The position numbers were made by a program, and so were the translations under genes. Below, one piece after another: positions 1 to 64,000 of a DNA stretch of 64,000 nucleotides. The notes beneath the pieces were generated by a model, which worked only from the letters and a program-made list of their open reading frames with translations, was not told the DNA's origin and made no database searches. The DNA comes from Cyanobacterium sp. T60_A2020_053 (lineage in GTDB: Bacteria; Cyanobacteriota; Cyanobacteriia; Cyanobacteriales; Cyanobacteriaceae), in the NCBI GenBank assembly GCA_015272165.1, contig JACYMF010000008.1, forward strand, positions 1 through 64,000, written 5' to 3'. How positions within the stretch are numbered: position 1 is the first letter of the stretch; each line of letters starts with the position of its first letter.

Positions 1-80
1 TATGGGCTGTCGTCTAACGGCGAGTCGGTGAACCAAGAATCCCCCACTATAACCCGTAGGGTTTAGTGGTGGGAGTGTCA
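1..80 (+). ncRNA. Right end of an IS200/IS605-type element with omega RNA (TnpB guide RNA) scaffold
   Basis: The text 'gtcggtgaaccaagaatcc' at 25-43, followed by a C-rich/G-rich hairpin (about 43-75) and the closing 'gtca', matches what I recall of the 3' end of cyanobacterial IS605/IS1341-type tnpB transcripts. In that family this segment is the scaffold of the omega RNA, and the flanking host DNA after the right end acts as the guide. The tnpB coding part would lie left of position 1 and cannot be seen. The element ends about 70 bases before the queD-like gene. The exact boundary near 80 is inferred. Confidence 0.68.
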
Positions 81-150
81 ATGTTAAGTTAAGTTAAGCA
101 AAAAATGGTAAGGTAGAAGAAGAATTATCAAGGCATTAAAAACAATTACG

Positions 151-1017
151 ATGAAATGTGTTGTCAATCGTCGAGCAAAATTTAGCGCCAGTCACCGTTA
201 TTGGCTAAGGGAATTATCAGAAAGCGAAAATCAAGCTCGTTTTGGTTTAAATAGTCGTTTTCCGGGGCATGGACATAATTATGTCTTATTCGTCTCTTTA
301 ATGGGAGAATTAGACGAATATGGTATGGTACAAAATCTTTCTAATGTCAAAAAGGTCATTAAAAATGAGGTGACAAGTCAGTTAGACTATAGTTATCTTA
401 ATGATACTTGGGCGGAATTTCAGGAAACCTTACCGACTACGGAAAATATTGCCAGAGTTATTTGGCAACGTTTAGCACCTCATTTACCGCTTATTGATAT
501 TCAATTATACGAACATCCCCAACTTTGGGTTAACTATCAAGGAAAAGCTATGGAAGCAACTTTATCTATTCAAACTCATTTCAGCGCCGCCCACCGTTTA
601 GCTTCTAATCAGTTAAGCTATGAAGAAAACCTCGAAATATACGGCAAGTGCGCCCGCCCCAATGGTCACGGTCACAATTATCATTTAGAAGTATCGGTAA
701 CTGGCAATATTGACCCTCGCACGGGTATGATTGTTGATTTAGGGGCGCTACAACAGGTAATTGATGATTATGTGGTTGAACCTTTTGATCATACTTTCTT
801 AAATAAAGATATTAGTTATTTTGCTAATACTGTACCTACGGCAGAAAATATCGCTTTTTATATTGCTTCTTTATTACAAAAACCTGTGGCAAGTTTAGGG
901 GTTGAGTTAACTAAAATTAAACTCATTGAAAGTCCTAATAATTCTTGTGAAATTTTTTGCTCTCAACAGGATTTGAATTTAGTTAATTCAGTGGAAAAAG
1001 TGGCTGTTTTAGCTTAA
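151..1017 (+). CDS. Tandem 6-pyruvoyl-tetrahydropterin synthase / QueD-like protein
   Basis: Two PTPS/QueD folds in one 288-residue chain; single-domain family members are about 120-150 residues. Both halves keep the zinc-binding histidines: H15 with the GHGHNY pair H40/H42 in domain 1, and H148 with H173/H175 in domain 2. The catalytic-type cysteine is visible only in domain 2 (C167, in KCARPNGHGHNY); domain 1 has RFGLNSRFPGHGHNY with no cysteine there. QueD-type enzymes make 6-carboxytetrahydropterin from dihydroneopterin triphosphate for queuosine, and PTPS makes 6-pyruvoyltetrahydropterin. Which reaction applies here is inferred. Domain 1 is probably structural or degenerate. The gene sits alone after the transposon end. 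Confidence 0.87.
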   Translation: MKCVVNRRAKFSASHRYWLRELSESENQARFGLNSRFPGHGHNYVLFVSLMGELDEYGMVQNLSNVKKVIKNEVTSQLDYSYLNDTWAEFQETLPTTENIARVIWQRLAPHLPLIDIQLYEHPQLWVNYQGKAMEATLSIQTHFSAAHRLASNQLSYEENLEIYGKCARPNGHGHNYHLEVSVTGNIDPRTGMIVDLGALQQVIDDYVVEPFDHTFLNKDISYFANTVPTAENIAFYIASLLQKPVASLGVELTKIKLIESPNNSCEIFCSQQDLNLVNSVEKVAVLA

Positions 1018-1271
1018 TTTATTACTTTCTTCTGTGGGTGAGGGGTGGAGGGCTCACTCCCCCCCATGAGTCATTCCTCTGTCTCAACACCCATTAATAA
1101 ATTATTTATTTCGTTGTTTAATACTTTTTTGTAATAAATATTTAGCTATTATATATTATTGTAGTATTTAGGTTTATTTTTGATACAAATTTTTAATTTC
1201 ATTATTCTCTATTTGTCCACCTTAGAATGAATTGGTAATCCGTTATAGAAGATTATGCCTTCGCACTTTAC

Positions 1272-1375
1272 CCACCGTGTAATGAATTACACGGAATCAA
1301 CGGGATCACGTTCAATAAATTGAACTAAGATATTGATATTAGTAATTCATAAGTGATCAAGCGAACTTGATATTA
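1272..1375. repeat. Dispersed repeat family 1, copy 1 (double hairpin)
   Basis: Starts with CCACCGTGTAATGAATTACACGG, which folds into a perfect CCGTGTAAT/ATTACACGG stem. A second hairpin GTTCAATAAATTGAAC follows, and the copy closes near 'gcgaacttgatatta'. Related copies lie at 36801-36860, 55548-55648 and 61974-62032. A lone second-hairpin copy follows at 1396-1411. The rest of the 1018-1494 gap is AT-rich and shows nothing else recognisable. Confidence 0.85.
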
Positions 1376-1494
1376 AGGGTAATTAACAGTTTTTCGTTCA
1401 ATAAATTAAACTGAGTTTTAACTAATTTATTCACCAAACTCTACTTATTTCCAGAAATAAAAAATAATATTTAAAATTAATCTATTTCGTTAAA

Positions 1495-2409
1495 ATGACA
1501 AGTAATAATACTTTATTATTTTCTCTAAAAATTATTGAAAATAGTCAAAAATTAACAGAGTTAACATCTATTAATTGTTTCAAAAAAATAAAATTTACTA
1601 AACTAAATTGGGATGGAGAAACAGTTTTTAGCAGTTATATTCACGAAACCAGCGCCCTCCGCCATTCATCAGAAACCCCGATAGTATTATTACATGGTTT
1701 TGATAGTTCATTATTAGAATATCGCCGTTTATTGCCATTATTAGCAGAAGCTGGGAAGGAAGTATGGGTAATAGATTTATGGGGATTTGGCTTTAACCAG
1801 CGCCCTCCACTGCAAACATATTCCCCTGAAAAAATTAAACAACATTTAGCATTATTTCACCGAGAAATGATCAAAAAACCGATGATTTTAGTGGGTGCAT
1901 CCATGGGGGGCGCTACAGCTATTGACTTTTGTTTAAGCTATCCTGAATTAGTAGAAAAATTAGTTTTATTAGATAGTGGTGGCTTAATTAAACAACCAAT
2001 TATCAGCAAATTTTTATTTCCCCCATTAGGTTATTTAGCCACAGAATTTTTGCGCAATTTAAAAGTAAGACAAAGTATCAGTAAAACCGCTTATTTTGAT
2101 AAAAATTATGCTTCTGAGGATGCACTGAGGTGCGCTGCATTACATCTTGACTGTGATAATTGGAATCAAGCCTTAATTAAATTTACTAAAAGTGGCGGTT
2201 ATGGATCATTTGAGGATAGATTAGGAGAAATTGAAGCACCGACATTGATATTATGGGGCAAAAATGACCAAATTTTAGGCACAAAATCAGCGCCCCTCTT
2301 CCAATCCCTAATTAAAAATAGTGAGTTAAAATGGATAGAAAATTGTGGTCATGTACCACACTTAGAACAAGCAGAAATTACCGCTCAACATATAATTAGG
2401 TGTTGCTGA
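1495..2409 (+). CDS. Alpha/beta hydrolase family protein
   Basis: A 304-residue alpha/beta hydrolase. The oxyanion region LLHGFDSS (about 66-73) is followed by the nucleophile elbow GASMGG with S136, the acid D258 in WGKND, and the base H286 in NCGHVPHLEQ, so the Ser-Asp-His triad is complete. The substrate is unknown; family members include esterases, haloperoxidase-like and C-C bond hydrolases. No signal peptide is evident, so it is probably cytoplasmic. The TGA stop lies inside the left end of a MITE (2399-2591), so the last few residues (CC) are insertion-derived and the original C-terminus may have been slightly longer. Two extended GC-rich motif copies lie in the coding region (about 1651 and 1798). 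Confidence 0.88.
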   Translation: MTSNNTLLFSLKIIENSQKLTELTSINCFKKIKFTKLNWDGETVFSSYIHETSALRHSSETPIVLLHGFDSSLLEYRRLLPLLAEAGKEVWVIDLWGFGFNQRPPLQTYSPEKIKQHLALFHREMIKKPMILVGASMGGATAIDFCLSYPELVEKLVLLDSGGLIKQPIISKFLFPPLGYLATEFLRNLKVRQSISKTAYFDKNYASEDALRCAALHLDCDNWNQALIKFTKSGGYGSFEDRLGEIEAPTLILWGKNDQILGTKSAPLFQSLIKNSELKWIENCGHVPHLEQAEITAQHIIRCC

Positions 2410-2591
2410 ATAAACTCAAAAGTTTTGATTCATAAGGGTTAATGCAGATTACAAGCATCTAAAAATAGGCAAAATCGCGCTTTAAAAAAATAAAAATGCA
2501 ATTAAAACACAAGATTATAGACACTACACGAGGATAATAAAACCTCATAATTGTCAATTTGCCCTCACGATGGCACTTTTTCAGCAAACCC
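2399..2591. mobile_element. MITE-like element, family 2 (divergent copy between two gene ends)
   Basis: The left end reads 'ggtgttgctgaataaactcaa' and the right end 'cactttttcagcaaaccc'. These match the ends of the better conserved 256-bp copies at 19135-19390 and 33205-33460, whose terminal inverted repeat is close to GGGTTGCTGAA. No transposase is encoded. The element fills the gap between the hydrolase and the convergent small gene and supplies the TGA stop of the hydrolase. Confidence 0.7.
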
Positions 2592-2935
2592 TATTTTAAA
2601 GTAGGAGTATTAGTTCTGGGTGCTGGAGTTGTTGAAGTATTCTGATTAGTTGTTGGGGCTGGGGTGACGGGTGCTGGGGTTATATTTTCTGGAGCAGGGG
2701 TGACGGGCGCTACAGGCGCTACGGGCGCTACAGGGGTAGTAGTATCATTAGTTTCAGGAGGATTTTCCGGTTGAGGCGCCCTGGTTTGTGCCTGACAGAT
2801 AAAGCCTAAATCAACGGTATTACCCGTACTATCAATAATGTAACAGGGGGGGAGGGCGCTGGTAGAAGAAGCAGATATGAACATACTTCCAACCATACCT
2901 AAAACAGAAACACAGGCAATTCTTGTCCGTTCCAT
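2591..2935 (-). CDS. Small secreted proline/threonine-rich protein
   Basis: 114 residues. An N-terminal signal peptide (hydrophobic about 6-22, then ASSTSA) precedes a short two-cysteine segment, PCYIIDSTGNTVDLGFIC (about 30-47). The rest is disordered: Pro, Thr, Ala and Asn with a VAP tandem repeat (about 69-77). I do not recognise a function, but the Cys segment resembles small exported cyanobacterial proteins. It is probably periplasmic or surface exposed. At DNA level the VAP repeat is a run of GGCGCT units, so the genome-wide GC-rich motif has shaped the protein. The stop codon abuts the MITE. Confidence 0.65.
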   Translation of the reverse strand: MERTRIACVSVLGMVGSMFISASSTSALPPCYIIDSTGNTVDLGFICQAQTRAPQPENPPETNDTTTPVAPVAPVAPVTPAPENITPAPVTPAPTTNQNTSTTPAPRTNTPTLK

Positions 2936-3144
2936 TTGTTTGTTTGTTAATCAAAATCTATTGCTCTTAGATTATAACCTCAGCAACTCATACCGGAAAA
3001 AAATAACAGGTAAGGTTTGAGACTTATAATAAGGCTGAAAAAATTTGATGATTTTTCATTCTCTTTTAAAACAACTATACCTCTTTGCCTTTATTTATGG
3101 GAAAGCCCTGTAACTGATATGATTAATGACAGTCAAATAATTAA

Positions 3145-3492
<348 letters not shown>

Positions 3493-3580
3493 AAAACAGT
3501 TTTGTAAATTCTGAGTATCAAAACCCATTTGTTTAATACTAAGAAAAAAAGGAGAGGGAAGAGAGGAAAATTGAAAATAA

Positions 3581-3820
3581 CTATTTTGCCCAGTCTTGAG
3601 GCTTTAAGAAAAACTCTGTTAATTGTGCTTCAGGACTTTCCACTTCAGGGTGATAGTTGTACTCCCAGCGCACTTGAGGCGGTAAAGACATCAAAATAGA
3701 TTCCGTGCGCCCGTTGGTTTGTAAGCCAAAAATAGTACCTCGACCATACACCAAATTAAATTCTACATAGCGACCGCGCCGATATAATTGAAAATTACGC
3801 TCCTTATCTCCATATTCCAT
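3581..3820 (-). pseudogene. hemF: C-terminal remnant of aerobic coproporphyrinogen III oxidase
   Basis: The 79-residue frame is recognisably the C-terminal quarter of Hem[21 protein letters not shown], then [18 protein letters not shown] and [10 protein letters not shown], ending normally at FLKPQDWAK. Complete cyanobacterial HemF has roughly 320-350 residues, and no HemF sequence is visible in the approximately 240 bases upstream. HemF oxidatively decarboxylates coproporphyrinogen III in haem and chlorophyll synthesis, and this fragment cannot form the enzyme. An intact copy elsewhere is expected, because the pathway is essential. The frame has stayed open, so the truncation is fairly recent or the fragment is still constrained. 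Confidence 0.85.
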
Positions 3821-3996
3821 GGTCTTTTGTCACTTTCCGAAGTAGGTAATGTTAAAAACATAAATTTATCCACCCACAAGAAATAATTAGCTAATACTTC
3901 CCATTCCCTGCTCCCTAATAAATCCCTAATTAACTGATGTACCAGGTATAGTTTAATTCATAATTCTCAATTTCTGTTATCTCGTCAACGATTAAT

Positions 3997-4009
3997 AGCG
4001 CCCTCCACC
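3997..4009. repeat. Extended GC-rich iterated motif AGCGCCCTCCACC, intergenic copy
   Basis: Exact copy of the 13-base extended form in an AT-rich gap between the hemF remnant and the MscS gene. Identical 13-mers, in either orientation, occur at 18125, 23609, 34925, 38191, 47089, 56255, 58278 and 60999. See the first finding. Confidence 0.9.
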
Positions 4010-4062
4010 GTAATAACCTGATGTTGATTAAGAAAAGTCCTGACGAACTAATTTATAAAATT

Positions 4063-5133
4063 CTACTGATTCCCTTTAAGATAATGTAACTCAGTGGGAT
4101 AAGCAAACTCTAATCCTGACTCTCGAAAGGCAAATTTAACAGCTAAATTGACATTATGTTGAGCCTGACGATACATTTTTAACTCATTACTATGGACATA
4201 GTAAATTACCTCAAAATCAAGGCTAAAATCACCAAATCCTGAAAAATAAGCAATATCAAAAGTAATATTATCAAGAGAATTTAACGATTTTTTAATAATA
4301 TCAGGAATATTTTTTAACTTTTCATTAGATGTCTCATAAATTACACCAATTTTAAGAATAACTTGACGACTTTGCATCCTTTTAAAATTGCGTAAACGAC
4401 TATTCGTTAAATCAGTATTAGCTAAAATTAATTGTTCCCCTGTTAAGGCTTTAATTCTGGTGGTTTTGATGCCAATATGTTCTACATAACCAATAAAATC
4501 ATCGATAGAAACTAAGTCAGAAATTTCAAAAGGACGGTCAAATAAAATAGCGAAATAACTAAATAAGTCCTGTAAAATACCTTGGGAAGCAAGGGCGATG
4601 GCTACACCACCAATGCCTAAACCAGCAACAATGGCACCAATATCAAAACCCAAATTACTGATAATTATAATTCCTGAGATAGTCCAAATAATAACTCTGA
4701 TGGCTGGAAAAAGTGCGTTAATATTTCTTTCAATAATTGAATCTGAGTAATGATATTTTTTACTATAAAAATTAATAACAACTCGTGCCAAATCCACTAA
4801 GAATCTAGCAAAACAAAGGGTAACAGCAATACCAAATAATGTTCTGGTTAATCCTAATAAAGTTTCATTAATTTGTAGTTCTTTGATAATTAAATAGCAA
4901 AAAATGAAATAACTAATGGGAATAATATGCTTATTAAGAATTTCTATAATTTGCTGATCTAATTCAGTTTCGGTCTTTTTAGTAATCTTTCTAAGTTGTC
5001 GAAATACAAAGTTTTTACTGATTTTAATAATAAAGTAGCTACTAATTAAAATAAATAAAACAATTAAAATATCAATTAAAAATGTTTGTATTTTTGGGGT
5101 TAAGTTAAAAATTGTATCGAAACTAAAATTCAT
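4063..5133 (-). CDS. MscS-family mechanosensitive ion channel
   Basis: 356 residues. Several N-terminal membrane segments (about 18-40, 73-85, 92-112, 138-160) lead into the pore-lining helix rich in small residues (GLGIGGVAIALASQGILQD, about 172-190). The MscS beta domain follows (PFEISDLVSID, then TTRIKALTGEQLILANTDL), with a C-terminal alpha/beta domain. MscS channels open under membrane tension and release solutes on hypo-osmotic shock; some members have other roles. It lies 84 bases downstream of the large hybrid kinase on the same strand, so co-transcription is possible. A second, diverged MscS protein is at 48283-49320. Confidence 0.92.
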   Translation of the reverse strand: MNFSFDTIFNLTPKIQTFLIDILIVLFILISSYFIIKISKNFVFRQLRKITKKTETELDQQIIEILNKHIIPISYFIFCYLIIKELQINETLLGLTRTLFGIAVTLCFARFLVDLARVVINFYSKKYHYSDSIIERNINALFPAIRVIIWTISGIIIISNLGFDIGAIVAGLGIGGVAIALASQGILQDLFSYFAILFDRPFEISDLVSIDDFIGYVEHIGIKTTRIKALTGEQLILANTDLTNSRLRNFKRMQSRQVILKIGVIYETSNEKLKNIPDIIKKSLNSLDNITFDIAYFSGFGDFSLDFEVIYYVHSNELKMYRQAQHNVNLAVKFAFRESGLEFAYPTELHYLKGNQ

Positions 5134-5217
5134 TTTATTAGGATGACAGTCTAAGCTGTCCTTAAATTTATCTTTGCCTTTTACCTTTTGCCGTTTACCA
5201 TTTTGACTCGGTAGATT

Positions 5218-8200
5218 TTATTTATTTTTAACCAGCGCCCTCATGGTGTTTTCTACCCTTTTGTATTCCGCTAAAATAGAAGTAAATAAAATATCAGCTT
5301 CATCCAAATTACCTTTTATGGTGGATTGTTCTAACATTTTACATAATTGAGATAAAGATTTTGCCCCTAAGGTAATGCTACTAGATTTGAGAGTATGGGC
5401 ATTGATTTGAACTAATTCAACATCTTCAGTAGTAATACCAGCTTGAATGCCCTGTAGTAAACCCGGTGTATCTTCCAAATAAGAAATAATTAAATCTTGA
5501 AATACCTCCTCGAAGTCTTCTTCTCCAATCATATCCTTTAATTCGGTAATTATTTGGGTATCTAATTTCATCATCGATTCTTCTGAGTAAGTATTTTTAA
5601 GAACAGAAAGATTGTTTATATTAAATATAACCGTAGAATCACTCTTACGGACAGTTTTTAGTTTTTCCACCAGCGCCTCTACCCTTACTGGTTTCCCTAG
5701 GTAATCATCCATTCCTGCGTCTAAACAACGTTGTCTATCGCCTTCCATAGCGTTAGCTGTCATGGCAATAATATAAGGTGGATTGCCAGAAAAATTACTA
5801 CGATTATGACGCCAGAGAGTGCGAATTTGGCGAGTAGCCGTCAATCCATCCATGTCTGGCATTTGCACATCCATTAAAATTAAATCATAGGATTCATGGC
5901 GTAAAATATCTAAAACTTCTACTCCATTACTTACCACATCAGCGCGATAACCTAGACGTTTGAGGATATTGGTAATTACTTTTTGATTGATAATATTATC
6001 CTCCGCAATGAGTATTTTTAGGGGTGTAACGGTGGCAATATTAGTTAAATTGGCAGCGGAAGAATTAATGATTTTAGCAGATTTTTCTGGGGATTGTGCT
6101 TGAGTGACAATGGTAGAAAGAATTTGATACAATTTTGATTGTTTAATGGGTTTAACTAAGGTGGCTGCCCAATTTACCTCTGATAGCGCCTGCTCAATAT
6201 GACCATGACCCATAGAACTCAGTAGAATAAGAGGTAATGATTGATAATGAGGTAGATAACTAATTTTTTTAGCCAGGGTGACACCATCCATATAAGGCAT
6301 TTGCATATCAAGAATGGCAAAATCCAAAGGCTGTTGACTTTTGAGGATTAATAATGCTTCCTTGGCGGAAGATGCAGTAATGGTTATCAAGCCAAAATTT
6401 TGACACTGACTCATTAATACTTGACGATTGATTTCATTGTCATCCACAATGAGGATTTTTTTGCCCTGCAATAATTGTTGAGTATTTTCTTGAGGGGCGC
6501 TATTTTGGTAAAGAAATTTAGCGGGAATAACAAAACAGAATTTTGAGCCGGGCGTTTGAGGATTTGATTCAATTTCCCAATCAGGAGGATACACTCCCAT
6601 GATTTCCCCTCGACTTTCTGCCCACATCATGCCCCCCATTAGTTTAATTAATCTTTGACAGATTGCCAAGCCTAACCCCGTCCCACCATAATTCCGAGTG
6701 GTGGAAGCATCTACTTGGCAAAAAGGCTTAAATAATCGATTCATGCCATTAGCTGGAATACCAATTCCCGTATCTTTGACGATGAAAAGTAGTTGTGAAG
6801 GGCGCTGTTGATGGATAGATAATACTACCTCACCACTTTGAGTAAATTTTACTGCATTACTCAAGAGATTTACTAAAATTTGTTTTAATCTTGTCACATC
6901 ACCGACGAGAAAATTATTGACTTCCCCGTCAATGGTATAAACTAACTCTAACTGTTTATGGGAGGCTTTGGGCGCTACTAAATCCAGAGACTCTTCCACC
7001 GCTTGATAAAGGGAAAAGGGTTGTTGTTCTAACTCTAATTTGCCTGATTCAATTTTAGAAAAATCGAGAATATCATTAATTATATTTAATAAACTGTCAC
7101 TGCTAGTGCGAATAATCTCAGTAAATTCTTGTTGTTCGGGGGTTAAATCAGTATCGAGGAGTAAACCAGCCATGCCAATTACCGCATTCATGGGGGTGCG
7201 GATTTCGTGACTCATAGTCGCCAGAAATTCGCTTTTGGCACGATTAGCGCCCTCCGCCTGTTCTTTTGCTATGATTAATTCTTGTTCAACGGCAACTTTT
7301 TCGCTAATGTCCGTGATTGTACCGACTAAACGATAAGTTTTGCCATTTTGATCATAGTCTTGTTTCCCTTTTGCTTGTATCCAAATATATTCACCGTTAC
7401 GATGTTGCAGACGATGGATATTATTGTAAAGAGGTTTTTCGTTTTCCAAATATTGATGAATATCTTGAAGATTTTTTTCTTTATCATCATCGTGAATGCG
7501 ATCAAACCAAGTATTAATTGTGGCGGGGAGAGGATTTTCTTCATAGCCAATTATGCGCATCCAAGCCGGAGAAAAATATACTTCATTGGTGTTTAAATCC
7601 CAATCCCAAATACCGTCATTTGTGCCGGAAACGGCTAATTCATAGCGTTCATCTTTTGCTCTTAATTTTTGTTCTATAGCTTGTTTTTCTTTAATTTCTT
7701 CTTGCAGTTTAATGGTATTTAATTCTAATTCTTTGGTTCTTTCTGCCACTCTAATGGCTAAGTTTTCTTTTGATTCTTTTAACTGAATAAATTTTTCTTG
7801 CAAAATAGCAATCATTGATTGATAATTCTTAGTTAAAATATCTATTTCTGTGATATTGGTAGGTTGCCATTTTATGGTTTTATTATCAGTTATTTTCTCT
7901 GGTAAGTCTGTGGTTATCTTTGCTAAGGATTTGAGTGGTTTTACTATATCTTTACTTACTTTTCGAGCAAAGACAAAAGTAATAATGGCAATAATAACCA
8001 TCATTGTCAGAATGCGAATATAGTATTCTTGAAGTTTAGTAACGTAATTTTTAGCATCAACAGTTGCCACGACAACAAAGGGAAAATCGGATAAGGTATC
8101 AATTTTATGAAAATAATAAGATTCTTTCCATCTTTTCACAATTGGTGTGCCTTTAGTCTTCGGTAAAGAATGATAAATATTTGCAGTGAAAATATTTTTA

Positions 8201-9411
8201 TAATCAACTAAATTTATTTCTCTATTTTCATCACTATTAAAACTAAAATATCTATCTTTTTCTATAGTATTATGTCCACTAACTAATAATTTATTATCTT
8301 GATTTAAGATTAGTATATCTCCATCACGTTTACCTAAATTATCGTTAATAAAATCTTGCCAGCTATTAATATTAATCGAACCAGCCACAAATCCAGACCA
8401 TTTATTGTTGAGGTTACGGGCGCTGATTAAACACAAATGAAGTTGTTTTTCTCCTTCATTACTGTGAAGTACCATGAGAGATTTTTGTTGGTTTTGCTGA
8501 GATATTTTAAACTTTTCAGTATCAGCAATATTGTCACTAATTAATGAGGTCATTTCTAGATTATTTTTACTAGCAAAAGCAATAATATCTCCTGTTTCAT
8601 TAGCTACATAAATATAGTCGAAATAGGGAAACGTGCGCTGGATAATTTCTAAATCATTTTTCATTAAATCAACATTAGAATATTGTTTCTCAGCAATGGT
8701 TAACAATGCTGTTTGATATTCCATTTTCCAGTTTTTTATATCTTCAGTAAATGCGCTACTAATTTGATTTAATTCTGCAACGATAGAAGTTCTAGTTTGT
8801 GCTAATTGATAATTACTACTAATCAAACTTAAAACAAATAATGGAATGAAAATAACCGTTATTAGAGAGTTTAAAAGATTTTGCTCGAAAGGTAAAATAA
8901 GTTTATTAAAATAGTTGTGTTTAAGTATTTTATTAACGGGAAGATAGTCAATAATTAAAAGAGCTATAACTGAGTTTAAAACTCCATTTATCATCTGTTT
9001 GAGAGCAATTAATTTTAGTTCTGTGGGAGAAACAGATAAGATAAAACCATAACTAATAACTATTAAAGGAATACCTACTAATAACCAATAAAGAATATTT
9101 AATAAAACTAGATTTTTATTATTTTTATACCAAAAATAATTAACTATAATAATTTCACAAGAAAAAGTAAAAATAGCGTAAGGATGCCCCCATAAAAAAT
9201 AAGTATATGTACTAGCAATAAAGCCTCCCAGCGCCCCCCAAAACTGCCCATAATAATAGGTAATTACCCAAACAAAAATACTACCAAACAAAAAATCCAG
9301 ACCAAAAAATAAAGGTAATTTAAAATAATTACCCAGATAACTTAGCAAGATTAAAATTATTAAACCGAAATTAATTTGTTTTAATTTAGTATTGATTAAG
9401 GAAGTTATCAT
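5218..9411 (-). CDS. Hybrid sensor histidine kinase with Cache, HAMP, PAS, two receivers and HPt
   Basis: 1397 residues with most of a phosphorelay on one chain. Order: about 6 N-terminal membrane helices (1-165); another membrane helix (175-195); an extracytoplasmic Cache-like sensor (about 200-460); a membrane helix plus HAMP (about 465-530); a coiled coil; PAS/PAC (about 588-705); HisKA with phospho-acceptor H735 (SHEIRTP); HATPase (NLLSNAVKF, DTGIGIP, GTGLGLA); receiver 1 with D1035; receiver 2 with D1181; and HPt with H1339 (AHTLKSSS). All key residues are present. The likely route is H735 to receiver to H1339 to an external regulator, but no partner gene is next to it. The ligand is unknown. 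It carries many GGGCGCT-type motif copies. Confidence 0.93.
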   Translation of the reverse strand: MITSLINTKLKQINFGLIILILLSYLGNYFKLPLFFGLDFLFGSIFVWVITYYYGQFWGALGGFIASTYTYFLWGHPYAIFTFSCEIIIVNYFWYKNNKNLVLLNILYWLLVGIPLIVISYGFILSVSPTELKLIALKQMINGVLNSVIALLIIDYLPVNKILKHNYFNKLILPFEQNLLNSLITVIFIPLFVLSLISSNYQLAQTRTSIVAELNQISSAFTEDIKNWKMEYQTALLTIAEKQYSNVDLMKNDLEIIQRTFPYFDYIYVANETGDIIAFASKNNLEMTSLISDNIADTEKFKISQQNQQKSLMVLHSNEGEKQLHLCLISARNLNNKWSGFVAGSININSWQDFINDNLGKRDGDILILNQDNKLLVSGHNTIEKDRYFSFNSDENREINLVDYKNIFTANIYHSLPKTKGTPIVKRWKESYYFHKIDTLSDFPFVVVATVDAKNYVTKLQEYYIRILTMMVIIAIITFVFARKVSKDIVKPLKSLAKITTDLPEKITDNKTIKWQPTNITEIDILTKNYQSMIAILQEKFIQLKESKENLAIRVAERTKELELNTIKLQEEIKEKQAIEQKLRAKDERYELAVSGTNDGIWDWDLNTNEVYFSPAWMRIIGYEENPLPATINTWFDRIHDDDKEKNLQDIHQYLENEKPLYNNIHRLQHRNGEYIWIQAKGKQDYDQNGKTYRLVGTITDISEKVAVEQELIIAKEQAEGANRAKSEFLATMSHEIRTPMNAVIGMAGLLLDTDLTPEQQEFTEIIRTSSDSLLNIINDILDFSKIESGKLELEQQPFSLYQAVEESLDLVAPKASHKQLELVYTIDGEVNNFLVGDVTRLKQILVNLLSNAVKFTQSGEVVLSIHQQRPSQLLFIVKDTGIGIPANGMNRLFKPFCQVDASTTRNYGGTGLGLAICQRLIKLMGGMMWAESRGEIMGVYPPDWEIESNPQTPGSKFCFVIPAKFLYQNSAPQENTQQLLQGKKILIVDDNEINRQVLMSQCQNFGLITITASSAKEALLILKSQQPLDFAILDMQMPYMDGVTLAKKISYLPHYQSLPLILLSSMGHGHIEQALSEVNWAATLVKPIKQSKLYQILSTIVTQAQSPEKSAKIINSSAANLTNIATVTPLKILIAEDNIINQKVITNILKRLGYRADVVSNGVEVLDILRHESYDLILMDVQMPDMDGLTATRQIRTLWRHNRSNFSGNPPYIIAMTANAMEGDRQRCLDAGMDDYLGKPVRVEALVEKLKTVRKSDSTVIFNINNLSVLKNTYSEESMMKLDTQIITELKDMIGEEDFEEVFQDLIISYLEDTPGLLQGIQAGITTEDVELVQINAHTLKSSSITLGAKSLSQLCKMLEQSTIKGNLDEADILFTSILAEYKRVENTMRALVKNK

Positions 9412-9629
9412 CAGCTAAAATGAGAAAAAAGCCATTGAGGAAGTTGAAAAGGCAAAAGACGGAGTTTAAAACCCTCTCTGATTCCATAACAGAATTATTT
9501 TATTTATTAATCATAACCTTAATTTTACCCCTTCAAAATTCAGGAAATTACCCATTCACTAGCTTAACCAGAAGTCGGTAAAGCACCCCTAAAGAATTAA
9601 GTTTCGAGACATTTCTTAATGATAAAGGC

Positions 9630-9643
9630 GGAGGGCGCCCTCC
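9630..9643. repeat. Fully palindromic form of the GC-rich motif (GGAGGGCGCCCTCC)
   Basis: A perfect 14-base palindrome in the gap before the Cys4 protein gene. The same 14-mer occurs inside the GH57 gene at 16786-16799, and a one-mismatch copy lies at 26711-26724. It looks like two half motifs sharing the GCGC centre. Confidence 0.9.
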
Positions 9644-9685
9644 ACCCCGTACAATAGACGTATAGTAAAGGTTGAGGGTTAGATA

Positions 9686-9883
9686 ATGTTAGTTATTGTG
9701 CAAGATCAACAAATGTTATCTCCTGAAAAAGTATGTCATAGTTGTTTACTAGCAAATAACGGAGGGCAACCGCGCTGGCAAGAAGGTAAACTTAGTTGTG
9801 GGCAATGTATTGGTAAATTAGATCGGCATTTACCCACTATTTATGAATGTCACATGGGCTTCCGTCTTGCTAATATCGAGTAA
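9686..9883 (+). CDS. Small Cys4 (zinc-ribbon-like) protein
   Basis: 65 residues with two CxxC knuckles, CHSC (17-20) and CGQC (38-41), separated by about 20 residues, as in small zinc ribbons. I do not recognise a named family; it looks like a conserved cyanobacterial small protein. It sits 14 bases before the Tic20-like gene on the same strand, so the two are probably co-transcribed. A metal-binding role is inferred from the cysteine spacing only. Confidence 0.68.
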   Translation: MLVIVQDQQMLSPEKVCHSCLLANNGGQPRWQEGKLSCGQCIGKLDRHLPTIYECHMGFRLANIE

Positions 9884-9897
9884 GTAATTTTATTTGA

Positions 9898-10380
9898 ATG
9901 TTTATGAGTTCTTACAGTTCAGCCGATTGGAAAGATAAAGTATTTGCTTGTTTAGTTTATTTAATTCCCTTATACTATGTTTTAGAATTTGGCGTATTTC
10001 TTTTCAATCAATTTCCTGTATTAAGAGTAATTACCATTCCCTTAATACCCCTCGCCATTCTTTACAATACTATTCCTTTTGCCCGTTTTATTATCTTTAT
10101 TGCCCTCTTTGCTGGTGTCATCAGAAATACAAACATTAGTCATTTCATTCGCTACAATGCCATGCAAGCCATTCTCATTGATATTCTTTTAATTTTAGTC
10201 AATTTAATTACAGGAATCCTTTTAGGAGGGTTAGGACAATTATTCACCGAAACCCTTTATAATGCTATTTTTTTACTAACCATAATCGCTTGTGGTTACA
10301 GTATTTTTGAATCTGCCACTGGTAAATACGCTGATTTGCCCGGTATCTCAGAAGCAGTAAAAGGACAAGTACCATATTAA
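9898..10380 (+). CDS. Tic20/Ycf60-family membrane protein
   Basis: 160 residues with four predicted membrane helices (about 16-35, 43-60, 64-80 and 100-135). The signature HFIRYNAMQAILIDI at about 82-96 is the conserved motif of the Tic20 family. In plastids Tic20 is part of the inner-envelope protein import machinery. In cyanobacteria the homologue is a membrane protein of poorly defined role. A second ATG at 9904 (MSSYSSADW) may be the real start. It follows the Cys4 gene by 14 bases. Confidence 0.85.
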   Translation: MFMSSYSSADWKDKVFACLVYLIPLYYVLEFGVFLFNQFPVLRVITIPLIPLAILYNTIPFARFIIFIALFAGVIRNTNISHFIRYNAMQAILIDILLILVNLITGILLGGLGQLFTETLYNAIFLLTIIACGYSIFESATGKYADLPGISEAVKGQVPY

Positions 10381-10442
10381 TTGAGAGTTGCTGAGGTGAA
10401 GGGCAAGGGGCAAAGGTTTTAAAAGGGTAGATAAAAAGGCTA

Positions 10443-10580
10443 TTTTTGGCACTTTTTCTGGTTTTTATTATGCTTAAAGCCTTTACTTAACAAGGGTTTT
10501 GATTTATTCAGTAGAACTCAATTAAGATATATTTTTTGTCAATTCTTTAACCTAATACCTAACACCCGATACCTGACACC
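10443..10580. repeat. Degenerate reversed end of MITE family 2 followed by a heptad tandem array
   Basis: 'gcactttttctgg' through 'aagggttttgatttattcagt' (to about 10523) is a degraded reverse-strand match to the left part of MITE family 2. Bases 10551-10580 are a tandem array with a 7-base period (unit near CTGACAC), as in the arrays at 12850-12886 and 60408-60441. It separates the Tic20 gene from the convergent FAH gene. Confidence 0.65.
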
Positions 10581-10581
10581 T

Positions 10582-11367
10582 TTACAAATCATCAGGTATT
10601 GCTTCAATGGTATTAGTTAAAATACCGATACTCTCAATTTCCACACTCACAGAATTACCTATTTGTAAAGGTCCAATTCCTTCTGGTGTGCCAGTTAAAA
10701 TCACATCTCCCGGCAACAAAGTCATAATTTGGGAAACGTAGGCAACAATTTCTGGGGGTGAAAACACCATATCTTCTAATAAACTGGATTGTTTCGGTTT
10801 TTCCTCATAATTGATGGTAGTCTCTAGCCTAGCGCCCGAAGTTAATTCTCGCACAATCCAAGGACCCAATGGACAAAATGTATCAAATCCTTTTGCCCTT
10901 GTCCATTGTCCATCTTTTTTTTGTATATCCCTAGCGGTAATATCGTTGGCGATGGTATAACCCCAAATTTTGGTTTGGGCATCTTCTACAGTGCAATTTT
11001 TTGTTCTTTCACCAATGATAAGAGCTAATTCTCCTTCATAATCCACCCGTTGAGATTGTTTAGGATAATAAATAATTTGTTCATGGGCGATGATAGCAGA
11101 AGGAGGTTTAAGAAAAATTAACGGTTCTTTTGGTACATCTGATCCCATTTCTTGGGCATGACCAAGATAATTCTTGCCCAAAGCAATGATTTTTGATGGG
11201 GCGCAGGGCGCTAGTAGTATATATTCTCCTTCTCCCAAAATTTGTTCAGTTTCATTACCACTTAGCCACGGTGGCGCGTCTAACACTTGTACGCTACGAT
11301 CAAGCTGTAGTTTGCCGTAGTAGGTTTGACCCTTTAATGTTTTAACTCTTACATAACGTTGTGCCAT
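10582..11367 (-). CDS. Fumarylacetoacetate hydrolase (FAH) family protein
   Basis: 261 residues. The FAH catalytic domain begins near LGKNYLGHAQEMG (about 63) and keeps the metal-binding acidic motif DYEGELALIIG (about 108-118), the GYTIANDITARDIQ segment (about 130-143) and the C-terminal LLPGDVILTGTPEGIGPL. Family members hydrolyse C-C bonds or decarboxylate oxo-acids (fumarylpyruvate hydrolase, oxaloacetate decarboxylase and related). The exact substrate cannot be read from sequence. It is cytoplasmic, with probable Mg/Mn dependence, and monocistronic. Confidence 0.9.
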   Translation of the reverse strand: MAQRYVRVKTLKGQTYYGKLQLDRSVQVLDAPPWLSGNETEQILGEGEYILLAPCAPSKIIALGKNYLGHAQEMGSDVPKEPLIFLKPPSAIIAHEQIIYYPKQSQRVDYEGELALIIGERTKNCTVEDAQTKIWGYTIANDITARDIQKKDGQWTRAKGFDTFCPLGPWIVRELTSGARLETTINYEEKPKQSSLLEDMVFSPPEIVAYVSQIMTLLPGDVILTGTPEGIGPLQIGNSVSVEIESIGILTNTIEAIPDDL

Positions 11368-12038
11368 AATCTAAATATTTTATACTAATTGTAAATTATT
11401 AATTTGGTAATGTTGTAATTGTAAATGAATTATCTTGTCAGGATTCTGACTAATTTTTAAAGACCCTAGGATGATTCTCAATTTACCTCAACGTAATGCT
11501 ATTATAAAATTCTTTGCTTTTCAATGTGAGCATTATTAGAAGGGAAAAGGGCAAGGGGCAAAGGGCAAAGGGCTTTTTTATTGTCATAAATGATAAAATT
11601 GGTATTTTTAGAATAATACAATTATTACAAAATAAACATTTGAGCAATTATTTCCTATTAATGTTTCATAACTACTGTAGAAGAGCTATATTTTTAGATA
11701 CTTGCAAATACCCTACAAATTATTTACAAGTAAAGATAAACTAAAACATAAACACTTATCTAAATCAATTCTTAAGGTTAAATCATCTATTATGGTGTGA
11801 CTTATTCCCATTAACCATAAATTTTAGGAAAATAACATCAATGATTTACCATTGAGATAATGAGTAGTTTTTTTATACTATTTAAGGTTAAGGAAAACAG
11901 AAATTAAGTAAAATTAGCAAAAAATTAATTGGACAAGCAAATTTAGTGATTAAATATCTATTTTCTATGATTTAATTTTAGGTAAGTTTTGATCTAAAAA
12001 CTGAAAAAAGATATTATCATACAGAAATATTAAATTTA
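11368..12038. other. 671-base gene-free region upstream of sepF
   Basis: No convincing coding frame; the only open frame of note reads through a repeat. It holds a heptad array of GGGCAAA-type units (11541-11572), a small GTCAG/CTGAC hairpin near 11438, and otherwise very AT-rich sequence that presumably contains the promoters of the divergent FAH and sepF genes. I cannot place promoter elements with confidence. Confidence 0.6.
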
Positions 12039-12704
12039 ATGACAGAAGTGAATAAGCCAAATTTTTTAGATAAAGTAAGAAGCATGATTAACGGTAATGC
12101 TGAAAATTACGAGCATTACGAAGAAGAAATGGAGGAAATGGTACAAGAAGCGGATAATTTCGACTTGCAAGAAGTGGAATTAACCAATGTGGCGGAAGAA
12201 AAACCAGCGCCCGTCAACTCCTCTCTTCGCCGTCAGAATAGAAACAAAATTCAATCAGAATCTTCATCATCAGAAACTGCGATGAATAACAATAATCATC
12301 ACTATCCTAATAATGTAATTGGTATGCCGGGAGTAAATTCAATGGTCCATGAAATAGTTTTCCTCGAACCTCACAATTTCCAACAAATGACTCAAGTCAT
12401 CGAAATTTTGAAACAACAAAAAACCGTAGTCTTAAATTTTACTGTCATGGATGCCTATGAAGCACAACGGGCGGTGGATTTTGTGGCGGGGGGCGCTTTT
12501 GCCATGGATGGACACCAAAAAAGAATCGGTGATGGTATCTTTTTATTCACCCCCAGAAATGTCAATGTTAATGACAATATGAAAATCAATTTGGATGGTA
12601 GTGAAGACAAATCCTTTAACCCCACCATGGGATTAACCGATAAATTTCCCGATTCTCTTTGGGATACACCCTCTTCTGATTTGCCTGACTCCATGGCTCA
12701 ATAA
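12039..12704 (+). CDS. sepF: Cell division protein SepF (Cdv2)
   Basis: 221 residues. An N-terminal amphipathic membrane-targeting segment (NFLDKVRSMI) is followed by an acidic, Ser/Asn-rich linker (about 20-100) and then the SepF/YlmF domain (about 103-182), with EIVFLEPHNFQQM, VVLNFTVMDAYEAQRAVDFVAGGAFAMDG and IGDGIFLFTPRNVNV. SepF anchors FtsZ and aligns FtsZ polymers at the division site. In Synechocystis and Synechococcus the gene is called cdv2. The usual neighbour proC is not here. Confidence 0.95.
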   Translation: MTEVNKPNFLDKVRSMINGNAENYEHYEEEMEEMVQEADNFDLQEVELTNVAEEKPAPVNSSLRRQNRNKIQSESSSSETAMNNNNHHYPNNVIGMPGVNSMVHEIVFLEPHNFQQMTQVIEILKQQKTVVLNFTVMDAYEAQRAVDFVAGGAFAMDGHQKRIGDGIFLFTPRNVNVNDNMKINLDGSEDKSFNPTMGLTDKFPDSLWDTPSSDLPDSMAQ

Positions 12705-13070
12705 TTGACATTAGGGAGGTTTTAGGTTTCAGGTAGCAGGTTTCAGGTAGCAGGTTGAAAACTATCAAACATTGATTCGTCAGTCAATAGATTCTTGTAC
12801 AAGAAAAAGAAAAAGATTAATAAACATAAGTTTCTTGTCAATTCTTTAACCTAACACCCGACATCTGACACCTGACACCCGACAACTAATTCTATTTTTG
12901 CGTAACATCAGTCAGATCAGTTAAACTTAACCATGACAAAATTACAGTATTACTTGTAGTATAAAAATACTCTAATACAATTCATAGATAAAAAGCAATA
13001 ATTGGGGAACTTAAAGGGCTGTAGGGATTGTCGATCTAACTAACCGTAATAATTAAGGACAAGATTAAGC
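12705..13070. repeat. Inverted pair of heptanucleotide arrays upstream of gmd
   Basis: 12722-12757 is a tandem array of the 7-base unit AGGTNNC (alternating TT and AG). 12850-12886 is an array of the opposite-strand type unit (CTGACAC/CCGACAT). They face each other across about 90 bases and could pair as a long imperfect hairpin. The remaining sequence is AT-rich and should carry the gmd promoter. The units resemble cyanobacterial STRR heptad repeats. Confidence 0.75.
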
Positions 13071-14141
13071 ATGAGTGATCGCAAGGTTGCATTAATAACA
13101 GGAATCACAGGACAAGACGGCTCTTATTTAGCTGAATTACTATTAGATAAAGGTTATGAAGTACATGGAATTATTCGACGTACTTCCACCTTTAATACTG
13201 ACAGAATTGATCACATATATCAAGACCCTCATCAGCAAGATGCAACTCTTTTTCTACACTATGGAGATTTAACTGACGGCACAACTCTAAGAAGAATATT
13301 AGAAGAAGTTAAACCCCATGAGGTTTTCAATTTAGGGGCTCAATCTCATGTTAGAGTCAGCTTTGATGCTCCCGAATTTACCGTAGATAGTGTTGCCATG
13401 GGTACATTGAGACTGTTAGAAGCAATCCGAGATTACCAATGTCGTGCGGGGGTTGAAGTGCGCTATTATCAAGCCGGTTCCTCAGAAATGTTTGGTAAAG
13501 TATTAGAAGTGCCACAAACGGAAACCACCCCATTTTATCCCCGTAGCCCCTACGCCTGTGCTAAAGTTTACGCCCATTGGCAAACCGTAAACCATCGAGA
13601 ATCTTATAATATGTTTGCCTGTAATGGAATTTTATTCAACCATGAAAGCCCTCGCCGTGGAGAAACCTTTGTAACACGAAAAATTACCAGAGCCATTGCG
13701 AGAATTGTGGCAGGGCAACAAAAAGAGTTATTTTTAGGTAACATCGATTCCAAAAGAGACTGGGGTTATGCCAAAGACTATGTAGTTGCCATGTGGTTGA
13801 TGTTACAACAGGATCAACCTGATGATTATGTGGTGGCAACGGGAGAAACTCATTCTGTTAAGGAGTTTCTTACATTAGCCTTTACCCACGTTAACTTAAA
13901 CTGGGAGGACTACGTGCGCTTTGACGAGCGCTATTTGCGCCCAGCAGAGGTGGATTTATTGATTGGTGATCCAGCTAAAGCTATGGAAAAACTGGACTGG
14001 AAACCCTCAGTAACGTTTCCTGAGTTAGTGGGTTTGATGGTAGATGCTGATCTTGAAGCCTTAGGTTTAAAAACCAAAAATGGTACACCGGTAAGTGATC
14101 AGGCTTACATCCGTCAGAATATGTTACATAATGTGGGCTAA
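13071..14141 (+). CDS. gmd: GDP-mannose 4,6-dehydratase
   Basis: 356 residues, full length for GMD. The Rossmann motif is [15 protein letters not shown] (about 10-24), followed by the GMD-typical [17 protein letters not shown]. The SDR catalytic residues are Y161 and K165 in SPYACAKVY, with the SSEMFGKV stretch just before. The later [16 protein letters not shown] segment is diagnostic of GMD. It converts GDP-mannose to GDP-4-keto-6-deoxymannose using bound NADP, feeding GDP-fucose (next gene, fcl) or GDP-rhamnose for cell-surface polysaccharide. The 196-base gap to fcl holds a repeat but no gene, so the two may be co-transcribed. Confidence 0.97.
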
Positions 14142-14161
14142 TACTTTTCCTGATATAACTA

Positions 14162-14215
14162 GCTCAAAAGGGCAAAAGTAAATTTAAAGATAGCTTAGAC
14201 TAATATTAAATTTAC
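14162..14215. repeat. Dispersed repeat family 5 (reverse orientation)
   Basis: 'ctcaaaagggcaaaag' through 'gatagcttagac' matches, in reverse, the repeats at 20441-20500 and 49472-49535. It lies directly after the gmd stop. A small hairpin with a GGGGTTT/AAACCC-type stem follows at about 14234-14250. Confidence 0.65.
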
Positions 14216-14337
14216 TACTTAGTTATTGAAAGATGGGGTTTTAAACCCTTTATTTTTCAATAAAAATTTATAGGAAAATTAGGCATGGTGGGCATTGCCC
14301 ACTCTAAAATAATTTTTTTAAATAATTAATCATTTTT

Positions 14338-15273
14338 ATGTTAGAACTCAAAAATAAAAAAATTCTAGTAACTGGTGGATCAGGTTTTTTAGGTAAGCAA
14401 GTAGTGGCAGAATTACTGAAAGCTGGTGCAACCAAAGAAAATATCACTATTCCCCGCTCTAAAGATTGTGATTTGACAGTGTGGGAAAACTGCCAAAAAG
14501 TGGTAAAAAATCAAGATGTGGTAGTGCATTTAGCGGCGCACGTCGGCGGTATAGGTTTAAATCAGGTGAAACCAGCCGAGTTATTTTATGATAACTTGAT
14601 GATGGGCGCTCAATTAATCCATGCTTCCTATCAAGCTGGAGTAGAAAAATTTACTTGTGTCGGCACAATTTGTGCTTATCCCAAGTTTACCCCTGTACCA
14701 TTTAAAGAAGATGACATTTGGAATGGTTATCCCGAAGAAACCAACGCACCCTATGGCGTAGCCAAAAAAGCCCTATTAGTGCAACTACAATCCTATCGTC
14801 AACAATACGGTTTTAATGGTATTTATTTATTACCTGTAAATTTATATGGACCAGAAGATAACTTTGATCCTGCTAGTTCCCATGTTATCCCAGCCTTGAT
14901 CCGTAAAGTTCACGAAGCGCAACAAAGAGGCGATAAAACTATTCCCGTTTGGGGTGATGGTAGCCCCACTCGTGAATTTTTATACTCTAATGATGCAGCA
15001 CGAGGCATTGTCATGGGTACTTTGAGTTATGATGATCTTGAGCCAGTTAATTTAGGTACTAATTTTGAAATTTCCATCAAAGATTTAACCGAATTAATCT
15101 GTGATTTAATGGGCTTTGAAGGGGAATTGGTATGGCAAACTGATAAACCGAACGGGCAACCGCGCCGTTGTTTGGATACATCCCGTGCTAAAGAAGCCTT
15201 TGGTTTTACCGCTCAAATGGAGCTTAAAGAAGGCTTAAAGAACACCATCGACTGGTATCGTGCTAATAGTTAA
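14338..15273 (+). CDS. fcl: GDP-L-fucose synthase
   Basis: 311 residues. N-terminal NADP-binding motif [13 protein letters not shown] (about 10-22), then [10 protein letters not shown] and the catalytic tyrosine/lysine Y139 and K143 in [12 protein letters not shown]. The C-terminal half has the family signature [23 protein letters not shown] and [20 protein letters not shown]. It epimerises and reduces GDP-4-keto-6-deoxymannose to GDP-L-fucose, the step after gmd upstream. It is cytoplasmic and supplies sugar nucleotide for exopolysaccharide or O-antigen. Confidence 0.96.
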
Positions 15274-15342
15274 AACAATACCGTTTCACCGTTGTCGTTA
15301 ATTAGTGAAATGGTAGATTGGGTTACGGAAGTGTTCAATGAA

Positions 15343-17595
15343 TTAAGGTACTTGTAAGCGAATAAGATTATCTTCGCTTAAGGCTTCTTTAAATTGACCA
15401 TCTTCCGCTAAGAATACTAATAAACTTATTTCTAAATCTGGATCAAGATGTAAATCTTGCCAAGGTACAGCAATTTCAATACATTTGTCTAGTGCTATTT
15501 TTCCTCGACAATAACGAGAATGCCAAATATTATTTTCTCCAGCTTCCTGTAGCCAATAGGTTTTTGTCAAAAGATTGATCCCAAAATGATGACGATAATG
15601 GTAGTTGAGGGGCGCTTGATCGGGCATTTCAGCTATGGGTAAGGGACTATTATAACCGTCACGATGAGGGTAAAACCAAGCTAAATGTATTTCTGATGGT
15701 AAATCCTTACCTACCAGCGCCCCTCCCCGTAAATCGAAACGAAAATAAAAATTAAGATGATCCCAACCATAATACATACTAGGGATAACACTAGAACGGT
15801 GCATCGTTCCCCTAGCGCCCCCCACCTTAATTTTTCCAGCTTTATCCCAATCTTCCTCATCCCCTTTACCGTCGATAATAGGGTGAATATAACCGCAAGG
15901 TTGCCCACTTTCACCACAGGGAGTATCAAAATTGGTAATCGAGCGCTGGAGATAACTTGGCACTGCTTCATTTAAGGCTTGATAAAGAGCGATCAAATGT
16001 TCTCTAAATAACTGATCAAACATATCATCATGGGTAGAATGATGGGGTTCACCAAACCACCAAAACCAGTCTGAGCCTTCGGCAGCGTATAACGCTTCCC
16101 ACGCTTCGGGATTATTTTCTCTGGTGGCTTCGGGGTGTTGGGCTAGGGTGAGGCGCGCTGCATGGAGATATTCCCAAGCCTTATTTTTAGTCGGATCGCC
16201 AATCCAAGTGCTGAAACTACCATCAATCCATGAACCGCTATGCAGTTTATCTTTCGCAATGGTTTGACGAGGGGGAAATTGTTGGATAAATTCTCCCACC
16301 GTCACCAATTTAATCTGTTTATTATCACTCAAACGACTGTAAAGACTTTCAAGGAAAGGTTTGCCATCTTGATCGTAAAATTCCCAGCAATTTTCCCCAT
16401 CTAAAGCAATGGTAACTAACCAAGGTTGACTTAATCCAGCGCCCTTGTCTCCTTGTCTTTCCTTGAGACGGCGCGCGATGCCCTGTAATTGTCCGATCAA
16501 GTGACATACCGCTTGATCTGTATCCATAGCACCATAAGTAAAACCGATTAAATCCGAGAGGCGATGATCTCGAAATACCATACTCAAATCACCATAATCC
16601 GTTTTTATGCCATAGGGTTGATATAATACTTCAGGTTCAAGAATATTACCCGTTTCATCTCGGTTGAAAAAATGATTTAAACTCCAGCCCAACACCGCTT
16701 CATCAGAACATAACCACTTAAAACCTTGTTTAGCCACGGGATCAAGCATGGCTGGGCTAACAGATTGCTCACTAGGCCACAAGCCGGAGGGCGCCCTCCC
16801 AAATTTCTCGCCATACATCTCCCATGCTTTATTAAGATGAATAACTATATCTTCTTTCCATTGAAAACGGCTGTTGGGTAATGACATTTCAGGTCTAGCG
16901 ACAAGGGCGCTGGTGCTATCCGCCAACAGAGGTAAAATAGGATGGCTATAAGGTGTCGTGGTAATTTCTAATTGCCCATTATCCTGCATTTTTTTATGCT
17001 GAGGGATAATACGTGCAATAATTTCTTTTTGTTTACTAAAAATTCTTTGACGATCACTTAAACTAAAATTTCGCCCTCTCGTCAACCAGTCGGCAATGTC
17101 TTTATCAGACCAAAATAAAGGATCAAACCATGCTAAATTATGCCATGCTAATAAATCGCTAAAATCTTGCTCCTGCCAATTATACAAACACCAATCTATA
17201 CCGTTACCTTGTCTTTGTTGATATAACTCTTCATATCTTGGGTGGGGTTGTATTTGATGATGGTGGTTAGCATCAAAAAAGTGATTGATAATGAATTTTT
17301 TTTGCTCAATATTTAATTGACTAACAGGAGTTAAAGTTAAAGCTAAATAAGGATCGAGGGCTTTTCCTGTGGCGTATTCTTCTAACTGCATCATCAAAGA
17401 AGGCACCAGATTGACAGTTTGATGTAACTTGGGATATTTTTCTAATAATAAAACTAAATCTAAATAGTCTTTTGTACCGTGTAATCTCACCCAAGGTAAG
17501 CGATAATCACCCCCAACATTATTTTTAGAGAGACGAGATTTATAAAGGGGTTGATGTTGATGCCAAACAAAAGCAACGTAGAGAGGGTGAGACAT
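15343..17595 (-). CDS. Glycoside hydrolase family 57 protein
   Basis: 750 residues. GH57 motifs in order: WHQHQPLY (11-18), LHGTKDYLD (about 38), the catalytic nucleophile E276 in GLWPSEQSVSP, LCSDEAVLGW (about 295), and the acid/base D399 in ALDGENCWEFY. A C-terminal portion after about residue 560 looks like an added beta-rich domain. GH57 enzymes act on alpha-1,4 or alpha-1,6 glucans (amylase, glucanotransferase or branching activities), so a role in glycogen metabolism is likely; the exact activity is not certain. The palindromic GGAGGGCGCCCTCC at 16786-16799 encodes residues just before E276, in a place where the family normally has its own GRxPxG sequence. Confidence 0.9.
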   Translation of the reverse strand: MSHPLYVAFVWHQHQPLYKSRLSKNNVGGDYRLPWVRLHGTKDYLDLVLLLEKYPKLHQTVNLVPSLMMQLEEYATGKALDPYLALTLTPVSQLNIEQKKFIINHFFDANHHHQIQPHPRYEELYQQRQGNGIDWCLYNWQEQDFSDLLAWHNLAWFDPLFWSDKDIADWLTRGRNFSLSDRQRIFSKQKEIIARIIPQHKKMQDNGQLEITTTPYSHPILPLLADSTSALVARPEMSLPNSRFQWKEDIVIHLNKAWEMYGEKFGRAPSGLWPSEQSVSPAMLDPVAKQGFKWLCSDEAVLGWSLNHFFNRDETGNILEPEVLYQPYGIKTDYGDLSMVFRDHRLSDLIGFTYGAMDTDQAVCHLIGQLQGIARRLKERQGDKGAGLSQPWLVTIALDGENCWEFYDQDGKPFLESLYSRLSDNKQIKLVTVGEFIQQFPPRQTIAKDKLHSGSWIDGSFSTWIGDPTKNKAWEYLHAARLTLAQHPEATRENNPEAWEALYAAEGSDWFWWFGEPHHSTHDDMFDQLFREHLIALYQALNEAVPSYLQRSITNFDTPCGESGQPCGYIHPIIDGKGDEEDWDKAGKIKVGGARGTMHRSSVIPSMYYGWDHLNFYFRFDLRGGALVGKDLPSEIHLAWFYPHRDGYNSPLPIAEMPDQAPLNYHYRHHFGINLLTKTYWLQEAGENNIWHSRYCRGKIALDKCIEIAVPWQDLHLDPDLEISLLVFLAEDGQFKEALSEDNLIRLQVP

Positions 17596-17643
17596 AAATT
17601 CTACTAATCTTCAATCTTATTGATGGTTTATTCTATCAGTTTA

Positions 17644-17690
17644 AAAGGGCAAAGGGCAAGAGGCAAAGGTTTTCAAAGGGCAAAGTTAAA
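17644..17690. repeat. Heptad array of AAAGGGC-type units
   Basis: Three to four tandem 7-base units (AAAGGGC, AAAGGGC, AAGAGGC) with a further partial unit after a short gap, lying between the divergent GH57 gene and the next coding region. The same unit type occurs at 10398, 11541 and 23851. Confidence 0.75.
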
Positions 17691-17779
17691 AGTGTAGATG
17701 ATTAATTATTCGTTATCTGTTTCCTTTTTACTAACTTGATTGGCACAACTGAAATAGTATTGCTATATTTTTTTACATC

Positions 17780-19006
17780 ATGTTATCTTTTTTCGTAATG
17801 ATTAAGTTCCCTTGTCAAATGTGCTTGATAGTTAATCTTTTATTTTGGCATTTTTTTGCCCTTCCTCTTCAGGCACAAACCAACGATAAACTATTTTTAC
17901 TCAATCAATCATTGGTGGTGATACGGGCGCTGGATAATCCCCTAATTAAAGCACAAATGTTGGCAAACTTAACTAAACAATATTATCAACAAAATGAGTT
18001 AGCCATCGTTAAAGAATTACTAAAAGAATCATGGGAAATTAGTGAGCAAATTAAACAAAAACCAGAACAAATTTTACACAAATTAAGCATCATTAATTTA
18101 TATATTGAATATGAAGAAAAAACCAGCGCCCTCCACCACTTACCCATATTAAAATCAGCCATAGATAAACTAGAAGATTATTCCCTAAAAACAGCATTTT
18201 TGATGGATATTGCTAACAAATATGAACAATTAGGCGAAACACAACAAGCACAAATAATTAGGGAGGAAGTAGAAATAAGTATAGTAAAGGCAAATCAACC
18301 AAAGCCATCACCGCCTCCTAAATTTCCATTTCAAGAACAACCATTAAAAGGAAAAATAAGACTTGCAAATAATAGCTTTATAGCCGATAGAAATTTGATT
18401 AACTTTAATTTTAATAGTACATTTAGTAAACAATGGCCACGAAATAAATTAAATCTTAATCTTAAATTATGGAATAATTATGATAGTAGTAGAAGGATAG
18501 ATCGCCAAAATAGATTTGTTATCGATATTGTGTCCGAATATCAACATTATTGGCGGGAAAAATTTTATAGTTTTGCCAATTTCGGTTACTTACAAGATGA
18601 TTTTAGCAGTGTGGAAGACCGAGTAAGTTTTTTTACAGGAGTCGGTTTTAATGTTTGGACAGGCTCACAAAAACATCAAAAATTAGATATGCAATTAGGC
18701 ATTGGTGATTTATTTCAAAACTCAACCCTAAGAAATAAACAAGCGCCCTTCCCCGTGTTCCAATATTCCTTAAACTACGAAAATTTAATGTTTACTGATT
18801 GGAAATTTAACCAACAATTAACATTAGAAATTCCTGCTACCAATACCGCAAACTATTATATCGATACTATCAGTAAAATTAACATTCCCACCTTTGAAAA
18901 ATGGTCAATCTTTGGGTCTATTAATTTTAAATATATCAGTATCACTGAATCTAATAAACCCAATTTAGAGCGTCGCTTTATGTTTGGTCTTGAGTATGAA
19001 TTATGA
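17780..19006 (+). CDS. Exported protein with helical-repeat region and C-terminal beta-barrel-like domain
   Basis: 408 residues; a second ATG at 17798 (MIKFPCQMCL) gives a more typical signal peptide ending near PLQAQT. Residues about 30-165 are helical and TPR-like. From about 180 to the end the sequence alternates aromatic and polar residues (for example FVIDIVSEYQHYW, FYSFANFGYLQ, FMFGLEYEL) and ends on an aromatic-rich strand ending in leucine, like DUF481/YdiY-type outer-membrane barrels. It is probably an outer-membrane protein; no specific function is known. One AGCGCCCTCCACC copy (18125) encodes SALHH in the helical part. Confidence 0.72.
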   Translation: MLSFFVMIKFPCQMCLIVNLLFWHFFALPLQAQTNDKLFLLNQSLVVIRALDNPLIKAQMLANLTKQYYQQNELAIVKELLKESWEISEQIKQKPEQILHKLSIINLYIEYEEKTSALHHLPILKSAIDKLEDYSLKTAFLMDIANKYEQLGETQQAQIIREEVEISIVKANQPKPSPPPKFPFQEQPLKGKIRLANNSFIADRNLINFNFNSTFSKQWPRNKLNLNLKLWNNYDSSRRIDRQNRFVIDIVSEYQHYWREKFYSFANFGYLQDDFSSVEDRVSFFTGVGFNVWTGSQKHQKLDMQLGIGDLFQNSTLRNKQAPFPVFQYSLNYENLMFTDWKFNQQLTLEIPATNTANYYIDTISKINIPTFEKWSIFGSINFKYISITESNKPNLERRFMFGLEYEL

Positions 19007-19037
19007 ATGATGAATAAATCAAAACCTTTTTAAAATA

Positions 19038-19070
19038 AAGGTGTCAGGTATCAGGTAGCAGGTATTAGGT
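19038..19070. repeat. Heptad array of AGGTNNC units
   Basis: Four consecutive 7-base units beginning AGGT (AGGTGTC, AGGTATC, AGGTAGC, AGGTATT), just after the preceding gene. Same unit family as 12722-12757. Confidence 0.8.
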
Positions 19071-19134
19071 TAAATTTAAACTCTTGACTTGTAATAATTG
19101 CATTTTTAAAATACTCAAAGCCATACTAATTAGT

Positions 19135-19390
19135 GTCTGCTGAATAAATCAAAACCCTTTTAAAACAAAGGTTTTAAGTACAATAAAATCTTAAAAAAGT
19201 GCCAAAAACAGCCTTTTTTCCTACAAAATGCTCTATTTTCTTTACCCTAATCAAAAACGATTGTTGCAAAATAGCAATTTATGAGAACTAACCAAGTTGC
19301 TAAAGTCTTTGATTGATAAGTATTTGAGACTTTTCCCTCTCTACTCTTCCCTTTTCCCTACCTCAATGACACCACTTTTTCAGCAACCCT
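19135..19390. mobile_element. MITE-like element, family 2, full-length copy
   Basis: 256 bases from 'gtctgctgaataaatcaaaa' to 'ccactttttcagcaaccct'. The termini form an inverted repeat near GGGTTGCTGAA. The internal part has no coding capacity. It has the same length as the copy at 33205-33460 and shares internal blocks (the left hairpin AAACCCTTTTAAAACAAAGG and 'gagcaatttatgaaaagt'-like text) with several partial copies. It fills most of the 488-base gap before argB. Confidence 0.82.
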
Positions 19391-19494
19391 CATATAATTA
19401 TTTTTAGTTAATTGTCATCAATGAACAATTTAAGAGACACTTTATTTTGTAGGGTAATCAAAAAGCATCAATAACTTAGGCTAAAAATATAACT

Positions 19495-20382
19495 ATGAAT
19501 AATCCCGTCACAGAAAGTGAATATTACAAAGAGTCAGAAGCAACCAGAGTAAGGGTATTAAGTGAAGCATTACCTTACATCCAAAAATTTGCCGGGCGCA
19601 CCATCGTGGTCAAATATGGCGGTGCTGCCATGAAAGATGGCACCTTAAAAGAAGGTGTAATTCGAGACATCGTTTTTTTAGCATCCGTGGGAGTTAACCC
19701 AGTTGTGGTACACGGTGGAGGACCAGAAATTAACATTTGGTTAACCAAATTGGGTATAGAACCTCAATTTAAGGATGGATTAAGAGTAACGGACGCAGAA
19801 ACCATGGATGTGGTAGAAATGGTATTGGTGGGCAGAGTAAATAAAGAATTGGTTGCCCTCATTAACAATGCTGGAGGTCGTGCGGTAGGAATTTGTGGCA
19901 AAGACGGCAATTTAGTCAAGGCGCGCTCCGTCAATAGAGAGAAAGTTGGTTTTGTGGGGGAAGTTACCAGCGTTGATAGTAGTTTAGTTCATTCTTTAGT
20001 AAAAAGTGGTTACGTTCCCGTTATTTCCAGTGTGGCGGCTGATAATGAAGGTCAAGCTCACAACATCAATGCCGATACTATTGCCGGGGAGATTGCGGCG
20101 GCGTTGGGCGCTGAGAAATTGATTTTGTTAACCGATACTCCGGGTATTTTGCACGACTATAAAGACCCTTCCACTTTACTATATAAATTATCCATTCAAG
20201 ATGCCAGAGATTTGATGGATCAAGGGGTTGTCGGTGGTGGAATGATTCCAAAAGTTAGTTGTTGTGTACGCTCCCTTGCTCAAGGGGTGAAAGCAGCACA
20301 TATTATCGATGGTAGAATCCCCCATGCGCTGTTATTAGAAATTTTTACCGATGATGGTATTGGCTCGATGATTGTTCCGTAG
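19495..20382 (+). CDS. argB: Acetylglutamate kinase
   Basis: 295 residues, full length. KYGGAAMKD (about 40-48) is the phosphate-binding Lys/Gly motif, followed by [41 protein letters not shown] and [18 protein letters not shown] near the C-terminus. It phosphorylates N-acetylglutamate in arginine synthesis. In cyanobacteria the enzyme is arginine inhibited and activated by the PII protein; the residues needed for that were not checked individually. It is a single-gene unit preceded by a MITE. Confidence 0.97.
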
Positions 20383-20440
20383 TAAATTTTAGACTTTTAA
20401 TGAAGAATAACGGTTTTAAGGTGTTAAGACCCTGTCTTTT

Positions 20441-20500
20441 CAGACGTGAGCAAATTTAATGGTATTCCAAGCTATCTTGAAATTTGCCTTTGGACTTTTA
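20441..20500. repeat. Dispersed repeat family 5
   Basis: 'gacgtgagcaaatttaatgg' through 'gctatcttgaaatttgcctttgg' in the argB downstream region. Closely similar text lies at 49472-49535, and reversed at 14162-14215 and 39591-39644. Confidence 0.8.
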
Positions 20501-20616
20501 TTCTTTCCTAAAAAGCTGAGAAGCTAAGGATTGTTTTGTTTCTGAGTTATTCTCGTGGTATAATTTCTTATAATAACGTAACAAAATTTAATAGAAGTTT
20601 AAGGAGAAGTAAAAAC

Positions 20617-20997
20617 ATGGCTGGTTTGTTTAGTTGGCTAAGAAGAAATCCTAATCCCAATAGCAAAAAAGGGGCTTATTTTCTTGAACCTGATGATGCT
20701 AAAACCTATGGTGATATTGACTATATGCGCAAAGTGAAAACCGTTAGGCGCACTTTTCCTAAAACTTATAATAGTGACGGTGCAGAGTTAATTCAGGATG
20801 TGTCTTCAGAAAAAATGGTCAAGAAAACTGGTTTTCAGGCACAAAAAAGTTATGACTCTGTGAAAACAGATAACTCTGTGGAAAGCTCTAGTTTCAACTC
20901 TGAGCCTTCTTTTCAGCCTAGTAATCCTCAGAAAAATCGCTCTACTGATACCAATATGGATATGTTCCGTAAAATGGCAAAAGGTATTAAAAAATAA
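20617..20997 (+). CDS. Conserved hypothetical basic cytoplasmic protein
   Basis: 126 residues from the ATG at 20617, chosen because AAGGAGAAGT lies just upstream; a longer frame begins at a TTG at 20536 but has no such site. The N-terminus MAGLFSWLRRNPNP is followed by a conserved-looking block (AYFLEPDDAKTYGDIDYMRKVKTVRRTFPKT, about 21-51) and then a Ser/Asn-rich disordered tail ending in a basic MFRKMAKGIKK. I recognise it only as a cyanobacterial protein of unknown function. The amphipathic first residues could bind membrane, which is inference. Confidence 0.72.
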   Translation: MAGLFSWLRRNPNPNSKKGAYFLEPDDAKTYGDIDYMRKVKTVRRTFPKTYNSDGAELIQDVSSEKMVKKTGFQAQKSYDSVKTDNSVESSSFNSEPSFQPSNPQKNRSTDTNMDMFRKMAKGIKK

Positions 20998-21120
20998 GGT
21001 TTTTTCTGAATATTTAGCCCCCGCTTTATCGGCAGGGCGTTTTCAAAGTCAGCATCAAAATTGATTTGTTTAGCAGGGGAAGCAGAGGAAGCAAGGGAGA
21101 AAGGGAGATTTTTTACTATT

Positions 21121-21214
21121 AATTGATTTATTAGTAGTTAAAAACCTCTGAATTTCAAACTATTAGCTAGTTTGATAAACTAACATTTTTGAGAATGAAA
21201 ACACCCTGCTTTAT
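21121..21214. repeat. Dispersed repeat family 4
   Basis: 'ttagtagttaaaaacctctg' through 'gagaatgaaaacaccctgc' recurs with small differences at about 34001-34090. Both copies stand just before the 3' end of a reverse-strand gene and end at the CCCTGCTT element. Confidence 0.78.
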
Positions 21215-21232
21215 CGGCTGGGGGCTTTTTTT
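21207..21232. terminator. Possible bidirectional terminator
   Basis: CCCTGC...GGCTGGG can form a short imperfect stem with a TTTATCG loop, followed by eight T on the plus strand and TGTTTT on the minus strand. It lies between two convergent genes. The stem is weak. Confidence 0.4.
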
Positions 21233-21708
21233 TATTTTTCGATAAAATAGCACTTTTTCTCTTGATCAAAAAAAATGCCATAATTCTCAAATTCATCAAC
21301 AGTTGCTTTGAGAAAATTATCATATCCTGAGTACTCAACAAAGCTCGTTTTTTTTAATAATTGCCACACTTCATGGCGCGGTAAATATTTTCGGTTTTCT
21401 TCTTTTATTTGTGCTTTTTTTGAACTTTCTTTTGCTAATTTATCAGGCAAATTACCTTTAATTTTTAATTGATTTTCGATAATTTCGAGACGTTGGGTGA
21501 GGGGCGCTGTTATTTCTTCAAGATATTTCTGAACCAGCGCCCTCCCCCCCACAGGAATATCTGAGGCAAAAAAATCATCAATTAATTGATTAATAAATGC
21601 TGAAGTAGTGAGATTATTTTCTTGACAATATTTATTTAAAAATTGTAATTTTTCTTTGTTAATGGAAACAGAAAAATCATGATTATTAGAACTCATTATG
21701 ATTGGCAA
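21232..21708 (-). CDS. Hypothetical protein with ribbon-helix-helix-like N-terminus
   Basis: 158 residues as listed; an internal ATG (MSSNNHDFSVSI) 12 bases in is the likelier start. Residues about 8-48 (DFSVSINKEKLQFLNKYCQ, then LTTSAFINQLIDDFF) resemble the beta-strand plus two helices of small ribbon-helix-helix DNA-binding proteins. A predicted coiled coil follows (about 60-95), then a basic segment and a C-terminal block containing RHEVWQLLKKT. No partner toxin gene is adjacent. A regulatory role is only suggested. An AGCGCCCTCC motif (about 21535) encodes part of the linker. Confidence 0.6.
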   Translation of the reverse strand: MPIIMSSNNHDFSVSINKEKLQFLNKYCQENNLTTSAFINQLIDDFFASDIPVGGRALVQKYLEEITAPLTQRLEIIENQLKIKGNLPDKLAKESSKKAQIKEENRKYLPRHEVWQLLKKTSFVEYSGYDNFLKATVDEFENYGIFFDQEKKCYFIEK

Positions 21709-21720
21709 ATAAAACTAATT

Positions 21721-21897
21721 TTAAGCAGGAAAGAAAGCTGAAACATCCCCCTGAAAATCAGGTAACAAAGGAGAAGTTAACACATCATTAGGAAATAACT
21801 TCAGTTTAATCTCTCGGTCTCTTTTTTCCTGTATTGTACCCGGCGAAATAACTTCTATGACAAGGTGAGGGGCGCCCGTCAAATGTCCCACTTCATC
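21721..21897 (-). pseudogene. Fragment of a Uma2-family (DUF820) nuclease
   Basis: Encodes [19 protein letters not shown] and [11 protein letters not shown], the conserved core of Uma2/DUF820 restriction-endonuclease-like proteins. It then jumps directly to a C-terminal piece, [12 protein letters not shown]. The YxRxGVxEYWIVD-type segment that normally lies between is missing, as is the N-terminal half. The frame is continuous with a urtA fragment upstream (junction near 21897), giving a chimeric open frame of 87 residues with no likely function. The GGGCGCCCCTCACC-like motif lies inside this fragment. Confidence 0.82.
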
Positions 21898-22224
21898 TTC
21901 AATTTGTTGGTTAGGTGCGGCACCCGTATAGAAGATATTTTTAGAGCATTCCTGTCCTTCATATTGAACGGGATACCATAACATATGATTTTTTGACTCA
22001 AAAACGGGTAAAACCGCTTGACGACTGGCTGAAGTCCAGCAACCAAAAACGGTGACTACTTTCTTTTATGGTTTCCCCTGTGGCGCCCCTCCCCCTCCTT
22101 CTTCTGTTTCTGTGGGTTCGGTATTCTCTGTGGTGGTATTATCAGCACAGGCTTTTAATAGAATACTCGTACCAAGGGTTGCCGACCCGTAAAGAAGAAA
22201 TTTTCTTCTACTATATTTTGACAT
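21898..22224 (-). pseudogene. urtA: Remnant of urea ABC transporter substrate-binding protein UrtA
   Basis: Starting from the ATG at 22224, the frame encodes a twin-arginine/lipoprotein-type signal (SRRKFLLYGSATLGTSILL then KAC) and a Thr/Glu/Gly-rich linker, then a TAA at 22066-22068. In the same frame beyond the stop it continues with [21 protein letters not shown] and [20 protein letters not shown], which is distinctive UrtA sequence. About 60 residues are missing between the two parts, and everything after APNQQIE is replaced by a Uma2 fragment. Intact UrtA has roughly 420-440 residues. With the urtB fragment at 33479-33829 this shows a destroyed urea uptake operon. Confidence 0.86.
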
Positions 22225-22299
22225 AGCGTTTTACTTTAGTTTATTTTTGACAATTTTATATTTTGACTAATTAATACTAAAGATAGTCTTAACAATATT

Positions 22300-22435
22300 T
22301 TGTATCAATTATTTTTGATTCCCATACCAGAAATACAGATTTGTTGGAGAAAAAAGAATATTTTTGACACTTTTTATGGCTTTTCTTCTGCTTAAAACCT
22401 TTGTTTAGCAAGGGTTTTGATGTATTCAGCAAGTC
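22300..22435. mobile_element. Partial MITE family 2 copy, reverse orientation
   Basis: 'tgtatcaattatttttgatt' (about 22301) and, at 22370-22434, 'gacactttttatggc' through 'aagggttttgatgtattcagcaag' match reversed family 2 blocks. The element ends directly at the ftsY stop codon. Confidence 0.65.
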
Positions 22436-23800
22436 TTAATTAGACAATAAAGCCTCTACAAACTCAAAACTAGAAAAAGGACGTAAATCGGTCATACCTT
22501 CCCCAGCGCCAATGAAGCGGATGGGCAAATTTAGTTGTTGTGCCACTGCCAGCGCGACTCCCCCTTTAGCAGTGCCATCTAACTTCGTCAAGACTACCCC
22601 AGTTAATTGTGCAGATTCCGAGAAAACTTGAGCCTGACGGAGTCCGTTTTGCCCTAAAGTAGCATCAAGGACTAAAAGAGATTCGATATGGGCATTTCCT
22701 GCTTTTTTGTCGATAATACGGCGAATTTTAGCTAATTCTGCCATTAAATTTTTTTTATTTTGCAATCTTCCGGCGGTATCTACTAATAATAAGTCAGCAT
22801 TTCGAGCTTGGGCGGCGGTAATACCATCAAAAACAACGGCGGCGGGATCGGTATTTTGCCCTTGATTAGAAATAACAGGGGTATTAGTTCTTTCTCCCCA
22901 TACTTTAACCTGTTCTACCGCAGCAGCGCGGAAAGTATCAGCAGCAGCAATAACGCATTTATAACCAGAGGATTGGGCGAGGTGCGCTAGTTTACCGATG
23001 GTGGTAGTTTTCCCAGCGCCATTCACCCCAGTTAATAACCAAATGTTGAGTATATCGCTTTGGGGTTCAAATTCTTTGATGGTAACGCTTTCCAGTGGTT
23101 TATCAAGAATACTGCGCAAAATTTCTTTTAAATAGGCGATGGCTTCTTCGGGGGGGAGGGCTTCTTGTTTGAGTTTTTCTTGTAAAGTCTTAATAATGTA
23201 GTCAGTGGCTTCTAAACCCACATCGGCGCTTAATAATAAGCCCTCAATCTCCATCACTGCGGATTGATTAAGAGGACCTTGCCCTACTACGGATTTTAGC
23301 TGATTGATTAAATTACGGCGAGTTTTACCCAATCCCTGCCTTAACTTACTTAACCACTCAAATTCTTCTGCTGACACGTCATCAGCGCCCCTCCCCTGAG
23401 CCGCCAATACTTGTGCTGACCATAAAAAGTCCTCGTCTAATTCAGGCTCAAGAGCAGTTTCTTTGAGGGTTTCCAAACGATCTGATTTTTGCATCCACGC
23501 CGGAATATTATCTTCTTCCCCTTCTTCCCTTTCCTCCCCTTCTTCCCTTTCCTCCCCTTCTTCCCTTTCTTCCCTTTCCTCCCCTTCTTCCCTTTCTTCC
23601 CTTTCAATGGTGGAGGGCGCTGGTTCAGATTTTTGTTTTTGAATATTATTAAAAGCAGTCTTTGCCCATTCTAAATATTGTTGATTTTGGTCTGATGGTT
23701 CTTGTTCTTCCTTTTCAGGAGTGACAGTTTCAGGATTAATTTTTGCTTCAGTATCTTGTTTTTCTTGATTATCTTTATTACGGCGAAACCAGTTAAACAT
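22436..23800 (-). CDS. ftsY: Signal recognition particle receptor FtsY
   Basis: 454 residues. A short N-terminus (MFNWFRRNKDN) and a long acidic region (about 12-130) precede the four-helix N domain (about 145-235) and the SRP GTPase G domain: GVNGAGKTTTIGKLA (P loop, about 257-271), DTFRAAAVEQV, DTAGR (about 341), TKLDGTAKGG and the closing GAGEGMTDLRPF. It docks SRP-ribosome complexes at the membrane for co-translational insertion. The acidic region is enlarged by a Glu-Arg-Glu-Gly tandem repeat (DNA 23514-23604), which probably varies in length between strains. The stop codon abuts a MITE fragment. Confidence 0.96.
   Translation of the reverse strand: MFNWFRRNKDNQEKQDTEAKINPETVTPEKEEQEPSDQNQQYLEWAKTAFNNIQKQKSEPAPSTIEREEREEGEEREEREEGEEREEGEEREEGEEDNIPAWMQKSDRLETLKETALEPELDEDFLWSAQVLAAQGRGADDVSAEEFEWLSKLRQGLGKTRRNLINQLKSVVGQGPLNQSAVMEIEGLLLSADVGLEATDYIIKTLQEKLKQEALPPEEAIAYLKEILRSILDKPLESVTIKEFEPQSDILNIWLLTGVNGAGKTTTIGKLAHLAQSSGYKCVIAAADTFRAAAVEQVKVWGERTNTPVISNQGQNTDPAAVVFDGITAAQARNADLLLVDTAGRLQNKKNLMAELAKIRRIIDKKAGNAHIESLLVLDATLGQNGLRQAQVFSESAQLTGVVLTKLDGTAKGGVALAVAQQLNLPIRFIGAGEGMTDLRPFSSFEFVEALLSN
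23514..23604. repeat. In-frame hexamer-based tandem repeat within ftsY
   Basis: Alternating CTTCCC, TTTCCT and CCCCTT units with 6- and 18-base periods. They encode EEREEGEE-type repeats in the acidic N-terminal region of FtsY. Because the period is a multiple of three, unit gain or loss keeps the frame. Confidence 0.88.
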
Positions 23801-23850
23801 TTTTATTATAAATAATAGCTAATTCATTTTACCTAATGATTTTATCAGAA

Positions 23851-24017
23851 AAGGCAAGAGGCAAGAGGCAACAGGCAAAAGTTGACAAATTATTACATAA
23901 TAATTCTCTATTGCTTGTTACCTACCTTAACTTTTTCTGGGTTTTAATTATGCTTAAAACCTTTATTTAGCAAAGACTAATTAATTCATAATTCATAATT
24001 CATAATTCATAATTCAT
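23851..24017. repeat. Two heptad arrays with a MITE fragment between them
   Basis: 23851-23880 is AGGCAAG-type (four units). 23983-24017 is five exact or near-exact ATTCATA units. Both have a 7-base period. Between them, 23932-23975 is a degraded reverse fragment of MITE family 2 ('ctttttctgggtttt' to 'tttagcaaag'). The block separates ftsY from the next reverse-strand pseudogene. Confidence 0.78.
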
Positions 24018-25703
24018 TACCAAGGATTACCAATCATGGTGAAGGGCGCCCAATAAAAAGGATGGGAAAAATCTTCTGGTTGCTGAGATCGACTAGGCAA
24101 ATCCTGCAAAGAAATTTCCATGTCAGGGGTAATAATAGTATCCCCCGTAGGTGATTTTTGGGTGCGTTTTTGCACTAAACTTAGTTGCGAAGGATTGCTA
24201 ATATTTGCCCACAGATTCGTCGTTGCCTCTACCACTTCGCCACGGCTTACTGGTACAGTTGTACGGATCGGTCTTTCTTTCTTCTACATCAGGAGTTGCC
24301 GGGTCTGATAAAATTTCGATATTATCAATAGTTTCATCAAATAAAAAATTACCTTCTGTTAGGATAGTATCCCCTGTTTCGATGCCATTTTCCGTACCAT
24401 TACCCAATGTGATAGTGGTGTTATCGTCCGTATCTTCAAAAATTGTAAGAGTCGTGGTTGATTCTCCTACCTGAAAAGGAATACGGAATGCTTCCTGATT
24501 AAGAAAATCATCATCTTTTAAAATATCATTAATTTTGTAAGTAATCGTCAAACTGTCTCCACTCAGCGCCCCTCTCGTGGAGATTGTGAAATTAGGATTA
24601 GCCGATAAATTTAGTAAATCATTATTTGGTAAACTACCAAACGCCCGAATAATAGACTGAGAAAAGAGGTTAACTTGCCCCCCTACCCCTTCGCTACTAC
24701 GATCATCAATACTATCTAATTGAATGCCTACAATTAAATCATCCGCATCATTTTGATCTTTAATTTCTCCATTCTCATAACGCCGAAAATTGTTCTCATC
24801 TCTAGCAATTATCGTAACATTTCCAGCTTCATCAATACTACTAGCATTAATATTTTTGGTAATCACATATTCAGAAGAATTGATATTGATAAAACCAGAG
24901 GGGAGGGCGCTGGAGGAATTGATGTCACCCGTGACAATACCGCCCCCCTGAGACAATAAGTTAATATTGCCACCATTACTGATTAAATCTCCTGTGATGA
25001 TATTACCATCTAAACTGCCTCTGGTTTCCCCTACCCCTTCCACACTAATAACATTAATACCATCGCTATTTACTGTTACCTCAATACCGGTTAAACTTTG
25101 ATCACTTCCTGTTAATAAAGCAGGTAAATCTTGAGGGGTGAACCCCAAAGAATTTCCTCTCTCATCAGTAGGTATATTTAACTCTATGCTTAACAAACTA
25201 CCTTCAGGGGTTATTTTTATCCTGCCAAGACGATTAAGGGCAACTATGTTTAGTTTACTTCCAGAAGTAGTAATGGTTTGACTGTTAATGACGTTACCAC
25301 CAATCAAATTAAAATCTCCAGCAACTCCAGTGTTATGGGACGTATTAAGAATACTACCCGGATTGTTGGTATTAAAAATAAAACTGTTAGGATTACCCGT
25401 TAAATTACTAAAGTTATTATCACCAATAGCATTAAAAATGCCGTTATCAAATCCTATTCCTGTAGCAGTGGTAGCACTAAAATTAGCAGGGACATTAATA
25501 ATAGCATTTTGTCCAAAAATAATTCCGGATGGATTGATTAAAAATAAATTAGAGTTACCCCCATTCACTTGAATTAAACCGTTGATAAAAGATGGATTAT
25601 TGCCAGTAATTCTGCCTAAAATATTTTGAATATTGGGACTACTTAACAAATTAGCAATTTCTCCTTGATTTAAGTTAAAGTCTGAGAAACTACTGAAAAA
25701 TAG
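24017..25703 (-). pseudogene. Wrecked haemagglutinin-type/CHAT exoprotein gene
   Basis: From about 25697 down the frame encodes the filamentous-haemagglutinin N-domain core of cyanobacterial two-partner exoproteins: FSDFNLNQGEIANLL, NPSFINGLIQVNGGNSNLFL and NPSGIIFGQNA, followed by beta-helix repeats and an LTITYKINDIL-type segment. The frame breaks near 24240-24290. In the shifted frame the last 72 residues end HPFYWAPFTMIGNPW, the closing motif of CHAT protease domains. The signal peptide, start codon and CHAT catalytic core are missing. An open frame extends upstream to 25904, but that part overlaps the next gene and has no family resemblance. It is probably a fused haemagglutinin-CHAT gene after large deletions. 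Confidence 0.78.
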
Positions 25704-25778
25704 GTAAAATATATTTCCAAAGTAATTTTTTGTAAAAATCGGGTTAAAATAGCCTAGGACGCATTTAACTTGCTCTGT

Positions 25779-27116
25779 ATGATCAAACCTGCTCGTATTA
25801 GTAAAATTATTCCTGATTCCATTGCCGAAGAAATTGGTTTTGAAGTAGGTGATAGCATCGTCAAAATTAATGGTACGGCTCCCCGTGATCTCATTGATTA
25901 TCAATTTTTATGTAGTGATGAATATTTAGAAATAGAAGTAATAGATAAGTATAATAAAAATCATGTAATTGACATAGAAAAAGATTATGACGAAGGTCTT
26001 GGTTTAGAATTTGAAAATGCCCTTTTTGATAATTTAATTCAGTGTAATAATAATTGTCCATTTTGTTTTATTGATCAACAACCAGAAGGCAAAAGAGATA
26101 CACTTTACCTCAAAGATGATGATTATCGTCTTAGTTTTCTCTATGGTAGTTATTTAACCTTAACTAATTTAACACCTAAAGAATGGACGAGAATTGAACA
26201 AATGCGCCTTTCACCTTTATATGTTTCTATCCATGCCACTGAAGCAGAAATTCGAGAAAGATTGCTCAAGAATAAGCGCGCTGGGGAAATAAAAAAACAA
26301 TTAGCATGGTTTCAAGAAAAAAGATTACAAATTCATGCTCAAGTGGTAGTATGTCCTAATATTAATGATGAAGAACATTTAACCACTACCCTAAGAGATT
26401 TATTTAGTTTTCATCAAGGAGAAATTCCAGCAGTAATTAGTACGGCAGTAGTACCCGTAGGATTAACTAAATTTCGCCCGTCAGGAGATGAATTAATCCC
26501 TGTCACCAGAGAAAAAGCGCAGGAAGTTATTGCCCAAGTACAACAGTTACAACTAGAATTTAGAGAACAATCAGGCTCTACTTTTGCATGGTTAGCGGAT
26601 GAGTGGTTTTTGATAGCAGGAGAAGATTTGCCGCCAGAATCCCATTATGAAGATTATCCGCAAATTGGCAATGGCGTTGGTTCTATTCGCCAGTTTATCA
26701 AAGAGTTTGAGGAGGGCGCCCTTCACCATTTACCAGCAAAAATCTCTGTGCCGAAAAACTATACATGGATAGTTGGCAATGCCGTAGAAAAAGCCTTTAT
26801 GCCCCTAGTGGATTGTTTAAATAAAGTCGAAAATTTAACCGTTAATTTAGTAGCCTTAAATAGTGATTATTGGGGGCAAGAAATCACCGTAACGGGATTA
26901 TTAACTGGACAAGATTTATTGACAAAATTACCAAACTATGTATTAGCGGAGGAAATACTCTTACCTTCAGTAATGTTAAAACATGACGAGCCAAAATTTT
27001 TAGATGATGTTACAGTAGAAGAGTTAGCAGACAAATTAAATCGTTCCATTATTCCTGTTAATGGAATACTTGATTTAATGAATATTGTCGGCAACAATTC
27101 CCGAAAATCTCAATAA
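25779..27116 (+). CDS. Cyanobacterial PDZ/radical-SAM-like Fe-S protein (DUF512, TIGR03279 type)
   Basis: 445 residues from the ATG at 25779 (MIKPARISKI); an upstream TTG adds only three residues. An N-terminal PDZ-like domain (about 1-65, IPDSIAEEIGFEVGDSIVKING) is followed by a CxxxCxxC cluster (C89, C93, C96 in CNNNCPFCFID) as in radical SAM enzymes. A DUF512 region ends with a ligand-like NLVALNSDYWGQEITVTGLLTG segment. The cluster suggests a [4Fe-4S] enzyme of unknown substrate, nearly universal in cyanobacteria. It is followed 23 bases later by pxcA, so the two are likely co-transcribed. The palindromic GC-rich motif at 26711 encodes EEGALHH. Confidence 0.9.
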   Translation: MIKPARISKIIPDSIAEEIGFEVGDSIVKINGTAPRDLIDYQFLCSDEYLEIEVIDKYNKNHVIDIEKDYDEGLGLEFENALFDNLIQCNNNCPFCFIDQQPEGKRDTLYLKDDDYRLSFLYGSYLTLTNLTPKEWTRIEQMRLSPLYVSIHATEAEIRERLLKNKRAGEIKKQLAWFQEKRLQIHAQVVVCPNINDEEHLTTTLRDLFSFHQGEIPAVISTAVVPVGLTKFRPSGDELIPVTREKAQEVIAQVQQLQLEFREQSGSTFAWLADEWFLIAGEDLPPESHYEDYPQIGNGVGSIRQFIKEFEEGALHHLPAKISVPKNYTWIVGNAVEKAFMPLVDCLNKVENLTVNLVALNSDYWGQEITVTGLLTGQDLLTKLPNYVLAEEILLPSVMLKHDEPKFLDDVTVEELADKLNRSIIPVNGILDLMNIVGNNSRKSQ

Positions 27117-27139
27117 AATTATCTTCCTGTTTAATATTA

Positions 27140-28402
27140 ATGTTTAATCAAATATTACGCTATGCGAAAAGGTCATTAAATCGAAGTGCGGAAGGGGCGC
27201 TGGATTCAGCTTATCAAAGTGCTTTAAAAATCAAAAATATTGAAAATGAACATTTTGAAGGTAAAAAAATTATCTTTGACAATGGCAATTATAGCGAGAG
27301 AGTTTTTGACTATTTTCAATCAGAATTAGCTAGTAATTTAAAAAATATTGATGTCAAACTAACTCAATTTAAAACCAGTCGTTACTTTCAAAACTTTTTT
27401 AACCAAAATAGAAGTGATGCGGCAGAATACGAACAATCAATAGTTTTAGAAAAATTAAACTTTATTGATAACATCAGTAATAAATATAGCCAACCTTCAG
27501 AGATACAACTAAAAAAAGTTAGTAACCTTTCCTTTGCTGATCAAAAATCAGGAGCAAAAATATCCTTAGAAGAAGCAGAAAGAATGGAAACAGTTTCAGA
27601 TAAAACCAGTGTTTTACCTCGTTCTCTTTTGCGTACTTTAAATAAAATTAAACGAGAAATTAATCCAGAATCAAAAGAAACAGAGGAAGAAATTTTAAGC
27701 AGTTTTCGTAAGTCTAAATATAAAACAGCCGTTTCAGTAAAATTTTTATTATTACTAATAATTATCCCTATTTTAGTTCATAATGTTAGTAAAATTACCC
27801 TAGGAAAAATATTTGTTGATCCTTATTTTTCTCGTCATGAACAAGTGCTTTTTATCAACCAAGATTTACAAGAAGAAGCCTTAGAAGAATTGAGAATTTT
27901 TGAGGAGAATTTAGCCTTAAAAAGTCTGCTTGGTTTAACCAGCAAACTCTCTGAAGAAGACAAAGAATTAAAAATTCAAGAAAAAGCCCAAGAATTAGCG
28001 CAAAGTTATCGCCGTCAAAGCGCCAACGCCATCAAAAACATTTTTTCAGACATATTCGCTTTTATTTCTTTTGCCCTTATTTTAGTTTATAGCAAAAGAG
28101 AAGTACAAATTTTAAAATCTTTTATTGATGAGTTAATTTACGGTTTAAGTGACTCAGCGAAGGCTTTTTTGATCATTCTTTTTACGGATATGTTTGTTGG
28201 TTTCCACTCCCCCCACGGTTGGGAAGTTATCCTTGAAGGAGTGGCACGTCATTTCGGTTTACCTGAAAATCGTGATTTTAATTTCCTATTCATCGCCACT
28301 TTTCCCGTTATTCTCGATACTATTTTGAAATATTGGATTTTCCGTTACCTCAATCGTATTTCACCTTCAGCAGTGGCTACTTATAAAAATATGAATGAGT
28401 GA
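27140..28402 (+). CDS. pxcA: Proton extrusion protein PxcA (CemA family)
   Basis: 420 residues. A long soluble N-terminal part (about 1-195) precedes the CemA domain, with four membrane helices (about 200-215, 300-318, 342-356 and 385-402). Typical motifs include LLLLIIIPILVHNVSKI, then FVDPYF, and FHSPHGWEVILEGVARHFGLPENRDFNFLFIATFPVILDT near the C-terminus. PxcA/CotA is needed for light-induced proton extrusion at the cytoplasmic membrane and affects CO2 and nitrate uptake. It lies 23 bases behind the PDZ/radical-SAM gene. The motif GGGGCGCT (about 27194) encodes part of EGALDSA near the N-terminus. Confidence 0.95.
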   Translation: MFNQILRYAKRSLNRSAEGALDSAYQSALKIKNIENEHFEGKKIIFDNGNYSERVFDYFQSELASNLKNIDVKLTQFKTSRYFQNFFNQNRSDAAEYEQSIVLEKLNFIDNISNKYSQPSEIQLKKVSNLSFADQKSGAKISLEEAERMETVSDKTSVLPRSLLRTLNKIKREINPESKETEEEILSSFRKSKYKTAVSVKFLLLLIIIPILVHNVSKITLGKIFVDPYFSRHEQVLFINQDLQEEALEELRIFEENLALKSLLGLTSKLSEEDKELKIQEKAQELAQSYRRQSANAIKNIFSDIFAFISFALILVYSKREVQILKSFIDELIYGLSDSAKAFLIILFTDMFVGFHSPHGWEVILEGVARHFGLPENRDFNFLFIATFPVILDTILKYWIFRYLNRISPSAVATYKNMNE

Positions 28403-28702
28403 TAAGGCTTTGCTAAAAACTGGAATTGTTGAGGTAGGCAAGAGGCTAAAGTCAAAATGCTTTAAAATCAATGGTATTGGGTTATATATTTTCAGTGCAT
28501 CAATTGTTAATTTGTATCAATTATTTTTGATTCGGATAAACATATTTCGGACTTCTAGCTTGATTCTTGAAAAATAAGAGAGTAAAAAAGTTGGTTTTTT
28601 GGCTTTTTTTCATTTTCAGGGGAAAATTTGCATAAATCGCTACTTTATTCCTGATAAGTAAATAGAAATCAAAATTCAGTTAACTCAAAACTCACATATT
28701 CT
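28403..28702. other. 300-base gap with repeat fragments
   Basis: Contains degraded pieces of the hairpin repeat ('ttcggacttctagcttgattctt' near 28546) and of MITE family 2 ('tgtatcaattatttttgattcgg' at 28514). A 60-codon frame from 28395 is composed of these repeats and is not believed. A promoter for the sigma-like gene should lie here, but I cannot identify it. Confidence 0.6.
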
Positions 28703-30145
28703 ATGAGAATGCAGAAACGCACTGATATTAAGATGCAGTTTTCCTCTTTTTTGCTTCTTGAATCAGCTTTATCAGTACAAACCTATTGGTATATTGCCAG
28801 AGAATTAGAGCAAAATATACAACGATGTTTACAAAAATCTCATCACTTTGGTGATTCAGAGATAATCGCAAAGCAATTATTACAAAATTTGCGACAGAAA
28901 AAAGATAGTTTCTCTCAACAGCATCTTACCGCCTATTTGCAGGAATCAAGTTTTTTTGCAACTCAGACAGTTTATCGCCGTTTATACAAAAAATGGGATT
29001 TATTTGAGTGGCAAGATTACTTTCAATGGGCAAACTTATTTGTTGCTCAACCTTTGAATTTATTACAAAGATATGACCATAAATTCAACTCAAAAATAAC
29101 TACTTATGCCAAAAGTAAAATTGAAGGGCAGTTGATTGATCAAGCCTATCAATATATGGGGTGGAGTCGTGCCTCAGATTGGGGTTTACTAAGAAAAATG
29201 AACCCTACTAATCAAACTAAAGCCCTAGAAATTATGGGCGGTTTAAGAGGAAATTATTTAGCCCAGCATTTACTCATTACAGAATGTTTTAATATAGTTT
29301 ATAAATCTTCTGTTTCTTCTAAAAGTAAAATACTTCCCCCTCCCAGCAAAATGCAACTTGAAGCCATCACAGTTGCCTATAATAATTTTGCTCAAAATAA
29401 TCCCAGTTTATATACATCAATTACTGTACAACAATGTCAAAAACTGCTTAATTTTTGTGTGGAGTGCGCTCGTAATTTTGCTAATCCTAATATCATCAAA
29501 GACCCAAATTATTTAGATAGTTTTGCTAGTGATAATAATGAAGATACCCAAGAAAGTACCACAGAATATCACCAGGTCAATAATATTTTAGCTAATAAAT
29601 TTAGAGGATTAGAAAAAAGTCATAAAATTATTTTTATATTATGGCAAGGTTTACATATTAACCAAAAAGATATAGCTAAAATAATGAGCACACATTATGG
29701 AAAAAATATCAGTCAACAGTTTCACATTGCCAGGGAAGTTAATCAAGCTAGAAAAATACTTTTAGAGCATTTAATTGAAGAAATTATTTTACAACAGCAA
29801 GAAAGTAAAGAGATTAATTTAGCTGATTTGAGTAAGCTCAAATATCCCCTTAATGATTGGATTAGAGAATATGCTGATAATTATTTTAGAAGTAAACTTG
29901 ATCAAATATTTAATCAACTTAGTATTGATAATAGAAAAATTATTAAACAAGCCTCTTTAAAGTTGATTAGTCAACAAACTCAAGAAAAACAACCTACACA
30001 ACTATTCAACATTATTAGTTTACAACTACAAAATAGTCTAGCCCATGATTTTAGTCTTGACTGGACAAAATTAACAGATGTTGACGAGTATTTTTATCCT
30101 CTTATTGAAGAATGGTTAATTTATCATTCTAATTTTCTTGATTAA
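28703..30145 (+). CDS. Sigma-70-like protein of the DUF1822/CHAT cassette
   Basis: 480 residues from 28703; other ATGs at 28709 and 28733 are possible and no start has a strong ribosome site. A region-2-like segment runs from about 105 to 175 (LNLLQRYDHKFNSKITTYAKSKIEGQLIDQAY, then WSRASDWGLLRKM), as in cyanobacterial sigma-like proteins. A helix-turn-helix region-4-like segment lies at about 300-365 (GLEKSHKIIFILWQGLHINQKDIAKIM). It is much longer than a group 3 or 4 sigma factor (about 200-260 residues). It begins a same-strand run with a DUF1822 gene 32 bases later and a CHAT gene. It could act as a transcription factor for the cassette; this is inferred. Confidence 0.78.
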   Translation: MRMQKRTDIKMQFSSFLLLESALSVQTYWYIARELEQNIQRCLQKSHHFGDSEIIAKQLLQNLRQKKDSFSQQHLTAYLQESSFFATQTVYRRLYKKWDLFEWQDYFQWANLFVAQPLNLLQRYDHKFNSKITTYAKSKIEGQLIDQAYQYMGWSRASDWGLLRKMNPTNQTKALEIMGGLRGNYLAQHLLITECFNIVYKSSVSSKSKILPPPSKMQLEAITVAYNNFAQNNPSLYTSITVQQCQKLLNFCVECARNFANPNIIKDPNYLDSFASDNNEDTQESTTEYHQVNNILANKFRGLEKSHKIIFILWQGLHINQKDIAKIMSTHYGKNISQQFHIAREVNQARKILLEHLIEEIILQQQESKEINLADLSKLKYPLNDWIREYADNYFRSKLDQIFNQLSIDNRKIIKQASLKLISQQTQEKQPTQLFNIISLQLQNSLAHDFSLDWTKLTDVDEYFYPLIEEWLIYHSNFLD

Positions 30146-30177
30146 AATTTATTTACTGAAACTTTTAACAATTAATT

Positions 30178-31590
30178 ATGATTACGACTTTCGCCACGGA
30201 TAATAAAATTATGAAATTAGATTTTTTTACATCTTTTAATGATGAGCATTTATGGCTAGAATTTAGTGATGAAGACTGGGAAGAAGCCAAAATGTTAGTA
30301 GAAAATAATCATGAACAAAGTATTATTAATCTACTTATTAGTAAGTGTTTTTTGCAATGGTTAAATACTACTTATGAAGAAGCAGAAGAAGCAACATTAG
30401 ATCAATCTGTTGAAAAGTATTTACCAATATGGAGTTTATTTACAGGTGTTGCAATTCAAATTAATAATTTGCGTTTAATACTTATTCCTCAAGATTATCA
30501 AAATTTAGAATGGTTTAATATTCCTCAAGAATGGGTTGATATTCCTCAATTTGCAGGTAATTATTATCTTCCAGTAGAGGTTAATTTAGATGATCAATGG
30601 TTAAAAATTGCTGGTTTTATTAGTCACCAAGATATTAAAAATTATGGTAGTTTTAATACTTATTTACGAGGTTATTTTCTCAATAAAAATAAAATTGAAG
30701 CAGAACTTAATTTATTATTTATATTAGAAGAATATAATGGTTCTCAATCTTTATCTTGTCCTACTTTATTCCCTTTATTACCAGAAAAAGAGCAAAAAAT
30801 TATTACTCAGTTAAAATTATTACCTAATTATTTATTACGGTATCAACTACCTTTTGAGGAGTGGGGCGCTTTTATTGCTCAAAGTAAAAATCGTCAATTA
30901 CTTTTTAAAACTCATCAACCATTAAAGTTGGGAGATTGGTTAAATAATAATTTTGAACAGGCAACGATGAAAGGGTGGTACAATTTAGTTAATTTTGCTG
31001 ATAATTTTAGTATTATTTTCAATCCTCCTTCTTTAGCAATGAATGGTTTGAGTATGCGTCAAGGAGATGTCAATATTGAGCAATTTTATCAGTTAAAAGA
31101 AGAAAGACAAATGAAAATAGTTGCTGAAAGATTACGATCTATTTCTGTACAAAGTTCTAAGAAAAATCAGGTCTTAGCTTTATTAAATCATTTTATGGAT
31201 CAATGTCATGATGAGGATACTCGTTGGACTATTGCCGAAAGTATTTGGCAATTAGAGCCTTATCATAGGGGCGCTGGTTTATGGTTTGGCAAAAAGTTTG
31301 ATTTAGGAATTAATTTAAGTGGCAACAAGTTTACTTTAGTTATTGGTATTTTAGGAAAATCAGCTTCAGAAAATAGTATCTTTATTAAGTTATATGGGGA
31401 GCCTAATCAAATATTACCCACTAATTTAAAATTGGTTATTCTTAATCAAGAAGGAGAGATTTTTCAAGAATTAAGCGCCCGTCACCAAGACTTAATATTA
31501 CAGTATAAATTTTGGGGACAAAAAGGGGAATATTTTTGGTTGACAATTACTCAAGGAGATAATCAATTAACGGAAAGTTTTATTATTTAA
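30178..31590 (+). CDS. DUF1822 family protein
   Basis: 470 residues; another ATG at 30211 (MKLDFFTSF) is possible. Recognised by order and context: an N-terminal LDFFTSFNDEHLWLEFSDEDW, internal VDIPQFAGNYYLPVEVNLDDQWLKIAGFISHQD, and a C-terminal half with LWFGKKFDLGINLSGNKFTLVIGI and a beta-sheet end. DUF1822 is a cyanobacterial family without known function, commonly found beside sigma-like and CHAT genes. No signal peptide or membrane segment is visible, so it is likely cytoplasmic. It starts 32 bases after the sigma-like gene. Confidence 0.82.
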   Translation: MITTFATDNKIMKLDFFTSFNDEHLWLEFSDEDWEEAKMLVENNHEQSIINLLISKCFLQWLNTTYEEAEEATLDQSVEKYLPIWSLFTGVAIQINNLRLILIPQDYQNLEWFNIPQEWVDIPQFAGNYYLPVEVNLDDQWLKIAGFISHQDIKNYGSFNTYLRGYFLNKNKIEAELNLLFILEEYNGSQSLSCPTLFPLLPEKEQKIITQLKLLPNYLLRYQLPFEEWGAFIAQSKNRQLLFKTHQPLKLGDWLNNNFEQATMKGWYNLVNFADNFSIIFNPPSLAMNGLSMRQGDVNIEQFYQLKEERQMKIVAERLRSISVQSSKKNQVLALLNHFMDQCHDEDTRWTIAESIWQLEPYHRGAGLWFGKKFDLGINLSGNKFTLVIGILGKSASENSIFIKLYGEPNQILPTNLKLVILNQEGEIFQELSARHQDLILQYKFWGQKGEYFWLTITQGDNQLTESFII

Positions 31591-31601
31591 AAAATCATTT
31601 T

Positions 31602-31627
31602 TAACAAGGGGTTGAAACCCCTTGTTA
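31602..31627. terminator. Perfect 12-bp hairpin between the DUF1822 and CHAT genes
   Basis: TAACAAGGGGTT and AACCCCTTGTTA form a perfect stem with a minimal GA loop. It is not followed by a T run, so it is not a classic terminator. Similar GGGGTTT/AAACCCC hairpins occur at about 14234 and 52852, so it may belong to a repeat family or be an mRNA 3'-end stabiliser. Confidence 0.5.
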
Positions 31628-31778
31628 GTTAGAATTATCTAAAAAAATATTTTCTATAAGGGATTTAAAATTTTTGTGAAGAATAAATAAATATCCAAAG
31701 TCGTCATGAGAAACTTTTTTTGTGTTAGATCAAACTGAAGTGAAGTAAAATTATCAATGACCTAATGTGGTGACATAG

Positions 31779-33143
31779 ATGACAAGTAAATTGATAGTGC
31801 TGAAAATTGGCGAGGGTAGCCTAGAAACGGGCTTCCCTTTAACTATTCGTCTTAACCAAGAAGAAAATCAGCAACTATTGATAGAAACGGAGGGAAAGTT
31901 ACCGCCAACCCCTCGCCTTTATGACAGTTATTTACAATGGCAATCTAGTTATCGTCATCTAGCTTCATCTTTGCGCTTAGGTGCAAATGATTTTCAAGTT
32001 ACCAATGTCGCCGTTAGTCAATGTCAAGAAAATATCGCCGATTTGGAGTTACAACTTAATAACTGGTTACAATGTCCTCAACTGCAATCCCTGTGGTTAG
32101 ATGTTTTTTCTCATCTCAATCGAGAAGATACAATTCGAGTGGTTATTCAAACCAATGAGGGGCGCTTGTGGCAAATTCCTTGGCACTTGTGGAGTATGTG
32201 GCAACGTTATCCGCAAATTGAAATTGCTTTAAGTAAAATCAATTCTCAAAAACCGATAGTATCAGAAGAAATTAAAAAGGGGAAACGAGTCAGAATTTTG
32301 GCAATCTTAGGAGATCGTCGTAATATAGATGTAGAAAGAGATCGGCGTGTTTTAGAAAGTTTACCCAATGCTGAGGTGGTATTTTTAGATCAACCTAATT
32401 TATCAGAATTAACTCCATTATGGGAACAATCTTGGCATATTCTCTTTTTTGCTGGTCACAGTAACACTAATCAAGATGGTAATTCGGGATGTTTACAAAT
32501 TAATCCCTATGAAAGTATCGACATTCAACGGTTAAAGAATACTCTAAACAAGGCAATTCATAATGGTTTACAACTGGCAATTTTCAATTCTTGTGACGGT
32601 TTGGGTTTGGGATTTAATTTAGCAGATTTAAACTTACCCCAGACTATTGTCATGCGCGAAGCGATACCAGATCAAGTGGCGCAAGAATTTTTAAAGTTTT
32701 TCCTCCAAGCCTATGCGCAAGGAGATAGTTTATATCAAGGAGTGAAGGAAGCTAAAGCTAAGATACAAGATTTGTACCATTTAGAACAACAAGCGCCCGG
32801 CTCTAGTTTTTTGCCCGTTATCTGTCAAAATTTAGCGGTAAAACCACCTTTATGGGCTGATTTAACTTCTCAGCCTTCGTTTTCTGTTGCCAACTTGCGG
32901 TTACTTGCCAAATTTAAATGGTGGTGGTGGAGTGCGCCCGTCATCCTAGTTTTACTAATCTGGTTTTTGATTAAACCGCCCATGATGCCAGAAGGGGAAG
33001 GCAAAGCCATTCGTCAACCCATCGAAGGTAGCTGTCAATGCCCCTATGATTTAGATAAAGCCGGTAAATTATGCGGAGGTAGATCGGCTTATAGTCGTGC
33101 CAGTAACGATTCCCCGCCTGTTTGTTATCTGGAAGATAGATAA
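31779..33143 (+). CDS. Membrane-anchored CHAT-domain (caspase-like) protein
   Basis: 454 residues. The CHAT peptidase domain spans about 100-350 with an intact dyad: H227 in LFFAGHSNTNQDG and C272 in LAIFNSCDGLGLG. The N-terminal 100 residues are a separate, mostly beta region. A Trp-rich stretch and one membrane helix (about 385-402) lead to an exported tail with four cysteines (CQCPYDLDKAGKLCGGRSAYS ending in VCY), a motif seen at the ends of exported cyanobacterial proteins. The protease domain should thus face the cytoplasm with the tail outside, or the reverse. CHAT proteases act in regulated proteolysis and in some defence systems; the substrate is unknown. It lies 188 bases after DUF1822, with a hairpin between. 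Confidence 0.88.
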   Translation: MTSKLIVLKIGEGSLETGFPLTIRLNQEENQQLLIETEGKLPPTPRLYDSYLQWQSSYRHLASSLRLGANDFQVTNVAVSQCQENIADLELQLNNWLQCPQLQSLWLDVFSHLNREDTIRVVIQTNEGRLWQIPWHLWSMWQRYPQIEIALSKINSQKPIVSEEIKKGKRVRILAILGDRRNIDVERDRRVLESLPNAEVVFLDQPNLSELTPLWEQSWHILFFAGHSNTNQDGNSGCLQINPYESIDIQRLKNTLNKAIHNGLQLAIFNSCDGLGLGFNLADLNLPQTIVMREAIPDQVAQEFLKFFLQAYAQGDSLYQGVKEAKAKIQDLYHLEQQAPGSSFLPVICQNLAVKPPLWADLTSQPSFSVANLRLLAKFKWWWWSAPVILVLLIWFLIKPPMMPEGEGKAIRQPIEGSCQCPYDLDKAGKLCGGRSAYSRASNDSPPVCYLEDR

Positions 33144-33204
33144 GAAAGGGAGAAGGGGAAGCAGAGGGAGAAAGGGAAGCAGAGGAAGAAAGAGAAGATA
33201 ATTA

Positions 33205-33460
33205 GGGTCTGCTGAATAAATCAAAACCCTTGTCTAATAAAAGTTTAAAGTCTATTCTACATAACAAAAAGTGTCATAAATTGACTTTTTTCTCTAAAAA
33301 TACTCTATTTTTTCCATCCGAATCAAAAATAATTGATACAAATGAGCAATTTATGAAAAGTAACTATTTGGCTTAACTCTTTAATTTATAAGCATTTCAC
33401 CTGAAACCTGACACCCGAAACCTGACACCTCCCCTCACCACTCCACTTTTTCAGCAACCC
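33205..33460. mobile_element. MITE-like element, family 2, full-length copy
   Basis: 256 bases from GGGTCTGCTGAATAAATC to 'ccactttttcagcaaccc', the same length as the copy at 19135-19390. A heptad array (33401-33431, unit near CTGACAC) lies inside the right part. No reading frame. It ends 19 bases from the urtB remnant. The preceding 33146-33196 is a purine-rich irregular array. Confidence 0.85.
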
Positions 33461-33478
33461 CCAATTATTCATTATTCA

Positions 33479-33829
33479 TTACAATTCCGCCGTGCGCCCT
33501 TTCGGTGGGAAAATACCAGCAGGTTTAATCTGTAAAAAACTAATAATAATGATAAAAACTAATACTTTTGCCATGGTAGTAGTGGCGAAAAAATTAATCA
33601 CACTCAATACAAATTCTGGAGGATTTTGCGCCGTTAATAACACACCGATACTGTTAGATTCAAATAAATAACTAACGATACCAATGGATAGCGCCGCAAT
33701 AATTGTACCTAACAAATTACCAACGCCACCAACTACTACCACCATAAAAGCATCCACAATATAATTTTGCCCTGTATTTGGTCCGACTGAACCAATACTT
33801 ATGCCATATAACAAGGTTTCTGTTAACAT
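33479..33829 (-). pseudogene. urtB: C-terminal remnant of urea ABC transporter permease UrtB
   Basis: 116 residues of uninterrupted frame containing VGPNTGQNYIVDAFMVVVVG then GVGNLLGTIIAAL, then NFFATTTMAKVLVFIIIISFLQ and IKPAGIFPPKGRTAEL. This is the C-terminal third of UrtB; intact proteins have roughly 380-400 residues. The upstream part is missing and replaced by repeat DNA. The remaining piece includes about two membrane helices and cannot form a permease alone. Lying on the same strand as the urtA remnant 11 kb away, it shows that the urt operon was dispersed. Confidence 0.87.
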
Positions 33830-33904
33830 TAATTTTTCTTTTTAAACCATATCAGTTGCATTGTCACGATTTTGCTAGTTTATTTTCGTATCAGATAATA
33901 CATT

Positions 33905-34090
33905 CAGTCGGGTTTGCTGAATAAATAGAGTTGTGAAGGGAAAATGCTTTACCCTCACCCCCAACCCCTCTCCCACAGGAGAGGGGAGTAATATTTTCTA
34001 TTATTTGATTCATTAGTAGTTAAAAACCTCTGAATTTCATTAGATAGTTGGAGAAACTGACATTTTGAGAATGCAAAAACCCTGCTTATT
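33905..34090. repeat. Composite of dispersed repeats
   Basis: 33905-33930 is a left-end fragment of MITE family 2 ('gggtttgctgaataaatag'). 33951-33986 is the CCCTCACCCCCAACCCCTCTCC hairpin-type repeat with its GGAGAGGGG partner, a sequence style common across many bacterial genomes. 34001-34090 is family 4, matching 21121-21214. No gene is seen. Confidence 0.75.
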
Positions 34091-34111
34091 GCCTCCTGCT
34101 TTATAACTTTA

Positions 34112-35173
34112 TTAAAAACGAAAAGATACGTTTATATAAGGACCATTTTGATTCACATTCAAATCAAAATCGGTGGTAGATGTCAGGCTAGAACTATAAC
34201 CAGTATGATCAAAGCGATAACCTACTCCTAGAGAAGTTTTTTCAGAAAATAACCAATCAACTCCCGAACTAATACCCCATTTTTGTAAGCCACTAATACC
34301 AAAACCAGCATAAGAAGCGCCCCCCACCACAGCCACTTGAGGGTTGACGTTGAACCGAAATCTTGCCCCAACAATAGGAGATAAAATGGTTTCATTGCCG
34401 TCAAATCGGGCGCTACCTAATGGACTACTGAATTTTAAACCTAAATCAACACCTGTGATGTTAACTCCCCCAAAAACATCAAATACCGATGGTCCTAAGT
34501 CAAACTCTGTTTTAATTCCGGCCGGATTAACCTTGGTGGCATCATAAAAACGATAAGCACCACCAAAAGATAAAGACCATAATTTGCTATCCACTTCAGC
34601 TAAATTGACGGGAATAGAACCCAAAGAAGGCGGTAATGTACGAGTGACGGATGTACTACTATTTGATGATAAATAATCGAAGTCAGCAAAAATACCAAGA
34701 CGATAGTCTGGATTCCAAGCCTTAGCTTTGGCAAAAAAGGCAAAATTGAGATCATCTTTAATACTTTGCCTAATTTGACTGCCATCAAAGCCAAAACCAT
34801 TACTTAAACTTCCGGCTGTGGCATCCCCATAAATGGTAAAAGGAAGATAAATGGAAGGCTGTAGCAAAAAGTGCCAAGAATTGTTGGATTTTACCTCCTC
34901 TCTAGCTATTTCTGAGGCGTATTCGGTGGAGGGCGCTGGGGAAATAACACTTTGATAATCATTGAGAGAGTGTTCAAACTTAGAAACGGTTATCTCGTAT
35001 TTATCAAAATCAATATTGTTAAAATCAAAAATACTCAAATCAGATTGATTATCGTGAAAAGTCATTAAATCGGTGCTATCCTCGCTAATTTCTGAAGCGT
35101 TAGAACTGGGATGAAGAAAGATGATAGCATTTATGAAAATTGCAGGGAAAATAATTAGGGTTCTTCTTAACAT
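34112..35173 (-). CDS. Outer-membrane beta-barrel protein
   Basis: 353 residues from the ATG at 35173 (MLRRTLIIF), chosen because GAGG lies about 9 bases upstream; the frame extends 7 codons further. The signal peptide ends near PSSNASEIS. An unstructured acidic segment follows (about 30-95), and from about 105 a set of alternating beta-strands: FFAKAKAWNPDYRLGIFADFDYL, then LWSLSFGGAYRFYDAT, and finally the C-terminal strand INVSFRF, ending in phenylalanine as BAM-assembled barrels do. It resembles the OmpW/OprF-like small barrels (DUF481 or 'outer membrane beta-barrel'). The function is not known. Confidence 0.82.
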   Translation of the reverse strand: MLRRTLIIFPAIFINAIIFLHPSSNASEISEDSTDLMTFHDNQSDLSIFDFNNIDFDKYEITVSKFEHSLNDYQSVISPAPSTEYASEIAREEVKSNNSWHFLLQPSIYLPFTIYGDATAGSLSNGFGFDGSQIRQSIKDDLNFAFFAKAKAWNPDYRLGIFADFDYLSSNSSTSVTRTLPPSLGSIPVNLAEVDSKLWSLSFGGAYRFYDATKVNPAGIKTEFDLGPSVFDVFGGVNITGVDLGLKFSSPLGSARFDGNETILSPIVGARFRFNVNPQVAVVGGASYAGFGISGLQKWGISSGVDWLFSEKTSLGVGYRFDHTGYSSSLTSTTDFDLNVNQNGPYINVSFRF

Positions 35174-35354
35174 TAAAATTGACCTCAGCACCAAATTTTT
35201 TAAAAATAATTTTCATTGTAAATGAAAAAGTTACAAGAATAATAATAAAATTTACTAATACTAATCTTAAGATTAACTTAAAAAAAGTCATAGAGTTAAG
35301 AAAAAAACTATAAAATTAGGAAATGAGATCAATAACATCAGGAAAAAATCATTA

Positions 35355-36743
35355 ATGAAATCGCCATATACAAAAATTGTCATCGGGTTTCTATTGGCAA
35401 TTGTCTTAGGTTTTACGGCTCAAAAAACTATTGCCCAAACTTCATCAACCATGATTGCGCAAAAGACAGCTTCAAATAGTATTCTTTTTGAAAATGTCCG
35501 TATTTTTGATGGTGAATCAGCACAACTTTCACCCTCTGCTAACCTGTTAATTATTAACAATAAAATTGCGGAAATTAACACCAATAAAATCACTCCACCA
35601 TCAACTAACAATTTAACCAGAATTGATGGTAAAGGTCGGGTTTTGATGCCCGGTTTGATTGATAACCATGTCCATATCGTCATGACAGCTAGTACCTTAC
35701 CTGAATTATTATCCCCCAATGTCAGTGAAGAAACTCTGTTAGCCAGAGCGGAAGCTGAGGCAGAACAAATGCTGTTAAGAGGTTTTACCACTGTTCGTGA
35801 TTTAGGTGGTCCAACTTTTGCCTTGAAGAAAAAAATCGATGGTGGACAAATTCCCGGTCCTCGTATTTATCCTAGTGGAGCGATGATTTCCCAAACATCA
35901 GGACATGGTGATTTTCGTTCTCTCAATGAGCGTTCTCGGCGCTTTGGTGGCACGATTTCTCGTGGGGAGGAGATGGGCGCTGCGTTTATTGCTGATGGTC
36001 GAGATGACGTGTTAACGGCTGCTAGAGAGAATCTTCGTCAGGGCGCTACGCAAATTAAAATCATGGCTGGGGGGGGAGTTTCATCGATTTATGATCCCAT
36101 TGATGTTACTCAATATACCCTTGATGAAATGAAAGCGGCTGTGGAAGCGGCGTCGGATTGGGGTACTTATGTAACGGTTCATGCTTATACAACTCAGGCG
36201 GTAAGGAGAGCCATTGAAGCAGGTGTTAAGTGTATTGAACATGGTCAGTTATTGGACGAGGATACTATGAAAATTCTTGCCCAAAAAGGTATATGGTTGA
36301 GTGCGCAGGCGTTTGAAGACAGAGAAACTCCGGGTTTTACTGAGGAACAAAAAGCGAAACGGGCGCTGGTGGTGCAAGGGGTGACCAATGCTTTTAATTG
36401 GGCGAAGAAATATAATGTTAAGTTAGCGTGGGGTACTGATTATTTATTTCAGCCTGAGCGTAATAAACAACAAAATCAGGATATTGTCAAGTTGCAACAG
36501 TGGTTTACTCCTGCTGAGGCTCTGAAACTTGTTACCCATGATAATGCGCAGTTATTTAAATTATCAGGAGAGCGTAATCCTTATAAGGCTGGGGAGTTGG
36601 GTGTAATTAAAAAGGATGCTTATGCTGACATGATTTTGGTTGACGGTAATCCTTTGGAAGATTTTGCGATTATGGGGGATTACAATAATAAGTTTAAAGT
36701 CATCGTCAAAGATGGCAAGATTTATAAAAATACTTTGAGTTAG
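35355..36743 (+). CDS. Exported amidohydrolase-family enzyme
   Basis: 462 residues. Signal peptide (hydrophobic 8-22, ending near TIAQTSS). The metal-dependent amidohydrolase fold shows H105 and H107 (LIDNHVHIVM), TTVRDLGGPTFALKK, a probable carboxylated lysine in IKIMAGGGVSS, VTVHAYTTQAVRRAI, CIEHGQLLDEDT and the catalytic Asp in LAWGTDYLFQP. This subgroup (COG1228-like) contains imidazolonepropionase, Xaa-Pro dipeptidases and beta-lactam or aryl-amide hydrolases, so the substrate is uncertain. The signal implies a periplasmic location. Divergent from the barrel gene; a roughly 180-base shared promoter region lies between. Confidence 0.9.
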   Translation: MKSPYTKIVIGFLLAIVLGFTAQKTIAQTSSTMIAQKTASNSILFENVRIFDGESAQLSPSANLLIINNKIAEINTNKITPPSTNNLTRIDGKGRVLMPGLIDNHVHIVMTASTLPELLSPNVSEETLLARAEAEAEQMLLRGFTTVRDLGGPTFALKKKIDGGQIPGPRIYPSGAMISQTSGHGDFRSLNERSRRFGGTISRGEEMGAAFIADGRDDVLTAARENLRQGATQIKIMAGGGVSSIYDPIDVTQYTLDEMKAAVEAASDWGTYVTVHAYTTQAVRRAIEAGVKCIEHGQLLDEDTMKILAQKGIWLSAQAFEDRETPGFTEEQKAKRALVVQGVTNAFNWAKKYNVKLAWGTDYLFQPERNKQQNQDIVKLQQWFTPAEALKLVTHDNAQLFKLSGERNPYKAGELGVIKKDAYADMILVDGNPLEDFAIMGDYNNKFKVIVKDGKIYKNTLS

Positions 36744-36752
36744 CTGAAGCCT

Positions 36753-36781
36753 GTAAGGGTTGAATAATATTCAACCCCTAC
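36753..36781. repeat. Palindromic repeat, GGGGTTGAATATTATTCAACCCC type
   Basis: GTAAGGGTTGAATAATATTC and its complementary continuation form a near-perfect hairpin right after the amidohydrolase stop. Relatives are at 38645-38673 and 52729-52756. It may act as a transcript end structure, but it recurs as a dispersed repeat. Confidence 0.7.
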
Positions 36782-36800
36782 GACTATCTTCGCAATTTAC

Positions 36801-36860
36801 CCACCGTGTAATGAATTACACGGAACCAATAGTATCCCGTTCAATAAATTGAACTAAGAA
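36801..36860. repeat. Dispersed repeat family 1, truncated copy
   Basis: Contains both hairpins (CCGTGTAATGAATTACACGG and GTTCAATAAATTGAAC), but the distal part present in copies 1 and 3 is missing. A MITE family 2 copy begins 12 bases later. Confidence 0.85.
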
Positions 36861-36872
36861 CATTTGTAATTG

Positions 36873-37051
36873 GGGTCTGCTGAATAAATCAAAACCTTTT
36901 TAAAACAAAGGTTTTAAGCACAATACAACTCAAAAAAAGTGCCAAAAATAATCTTTTTTCTCCAAAAATACTGTATTTTTCCATCCCTATCAAAAATTCT
37001 ACATTCTAAATTCTACATTCCCCTCACCACACCACTTTTTCAGCACCTCCC
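36873..37051. mobile_element. MITE family 2, internally deleted copy
   Basis: 179 bases from GGGTCTGCTGAATAAATC to 'ccactttttcagcacctccc'. The left 120 bases match the copy at 19135. The middle is replaced by an ATTCTAC/ATTCTAA heptad array (36998-37022). It ends two bases before the sufD stop codon. Confidence 0.82.
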
Positions 37052-37053
37052 AA

Positions 37054-38448
37054 TTAATCGAAGGTGCGACAGGAGACGCATTGAGTTAATCTTTGTTTGA
37101 GGGATTGATGGGGAATTTTGTCTAAGATTTCTCTGGCAAAGGCATCTAGTAATAGATAGCGCGCGTCACTTTCATTTAAGCCTCTACTGCGCAAGTAAAA
37201 AATTTGGTCGGCTTCTAATTGACTAACGGTAGCGCCGTGGGTACATTTAACGTTATCGGCGGTAATCTGTAATTCTGGTTTGGTATTGATGCGCGCTTGG
37301 GATGATAATAGCAAATTACGGTTAAGTTGGTGGGCGCTGGTCATTTGGGCATTTTTTGGGACATCCACTCTACCGTTAAAAATACCACGACCAGCATCAT
37401 CTAATATATATTTATGTAGTTGATTTACGCTACCGTGAGGATAATTGAGCATGACATGGCTATGGGTGTCAGCGATTTGTTTCCCTTGCACCATTGTTAT
37501 ACCATTTAGATTGATTTCTGTTTGTTCTCCTTTTTGGATAATATCAAGGTTATGGCGGTATAGTTTGCCTCCCAAGCTCACTTCATTAATGGTATAAGAA
37601 CTATGACGATGTAAGGCGGTGGCGGTGGTGGCGATGTGAAATCCAGCGCCCGTCTCCCTTTGAATACGAGTATGGTTTAACCGCGCATTCTCTAAAAGGT
37701 GAATTTCACTGACAACATTAGTAAAATAGGGTTGAGTGCGCACGGTATCGGAACAAGCTACGGTAAGGGCGCCATAATATTCAATAATATTGGCAGAAGA
37801 ATTAGGCTCTGCAACAATTAAAATGCGCGGCTGTACTAGAATAGGTAATTTTTCAGCTATAGTTAAATGTAAGAGGTGAATAGGGGTTTTAATTTCGGCG
37901 TTTTTATTTACCCACACCACAAAAGCATCGGTTAAACCAACGGTATTTAATGCTGAAAAAATTTCATTTTCCCTCTGATTTTTGCCTAAATATTCTTTAA
38001 TTTTACCTTTTTTGTTCTCGTCTAAATTAGCTAAATTTCCAACATATATATCATCACTTAAACCGCTAATATTTGATAGTTTTTCGTTGTAATAACCATT
38101 AACAAATACTAAGCGAGAATTGATCGCTTCAGGTAAGGTAAAACTGGGTAATATATCCTCTGATACTTGGGGGGAGGGCGCTGAAATTGGGGTGGAGGGC
38201 GCTGGGTGAAAATCATGTTTTCTCAATTCTGATAAATCAGTAAAACGCCAATTTTCATCTTGATTAGTAGGAATTTTACATTTAACTAATTGATTCGCAT
38301 ATTTTTGACGAAGATCATTAATAAATAAGCCTAAATCTCCTGTTAAATTATGCGTTTGAGATTCAATAATTTGTAATAAACCTCCCAAATAAGCATCATC
38401 ATTTAATTGCAGATTTTTTGTTTGTAACATAGCAATAGAATTAGACAT
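37054..38448 (-). CDS. sufD: Fe-S cluster assembly protein SufD
   Basis: 464 residues. N-terminal helical part with ENWRFTDLSELRKHDF (about 66-81), then the parallel beta-helix core (about 170-430) with HLLHLTIAE, SSANIIEYYGAL, VNQLHKYILDDAGRGIFNGRVDV and NVKCTHGATVSQLEADQIFYLRSRGL, the conserved C-terminal signature. SufD partners SufB and SufC in the SufBCD scaffold that builds [4Fe-4S] clusters under oxidative or iron stress. It follows sufC with an unusually large 259-base gap holding repeats. sufS and sufB are not adjacent, whereas many cyanobacteria have sufB-C-D-S together. Confidence 0.95.
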   Translation of the reverse strand: MSNSIAMLQTKNLQLNDDAYLGGLLQIIESQTHNLTGDLGLFINDLRQKYANQLVKCKIPTNQDENWRFTDLSELRKHDFHPAPSTPISAPSPQVSEDILPSFTLPEAINSRLVFVNGYYNEKLSNISGLSDDIYVGNLANLDENKKGKIKEYLGKNQRENEIFSALNTVGLTDAFVVWVNKNAEIKTPIHLLHLTIAEKLPILVQPRILIVAEPNSSANIIEYYGALTVACSDTVRTQPYFTNVVSEIHLLENARLNHTRIQRETGAGFHIATTATALHRHSSYTINEVSLGGKLYRHNLDIIQKGEQTEINLNGITMVQGKQIADTHSHVMLNYPHGSVNQLHKYILDDAGRGIFNGRVDVPKNAQMTSAHQLNRNLLLSSQARINTKPELQITADNVKCTHGATVSQLEADQIFYLRSRGLNESDARYLLLDAFAREILDKIPHQSLKQRLTQCVSCRTFD

Positions 38449-38707
38449 AATATTTATTATAATTTGATTTTTTTCAAAATATTTAGGGTTTGTAGATCGG
38501 GCTAGAAGCCCTATTACTGGAGAGATTTAATCGACTTCTCCAACAAATAGGATTTTTGCACTGTGAAACAGGCATCTTGCCTGTTTTTCTGGAGAGGTCT
38601 AATATACTTTTTCTAAAAAAAATTTTTAATCATTTAAAACTTAATATGGGTTGAATGATATTCAACCCCTACAACCTAATAAAAAAATATACTTTTTAAA
38701 GTACATA
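38449..38707. repeat. Repeat-filled spacer between sufC and sufD
   Basis: 38498-38511 is a CGGGCT/AGCCC hairpin, as at 47002 and 50629. 38570-38590 holds a CAGGCATCTTGCCTGTTTTT hairpin with a T run that could terminate transcription on the plus strand. 38645-38673 is the GGGTTGAAT/ATTCAACCC palindrome. No gene is seen. Confidence 0.7.
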
Positions 38708-39478
38708 TTAAGCAGGAACTAACTCATCTTCATCTAAGAAGTTATACCCTTTTTCTTCCAACTCAATAGCCAAACTTTTATCGCCACTAAGAACAATTTT
38801 ACCTTGTGACATGACATGAATAAAATCAGGTTGAATATAGTCTAATAAGCGTTGATAATGAGTAATTAATAGAAAAGCATTATCAGGTTTTTTTAATTGA
38901 TTTACCCCTTCTGAAACAATGCGCAAAGCATCAATATCTAAACCAGAATCAATTTCATCAAGAATCCCCAAAGTAGGCTCTAAAACAGCCATTTGCAAAA
39001 TCTCATTACGTTTCTTTTCACCACCAGAAAAACCTTCATTTAAACTACGACTTAAAAAAGCCGAATCCATCTTGACAATCTCAAGTTTTTCCTCGATTAA
39101 ATCTTCAAAATCGAAAGCGTCTAATTCTTCTAAGCCTAAATGTTTACAGCGCCCGTTATACGCTACCCTTAAAAAGTCTAAATTACTAACTCCGGGTATT
39201 TCTAAAGGATATTGAAAAGCGAGGAAAATCCCCTCCAGCGCCCTCCTCTCAGGCTCTTTTTCGAGTAAATTTTCCCCACGATAGATTACCTCACCTCCAG
39301 TAACTTCATACTCAGGATGCCCCGTTAAAACCTTAGAGAGAGTGCTTTTTCCTGAACCATTGCGCCCCATGATAGCATGAACTTCTCCGGCTTTGATTTC
39401 TAAATTAACTCCTTTGAGAATTGGTGTATCGTCAACATTAGCAGTTAAATTACGGATAGATAATATAGTGTCACTCAT
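38708..39478 (-). CDS. sufC: Fe-S cluster assembly ATPase SufC
   Basis: 256 residues, standard length. ABC ATPase with Walker [10 protein letters not shown] (about 38-46), a Q-loop in [15 protein letters not shown], the SufC-type signature [15 protein letters not shown] (about 150), Walker [17 protein letters not shown] and the switch histidine in [13 protein letters not shown]. It drives the SufBCD complex. It is transcribed toward sufD. sufB is not found in the approximately 300 bases upstream, so the operon has been split. Confidence 0.97.
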
Positions 39479-39785
39479 GAAAATTTGCTAATAATATAAT
39501 GCTTTTATGTTATTGTGATCCATTGTAGGGTACTTTAGCAACATTTTTGTTGTTTTATTCCGAGTTAGGGATTGTTGAAAAAGTAGTGTCTTCAAAAGGG
39601 CAACGGTAAATTAAAAGATAGCTTAGTGAATTTGCTTACGTCTTAAAAGAAAATATAATATCAAGTTCGGATAATCACTTATAAAACAAAGTTTGTATTT
39701 TGAGTCTTCAGCAGATATTTAATTGTAACTGTTTAAGCGAACCTGATATAACTTGTGAAAATTCCAATAGTGAGAGGAGTAAAAT
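39479..39785. other. Gene-free region with repeat fragments
   Basis: 39566-39585 is a degraded right end of MITE family 2. 39591-39644 is repeat family 5 in reverse ('cttcaaaagggcaacgg' to 'ttgcttacgtc'). Near 39732 'aagcgaacctgatata' resembles the distal end of repeat family 1. The gap is shared by the divergent promoters of sufC and the antitoxin gene. Confidence 0.6.
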
Positions 39786-40040
39786 ATGAGGGAAACCTTG
39801 AAAAAAACTCAAATGATTCAAATAGCGTTATCAGACTTACCCGAAACCATCCAAAACTTAGTTAACCAAGCTCAAATGACGGGTGATAATCTAACTATCA
39901 CCAAAGAAGGAAAACCCTTAGCAGTTATTCAACCTATTACAGAGAAAAAAAAGACAACCTTTGGAGTTATGAAGCATAGAGGTAAGATATTAGGTGATAT
40001 AGTTGAACCCACATCTAACTTTGTTACTTGGGATGTATGA
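39786..40040 (+). CDS. Phd/YefM-like antitoxin
   Basis: 84 residues; the ATG at 39786 is preceded by GAGAGGAGT, which supports this start over the internal ATG at 39813. IQIALSDLPETIQNLVNQAQ, then DNLTITKEGKPLAVIQPI, is the Phd-type antitoxin N-domain (DNA binding and dimerisation). The C-terminal GVMKHRGKILGDIVEP is a typical toxin-neutralising tail. Its stop overlaps the start of a vapC-like gene (ATGA), the usual antitoxin-toxin coupling. The toxin is truncated, so this is an orphan antitoxin that may still repress its own promoter or block a related toxin. Confidence 0.83.
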   Translation: MRETLKKTQMIQIALSDLPETIQNLVNQAQMTGDNLTITKEGKPLAVIQPITEKKKTTFGVMKHRGKILGDIVEPTSNFVTWDV

Positions 40041-40141
40041 AACTTTTATTAGATACTCATATTTGGCTTGTGAGCTTGATTAAATATAGCGTTTTTAATA
40101 ATTATGAGGTACAGTTATTATTCTCAAGTCCCCCTTTTTAA
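40037..40141 (+). pseudogene. Truncated VapC (PIN-domain) toxin
   Basis: Begins ATG with a four-base overlap with the antitoxin stop and encodes MKLLLDTHIWLVSL, the exact PIN-domain start with the first catalytic aspartate D6. After about 14 residues homology ends, and the frame runs through repeat DNA to a stop at 40139. VapC toxins are Mg-dependent RNases of about 125-130 residues, so this is a dead toxin. Confidence 0.8.
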
Positions 40142-40159
40142 GGGGGATTTAGGGGGATC
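40128..40159. repeat. CCCCCTTTTTAAGGGGG-type repeat
   Basis: 'gtccccctttttaaggggg' followed by 'atttagggggatc' is a hairpin-forming repeat common in cyanobacterial genomes. It sits where VapC homology ends and is a plausible site of the deletion. Confidence 0.7.
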
Positions 40160-40214
40160 ATTTTATACATCATAAGGGTGGAAATTGCTATAGTTTAATT
40201 AACTTAGCTTTAAA

Positions 40215-40676
40215 TTAAAAGTAATTAATAGGCTGATTATTAGATAACCAATTTAAGATACTAACAATATATTCAAGACAGTTATTAGTATTTATTGTTT
40301 TCAACTCACTATCATCACCTTGATGATAATAAACATAACTTTCAAGGTCAGCACTAGCAGAAATTTTGATTTTTGCTTCTTTGTCAAATTGTTGATTTCG
40401 CCAAATTAGATTGATTCCTCCTTGACTATCTAAAATCGAAAACCCAAGAGGAAATTGATCACCTAAAACATTATAAATTTCATTGAGAATTGTATCTGCT
40501 GTTGAGAAAGCATAATCAGAAGGAGTATTAACTTCATCTTCGTCATAACCATCGGTTTCTAGTTCGTTTAATTGTAAAAGTCTTTGTTTTGTTATCAAAA
40601 AACTTTTACTAAAAGGATTGCTATATATTCTTTTTTCGTAAGCTGGTAACTGCATTTTTAGAACTGGTTTAATCAT
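40215..40676 (-). CDS. Hypothetical cyanobacterial protein
   Basis: 153 residues with an acidic centre. It contains KQRLLQLNELETDGYDEDEVNTPSDYAFSTAD (about 30-61), a middle SILDSQGGINLIWRN (about 80-94) that resembles the 'dG-I-fxW' strand of small cyanobacterial proteins often located near toxin-antitoxin loci, and a C-terminal amphipathic helix. No catalytic motif is recognised and there is no signal peptide. Its position beside the dead antitoxin-toxin pair suggests an accessory locus, but function is unknown. Confidence 0.62.
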   Translation of the reverse strand: MIKPVLKMQLPAYEKRIYSNPFSKSFLITKQRLLQLNELETDGYDEDEVNTPSDYAFSTADTILNEIYNVLGDQFPLGFSILDSQGGINLIWRNQQFDKEAKIKISASADLESYVYYHQGDDSELKTINTNNCLEYIVSILNWLSNNQPINYF

Positions 40677-40806
40677 AATTTCTTTTATCCTATCTTAGGT
40701 TGACATTGTTTTTTGTCTCCCCTTATGAAAAAGTAAAGTATTTATTATGAATCAATCCAGCAGGTTCACGGTAAAATAAAGCCAGATAGCATTTGTTGAA
40801 AAAATT

Positions 40807-41349
40807 ATGTTTAAATTTCTCAAACAAGTAACCGAATACGCCAAAGGAAGTGTCGAGGCAGCCAAATATATTGGGCAAGGATTCGCCGTCACTTTTGATC
40901 ACATGAAACGTCGCCCCGTTACGGTACAATATCCCTATGAAAAACTAATTCCTTCTGAAAGATACAGAGGGCGCATTCATTTTGAATTTGATAAATGTAT
41001 TTCTTGTGAAGTATGTGTAAGAGTATGTCCTATTAATCTCCCTGTGGTGGATTGGACATTTAATAAAGATATTAAAAAGAAAGAATTAAAACACTATAGT
41101 ATCGATTTTGGGGTGTGTATTTTCTGCGGTAATTGTGTGGAATATTGCCCCACAAATTGCTTATCTATGACAGAAGAATATGAGTTGGCAACCTATGATC
41201 GTCATGACTTAAACTACGATAACGTAGCATTGGGAAGATTACCCACTAAAGTAACTGAAGACCCTATGGTAACACCTTTACGAGAATTAGGATATTTACC
41301 AAAAGGAGTCGTTGAGCCTCATGATTTACCCAAATCTAAAGCTAAATAA
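40807..41349 (+). CDS. ndhI: NAD(P)H-quinone oxidoreductase subunit I
   Basis: 180 residues. Two [4Fe-4S] ferredoxin motifs: [12 protein letters not shown] (about 64-75) and [12 protein letters not shown] (about 103-114). The N-terminal [25 protein letters not shown] is the usual start. NdhI carries electrons in the peripheral arm of thylakoid NDH-1, used for cyclic electron flow, respiration and CO2 uptake. ndhG follows after 34 bases and ndhE after a further 31. ndhA, normally directly upstream, is absent; the upstream neighbour is a divergent hypothetical gene. Confidence 0.97.
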
Positions 41350-41383
41350 GATCAAAATTAAATATTTAAGGAGTTGAAATACA

Positions 41384-41989
41384 GTGGAAATATCACAAGG
41401 AGTACAGTTTGTCACCTTTGCTATTTTAGCGGTGATGATGATTGGTAGTGCTTTGGGAGTCGTTTTGTTAGACAATATCGTTTATTCAGCTTTCCTTTTA
41501 GGGGGAGTTTTTATCAGCATTTCTGGACTTTATTTATTGCTTAATGCTGATTTTGTGGCGGCGGCGCAAATTCTGATTTATGTCGGTGCGATTAATGTTT
41601 TAATCCTGTTTGCCATTATGTTGGTGAATAAAACCGAAGAATTTGCCGAGATTAAAGGGCGCTGGATTCGTAAAGTCTCTACCGGTTTGGTGTGCGCTGG
41701 ATTATTTGCTTTACTCGGCACCATGGTATTATCTACGCCATGGGCTTTATCCGCTACATCTCCGGCGGTAATTGAAAATACCGTATTGGAAATTGGTAAA
41801 CATTTTTTCAGTGATTATCTTTTACCTTTTGAGGTAGCATCGGTACTATTATTGATTGCGATGGTGGGCGCTATTATTCTGGCAAGACGTGATTTTATCC
41901 CCACTGTTACTAAAACTGATGAAGGATTTACCACTTCTTTCACATTACCAGAACAACCGAGAGAATTAATTTCTAGCGATCAAAAATAA
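41384..41989 (+). CDS. ndhG: NAD(P)H-quinone oxidoreductase subunit 6 (NdhG)
   Basis: 201 residues starting at GTG 41384, with AAGGAG about 11 bases upstream supporting that choice. Five membrane helices (about 10-28, 35-52, 58-80, 98-116, 145-165). Contains [56 protein letters not shown], the NuoJ/NdhG signature. It is part of the membrane arm of NDH-1. It lies between ndhI and ndhE in one operon. Confidence 0.96.
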
Positions 41990-42020
41990 ATTTTTCATAG
42001 CAACTCATAATCAAATCAAC

Positions 42021-42332
42021 ATGGAATTACAACTACAATATTTTTTAATCCTAGCCGCCGCGCTTTTTTGTATTGGGATTTATGGATTAATTACCAGCCG
42101 AAATGCGGTAAGAGTATTAATGTCCATTGAATTACTATTAAACGCCGTTAACTTAAATTTAATGGGTTTTTCTAATTATTTAGACCCGGGAGAAATCAAA
42201 GGACAAATTTTCGCCGTCTTTGTAATTACCATTGCGGCAGCTGAAGCGGCGGTGGGTTTAGCCATTATTTTGGCAATCTATCGTAACCGTGACACTATCG
42301 ATATGGAAAAATTCAATTTGCTTAAATGGTAG
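42021..42332 (+). CDS. ndhE: NAD(P)H-quinone oxidoreductase subunit 4L (NdhE)
   Basis: 103 residues, the standard NuoK/NdhE size, with three membrane helices. Contains [30 protein letters not shown] and the functional glutamates in [10 protein letters not shown] and [11 protein letters not shown]. It forms part of the proton-translocating membrane arm of NDH-1. Last gene of the ndhI-G-E run. A repeat-filled gap of about 240 bases follows. Confidence 0.97.
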
Positions 42333-42416
42333 TAATTGCCTTCAATTATATTTAAAAATGTGGGGGCTGAACATTGTTCAGCCCTTTTCTTTGGATTATC
42401 CATTGTCAATTACCTT

Positions 42417-42492
42417 CACAACTCCACTTTTTCATCAAGCCTTATTCTCTTTGTGCCTTTGCACCTTTGCGAGAGATAAAAAAGTTTGTTAA
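42417..42492. repeat. Fragments of two MITE families
   Basis: 42421-42442 ('actccactttttcatcaagcc') is the right end of MITE family 2. 42446-42492 ('ctctttgtgcctttgcacctttgcgagagataaa') is the reverse of the central part of family 3 (46754-46860). A 67-codon frame across this stretch is not believed. Confidence 0.55.
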
Positions 42493-42575
42493 TCAAAGCA
42501 TAACCTAACAACGGATAAGGTCAAGATAAGATAATCAAGGCTTAAACTATAGTTATTCCCCATATAAAAAATATT

Positions 42576-44720
42576 ATGAGTGAGCAAAAAATCATTAACT
42601 CCCAAAACAATCAATATTATATTAATCGGGAATTGAGTTGGTTAGAGTTTAATCGCCGTGTTTTACAAGAAGCCTTAGACGAAAGAACTTTATTATTAGA
42701 AAGGTTGAAATTTACCGCAATTTTTAGCGCTAACTTAGATGAATTTTTTATGATTAGGGTTGCCGCCATTAAGAGACAAATTGAGGCGGAGGTGTTGAAG
42801 TTAACCCCTGATGGTTTAAATCCTGTGCAACAAATGGACAATATCCAAAAATATTTGCGCCCCATTGTCAAGGAACAGGTAGAAAATTTTGAGTACAATA
42901 TCAAAAAAGAATTAGTGCATCATGGTATTCATTTAATTAATTTTGTTGATCTAAATGCGCAACAACAACAATATCTTCATGAATACTACGAAAATAATAT
43001 TTTTCCTGTTTTAACACCCCTTGCGGTTGATCCTAGTCATCCTTTTCCTCATATTTCTAATCTTAGTTTAAACCTCGCCGTTTTGGTGCGTAATCCGGAT
43101 ACGGGCGCTGAATTATTCGCTAGAGTTAAAGTGCCTAAATCATTACCTCGTTTTATTGCCTTTCCTGAGAATCTCCGCCAAGTGGGAGAATTAGAAGATA
43201 GTTTACTTTGGGTTGGTGTGCCATTAGAACAAGTGATCGCCCATAATTTAGAGTCTCTTTTTCCGGGCATGAGTGTGCAAGAATGTCATACTTTCCGTTT
43301 GACGAGAGATGCTGATTTAGGAGTACAAGAAGACGAAGCAGATGATTTATTATTAGCTATTCAGCAAGAATTAACGAAAAGAAGATTTGCTGGTTCAGCG
43401 GTACGTTTAGAGATTCATCGCTCTACTCCTGATAATATCAAAAAAATGCTGATGTTGGGTTTAAATTTATCAGAAATAGATGTGTATGAAATTGATGGCT
43501 TGTTAGGCTTAAATGATTTATTTAGTTTGACGGGTTTTCCTTTACCTGATTTAAAAGATCAACCTTGGAAAGCTGTTACTCCTCCTCCTTTTGACTACTT
43601 TAAACAGTTAGTTTCCGATGAGTATGAAGAGGATGGAGATGATCATGTTAGTGCAGAATTTTTCAAAATGATTCGCAAATCTGATTTGATGGTACATCAT
43701 CCTTATCATTCTTTTAGTTCTACTGTTCAACAGTTTATCACTCAATCAGCGCACGACCCCCAAGTCATGGCGATAAAAATGACCCTTTACCGCACTTCGG
43801 GAGATTCTCCTATTATTAGATCACTAATTGATGCGGCGGAAAACGGTAAACAAGTAGTGGCGCTGGTGGAGTTAAAAGCGCGCTTCGACGAAGAGAATAA
43901 TATCCTGTGGGCGCGTAGATTAGAAAAGGCGGGAGTCCATGTGGTATATGGTTTAGTGGGCTTAAAAACTCATACTAAAATCGTTTTAGTGGTGCGTAAA
44001 GATGAGGATAAAATCCGCCGTTATGTCCATATTGGCACGGGTAATTACAACCCTAAAACCGCTAAACTTTATACGGATATAGGTTTATTTAGTTGTCGTG
44101 AGGATTTGGGCGCTGATTTAACGGATTTATTTAACTATTTAACCGGTTACTCGAAACAAAAAGCCTTCCGTAAACTATTAGTAGCGCCCGTCACCATGCG
44201 CGATCGTATGATTGCTATGATCGACAGAGAAGCGGAACATTGTCGTAATGGCGGTACAGGGAAAATTATTGCTAAAATGAACTCTTTAGTCGATGTGCCG
44301 ATCATTGAAGCACTATATCGTGCCTCTCAGGCGGGAGTGCAAATTGATTTGATTATCAGGGGAATCTGTTGTTTACGTCCGCAAATGGCAGGTATTAGCG
44401 ACAATATCCGAGTAATTAGCATTATTGGTCGATTTTTAGAACATTCTCGCATTTTTTACTTCCATAACAACAGTGAGGAGGAAGTTTATATCGGTAGCGC
44501 CGATTGGATGACTCGTAATCTTTCTCGGCGAGTGGAAGCTATCACCCCGGTGGAAAACGAGAAGTTAAAGCAAGAGTTGATCGAATTAGTGAAAATGATG
44601 TTAAATGATAATCGCAAGGCATGGGAATTAACTCCTGATGGTAGCTATCGCCAACGTTTTCCCCTTCCCGGTGAGGAGGAAAGAAATACCCATGATATTT
44701 TGATGGCAAGGGCTGAATGA
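42576..44720 (+). CDS. ppk: Polyphosphate kinase 1
   Basis: 714 residues, full length. N domain with NRELSWLEFNRRVLQEAL (about 17-34) and FTAIFSANLDEFFMIRV; head domain; then two phospholipase-D-like catalytic domains with MTLYRTSGDSPIIRSLIDAAENGKQVVALVELKARFDEENNI. The autophosphorylated histidine is H466 in GLKTHTKIVLVVRK, followed by YVHIGTGNYNPKTA. It makes polyphosphate from ATP reversibly. The next gene, an ABC ATPase, starts within a few bases to about 60 bases, so the two are probably transcribed together, though a functional link is not evident. Confidence 0.97.
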   Translation: MSEQKIINSQNNQYYINRELSWLEFNRRVLQEALDERTLLLERLKFTAIFSANLDEFFMIRVAAIKRQIEAEVLKLTPDGLNPVQQMDNIQKYLRPIVKEQVENFEYNIKKELVHHGIHLINFVDLNAQQQQYLHEYYENNIFPVLTPLAVDPSHPFPHISNLSLNLAVLVRNPDTGAELFARVKVPKSLPRFIAFPENLRQVGELEDSLLWVGVPLEQVIAHNLESLFPGMSVQECHTFRLTRDADLGVQEDEADDLLLAIQQELTKRRFAGSAVRLEIHRSTPDNIKKMLMLGLNLSEIDVYEIDGLLGLNDLFSLTGFPLPDLKDQPWKAVTPPPFDYFKQLVSDEYEEDGDDHVSAEFFKMIRKSDLMVHHPYHSFSSTVQQFITQSAHDPQVMAIKMTLYRTSGDSPIIRSLIDAAENGKQVVALVELKARFDEENNILWARRLEKAGVHVVYGLVGLKTHTKIVLVVRKDEDKIRRYVHIGTGNYNPKTAKLYTDIGLFSCREDLGADLTDLFNYLTGYSKQKAFRKLLVAPVTMRDRMIAMIDREAEHCRNGGTGKIIAKMNSLVDVPIIEALYRASQAGVQIDLIIRGICCLRPQMAGISDNIRVISIIGRFLEHSRIFYFHNNSEEEVYIGSADWMTRNLSRRVEAITPVENEKLKQELIELVKMMLNDNRKAWELTPDGSYRQRFPLPGEEERNTHDILMARAE

Positions 44721-44783
44721 ATTATGAATTATGAAGTTCGTAATTCTAATAACCTCAATTGTTTTAAAATAAAAGTAAAGTCA

Positions 44784-45755
44784 ATGCTTTCTAACTCAAT
44801 CAATGAAACTCAACCTTTAGCCATTGCTACAGAGAATTTAACCAAAATCTTTGATGGGCATATTGCCGTCAATGAAGTGGATTTGCAAATTAAACAAGGG
44901 GAGGTTTATGGTTTAATTGGACCTAATGGCGCTGGTAAGACTACTCTAATTAAAATGTTAGCCACTGCAGAAGAACCAACTACAGGGGAAATTTACCTTA
45001 ATGGGGAAAGATTACTACTAGATGATAATAACCCCCGTATTAAGCAATATTTGGGTTATTTACCTGATGATTTTCCCCTCTACGATGATTTAACCGTTAT
45101 TGATTACCTCGATTATTTTGCCCGTTTATATCATCTCAAACAACCTCAGCGCCGTGAACGATTGTATCAAGTTCTCGACTTAGTGAATTTAGAGTCCAAA
45201 AGGCATAGTCTCATCACCACTTTATCAAGGGGCATGAAACAGCGTTTAAGTCTTGCTCGTACCATCATTCACGAGCCCATGATACTACTTTTAGATGAGC
45301 CTGTATCAGGATTAGACCCTATCGCGCGCCTAGAATTTAGAGAGGCAATTAAATCTTTACAGGAAGCAGGAATGACTATTTTAATATCATCCCATGTCTT
45401 GAGTGATTTAGCTGAACTTTGTACTTCTATTGGTATCATGGAATTAGGTTGTTTAGTGGAAAATGCTAGTTTAACAGAGCTTTATCAGCGTCTCAGTCGT
45501 CAACAAATTTTTATTTCAGCACTAGGAGAATGGGATAAGTTAGAACAAGAATTAAATACTGCTTCCCTTGTGGAAAACTGGGAAAAAGTAATTGACAAGA
45601 ACTATTATCGGGTTAATTTTTCTGGATTACCCGAAGACAGCGCCCTCCTTCTCAAACAATTAATCTCCGTGGGTATTCCCATTCATGATTTTCACTGTCA
45701 AAGGGAAGATTTAGAAAGTATTTTCTTAAATTTAGGACATCAACAACCGTCATAG
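44784..45755 (+). CDS. ABC transporter ATP-binding protein
   Basis: 323 residues from the ATG at 44784 (MLSNSINETQPLAI); a 20-codon upstream extension from 44724 has little resemblance to the family. Walker A GPNGAGKTTLIKML, Q-loop GYLPDDFPLYDDLTV, signature LSRGMKQRLSLA, Walker B MILLLDEPVSGLDP and the switch H in ISSHVLSDLAELC are all intact. The C-terminal extension of about 85 residues is typical of DrrA/CcmA-like exporters. The permease partner is not adjacent, so the substrate is unknown. It lies directly after ppk. Confidence 0.9.
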   Translation: MLSNSINETQPLAIATENLTKIFDGHIAVNEVDLQIKQGEVYGLIGPNGAGKTTLIKMLATAEEPTTGEIYLNGERLLLDDNNPRIKQYLGYLPDDFPLYDDLTVIDYLDYFARLYHLKQPQRRERLYQVLDLVNLESKRHSLITTLSRGMKQRLSLARTIIHEPMILLLDEPVSGLDPIARLEFREAIKSLQEAGMTILISSHVLSDLAELCTSIGIMELGCLVENASLTELYQRLSRQQIFISALGEWDKLEQELNTASLVENWEKVIDKNYYRVNFSGLPEDSALLLKQLISVGIPIHDFHCQREDLESIFLNLGHQQPS

Positions 45756-45765
45756 TATTAAATTT

Positions 45766-45790
45766 AGGCTTTGCTGAATAACTCAGAAAC
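45766..45790. mobile_element. Left-end fragment of MITE family 2 between convergent genes
   Basis: 'taggctttgctgaataactcag' matches the family 2 left end. It fills the 35-base gap between the ABC gene and the convergent SWIM gene. Confidence 0.6.
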
Positions 45791-46618
45791 CTAATTATTT
45801 GTTAAGGTAATTTGCATAACTTTTAGAGGTACAGAATTATATACTTGTTTAAGATATTCCATGACTTCTTCAGAATCATTATAAGGCAAGGGAATTGAGC
45901 CAAGAACCTCTAAAATATTTTTTTTATCTGTAGGAGGAGTAATCACCACTAAAGAAGCATCTAAAGGTTCATTATATTCCCAAAAATTGTCTATATTTAA
46001 AGGTACAGAAATTTTATTTTGTTTTGGTTTCTTCTTCGGTAAAGATTTAATTTTACCTAACATTTCTGGTTCTAATTTTTCTCCTGATAATTTGATAGTA
46101 CGACATATTCTTAATGCTTCTAAAATTTGTTCTTTACTTCTACCCCTTAGCTGAAATATAATAAAAGGGTCTTCGCTAAAACGATCAGCTAATTGATAGT
46201 AAACAGCACCAATATGTTTACAAGGATTAACTTTATCAGCACAAGTGCAACGAGATTTTACGTCAGTTAAATTAAATGGAAAAAGACTTAAACCATTTTT
46301 AATAAAAACTTGCTCAATTTCCGAAGGCATTTCACCTACTAATAATTGGGCGGCAAGGATAGCTTTTTGAGACATGGTGTTAATTACATAACCCCAATCT
46401 TCATCGGAAAAAGTATCCAAAGATAAGGTTACTCGATAAGGTTTATCTTCACTTCCTTGCACTTCTGCAACTAGATGATTTTGTCTAAATTCAAGATTTA
46501 AAACATTACCTTCTCTGGCATAATTTCTCGCTCTTTCTAGTCTTTTTTTATAACGATAAGAGTCTAGTAATTCTAACCATTTTTCTACCCACCATTGTCG
46601 ATTAATCATCTGATTCAT
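45791..46618 (-). CDS. SWIM zinc-finger protein
   Basis: 275 residues; an in-frame ATG three codons later (MINRQWW) is also possible. The SWIM zinc finger is C124, C126, C133, H135 in CTCADKVNPCKH, followed by the usual helix GAVYYQLADRFSEDPFIIFQLRGRSKEQIL. The N-terminal half has a beta-rich LEFRQNHLVAEVQGS(E)xxPYxVxL segment typical of the family. SWIM proteins bind DNA or proteins and often stand beside SNF2-family helicases (slr- and sll-type pairs in cyanobacteria); no helicase is next to this one. The C-terminus carries a proline-rich linker and a short helical end. Confidence 0.87.
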   Translation of the reverse strand: MNQMINRQWWVEKWLELLDSYRYKKRLERARNYAREGNVLNLEFRQNHLVAEVQGSEDKPYRVTLSLDTFSDEDWGYVINTMSQKAILAAQLLVGEMPSEIEQVFIKNGLSLFPFNLTDVKSRCTCADKVNPCKHIGAVYYQLADRFSEDPFIIFQLRGRSKEQILEALRICRTIKLSGEKLEPEMLGKIKSLPKKKPKQNKISVPLNIDNFWEYNEPLDASLVVITPPTDKKNILEVLGSIPLPYNDSEEVMEYLKQVYNSVPLKVMQITLTNN

Positions 46619-46753
46619 ATTTGCTTTTTGTTGTTAATAATTTAAATGAATTAAATATTTTTAAATATTATAAAAATAATAGTTTTGGCTCTTCTATAGT
46701 AGTTATGATAAATTAACAAAAAATAACCTTTACCCCATAGCATTCGTAGCAAA

Positions 46754-46860
46754 TTACAGCGCTTTTCTAATGAATAAACCACATTTTTTATGTCTCGCAA
46801 AGTCGCCAAGTCGCAAAGAAGAATGCTAAGTGTGGTTGAAAGAAATGAAAATTGCTGTAA
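46754..46860. mobile_element. MITE-like element, family 3, copy 1
   Basis: 107 bases bounded by TTACAGC and GCTGTAA. The inner ends remain complementary for about 30 bases with mismatches (TTTCTAATGAATAAACCACA against TGTGGTT...AAATGAAA). The centre has CGCAAAG-type text. A 108-base copy at 54892-54999 shares the whole plan. The surrounding 458-base gap also has pyrimidine-rich text near 46890-46925 and a hairpin at 47002. Confidence 0.83.
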
Positions 46861-47001
46861 AAGTTAAAAGTTTATAAATTATTAGATAATAATTCTCCTT
46901 TCCCTTTTTCCTCTTCCCTTTTCCCTACCTAGACTAATAATTTATCATACTCAAAGTAATAGAGCCATAGTTTTATAGTTTATTAATAGGCTTAGATAAA
47001 A

Positions 47002-47020
47002 TTCGGGCTAGAAGCCCGAA
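47002..47020. repeat. Palindrome TTCGGGCTAGAAGCCCGAA
   Basis: Perfect 8-bp stem with a three-base loop. Relatives at 38498-38511, 50629-50646 and, degraded, about 28546. It recurs in several gaps and looks like a dispersed hairpin more than a single gene's terminator. Confidence 0.75.
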
Positions 47021-47076
47021 ATACGATAAAAAATTTGATAATCTCACAACTCAGATAGGATTGCTATAGCAATTAT

Positions 47077-47745
47077 TTATGAAAAAACAGCGCCCTCCAC
47101 CATAGGCAAATCAACATTACAACCACCTAAACCGCAATAACCATTGGGATTTTTAGCTAAATATTGTTGATGATAACCTTCTGCAAAATAAAATTCAGGC
47201 GCATCGATAATTTCGGTGGTAATATCTCCTAAATTAGCTTTTGTTAACTCTTGTTGATATAGGTTTTTGGACTGTAAAGCTAATTGTTTTTGAGCTTCAG
47301 AATAAGTGTAAATACCTGAACGATATTGAGTGCCTCGATCATTGCCTTGACGCATTCCTTGGGTGGGGTTATGATTTTCCCAGAATACTTTTAGTAAGGT
47401 TTCATAACTGATAATTTCAGGATCATAAACCACTCTCACCACTTCATTATGACCTGTTAAACCGCTACAAACTTCTTCATATGTCGGATTTGGGGTATAA
47501 CCAGCAGCATAACCGACAGCAGTTAAATAAATGCCATTTTCTAACTGCCAAAATTTTCTTTCAGCGCCCCAAAAACAACCCATACCAAACATTGCTAATG
47601 CCAGATGACTGGGGTATTCTGTTTTAAAAGAATTACCATTGACATAATGCTGAGTGGGTAAAGGCATTTTAGTATTTCTACCTTTGAGGGCTTCTTCGGG
47701 TTTGGGTAGAGTCAATTTTTTATCGCCAAGTCCAAATAAAAACAT
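47077..47745 (-). CDS. msrA: Peptide methionine-S-sulfoxide reductase
   Basis: 222 residues from the ATG at 47745 ([14 protein letters not shown]), the start that matches the cyanobacterial family; seven further codons are open upstream. The catalytic cysteine is in [12 protein letters not shown] (C57 from this start), with the conserved [30 protein letters not shown] and [11 protein letters not shown] blocks. The resolving cysteines are in [12 protein letters not shown] near the end. It reduces methionine-S-sulfoxide in proteins using thioredoxin. AGCGCCCTCCACC at 47089-47101 encodes residues near the C-terminus (MVEGA). Confidence 0.95.
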
Positions 47746-47814
47746 GATTTTACTAAAATTTATCAATTACATAGTTTATCTTAGCAAAGACAGGAAAGAT
47801 CAAGGGTGAAGGGC

Positions 47815-48177
47815 GCTGAAGCCGAGTTTAAGCAACAAGAAGCTGAAGCTAAACAACACGCTGGTATTTTTCGTAAGGCTGCCCAAAATTTTGTTTTTTT
47901 AACCAGTATTGAAAATCACCACGCTAATCAATATAGTGAGGCTTTAGGTGGTTGATCAGGGCAACAACCTCCAGCTAAATTAGCTAGTAATAATCCTGCT
48001 ACTCGTAAATGGATTTGTCGTCAATGTTCGATGATTTATGATCCTCTAATTGGTGATCCTGATTCGGGAATTGTTGCTGGAACTGCGTTTGAGGATATTC
48101 CTGATGACTGGGTATGCCCTATTTGTGGCGCTGAGAAAAAACTTTTTATTCCCTATGAAGAAGTAATCACGGCTTAA
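47815..48177 (+). pseudogene. Rubrerythrin C-terminal remnant with rubredoxin domain
   Basis: The frame beginning AEAEFKQQEAEAKQHAGIF continues through FLTSIENHHANQYSEALGG, then TGA at 47953-47955, then [10 protein letters not shown] and a complete rubredoxin-like domain: [29 protein letters not shown] and CPICGAEKK. The N-terminal ferritin-like half with most diiron ligands is missing. The stop probably arose from a glycine codon (GGA to TGA). Rubrerythrins reduce peroxide; this copy cannot do so. The remnant begins at a GGGCGCT motif. The rubredoxin part is still well conserved. Confidence 0.88.
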
Positions 48178-48231
48178 ATAGTTGATTATGAGTAGGTAAA
48201 CACAATTAATTGGGTATTTTATGGTTAATTT

Positions 48232-48255
48232 AGAGACGTTGTATGCAACGTCTCT
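48232..48255. repeat. Palindrome AGAGACGTTG/CAACGTCTCT
   Basis: Perfect 10-bp stem (AGAGACGTTG...CAACGTCTCT) with a four-base loop, between the rubrerythrin remnant and the convergent MscS gene. The sequence style (GAGACGTTGCATGCAACGTCTC) is a frequent cyanobacterial dispersed palindrome. It might also end transcripts. Confidence 0.7.
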
Positions 48256-48282
48256 AGTAAAATTTGAAATACTTAATTAATC

Positions 48283-49320
48283 CTAATTAACATCAATAAA
48301 ATTATTAGTAATAGGATAGGCAATTTTAATATTTTCTTGTTGATAAACTCGATATAATTCTTTTAAAAATTCATGAGTGATTATTAAACGGTCAAAATAT
48401 TCATGTATTTTTAAATAAACTGTAAACTTAATGGCAAATTGATCCAGTTTTTCATATCTCAAAAAAGGCTCATATTCTTTATAGCCTCCTTTTACTGTTT
48501 CTAGTATTTTCTTGGCTACATTTAAGGTTATTTTTTCTACTTTATCAAGATCACTATCATAACTAATACCAATTTGAATAGGTAATAACATACTGGAATT
48601 TTCGAGGCTATAATTTTTAAAACTACTATCGATAATTTGGCTATTTGGTATCACTGTGATATTGTCGTAAATATCTTTTACCACTGTGTAACGCAATTCC
48701 ACATCGACTACATAACCTTCTTCTCCTATTTTTGTGGCAATATAATCTCCTACTCTAATTTTCCCAGCTAAAATGATATTAACCCCTGAAATTAGATTAC
48801 TTAATGTGTTTTGAAATGCTAAACCAATGGACAAACTACCTACTCCAAAAGCGGTAATTAAAGCAGTAATTTTTACGCCGATAGATTGAATGATAATTAA
48901 AAAACCAATGGTAAATATAATTACTTTGGTTAGATATTCAAAAAGAGAACTTAAAGAGACTGTGGTATCACTTTTGATACTATAAATTTGAATGGTACTT
49001 ACGGCTAAACGAGATGCTAAAAGAGTACCAGCAGAAAGTGCTATAACTATAATTATTTTTTCAATTAAAGTGTTGAGGGCGCTGGGTAAATCTAGCATGG
49101 GTAAAATCAAGGCAAAAGCGCCCACCACCGACCACACAAAAATAATGCCGTTAAATGATTTCGGAACAAAAGTATATTGCTTAAGTTTGGGAGTATTATT
49201 AATACTTATAGCAATTTTTTTTAATCGATTTTCGATTATTAAAGAAGTGACAATAATTGCAGTTAAAATTAATAATGGAGTTAATATTTTTAGTAGTAAC
49301 GTTATATTTAATGATTCCAT
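48283..49320 (-). CDS. MscS-family mechanosensitive channel (second type)
   Basis: 345 residues. Four to five membrane helices (about 8-28, 50-72, 85-105, 128-148) precede the pore helix SIGLAFQNTLSNLISGVNIILA (about 160-181). The beta domain follows: KIRVGDYIATKIGEEGYVVDVELRYTVVKDIYDNITVIPNSQII. It diverges clearly from the MscS protein at 4063-5133. The pore helix contains the FQNTLSNLISG form typical of MscS/YnaI-like channels. Role: osmotic safety valve or ion leak; the specific stimulus cannot be told from sequence. Confidence 0.92.
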   Translation of the reverse strand: MESLNITLLLKILTPLLILTAIIVTSLIIENRLKKIAISINNTPKLKQYTFVPKSFNGIIFVWSVVGAFALILPMLDLPSALNTLIEKIIIVIALSAGTLLASRLAVSTIQIYSIKSDTTVSLSSLFEYLTKVIIFTIGFLIIIQSIGVKITALITAFGVGSLSIGLAFQNTLSNLISGVNIILAGKIRVGDYIATKIGEEGYVVDVELRYTVVKDIYDNITVIPNSQIIDSSFKNYSLENSSMLLPIQIGISYDSDLDKVEKITLNVAKKILETVKGGYKEYEPFLRYEKLDQFAIKFTVYLKIHEYFDRLIITHEFLKELYRVYQQENIKIAYPITNNFIDVN

Positions 49321-49471
49321 TCTAAATGATGAATAATTAATAGTGAATAATTAATAATGAAGATTTTTTTATCGTAGTTATGATAACTTAACATAGAATA
49401 ATTGTTCAAATCACCCTGAAACAGAATAACAAAATTCATCAAAAAATAGAGGATTTAAAACCCTGTTTGCC

Positions 49472-49535
49472 AAAATGTGAGCAAATTTAATGGTAATCTA
49501 CGCTATATTTCAATCTACCTTTGCCCTTTTGATAA
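49472..49535. repeat. Dispersed repeat family 5
   Basis: 'aaaatgtgagcaaatttaat' through 'gctatatttcaatctacctttgcccttttg', very similar to 20441-20500 and reversed at 14162-14215 and 39591-39644. Positioned just before the VKOR gene. Confidence 0.8.
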
Positions 49536-49576
49536 TGAGTTATATTGAAAGTTGAATTATTTAATTGAATAAAATT

Positions 49577-50590
49577 ATGATACGTCGTCGTCGAAATGTG
49601 CCTTGGATTCAGCGCTATGCCCGTTATATTCTTGGGGCTATCGCTTTGGTTGGTTTACTTTTAACTGCTTATTTAACCATTACTAAACTTTTAGGGGGAG
49701 AGGTTGCTTGTACGGTGGATGCTTCTCAGGGTGCTGGTTGTGATGGTGTCTTAAATAGTGCCTACGCCTATCCTTTTGACCCACAAGGTAAAACAGGACC
49801 ACCGTTAAGTATTTTCGGTAGTTTAGCATATTTAACGATGGCTATTTTAGCCCTAGCGCCCCTCACCGTATCTGCTGAGGACAAAAAAAAATTAAGACTA
49901 AAATTAGAAGAAAATAGCTGGTTATTAATATTGGCATTAAGTTTCGCTATGGCTACCTTTAGCGGTTATTTAATGTCTATTCTGGCTTTTGAATTGCAAA
50001 CGGTTTGTTACTATTGTATCGGCTCGGCTTTATTTTCCTTAAGTTTATTAATTGTTACTTTAATTGGTCATGATTGGGATGATTTAGGACAAATTCTTTT
50101 TACGGGCGCTGTGGTAATTGTCATCACCATAGTAAGTGCTTTAGGGGTTTACGCCAATGCTAATACGGTGGCGGTGACGGGCGCTGAGGTGGCTAATGTG
50201 AACCCTGAGGGTAAGATTATCACTCCTAAGCCTACTACCGCAGCTACACCCCCTCTCGGCTGGGAAATCACCACCGAATCAGGACCTGCTGAAATCGAAC
50301 TAGCTCAACATTTAGCAACGGTGGGCGCTACTAAATATACTGCTTATTGGTGTCCTCATTGTTACGATCAAAAGCAATTATTTGGTAAAGAGGCTTACGA
50401 TATAGTACCTCACATCGAATGTACTCCCGACGGCTTAAATGGCGATCCTCAAAAATGTGAGGGCATAGTAAAAGCGTTTCCCACATGGTTAATTAACGGC
50501 AAAGTTTACGAAGGTACACAATCCCTTGAGCGATTAGCAGAGTTAACTGGTTACACTGGTAATACTGATTTTAAATACAGTTTACGATAA
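49577..50590 (+). CDS. Vitamin K epoxide reductase (VKOR)-thioredoxin fusion
   Basis: 337 residues from the ATG at 49577 (MIRRRRNVPW); an upstream TTG adds four residues. A four- to five-helix VKOR domain (about 15-200) carries the loop cysteines of GEVACTVDASQGAGCDGVLNS and the active-site pair C144/C147 (VCYYCIGS). The C-terminal thioredoxin-like domain has C259/C262 (WCPHCYDQK). Such fusions oxidise exported proteins, with the Trx domain on the periplasmic/lumenal side and VKOR passing electrons to quinone; in Synechocystis the homologue is needed for disulfide formation. Several GGGCGCT copies lie in the coding region. Own transcription unit. Confidence 0.95.
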   Translation: MIRRRRNVPWIQRYARYILGAIALVGLLLTAYLTITKLLGGEVACTVDASQGAGCDGVLNSAYAYPFDPQGKTGPPLSIFGSLAYLTMAILALAPLTVSAEDKKKLRLKLEENSWLLILALSFAMATFSGYLMSILAFELQTVCYYCIGSALFSLSLLIVTLIGHDWDDLGQILFTGAVVIVITIVSALGVYANANTVAVTGAEVANVNPEGKIITPKPTTAATPPLGWEITTESGPAEIELAQHLATVGATKYTAYWCPHCYDQKQLFGKEAYDIVPHIECTPDGLNGDPQKCEGIVKAFPTWLINGKVYEGTQSLERLAELTGYTGNTDFKYSLR

Positions 50591-50628
50591 TATTCACATT
50601 TGCAGAAAATAACGTTTTTTCATTGTAG

Positions 50629-50646
50629 TTCGGGCTTCTAGCCCGA
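50629..50646. repeat. Hairpin TTCGGGCTTCTAGCCCGA
   Basis: GGGCT/AGCCC stem with flanking TTC and GAT, related to 47002-47020 and 38498-38511. Between the VKOR gene and the convergent ccmK4 gene, so it could serve as a transcription end for either. Confidence 0.65.
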
Positions 50647-50692
50647 TTCTTCAAAAACATGATACAAAGGTGAGCATTGCCCACCTTACGGA

Positions 50693-51046
50693 TTAACCCT
50701 GTTGTAAATAAGGCGCGGTGTTACCTTCCACCGCTTGACGATATACTTCCACTGATTCGGTGTAGTCAATGGGTAGTACAGCACAAACATTTTGATGAGG
50801 GCGAGGGATAATAACCCATGATTCAAGAGTAGCGCCCTCCGCCTTTTTAACGGCTTCAATACCGGCAGCCATAGCGGTTTTAACTTCGGACACATCCCCA
50901 CGGATATTGACGGTAAAACGGGCGCTACCAACTCGGATATAACCAACTAAAGTAATCCTACCGGCTTTTACCATGGCATCGGCAGCGGCAAGAATACCCG
51001 GAAAACCTTTCGTTTCAATAGAGCCAACGGCTGACTGTGAAGGCAT
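50693..51046 (-). CDS. ccmK4: Carboxysome shell protein CcmK4
   Basis: 117 residues. One BMC domain: AVGSIETKGFPGILAAADAMVKAGRITLVGYIRVGSARFTVNIRGDVSEVKTAMAAGIEAV (about 6-67) and WVIIPRPHQNVCAVLPID (about 76-93), matching CcmK4 of beta-cyanobacteria by its N-terminus (SQSAVGSIET) and C-terminal extension. It forms hexamers in the carboxysome facets and, with CcmK3, mixed hexamers that tune shell permeability. It lies 85 bases downstream of ccmK3, the conserved satellite pair that is separate from the main ccmKLMN operon. Confidence 0.93.
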   Translation of the reverse strand: MPSQSAVGSIETKGFPGILAAADAMVKAGRITLVGYIRVGSARFTVNIRGDVSEVKTAMAAGIEAVKKAEGATLESWVIIPRPHQNVCAVLPIDYTESVEVYRQAVEGNTAPYLQQG

Positions 51047-51131
51047 AAAATTTTTACTCCCTGAATTAATTTAATATAAAAAATTGTTTATTACGTTATG
51101 ATTATTGACTAATGTGGCACTTCTGATCAAT

Positions 51132-51440
51132 TTATACCCGATAGGGATCAGAAATATCATTATGCCCAATGGGTAGCACATCCACCACATTGGGGGGGGG
51201 ATTCGGCACGATGTAATGAGTGATCACTTCACCGCCAAAAACTTCTTCTGCTTCCCTTAAACCTTCTTTCATGGCAGTTTTAACTTCCGACACCGCCCCC
51301 CGAATAGCAATGGCAAATTGACCACTTTCGGCTTTATCAAAATAAACTAAAGTGACACGGGCGCTTTTCACCATAGTATCGGCGGCGGCAAGGATAGCAG
51401 GAAAACCTAGGGTTTGAATTACTCCCACTGCTTCTGGCAT
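51132..51440 (-). CDS. ccmK3: Carboxysome shell protein CcmK3
   Basis: 102 residues, single BMC domain (AVGVIQTLGFPAILAAADTMVKSARVTLVYFDKAESGQFAIAIRGAVSEVKTAMKEGL, then VPNPPPNVVDVLPIG). It differs from CcmK4 in the pore and C-terminal regions, as CcmK3 does. CcmK3 does not form stable hexamers alone but assembles with CcmK4, supporting shared transcription of the two. First gene of the ccmK3-ccmK4 pair. The 287-base gap upstream contains a partial MITE (51575-51721) that may affect the promoter. Confidence 0.92.
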   Translation of the reverse strand: MPEAVGVIQTLGFPAILAAADTMVKSARVTLVYFDKAESGQFAIAIRGAVSEVKTAMKEGLREAEEVFGGEVITHYIVPNPPPNVVDVLPIGHNDISDPYRV

Positions 51441-51574
51441 AGGTAATTTTTTTAATTAAATTTTTAACTGTTTGATTATACCTCAGTTTGGTTGTCAAAA
51501 AAATTAGATCAAAAGCCTTCTCTTTTAACGCAGGGGATTTTTGAAGTTGGCATCAAAACACTTTACCCTCAGCA

Positions 51575-51721
51575 ATAAACCCTCAAAAATTATTGATACA
51601 AATGAGCAATTTATGAAAAATAACTATTTGGCTTAACTCTTTAATTTATAAGCATTTCACCGCGACACCTGACACCTGAAACCTGACACCTCCGCCCCCA
51701 AAATACTTTTTCAGCAAACCC
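51575..51721. mobile_element. Partial MITE family 2 copy
   Basis: The right half of the element: 'attattgatacaaatgagca', 'tatttggcttaactctttaa', a heptad array (51661-51690) and the right end 'actttttcagcaaaccct'. It matches 33317-33460 block for block. The left end is lost. It ends a few bases from the speE stop codon. Confidence 0.78.
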
Positions 51722-51727
51722 TACTTA

Positions 51728-52672
51728 TTATCCTTGTTTGACACCTTGACCAAAAAATTTCGGCGGTTTTTTCATGGTATAAACTTCCGTTTCATTTTGA
51801 ATGGCTTGGCGCACATAACCCGGTGTTTGTAGCATTCCTAACAAACTAATGCCATCAAAAGAGCGAAAGTCGTTAGTAGTTTTTTGCTCTAATAAACGAT
51901 CAATTTTATCAGGATCAGGGATGGTATCGAAATTCTGTTCAGAAGCAATGGCAAAGCCCCAAGCTGAACCATAAGTACAAGTAGGAGCAAAATAGGCATG
52001 GACATGACTAAACACTGTTTTTAAGGTATTAACCAAGCGCCCGTGAATGTGTAAGTTAGCTGGGGCGATAGGTCCAGCTTGAATCACTACGATACCATTA
52101 TCTCTTAATACTTTTTTCAAACGGGCAAAATATTCTTGAGTAAATAATTGAAAAGAAGGACCTTCTTCGATAGGATCAGAAAGATCAGAAATAACTATAT
52201 CCCATTGAGCGCCCGTAGTATCCAAAACCTCAAAAGCGTCACCAATAACTAATTCTAAACGAGGATCATCAAAAGCGCCTTGGTGCATTTCTGGTAAATG
52301 CTGACGACAGGCTTCCACTACTTCTCCATCAATGTCAACCATCGTGGCTTTTTTTACTGATTGCCAACGGAAAACTTCCCGCACGGTAGCGCCCTCCCCG
52401 CCACCTAAAACCAACACATTTTCAGGATGAGGATGATTTATCATTGCCGGATGAACTAAGGCTTCATGATAGAGAAATTCATCTCCGGTGCAAGATTGCC
52501 ATTTGCCATCTAAAACTAATGCTTTACCATAAGCGCCACTTTCGACGATATACATATCCTGATAGGGAGTTTTGGCGTGCGCTAAAATATTGGTAATACC
52601 GTGTACATAAATGTCATAGGGAGTAATATATTCGCTAATCCATACATCCGCATTGACTTGAGAACCTGCCAT
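51728..52672 (-). CDS. speE: Spermidine synthase / polyamine aminopropyltransferase
   Basis: 314 residues. An N-terminal beta domain (WISEYITPYDIYVHGITNIL, YGKALVLDGKWQSCTGDEFLYHEALVHPAMI) precedes a Rossmann methyltransferase-like core: VLVLGGGEGATVREVFRW (about 85-102), the acidic VDIDGEVVEACRQHLPEM, DPRLELVIGDAFEVL and VISDLSDPIEEGPSFQLF. The aspartates that bind the aminopropyl donor (DGEV, SDLSDP) are present. It transfers an aminopropyl group from decarboxylated SAM to a polyamine; whether the product is spermidine, thermospermine or another is not settled by sequence. Monocistronic. Confidence 0.94.
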   Translation of the reverse strand: MAGSQVNADVWISEYITPYDIYVHGITNILAHAKTPYQDMYIVESGAYGKALVLDGKWQSCTGDEFLYHEALVHPAMINHPHPENVLVLGGGEGATVREVFRWQSVKKATMVDIDGEVVEACRQHLPEMHQGAFDDPRLELVIGDAFEVLDTTGAQWDIVISDLSDPIEEGPSFQLFTQEYFARLKKVLRDNGIVVIQAGPIAPANLHIHGRLVNTLKTVFSHVHAYFAPTCTYGSAWGFAIASEQNFDTIPDPDKIDRLLEQKTTNDFRSFDGISLLGMLQTPGYVRQAIQNETEVYTMKKPPKFFGQGVKQG

Positions 52673-52927
52673 AATTTCTCTTCCAAAAAAAATAACCAGC
52701 CTATGATTATAACTTATTTTGTTGTTTCGTAGGGCTTGATAATATTCAACCTTTACAGGCTTCAGCCCTTAAAATATGTACTTTTGAAGAAGTCTAATAT
52801 AACTATTGTATTTAAGTTGTGAGATTATCAATCACCCCTTGTTATGAAAATGGGGTTTAAACCCTTTGTTCAATAAATTATCTACTAATTTTTTTGTTAT
52901 TCCTATTGATTATTAAAATTTTTTATT
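52673..52927. repeat. Intergenic palindromic repeats
   Basis: 52729-52756 is a diverged GTAGGG...ATATTCAACC.TTTAC palindrome, followed by 'aggcttcagccctta'. Near 52852 a GGGGTTTAAACCC stem recurs. Shared promoter space of speE and the next gene; I cannot place a promoter. Confidence 0.6.
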
Positions 52928-54205
52928 ATGAATCCAAATCCAGCAATCATGCAATCGGTAGAGGCACTCAATTATCGAGTTACGGTGGGAGATGTTGCCC
53001 TCAAAAGTGGCTTAGATGTCCAAATTGCCCAACAAGAATTATTAAATTTGGCTTCTTCTGCCAATGGACATTTACAGGTAGCAGATACGGGCGATATTGT
53101 TTATTTATTTCCTCAAGATTTTCGCAATGTTTTGCGTAATAAATATTGGCGGTTACGTCTGAAAAGTTGGTTAGAAAAAATTTGGAATGTTATTTTTTAT
53201 TTGCTCAGAATTTCTTTTGGAATTATTCTGATTGCTTCCATTATTTTAGTGTTAATTGCTATCGTAGTAATTGTTATTGGTATGAGTTCAAATCGTGATG
53301 ATAATGATAATCGTAGCATTAATAATTCTAGGGGCGGAGGTATGATGTTTTTCCCTCGTTTTTGGTTTACTCCCGATTTTTTCTATATCTTTAGTCCTAA
53401 TTATCACCGCCGAAATAATCGATTTCAACAATTAGAAAATCAACAGGAAAATGAGCTTAATTTTTTAGAAAGTATTTATTCTTTTCTTTTTGGTGACGGC
53501 AATCCTAACCAAAATTTAGAAGAAAGAAGATGGCGAGAAATTGCTTCTGTAATTCAATCGGCGAAGGGCGCTGTTATTGCTGAACAAATAGCTCCTTATT
53601 TAGATAATATTACTATTTATAATGAGCGAGATGAAGATTATATGTTACCCGTTTTAACTCGTTTTAATGGTTATCCTGAAGTATCAGAAGAAGGGGAAAT
53701 TATCTATTATTTTCCTGAATTACAAGTTACTGCTAAACAAACAAGAAACATTAACATAATTCCTTATTTAAAAGAGAATTTTTGGCGTTTTACTATTGCT
53801 ACCAGTCAACAAAAAATTATGGCGGTAGCTTTAGGGGGAATTAACTTTGTTTTACTACTGGTTTTAGGGTCCTTATTATCTTCTGAAGTGGTTGCTGAAT
53901 TAGGTAGTTTTATTTATTTTGTTAGTTCTATTTATGGTATATTAGTTACCTACGCTATAGGTTATTTAGCTATACCTCTCATTAGATATTTTTGGTTACA
54001 AAGTCGTAATAAAAAAATAGAAAAAAGAAATCAAAATCGCCAAGAAATGGCTAATTTTTTACAGGAAAACAAACAACAGTTATTACCTAAACTGAATTAT
54101 GCTCAAAAATTTGCTCAACAAAAAGTAATTAATCAAGAAGATATTACTTATTCTACAGAAAGAAATTTATTAGACCAAGTGATGGAGTCTTGGGAAAATC
54201 AATAA
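52928..54205 (+). CDS. Conserved membrane protein shared with plastids (At5g03900-like)
   Basis: 425 residues. An N-terminal winged-helix-like segment (VEALNYRVTVGDVALKSGLDVQIAQQELLNLAS, about 10-42) is followed by two nearby membrane helices (about 92-118), a middle domain with aromatic-rich linkers, a repeat of the winged-helix-like pattern (VIQSAKGAVIAEQIAPYLD and LTRFNGYPEVSEEGEIIYYFPEL, about 205-270) and a C-terminal pair of membrane helices (about 298-360) with a basic cytoplasmic tail. Homologues occur in cyanobacteria and plant plastids, where one is annotated as Fe-S cluster related; the role is unproven. The first domain is repeated internally, which suggests an ancient duplication. 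Confidence 0.72.
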   Translation: MNPNPAIMQSVEALNYRVTVGDVALKSGLDVQIAQQELLNLASSANGHLQVADTGDIVYLFPQDFRNVLRNKYWRLRLKSWLEKIWNVIFYLLRISFGIILIASIILVLIAIVVIVIGMSSNRDDNDNRSINNSRGGGMMFFPRFWFTPDFFYIFSPNYHRRNNRFQQLENQQENELNFLESIYSFLFGDGNPNQNLEERRWREIASVIQSAKGAVIAEQIAPYLDNITIYNERDEDYMLPVLTRFNGYPEVSEEGEIIYYFPELQVTAKQTRNINIIPYLKENFWRFTIATSQQKIMAVALGGINFVLLLVLGSLLSSEVVAELGSFIYFVSSIYGILVTYAIGYLAIPLIRYFWLQSRNKKIEKRNQNRQEMANFLQENKQQLLPKLNYAQKFAQQKVINQEDITYSTERNLLDQVMESWENQ

Positions 54206-54251
54206 TAATGGATAATTGTCAATTATCGATTTTCCATTGTCAATTATTATA

Positions 54252-54324
54252 TGGAGCTAAGCGGATTCGAACCGCTGACTTCCTCAATGCCATTGAGACA
54301 CTCTACCAACTGAGTTATAGCCCC
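54252..54324 (-). tRNA. tRNA-Ala(GGC)
   Basis: On the minus strand: acceptor stem GGGGCTA/TAGCTCC with the alanine identity pair G3:U70, D-arm AACTCAGTTGGTAGAGT, anticodon stem TCTCA/TGAGG around loop ATGGCAT (anticodon GGC), and T-arm AGCGGTTCGAATCCGCT. The discriminator is A73; CCA is not encoded. Standard cloverleaf with no intron. Confidence 0.96.
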
Positions 54325-54374
54325 TAATACGGTAATATACATTATGCCATAAACTATCTTAAAAAATCAACCTT

Positions 54375-54812
54375 TTGATGATGATTGATTCTCAAACTTA
54401 TTTTTTGAAGGATGACGAGGAGACAAAACAACTCGGTTACAATCTATCTTTAACGTTAACGCCTAATACTGTTATCCTGTTGCGAGGGGAGATGGGCGCT
54501 GGTAAAACTACTTTGATTCAGGGGGTGGGCGCTGGGTTAGGTATTACTGAAGCGATTGTGTCACCGACTTTTACTCTCGTTAATGAGTATTTAGAAGGGC
54601 GCATCCCTCTTTATCATATTGATTTATATCGTCTTGATGGTGAAGAAATTGCTGATTTACGTTTAGAAAATTACTGGCAAGGTAGGGAGGTTGAGGCTGG
54701 TATTACGGCTATTGAGTGGGCGCAGTTACTGCCTTATTTCCCTGACAATTATTTACTTATTGATTTAACCCTCACGGAAGACGGAGGAAGAAAAGCCGTT
54801 ATTTCAGTTTGA
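54375..54812 (+). CDS. tsaE: tRNA threonylcarbamoyladenosine biosynthesis protein TsaE
   Basis: 145 residues; ATGs at 54375, 54378 and 54381 are all possible starts (MMMID). P-loop GEMGAGKTTLIQ (about 39-50), then SPTFTLVNEYLEGRIPLYHIDLYRL (about 64-88), the TsaE Switch/Walker B-like region, and ITAIEWAQLLP. It is an ATPase needed for the t6A37 modification with TsaB, TsaC and TsaD. GGGCGCT motif copies lie at both ends of the P-loop coding region (54495 and 54528). Convergent with the preceding tRNA-Ala gene on the opposite strand. Confidence 0.95.
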   Translation: MMMIDSQTYFLKDDEETKQLGYNLSLTLTPNTVILLRGEMGAGKTTLIQGVGAGLGITEAIVSPTFTLVNEYLEGRIPLYHIDLYRLDGEEIADLRLENYWQGREVEAGITAIEWAQLLPYFPDNYLLIDLTLTEDGGRKAVISV

Positions 54813-54891
54813 GATTGTTTTGGAAATGATCTGAGGTTATTATGGGCGAAGTAGGAAAAATCTGCAAACTTTCATTTTTGCTTACAGCGCA

Positions 54892-54999
54892 TTTCAAATG
54901 AATAAACCACGTTTTTTGTTTCTCGCAGAGGCGCAAAGACGCAAAGATAATATTTGTAATAATCCAAAGTGTGGTTTAAGGAAATGAAAACTGCTGTAA
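54892..54999. mobile_element. MITE-like element, family 3, copy 2
   Basis: 108 bases from TTACAGCGC to GCTGTAA, with about 30-base imperfect inverted ends (ATGAATAAACCACG against AAAGTGTGGTTTAAGG) and the 'tctcgcagaggcgcaaagac' centre shared with 46754-46860. It sits in the gap after tsaE. Confidence 0.83.
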
Positions 55000-55085
55000 A
55001 CTTCGTATGTCTAAATCAATTAAAAAGCATTATTGTTGGGTTACGCTATCGCCAACCCAACCTACAAATTTAATAAGTAGGGTTG

Positions 55086-55511
55086 TTAATTTTCAAAATC
55101 TGTTCCCATCATAGCAGGATCGATTAAGGTAATATCAAAGGGATCATCTGGGGGCAAGGTGGCAAATACATCTCGGTTAGATTGATGGTAAATAACAAAC
55201 ACTTGAGGACCAAAAACTACTTTATCACCGGTTTTGAGTTGTAAATTATTAACTTTGCGCCCGTTAACTAAAATGCCGTTAGCGCTAAGATTTTTGCCGT
55301 CGCCATCAACGATGTGATAATGGGCGTAGCCGTTTTCGTCAAAAATACGCATGATGGTGGCGTGATGACGGGAAACGAAGGGAGATTGAATGACAATATC
55401 ACACCGTTGCCCTCTACCTATAGAATATTTATTTTTTTTCAGCAAAAGTTCTCTTCTGCCTTTATCGTCTTCAACAACTAAAATATGGGCTGTATGGGGT
55501 TGGGCTGTCAT
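55086..55511 (-). CDS. FHA-domain protein
   Basis: 141 residues, essentially a single forkhead-associated domain: KNKYSIGRGQRCDIVIQSPFVSRHHATIMRIFDENG (about 26-61), then HIVDGDGKNLSANGILVNGRKVNNLQLKTGDKVVFGPQVFVIYHQ. The phosphothreonine-binding residues (GRG.R.CDI, SRHHA, NG) are all present. FHA domains read Ser/Thr phosphorylation. The partner kinase is not in the window. Short N- and C-terminal tails only. Confidence 0.9.
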   Translation of the reverse strand: MTAQPHTAHILVVEDDKGRRELLLKKNKYSIGRGQRCDIVIQSPFVSRHHATIMRIFDENGYAHYHIVDGDGKNLSANGILVNGRKVNNLQLKTGDKVVFGPQVFVIYHQSNRDVFATLPPDDPFDITLIDPAMMGTDFEN

Positions 55512-55547
55512 CGTTAATTTGGTTGATCTTAAACTGTTAACCTATAC

Positions 55548-55648
55548 CCACCGTGTAATAAATTACACGGCTAACGGTGTTTCGTTCAATAAATTGAACT
55601 AAGATGAGACTGTTTTTGATTTCTCATCATCAAGAGAGCTTGATATTA
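55548..55648. repeat. Dispersed repeat family 1, full copy
   Basis: About 101 bases with the two hairpins (CCGTGTAATAAATTACACGG and GTTCAATAAATTGAAC) and the distal 'gagcttgatattag' end, collinear with 1272-1375. Confidence 0.85.
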
Positions 55649-55723
55649 GCTAATCAAATTTTTTATCTCTTTTAAAGATAGTATAAATTGAGAACGCTTT
55701 ACTATTTTATCTGTTATCAATAA

Positions 55724-58048
55724 TTAAGTATCCATTTTTTTAAGCTGTAGGGAGTTAGTCACTACCACAATGGAACTTAGTGCCATCAGCGCCCCTGCCG
55801 TAGCAGGATTGAGTAAGATATGATAACGAGGTAGCAATACTCCAGAGGCTAGGGGAATCGCTACTAAATTATAGCTTAATGCCCAAAAAAGATTCTGTTT
55901 AATTTTCTTGAGGGTATTTTGACTTAATTTAATAGCTGTGATTAAATCGGTTAATTTGCCACGAGTTAGCACGATAGAGGCGGTTTCGAGGGCAATTTGT
56001 GAGCCTTGCGCCATGGCAATACCACAATCGGCACGACTTAGCGCTGGGGCATCATTAACTCCGTCTCCTACCATGGCAATCATGCGCCCTCCCCTCTCCT
56101 CTTTAATTTGGTCGATTAAATCTGCTTTACCTTGGGGTTGAATACCGCCATAATATTTGCTAATACCTAATTTTTGGGCGATATTTTGTACTACTTGGGG
56201 TTGATCGCCACTGATCATGATTACTTCTAAACCCATATTTTGCAGTGCTTTGACGGTGGAGGGCGCTTGATCTCTTATTTCATCGGCTAAGGCAATGAGG
56301 GCGATAATTTCTTGGTTTTCACTAAGATAAATTACTGATTTTCCTTGATTTTGTAAGGTTTCGGTTTGATTAATAATATCACTGCTAAGATGAATATTTT
56401 GTTCTTTTAACCAAAGTTGATTACCGCAAGTAAAAGTTGTTTTTTGATGATTATAGTCAACGATTCCTTTCACTCCTTTACCGATGGTGGTGGTTAAATT
56501 TTCGGTTTTATATAATGATAATTCTTGTTTCTGTAATTCCCGTAAAAGTGCTTGGGCAAAGGGATGTTGGGAGTTGATTTCTAGGCTACTGGCAAGGCTG
56601 ATAATTTCCTGTGCAGAATGATGATGAAGGGCAATAATATCAGTAACTTGGGGATAACCATTGGTGAGTGTACCTGTTTTATCAAAAACGATGGTGTTAA
56701 TTTTCTCCACTTGTTCGAGTATATCACCTCCTTTGATTAATAATCCTTGTTCAGCACCCTTCCCCGTACCCACAAGAATAGCGGTGGGAGTAGCCAAACC
56801 CAGCGCACAGGGACAGGCAATGACCAAAACATCGATAGCTAATTTTATACTGAGGATGAGGGCGCTGGTATCTGTGGTTAAATATGACCATTTTTGCATA
56901 CCATAAAAATACCAAAATGTCAAGGTAAGTAAAGCAATGGTAATAATTCCGTAAGCAAAATAACCGGAGACAGTATCAGCTAAATTTTGGATGGGCGCTT
57001 TGCGAGTTTGAGCTTCTTCTACTGTAGCGATAATTTGACTGATGACGGTATCAGCGCCCGTCGCCGTAGTTTCAATAATGACGGCTTCAGCTTGATTAAT
57101 TGTACCAGCTTTCACGGAGTCGCCCATGGTTTTATATACGGGTAAAGATTCCCCTGTCAACATTCCTTCATTAACGGTAGTTTGCCCTTTCACCACAATG
57201 CCGTCGGTGGGAAATTGCTCACCTTGTAATACTTTTACCCATTCTTGGGCTTTCACTTGCACCGCTGGAATGAGCAACCCTTGATCTTCTAATAATTCAT
57301 TTTTACTAACAATTCGAGCTTGATGGGGGCGCAAACTGAGTAAAGATTCGAGACTCTGGGAGGCTTGGCGACGGGCGCTACTTTCTAACACACGTCCTAA
57401 AAAGATGAATCCCAACAGCATCACAGGCTCATCAAAGAAGCATTCCCAGCCCAACTCAGGATAAAATAAAGCAATGCAACTGGTGACATAAGCGCTCACC
57501 GTACCAATACCGATTAAACTATTCATATTGGGGCTTCTGTGCCAAATGCCTTGCCATCCGTTGAGGATAATATCACGCCCCGGCATGATTAATGCGCCCG
57601 TTGCCAATGCCCAATGAAACCAAATATTACTAAGAGGGTGAAGATAATGCCATCCCGTCAGGTGATGTAAATGCCCGATGGTGGAGAATATTAAGAGGAG
57701 AAGGGCGCTGGTGAGTTGATAGGTTTGGGTTTTTTGTTCTTTTTCCCTTGCTTTTTGGTGTTTTTCTTGCCAATTTTCCTCGTTTTGGCTACGGCGAGGG
57801 GCGCTGGGAAACCCTCCCATGGTTAATTTTTCTGCTACTTTTTCAGGATTGATTTTGCCTTGCTCGTATTCTACCAAAGCCACGGCAGTTATAAGGTTAA
57901 CTGTAGCGCCCACCACCCCATCACATTGATTAATTTGTCTTTCCACAGCTTTCACACAACCAGCGCACTTCATCCCCTCCACATCAAGGGCAACTGTATC
58001 AATTATGGTTGGTTTATTTGGTTTTGGTAACGATGCAATGGCAGTCAT
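55724..58048 (-). CDS. Copper-type P1B-ATPase (CtaA/PacS family)
   Basis: 774 residues. An N-terminal heavy-metal-associated domain has C28 and C31 in VEGMKCAGCVKAVERQI, which resembles CtaA more than PacS. Eight membrane helices include the CPC motif (C412-P413-C414 in VIACPCALGLATPTA). The phosphorylated aspartate is D456 in VFDKTGTLTNG, and MVGDGVNDAPAL closes the P domain. It transports Cu(I); CtaA moves it toward the cytosol or thylakoid route, PacS into the thylakoid, and the direction here is not settled. Many GGGCGCT-type copies lie in the gene. A short AT-rich gap of about 260 bases separates it from the FAD enzyme gene. Confidence 0.92.
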   Translation of the reverse strand: MTAIASLPKPNKPTIIDTVALDVEGMKCAGCVKAVERQINQCDGVVGATVNLITAVALVEYEQGKINPEKVAEKLTMGGFPSAPRRSQNEENWQEKHQKAREKEQKTQTYQLTSALLLLIFSTIGHLHHLTGWHYLHPLSNIWFHWALATGALIMPGRDIILNGWQGIWHRSPNMNSLIGIGTVSAYVTSCIALFYPELGWECFFDEPVMLLGFIFLGRVLESSARRQASQSLESLLSLRPHQARIVSKNELLEDQGLLIPAVQVKAQEWVKVLQGEQFPTDGIVVKGQTTVNEGMLTGESLPVYKTMGDSVKAGTINQAEAVIIETTATGADTVISQIIATVEEAQTRKAPIQNLADTVSGYFAYGIITIALLTLTFWYFYGMQKWSYLTTDTSALILSIKLAIDVLVIACPCALGLATPTAILVGTGKGAEQGLLIKGGDILEQVEKINTIVFDKTGTLTNGYPQVTDIIALHHHSAQEIISLASSLEINSQHPFAQALLRELQKQELSLYKTENLTTTIGKGVKGIVDYNHQKTTFTCGNQLWLKEQNIHLSSDIINQTETLQNQGKSVIYLSENQEIIALIALADEIRDQAPSTVKALQNMGLEVIMISGDQPQVVQNIAQKLGISKYYGGIQPQGKADLIDQIKEERGGRMIAMVGDGVNDAPALSRADCGIAMAQGSQIALETASIVLTRGKLTDLITAIKLSQNTLKKIKQNLFWALSYNLVAIPLASGVLLPRYHILLNPATAGALMALSSIVVVTNSLQLKKMDT

Positions 58049-58277
58049 AAATGTTTAGCAATATATTTTTCTTTAATTAGACATCTCAGACAATATCAGA
58101 GATACGATAACGTTTCCTTATTCCCTTCCATATTAGAATAATTCTAATAACTGTTTAGAGGATTATCATAGAAAGTTTACCCCCTACACCTGAACTAAAA
58201 AATTTTTTAGCATAGGGCAAACGCATACTAAAAATAAATGCGCCAAGTGGTCATTGATTTTAGAGGTTGAATGGTTA

Positions 58278-58290
58278 AGCGCCCTCCACC
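58278..58290. repeat. Extended GC-rich motif AGCGCCCTCCACC, intergenic copy
   Basis: Exact 13-mer about 20 bases from the stop of the FAD oxidoreductase, in otherwise AT-rich DNA. Confidence 0.9.
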
Positions 58291-58309
58291 CTACATTTTT
58301 TTGATATGT

Positions 58310-60319
58310 TTAGCGCCAGTCATCCCAATCCTGATTAAAAATGGAAGTATTAGGAAACTCTACTGGATTACCTTTAGTAACTAACAGCGCCCTCAACCTT
58401 GGCAAATAACGATTACGAAAAGCAAAACCCTCGGTAATTTCATAGGGGAAAATGTTTTCATTCAAAGCAAAAGAAGCTGTAACCCCTGCCGCCGCGCCCG
58501 ATGACCATTCAAAAGAATGCACCCGATAAGCCGCCGCCGCAATGTGACTGGTAGCGATACTTTTTCCTGCCACCAATAAATTATCGATTTTTTGGGGAAT
58601 CATAGCAGATAAAGGAATTTGGAAAGGATAGGCTTGACCTTGCCCCCGTCTTTCTCCTTCTCGCTCCGTATTACCCGGTTTTTCGTGGGGATACTCACTC
58701 ATACAAGGGTGAAAATCAATGGCATAATGACCAATACCCACAGAATCAGCGTAAACAGTGGAACGGCTACGTTTAACGGCGTTTTCAGGGTTAACATCCC
58801 CTGAAATAACCGAAAATCCCTCCAAACCAGCGAGAATTGCCCGTAATTGTCTATATTCGCTATCAGTCAACGTTTTTTTGTAATAGTCATCATCATAATT
58901 AACGCGGGAAATATCCACTTCATTGACCATAAAACCATCCGGATAACCTAATTTTGGTCGCCCAATAATCCGGCGCCCTTCCCTTATATAAGGATATTTT
59001 GATAAACCATGCTCCGTACCCATAGGAGAGTCAAAACCCTTGAGAAAAACATGATCTGGATGAGGTTTTTTCACCCCGTCACCTAACTGAGAATCTGTAG
59101 TACCAGCCACCAACCAATGATAAAAACCCATGGCGTTTTCTTCCCCTTTTCTGAGGGTTTCAGTGCGTAATCCCCCTAACCATCCTCCCGGCTCTAATTG
59201 TCCTAATTCTTGCAGTTGATCTCTCGTATAAATTAAGTTATCTTGAGATGTACCCGGACGATAGTCATTACCCCAAGTCCAATTTTGCATGGCAATATCC
59301 CCCGGTGTGGGTTTAGTAAAACCAATACCGCTAAAAGTTACCCTCTCCCTAGGTTGTGCTTTGTAAATACGGCGATAGGTAAACACTAAATCAAAATTCG
59401 CTAATCTAGGCAATTCGTAGCTGTAATAGGGTGCATATTGCTGATAAAATTCTGGTTCTGGTTGGGGTTGAGGGGTGGCGGTTTTCTCCATGGCAAAGGT
59501 GTAGGTAAAACCTTGGGGGCAATAAGGATCAGCCGTTCTACTTGATGCTGATGGATCATAAGGAGAAATGGGATCAATACCGAGCTTGTGGGGGATGTCA
59601 GTTAAACCAATGATTTCCCCTGTTTCTGTGGCTTCTATGACCATCCAATCAGCTTTTAGGTCATTTTTGTCGTTTTTACTCGGTACAAATTTAATGACCG
59701 TTTTGGTAAGTCTGGGAGAATCTTCGAGACCATAAGCGTCTTCTATAATTGCTGATAAAGGCTCGGTGTTGAGGGGGGGAGTGTTAGGCTGGGGTTGATG
59801 TTGAATGGCGAGGGCGCTGGTGATTTGTTGATTGTTAATGGCGACATCTTTAATGACGGTATGGGGAAACCATTTTAATTTGCCTTTGCCTCGTTGTGCG
59901 GCTTCTTCTAGTTGTCTGGCAAGGATAGTATGGGCATCTTTGGGCAGAAAACAGGAAGCGCTAACCCAACATTCACCCAAGTTATATTTACCGTAAAATT
60001 TGCCGATGTTCTCCCTAAATTCTAAGTAACCTTTGGGGAAAAATAATTCTTGTCTTTGGGTGCTACGTTCATCTAGTGCAGATGTACCCTGTGAAGAAAT
60101 TTGACCACCTACCCAATCGGTAATATCAGTTAAACAAACGGTTTTACCCATTAACAGGGCTTCATAGGCGGCACCCGCCCCCGCTAATCCACCACCGATC
60201 ACCAAAATCTCACATTCTTCGGTTTTTTCGTGGGGTATATTTCCTGCGGTGAGGGGCGCTGTGACTAATAATCCGAGGGGAAGGGATAGTATTTTTTGCC
60301 AAATTTTCTTCATGGTCAC
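58310..60319 (-). CDS. Exported FAD-dependent oxidoreductase
   Basis: 669 residues; the ATG two codons in (MKKIWQKILSLPLG) is the better start of a signal peptide ending near APLTAGN. FAD-binding Rossmann motif EILVIGGGLAGAGAAYEALLMGKTVCLTD (about 37-65) followed by WVGGQ, the family signature. The C-terminal end has SAMIPQKIDNLLVAGKSIATSHIAAAAYRVHSFEWSSGAAAG. Substrate unknown; the fold belongs to a large 'FAD-dependent oxidoreductase' family sometimes linked to exported hydroxylations. A signal peptide on a flavoprotein suggests Sec export with FAD bound outside. AGCGCCCTCAACC occurs in the C-terminal coding region. Confidence 0.84.
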   Translation of the reverse strand: MTMKKIWQKILSLPLGLLVTAPLTAGNIPHEKTEECEILVIGGGLAGAGAAYEALLMGKTVCLTDITDWVGGQISSQGTSALDERSTQRQELFFPKGYLEFRENIGKFYGKYNLGECWVSASCFLPKDAHTILARQLEEAAQRGKGKLKWFPHTVIKDVAINNQQITSALAIQHQPQPNTPPLNTEPLSAIIEDAYGLEDSPRLTKTVIKFVPSKNDKNDLKADWMVIEATETGEIIGLTDIPHKLGIDPISPYDPSASSRTADPYCPQGFTYTFAMEKTATPQPQPEPEFYQQYAPYYSYELPRLANFDLVFTYRRIYKAQPRERVTFSGIGFTKPTPGDIAMQNWTWGNDYRPGTSQDNLIYTRDQLQELGQLEPGGWLGGLRTETLRKGEENAMGFYHWLVAGTTDSQLGDGVKKPHPDHVFLKGFDSPMGTEHGLSKYPYIREGRRIIGRPKLGYPDGFMVNEVDISRVNYDDDYYKKTLTDSEYRQLRAILAGLEGFSVISGDVNPENAVKRSRSTVYADSVGIGHYAIDFHPCMSEYPHEKPGNTEREGERRGQGQAYPFQIPLSAMIPQKIDNLLVAGKSIATSHIAAAAYRVHSFEWSSGAAAGVTASFALNENIFPYEITEGFAFRNRYLPRLRALLVTKGNPVEFPNTSIFNQDWDDWR

Positions 60320-60718
60320 AAATCGATAATATTATGTTGACTTACCAGTATTTTGGTTGAAACTGATCATTGTTGATTATAGTGAATTTTTCTGATTTTT
60401 AAATCTAAAACCTGAAACCTAACACCCGAAACCTGACACCTCCCCTCACCAAAATACTTTTTCAGCAAAGCCTAATTAGTTAAGAAAAACTTATTAAGCT
60501 AATATTAATTTTTTATAACAATCCTAGTCAAGCAATGGAGTAATTTGTATCATTATATACAGAAATAATTTTTAAATTATCAGCCAAACAAAAAAACATC
60601 TGAAAAATGACAAGCAGAGCTCATGATATTAGTTAATTTTGAGACCACAAAATATGAGGCTAGTATTTGATGATCTGAGCGTCATATCAGAAATTATTAT
60701 TATTTATGGAGAAATATA
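60320..60718. repeat. 399-base gap with a MITE right end
   Basis: 60408-60441 is a heptad array (CTGAAAC, CTAACAC, CCGAAAC, CTGACAC) leading into 'ccaaaatactttttcagcaaagcc' (to 60474), the right end of MITE family 2. The remainder to 60718 is AT-rich, with GGAGA just before 60719 serving as ribosome site for the next gene. Confidence 0.7.
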
Positions 60719-60979
60719 ATGATGTTAACTCAATTAAAATCAGTATCATCCCCTACAGAATTAGATGTTCAAGAAGGGTTTTCAGTTGATAAAATTAATT
60801 GCAATAGTGTATGTCACATCACCTATAATCGTGATTCTTGGGTGAAATTATATCAATGTCCTAGTGCTTATGCTGAAGAAGAGGCTTTATTACTATGTGA
60901 GCAGTCTTCTGGTGTTTGGGTTAGCTGGATACCCAATCATGGCGAAGCATTATTAGATAAAAGCGAATTTTATTGTTAA
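60719..60979 (+). CDS. Small hypothetical protein
   Basis: 86 residues; the two adjacent ATGs at 60719 and 60722 are preceded by TATGGAGAAATATA, giving a good ribosome site. It contains DKINCNSVCHITYNRDSWVKLYQCPSAYAEEEALLLCEQSSGVWVSWIPNHGEALLDKSEFYC, with five cysteines that do not form a clear zinc or Fe-S pattern. The pattern of tryptophans and a strong conserved-looking 'W-V-S-W-I-P-N-H-G-E' stretch suggests a cyanobacterial small protein, but I recognise no family. An exact AGCGCCCTCCACC complement lies just after the stop (60999-61011). Confidence 0.65.
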   Translation: MMLTQLKSVSSPTELDVQEGFSVDKINCNSVCHITYNRDSWVKLYQCPSAYAEEEALLLCEQSSGVWVSWIPNHGEALLDKSEFYC

Positions 60980-60998
60980 TTTATCGAAATAGGATAAT

Positions 60999-61011
60999 GG
61001 TGGAGGGCGCT
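60999..61011. repeat. Extended GC-rich motif GGTGGAGGGCGCT, intergenic copy
   Basis: Exact reverse-orientation 13-mer in the gap before the TPR pseudogene. Confidence 0.9.
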
Positions 61012-61106
61012 GGTTGTATCAATAATTATTAAGTTTTATTTGATTCTTTGCATAAATCAAGAAAATTTAACTGATAAATAAATAGAACAATCAATCAATC
61101 ACTACC

Positions 61107-61911
61107 ATGAATAAAATTTATACTGGTTTAGTTGCTATTAATTTATCCTTGTCTTCCCAGCATTGCTCAACCTCTTTTAACTCCATCTCTCATCACTCAA
61201 TCCATCGAACCGACTACTGCTGAAGAATATCTTTATCGTGCCATAGGGTTTGTTCGTAAAGAAAATTATCAAAAAGCTATTGCAGACTTAAATAAGGTAC
61301 TTCAATTAGAACCCAATAATGTTACTGCTTATCAAGTTAGAGGGGATGCTTATTTTGATTTGGAAGAATACCAAAACGCTGTAAGTGACTATACCAATGC
61401 TCTTAAATATGAAAAACTAGCCCTTACTTATTTTCTGCGAGGTAGAGCCTATTTTCAATTGGATCAAGATCAACAGGCTTTACAAGATTTTAACAGTGCC
61501 ATTAGTCTTAATAATGACGATGAAGATTATTATTATTTTCGAGGACTAACATATTATATTTTAGATGATTATCAAAAGGCAATACCTGATTTGACTGTAG
61601 CGTTAAAGTCTAATGATGAGGAAACCATCGCTTCTAATAATAAGGAATATATTTATTTTTACAGAGGTTCATCTTATTTTGAGGCAGATCAATATGAGAA
61701 AGCACTAGCTGATCTTAATCAAGCCATTAGCATGACGCAATCTAACCCCAGATTTTTTTCCATCAGAAGTTTGACATATTAGAATTTGAATCAGTATCAG
61801 AATGCAATCAAAGATGCTCAATCAGCTTTGAATATCTACCAAGAAAATCAAGAGACAGAACAAGTAGAACTCATGCAAAGGTTAATCGGAGAAATCAGGG
61901 CTGATATGTAA
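61107..61911 (+). pseudogene. TPR-repeat exported protein gene with frameshift and nonsense mutation
   Basis: The plausible start MNKIYTGLVAI at 61107 is one base out of frame with the TPR part. The signal-peptide text in the shifted frame (LLLIYPCLPSIAQPLL, from 61132) fits it exactly, so a one-base change lies near 61130-61145. Five to six TPR units follow: YQKAIADLNKVLQLEPNN, YQNAVSDYTNAL, QQALQDFNSAISL, YQKAIPDL, YEKALADLNQAISM. An in-frame TAG at 61780-61782 interrupts the next repeat, which continues as NLNQYQNAIKDAQSALNIYQ and ends at TAA 61909. Two separate lesions make decay more likely than sequencing error. The product would have been a periplasmic or lipoprotein-type TPR scaffold. 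Confidence 0.82.
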
Positions 61912-61973
61912 GTTATTGTGCAAAATTAATTGTATATTCGTGATTTGATTTAGTTTTTCACTCCGTTGTTGCC

Positions 61974-62032
61974 CCACCGTGTAATGAATTACACGGAACC
62001 AACAGTATCCCGTTCAATAAATTGAACTAAGA
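61974..62032. repeat. Dispersed repeat family 1, copy 4
   Basis: Both hairpins of the family with the 'ccaacagtatcccgttcaata' spacing identical to 36801-36860. A possible distal end ('gggatcaaactaacttaatatta') lies at 62163-62187, suggesting later insertion into the copy. A stretch of GTTGCCTCTTGCC heptad-like text is at 62103-62119. Confidence 0.82.
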
Positions 62033-62293
62033 TTATTTTTAAGCTAAGACGCATTTAAATTACCGTTTATACTAAGTCTTAAAATAACTCAAACGCTGAC
62101 CTGTTGCCTCTTGCCTACCTTCACCAGTAAACTTAAATGCAAACTAGCTTAATTGATTTATAAGGGATCAAACTAACTTAATATTACCCATAAAAATTGT
62201 TCATAGTTTACTTTTTGACGATGGGGAATACAATAACCTAAGTAGGAATGTGATCCTATTCAGTCAATCATCAGCAAAAATAAATCCGTTAAT

Positions 62294-63964
62294 ATGGCTA
62301 ACAGCGCCCTTCACCCTTCCACTATTCGCCCGTTAATTGCTACATCCTTGGATGGTATTAGCTTTAAAAATAATTTTTTATATGCCCTTGATTCTCGTAA
62401 TGGGTATTTAATGAAAATTAATCCTCACACTAGCGTTACCAAGATAATTAACTACAATTACTGGCAAGATTTTATTGGCGCGAAAGGATTATGTATTACG
62501 GATGAAGAAATTTGGTTTGTAACTCAAAGTAGTGTTTATTGTACTCCTATTACATGGCAAGAAGAAGAATTAGTCATAAAAAGCGCTCCTCAGTATCGTT
62601 TCAGCTTGGCTTATCCCAGTAATGGTATTGCTATTTGGGAAAAAACTATTTATGTTACTTGCCAAAAAAACGGCACAATTACGGTTTATAGTAAAGCCGA
62701 TGGCAAACAAATCACTAAGTTTTATGCGCCGGGTATCGGTAACGAAAACATCACCATCAGAGGGGAAGAAATCTGGTTATGTGATAATCTCGAACAAACT
62801 GTTTATTGTTTGGAGCGCGCTACAGGTAAGACTAAGTATAGTTTATTAACCCCTTTTGAGTATCCCAGCGCCCTTGACTTTTACCAAAATCCTGACACGG
62901 GAGAAGAAACTTTATATATTGCCTATACCGACCAAGAACCTTATATTAGAGATAATCCTAACGCTGAACCTAACCACGAATTATTATATCGAGATCGTAC
63001 CTTCATTCATCCCCTCTATTTTAAATATTACGAAGACGAAAAATACACCCTATCCAATGGTTTTTTAATCGAAATGAGCTACCTTGAGGAAGTAGCGCCC
63101 CTCGATGACATTACCATCAAAGATTTAGAATGGCGCATCGCCTTACCTACCGAAAGCCATCGCCAAAAAATTCGCAGTATTGAAGCGGTAGGTTTACCCT
63201 ACATCGAAGAAAATAATAACGGGCAGAAAGTCGCCCTGTTTAAATTTCCTAAATTTACTTCCGAAGAGCGATTTGTCTTCGGTTGGCGCGCCATGGTTGA
63301 GGTATGGAGTATTAAATATCAGCTTACTCCCAGAGATTGTGAAACTTTGCCACCTCTGCCCCCAGAATTTGCCGATAAATACCTCATTGATAATGATAAC
63401 CTCGCTATGAGTGCCGATGTAATTTTGAGGGGCGCTGAAGAAGCGAGAGGCACAGAAACCAATTTACTGCGCAAAATGTACAGTATCCGTAACTATGTTT
63501 ATGATCGTCTTAGCTACGGTATTAAACCTCACATTGATACCCCAGATATAGTTATTAAAAGGGGTGTAGGCTCATGCGGTGAATATCTCGGTTTACTCCT
63601 CGCCCTTTCTCGTCTCAATGGTATCGCTTCGCGCACTGTCGGGCGCTATAAATGTCCTCTTAAAGTATTGCAATTTGGTGTACCATTGAGTCCAGACTTT
63701 AACCATGTATGGATGGAATTTTACTTGCCTAGCATTGGTTGGCTACCCATGGAATCAAACCCCGATGATTTGCAAGATGGTGGCCCTTATCCCACGCGCT
63801 TTTTTATGGGGTTAGCTTGGTATCATCTGGAAATGGCAAAGGATACTACTTTTGAAACTTTGAGGAGTGAAGGGCAACCCGTGAGTAAGGAAAAAACCTC
63901 TATCGGGCAGTTAGCCATTAATCATGTTTCTTTTACTATTCTCAAAGAGTTAATCCCCAACTAG
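62294..63964 (+). CDS. Transglutaminase-fold protein with N-terminal propeller-like domain
   Basis: 556 residues. The first 210 or so residues have repeated short strands (LYALDSRNGYLMKINPHTSV, IWFVTQSSVYC, IAIWEKTIYVTCQKNGTITVYSK, EIWLCDNLEQTVYCLERATGK) like a beta-propeller. The C-terminal part is a transglutaminase-like core with C428 (RGVGSCGEYLGLLLAL), H471 (NHVWMEFY) and D491 (ESNPDDLQDGG), so the catalytic triad is intact. There is no signal peptide, hence probably cytoplasmic. Family members can be proteases, amidases or cross-linking enzymes; the specific reaction is unknown. The start codon region carries AGCGCCCTTCACC, encoding SALHPS. Confidence 0.85.
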   Translation: MANSALHPSTIRPLIATSLDGISFKNNFLYALDSRNGYLMKINPHTSVTKIINYNYWQDFIGAKGLCITDEEIWFVTQSSVYCTPITWQEEELVIKSAPQYRFSLAYPSNGIAIWEKTIYVTCQKNGTITVYSKADGKQITKFYAPGIGNENITIRGEEIWLCDNLEQTVYCLERATGKTKYSLLTPFEYPSALDFYQNPDTGEETLYIAYTDQEPYIRDNPNAEPNHELLYRDRTFIHPLYFKYYEDEKYTLSNGFLIEMSYLEEVAPLDDITIKDLEWRIALPTESHRQKIRSIEAVGLPYIEENNNGQKVALFKFPKFTSEERFVFGWRAMVEVWSIKYQLTPRDCETLPPLPPEFADKYLIDNDNLAMSADVILRGAEEARGTETNLLRKMYSIRNYVYDRLSYGIKPHIDTPDIVIKRGVGSCGEYLGLLLALSRLNGIASRTVGRYKCPLKVLQFGVPLSPDFNHVWMEFYLPSIGWLPMESNPDDLQDGGPYPTRFFMGLAWYHLEMAKDTTFETLRSEGQPVSKEKTSIGQLAINHVSFTILKELIPN

Positions 63965-64000
63965 GAATAGATAATTGACAATTAGTTATAAAAGATTATG

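Follow-up and report, generated by a model that had tools for sequence, protein, structure and literature searches.

A sigma-70-family/DUF1822 gene pair and a short CHAT protein with a predicted membrane helix and a four-cysteine tail in Cyanobacterium sp. T60_A2020_053

The locus and its surroundings

The window analyzed here is a stretch of 64,000 nt from Cyanobacterium sp. T60_A2020_053 (contig JACYMF010000008.1, positions 1 to 64,000). It contains three plus-strand ORFs, located where a preliminary description of this DNA had placed them. The first (28703-30145) encodes a long sigma-70-family protein of 480 aa, assigned by the ORF, TIGR02937, a family profile, and an AlphaFold2 model. The second (30178-31590) encodes a DUF1822 protein of 470 aa (PF08852, E = 1.6e-57), and the third (31779-33143) a short CHAT (caspase-like) protein of 454 aa (PF12770, E = 1.1e-10, and an alignment of 11 orthologs). 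The gaps are 32 nt between the sigma and DUF1822 genes and 188 nt between the DUF1822 and CHAT genes; the coordinates thus confirm the earlier report of three genes on one strand, with DUF1822 starting 32 bases after the sigma-like gene. The genome carries one sigma protein of the long-sigma family, one DUF1822 protein, and one such CHAT protein.

Upstream of the module lies pcxA (CemA family), preceded by a radical-SAM/DUF512 gene. Downstream, we found a C-terminal permease fragment, a likely outer-membrane protein, an amidohydrolase, and a SufBD protein. The permease fragment (33479-33829, minus strand) is a 116-aa C-terminal piece of a branched-chain/urea-type ABC permease and appears to be a gene remnant; the adjacent 280 bases, read in every frame, hold no continuation of it. 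A protein with a TPS (filamentous haemagglutinin-type) secretion domain is encoded at 24198-25904 on the minus strand. Its N-terminal part seems to be lost, as the match starts at profile position 38 and the upstream frames contain stops. A scan for promoters and terminators yielded no more sites than were found in shuffled sequences.

The gap between the DUF1822 and CHAT genes contains a stable hairpin (region 31583-31660, -18.6 kcal/mol, z = -3.45) with a perfect palindrome at 31602-31628 of the plus strand, AACAAGGGGTT-N-AAACCCCTTGTT. This palindrome is dispersed in the genome, with 77 forward and 80 reverse matches at three or fewer mismatches, palindromic copies being counted on both strands. 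In addition, the module is flanked by an inverted repeat (28486-28537 and 33316-33367, 85%), the 3' copy of which belongs to a longer repeated block. We rejected this repeat as a special cassette boundary, as its core is dispersed through the genome in 17 exact copies and 57 near ones; by a rough estimate, ~0.4 pairs this close are expected by chance if 17 exact copies are placed randomly in 3.36 Mb. Downstream of the CHAT gene, at about 33205-33462, is a MITE-like dispersed repeat whose ends resemble GGGTCTGCTGAA and TTCAGCAACCCC; its core, with 57 near copies in the genome, also lies 5' of the sigma gene, in the inverse orientation. An empty-site comparison with other members of the genus is impossible, since pcxA has other surroundings there.

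The three proteins

In NCBIfam, the sigma-like protein matches TIGR02937 (sigma70-ECF) below the cut-off (25.8 vs. 42.9 bits, E = 7e-6); searched alone, it matched none of the Pfam sigma models. Relatives were gathered by whole-genome and contig searches, and the resulting 71-member alignment served as a profile. In this family, TIGR02937 was found in 69 of the 71 members, and the Pfam domains Sigma70_r4 and r2 in 41 and 26 members, respectively. When compared with PDB, the family profile matched sigma-28/SigF, the best match (9.7e-10) being at sigma4 and the sigma2 matches being weaker. The leading Foldseek and VIA-align matches of the AlphaFold2 model (pLDDT 88, pTM 0.54) are sigma subunits. 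As Foldseek on the whole model gave low TM scores, we compared individual domains by VIA-align. The sigma2 domain, at about residues 52-152 (28856-29158, plus strand), was delimited by VIA-align, hhalign, and conservation and aligned with 4x8k over 92 residues (Z 7.8, rmsd 2.3). The sigma4 domain, at about residues 289-358 (29567-29776, plus strand), was delimited by VIA-align and the PDB profile matches and aligned with 4nqw over 63 residues (Z 7.8, rmsd 1.4). In the model, additional helical parts separate sigma2 from sigma4, and others lie at the C-terminus.

According to hhalign, D105 and Q108 match the DLIQ motif present in the other sigma factors of this genome. The motif lies in region 2.2, a polymerase-binding part. 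Position 105 is occupied by D or E in all 71 family members, and Q108 is retained in 65. Judged by sigma2 and sigma4 in both profile and model, the product of the first gene is a divergent sigma-70-family protein, and from this likeness it is predicted to bind RNA polymerase and to recognize promoters. A complete lack of a polymerase-binding surface, which the preliminary description named as evidence against its proposal, is not what we see, as both sigma2 and sigma4 are present. It had also stressed the length of 480 residues as twice that of the usual small sigma factor, which is true, while lengths of about 390-550 aa are normal within the family.

In the model of the DUF1822 protein (pLDDT 87), the N-terminal part is alpha/beta, the middle is helical, and the C-terminus forms a beta-sandwich. 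Comparison with known structures gave weak matches (best Z 7.5), and the DUF1822 profile matched no PDB chain at E ≤ 1. A relation of DUF1822 to Csx30 or to known anti-sigma factors found no support, either by sequence or among the structures listed. Still, the constant occurrence of DUF1822 with the sigma gene suggests that it may act as an anti-sigma factor, inhibiting the sigma protein. For the N-terminal part (residues 30-186), VIA-align lists folds like those of the archaeal Holliday junction resolvase Hjc and the restriction endonucleases Eco15I/NhoI, with Z of 6-7.3, a range that is common by the tool's own description. We do not claim a nuclease here, as the nearly invariant residues include no conserved E-x-K, and treat this as a weak lead. 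In the literature library searched, we found no experiments on proteins of the DUF1822 class; DUF1822 is mentioned there in two papers, in one of them as lines in a mutation table.

In the CHAT protein, a constant N-terminal region precedes the CHAT domain, which is followed by a single predicted membrane helix and a Cys4 tail of ~40 residues. The residues of the catalytic type, H227 (codon at 32457-32459, plus strand) and C272 (32592-32594, plus strand), are intact as previously claimed and invariant in 11 orthologs. Protease activity or autoproteolysis is predicted from this dyad. The single strongly hydrophobic stretch, at about residues 385-403 (32931-32987, plus strand), is the top hydropathy window in 11 of 11 orthologs, which bears out the earlier assignment of one membrane helix. 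Residues 3-364 share ~40-47% identity with the best-matching longer CHAT proteins of other genomes, encoded in CHASE2-type loci. The related CHAT proteins that were scanned have C-termini with CHASE2, TPR, WD40, nSTAND1-WD40, and periplasmic-binding-like (PBP) domains; those with CHASE2, TPR, WD40, and PBP tails that share region 3-364 occur beside DUF1822.

The Cys4 tail, residues 410-454 (33006-33140, plus strand), is conserved among the orthologs, contains exactly four cysteines after the helix (C419, C421, C432, and C449), and matched no Pfam family. The module, ~40 residues with the pattern CxCPYDxDxxGxxCGxxSAYSRPGGxxPxCY, recurs in other proteins of cyanobacteria and proteobacteria, in places on plasmids (rhizobia, Xanthomonas, Pantoea, and others). 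These include short ORFs that stand alone and have hydrophobic N-termini, a DNA/RNA non-specific endonuclease resembling a lipoprotein (locus L284, with further copies of the module at L287-L290), and SH3 proteins of rhizobia. The tail probably faces outward, as the helix is C-terminal to a presumably cytoplasmic protease domain; elsewhere, the same module follows a hydrophobic N-terminus or belongs to a lipoprotein-like nuclease, which also suggests an extracytoplasmic location. Hence, of the "exported Cys4 tail" in the preliminary description, the four cysteines are certain, and the side of export is suggested by the context of the module, which we consider a candidate unnamed extracytoplasmic domain.

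Gene order and distribution

To describe gene order, we used 80 loci found with the sigma alignment, counting DUF1822 if it was on the same strand and at most 400 nt downstream. DUF1822 is the next gene in 71 of the 80 loci, with a median gap of 9 nt, so the sigma-DUF1822 pair is a conserved unit. A CHAT gene comes third in 36 loci, while about half of the pairs have none nearby. A DUF1822-based search revealed two layouts, the long-sigma type of the window and a type with a short upstream ORF and CHASE2. In the latter, an upstream ORF of ~220 aa (in the one example scored, sigma region 2 was matched weakly, E = 0.018) is followed by a shorter DUF1822 gene, a CHAT gene with a CHASE2 or other tail, and often an ORF of 250-310 aa, which was DUF928 in the two examples scored (L122 and L150). 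In two scored cases (L139 and L157), loci of the CHAT-CHASE2 type were followed by a TPR-CHAT protein on the opposite strand. The frequent DUF928-like ORF and the opposite-strand TPR-CHAT protein mean that sigma-DUF1822-CHAT may be part of a larger operon class.

The distribution was surveyed in 196 genomes of the order, with thresholds of 750 bits for the CHAT variant (the next match scored 427) and 200 bits for the window-type sigma. The full CHAT variant was found in ten genomes (G000, G006, G007, G008, G010-G014, and G020), and the window-type sigma in the same ten and in G031 only. Thus, all ten CHAT-variant genomes carry the window-type sigma, and the genes co-distribute; independent distribution, which the preliminary description named as evidence against its module, is not seen. 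The naive Fisher p of 6e-16 for this association should not be taken literally, since all carriers except G020 and G031 belong to one family and independent events are few. All three genes are missing from G002-G004, near-complete genomes of three other members of the genus. In G009, from a smaller genome set, the CHAT variant is intact, the sigma match is shorter, and DUF1822 contains stops. All three genes are adjacent only in the window genome and in G014; the CHAT gene is ~12 kb away in G020 and at another locus in the remaining genomes. The word "cassette" therefore overstates the linkage.

The preliminary description considered the module undescribed; the class as such had already been published from sequence analysis. 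Kaur et al. 2021 (eLife, PMC8195603), in the passages on EACC2-caspase proteins, name these proteins, describe C-termini that vary and include CHASE2 with TM helices, and report in silico that ECF sigma and DUF1822 genes neighbor theirs. They proposed that autopeptidase activation leads to a transcriptional response. Given the likeness in region 3-364 and that description, the window module is, by sequence, a member, with a new C-terminal variant, of the EACC2-caspase/ECF sigma/DUF1822 class of predicted signaling systems: it has the constant N-terminal region with CHAT, a variable C-terminus, and neighboring sigma and DUF1822 genes.

A possible sigma switch and its relation to known systems

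Our best reading, which we hold tentatively and place somewhat short of probable, is that of a sigma-DUF1822 switch controlled in trans by the protease, by analogy with Csx29/Csx30/CASP-sigma. DUF1822 would bind the long sigma factor and keep it inactive. The CHAT protease would be anchored at the inner face of the membrane and its Cys4 tail would project outward and read a signal, the candidates being redox state, a metal, or envelope stress. The activated protease would cleave DUF1822 (or itself), the sigma factor would engage RNA polymerase, and target genes would be turned on; the protease could do so from an unlinked gene. Here we infer the tail orientation, the signal, the inhibitory role of DUF1822, the cleavage, and the target genes. 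This reading is favored by the sigma-DUF1822 pairing, the sigma domains, the invariant H/C dyad, the sharing of region 3-364, the co-occurrence of CHAT and sigma in ten of ten genomes, and the joint absence in three genus mates. It also has a precedent in Csx29-Csx30-CASP-sigma (PMC10028731), and a scheme of the same general kind was proposed by Kaur et al. 2021 (PMC8195603). Against it stand the many pairs with no close CHAT gene (about half), the unlinked position of the CHAT variant in most of its genomes, the intact CHAT variant of G009, a genome whose DUF1822 gene carries stops, the few independent lineages behind the co-occurrence, and DUF1822 itself, which shows no relation to known anti-sigma factors or Csx30 in sequence or among the structures listed.

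Some of the same observations could mean that there are two modules, sigma-DUF1822 being a complete regulatory unit and CHAT an independent HetF-like membrane protease with other substrates, a chance neighbor in two genomes. The unlinked CHAT genes, the 188-nt gap with its hairpin, the many pairs with no CHAT nearby, and the broken DUF1822 of G009 all fit this explanation. We nevertheless consider it somewhat unlikely, as the CHAT variant and the window-type sigma occur together in ten of ten genomes, one of them outside the family, and a related CHAT gene is third after sigma-DUF1822 in 36 of 80 loci. The tight coupling of sigma and DUF1822 even away from CHAT could also reflect a positive role, with DUF1822 an adaptor or scaffold that takes sigma to promoters or to the membrane and CHAT cleavage ending the response or processing the adaptor. 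The modeled helical middle and Ig-like sandwich look adaptor-like; however, the tested CHAT-sigma precedent runs through an inhibitor (PMC10028731), and such a role seems improbable to us. Finally, the caspase-like protease could be the effector of a conflict or cell-death system, with sigma merely adjusting expression. EACC2-caspase proteins are indeed listed under predicted conflict systems in the passages of Kaur et al. 2021 (PMC8195603) that treat them. On the other hand, none of the three proteins matched a PADLOC-DB family (2023 library) at E ≤ 1, the classified neighbors are housekeeping genes or remnants, and the layout looks regulatory. This explanation is quite improbable, and the suggestion of a defence module in the preliminary description is unsupported given the PADLOC result and these neighbors.

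A more specific form of the trans-acting switch, a transmembrane, CRISPR-independent protease-sigma relay via DUF1822, with an extracytoplasmic Cys4 tail sensing redox state or a metal and operating even from an unlinked gene, is rather unlikely when all its parts are taken together. If true, it would give a sensor role to a widespread module that has no Pfam name. In cyanobacteria, CHAT proteins often occur next to sigma factors. The mechanism, if true, would be an instance of CRISPR-independent caspase-like control of bacterial transcription. The window genome makes it testable, having a single sigma of the family, a single DUF1822, and a single such CHAT protein.

Among known systems, the CHAT protein HetF, from cyanobacteria that form heterocysts, belongs to the divisome and has ~830 aa (PMC8406250). 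Like the window protein, it combines CHAT with one TM helix, and it is a putative protease whose function needs its active site (PMC8406250); the window protein is far below the HetF equivalog cut-off NF045509 (30.8 vs. 1200 bits). In the RseA/RpoE and RsiW-type envelope stress pathways, membrane-linked proteolysis likewise releases a sigma factor (PMC10028731). In those pathways the anti-sigma factor itself sits in the membrane, whereas in the window the membrane protein would be the protease.

The closest tested mechanism that we found is that of type III-E systems, in which the CHAT protease Csx29 (TPR-CHAT) cleaves Csx30, an inhibitor of CASP-sigma (PMC10028731). In both Craspase and the window module, a CHAT protease occurs together with a sigma factor and one further protein, and in Craspase proteolysis frees the sigma factor (PMC10028731). 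By contrast, the window CHAT protein has a predicted membrane anchor instead of RNA activation, DUF1822 has no detectable likeness to Csx30 in sequence or among the folds listed, and the classified neighbors include no CRISPR effector or Cas7-11/gRAMP gene.

With the EACC2 class, as presented in the relevant passages of Kaur et al. 2021 (PMC8195603), the window module shares the N-terminal region with CHAT, a variable tail, often with TM helices, and the sigma and DUF1822 neighbors. It differs from that description in its C-terminus, one TM helix with a Cys4 tail not named there, and in its DUF1822 protein, which according to the model is not a plain TPR protein. In addition, its sigma factor is a long, divergent form, and its CHAT gene is usually unlinked from the sigma-DUF1822 pair.
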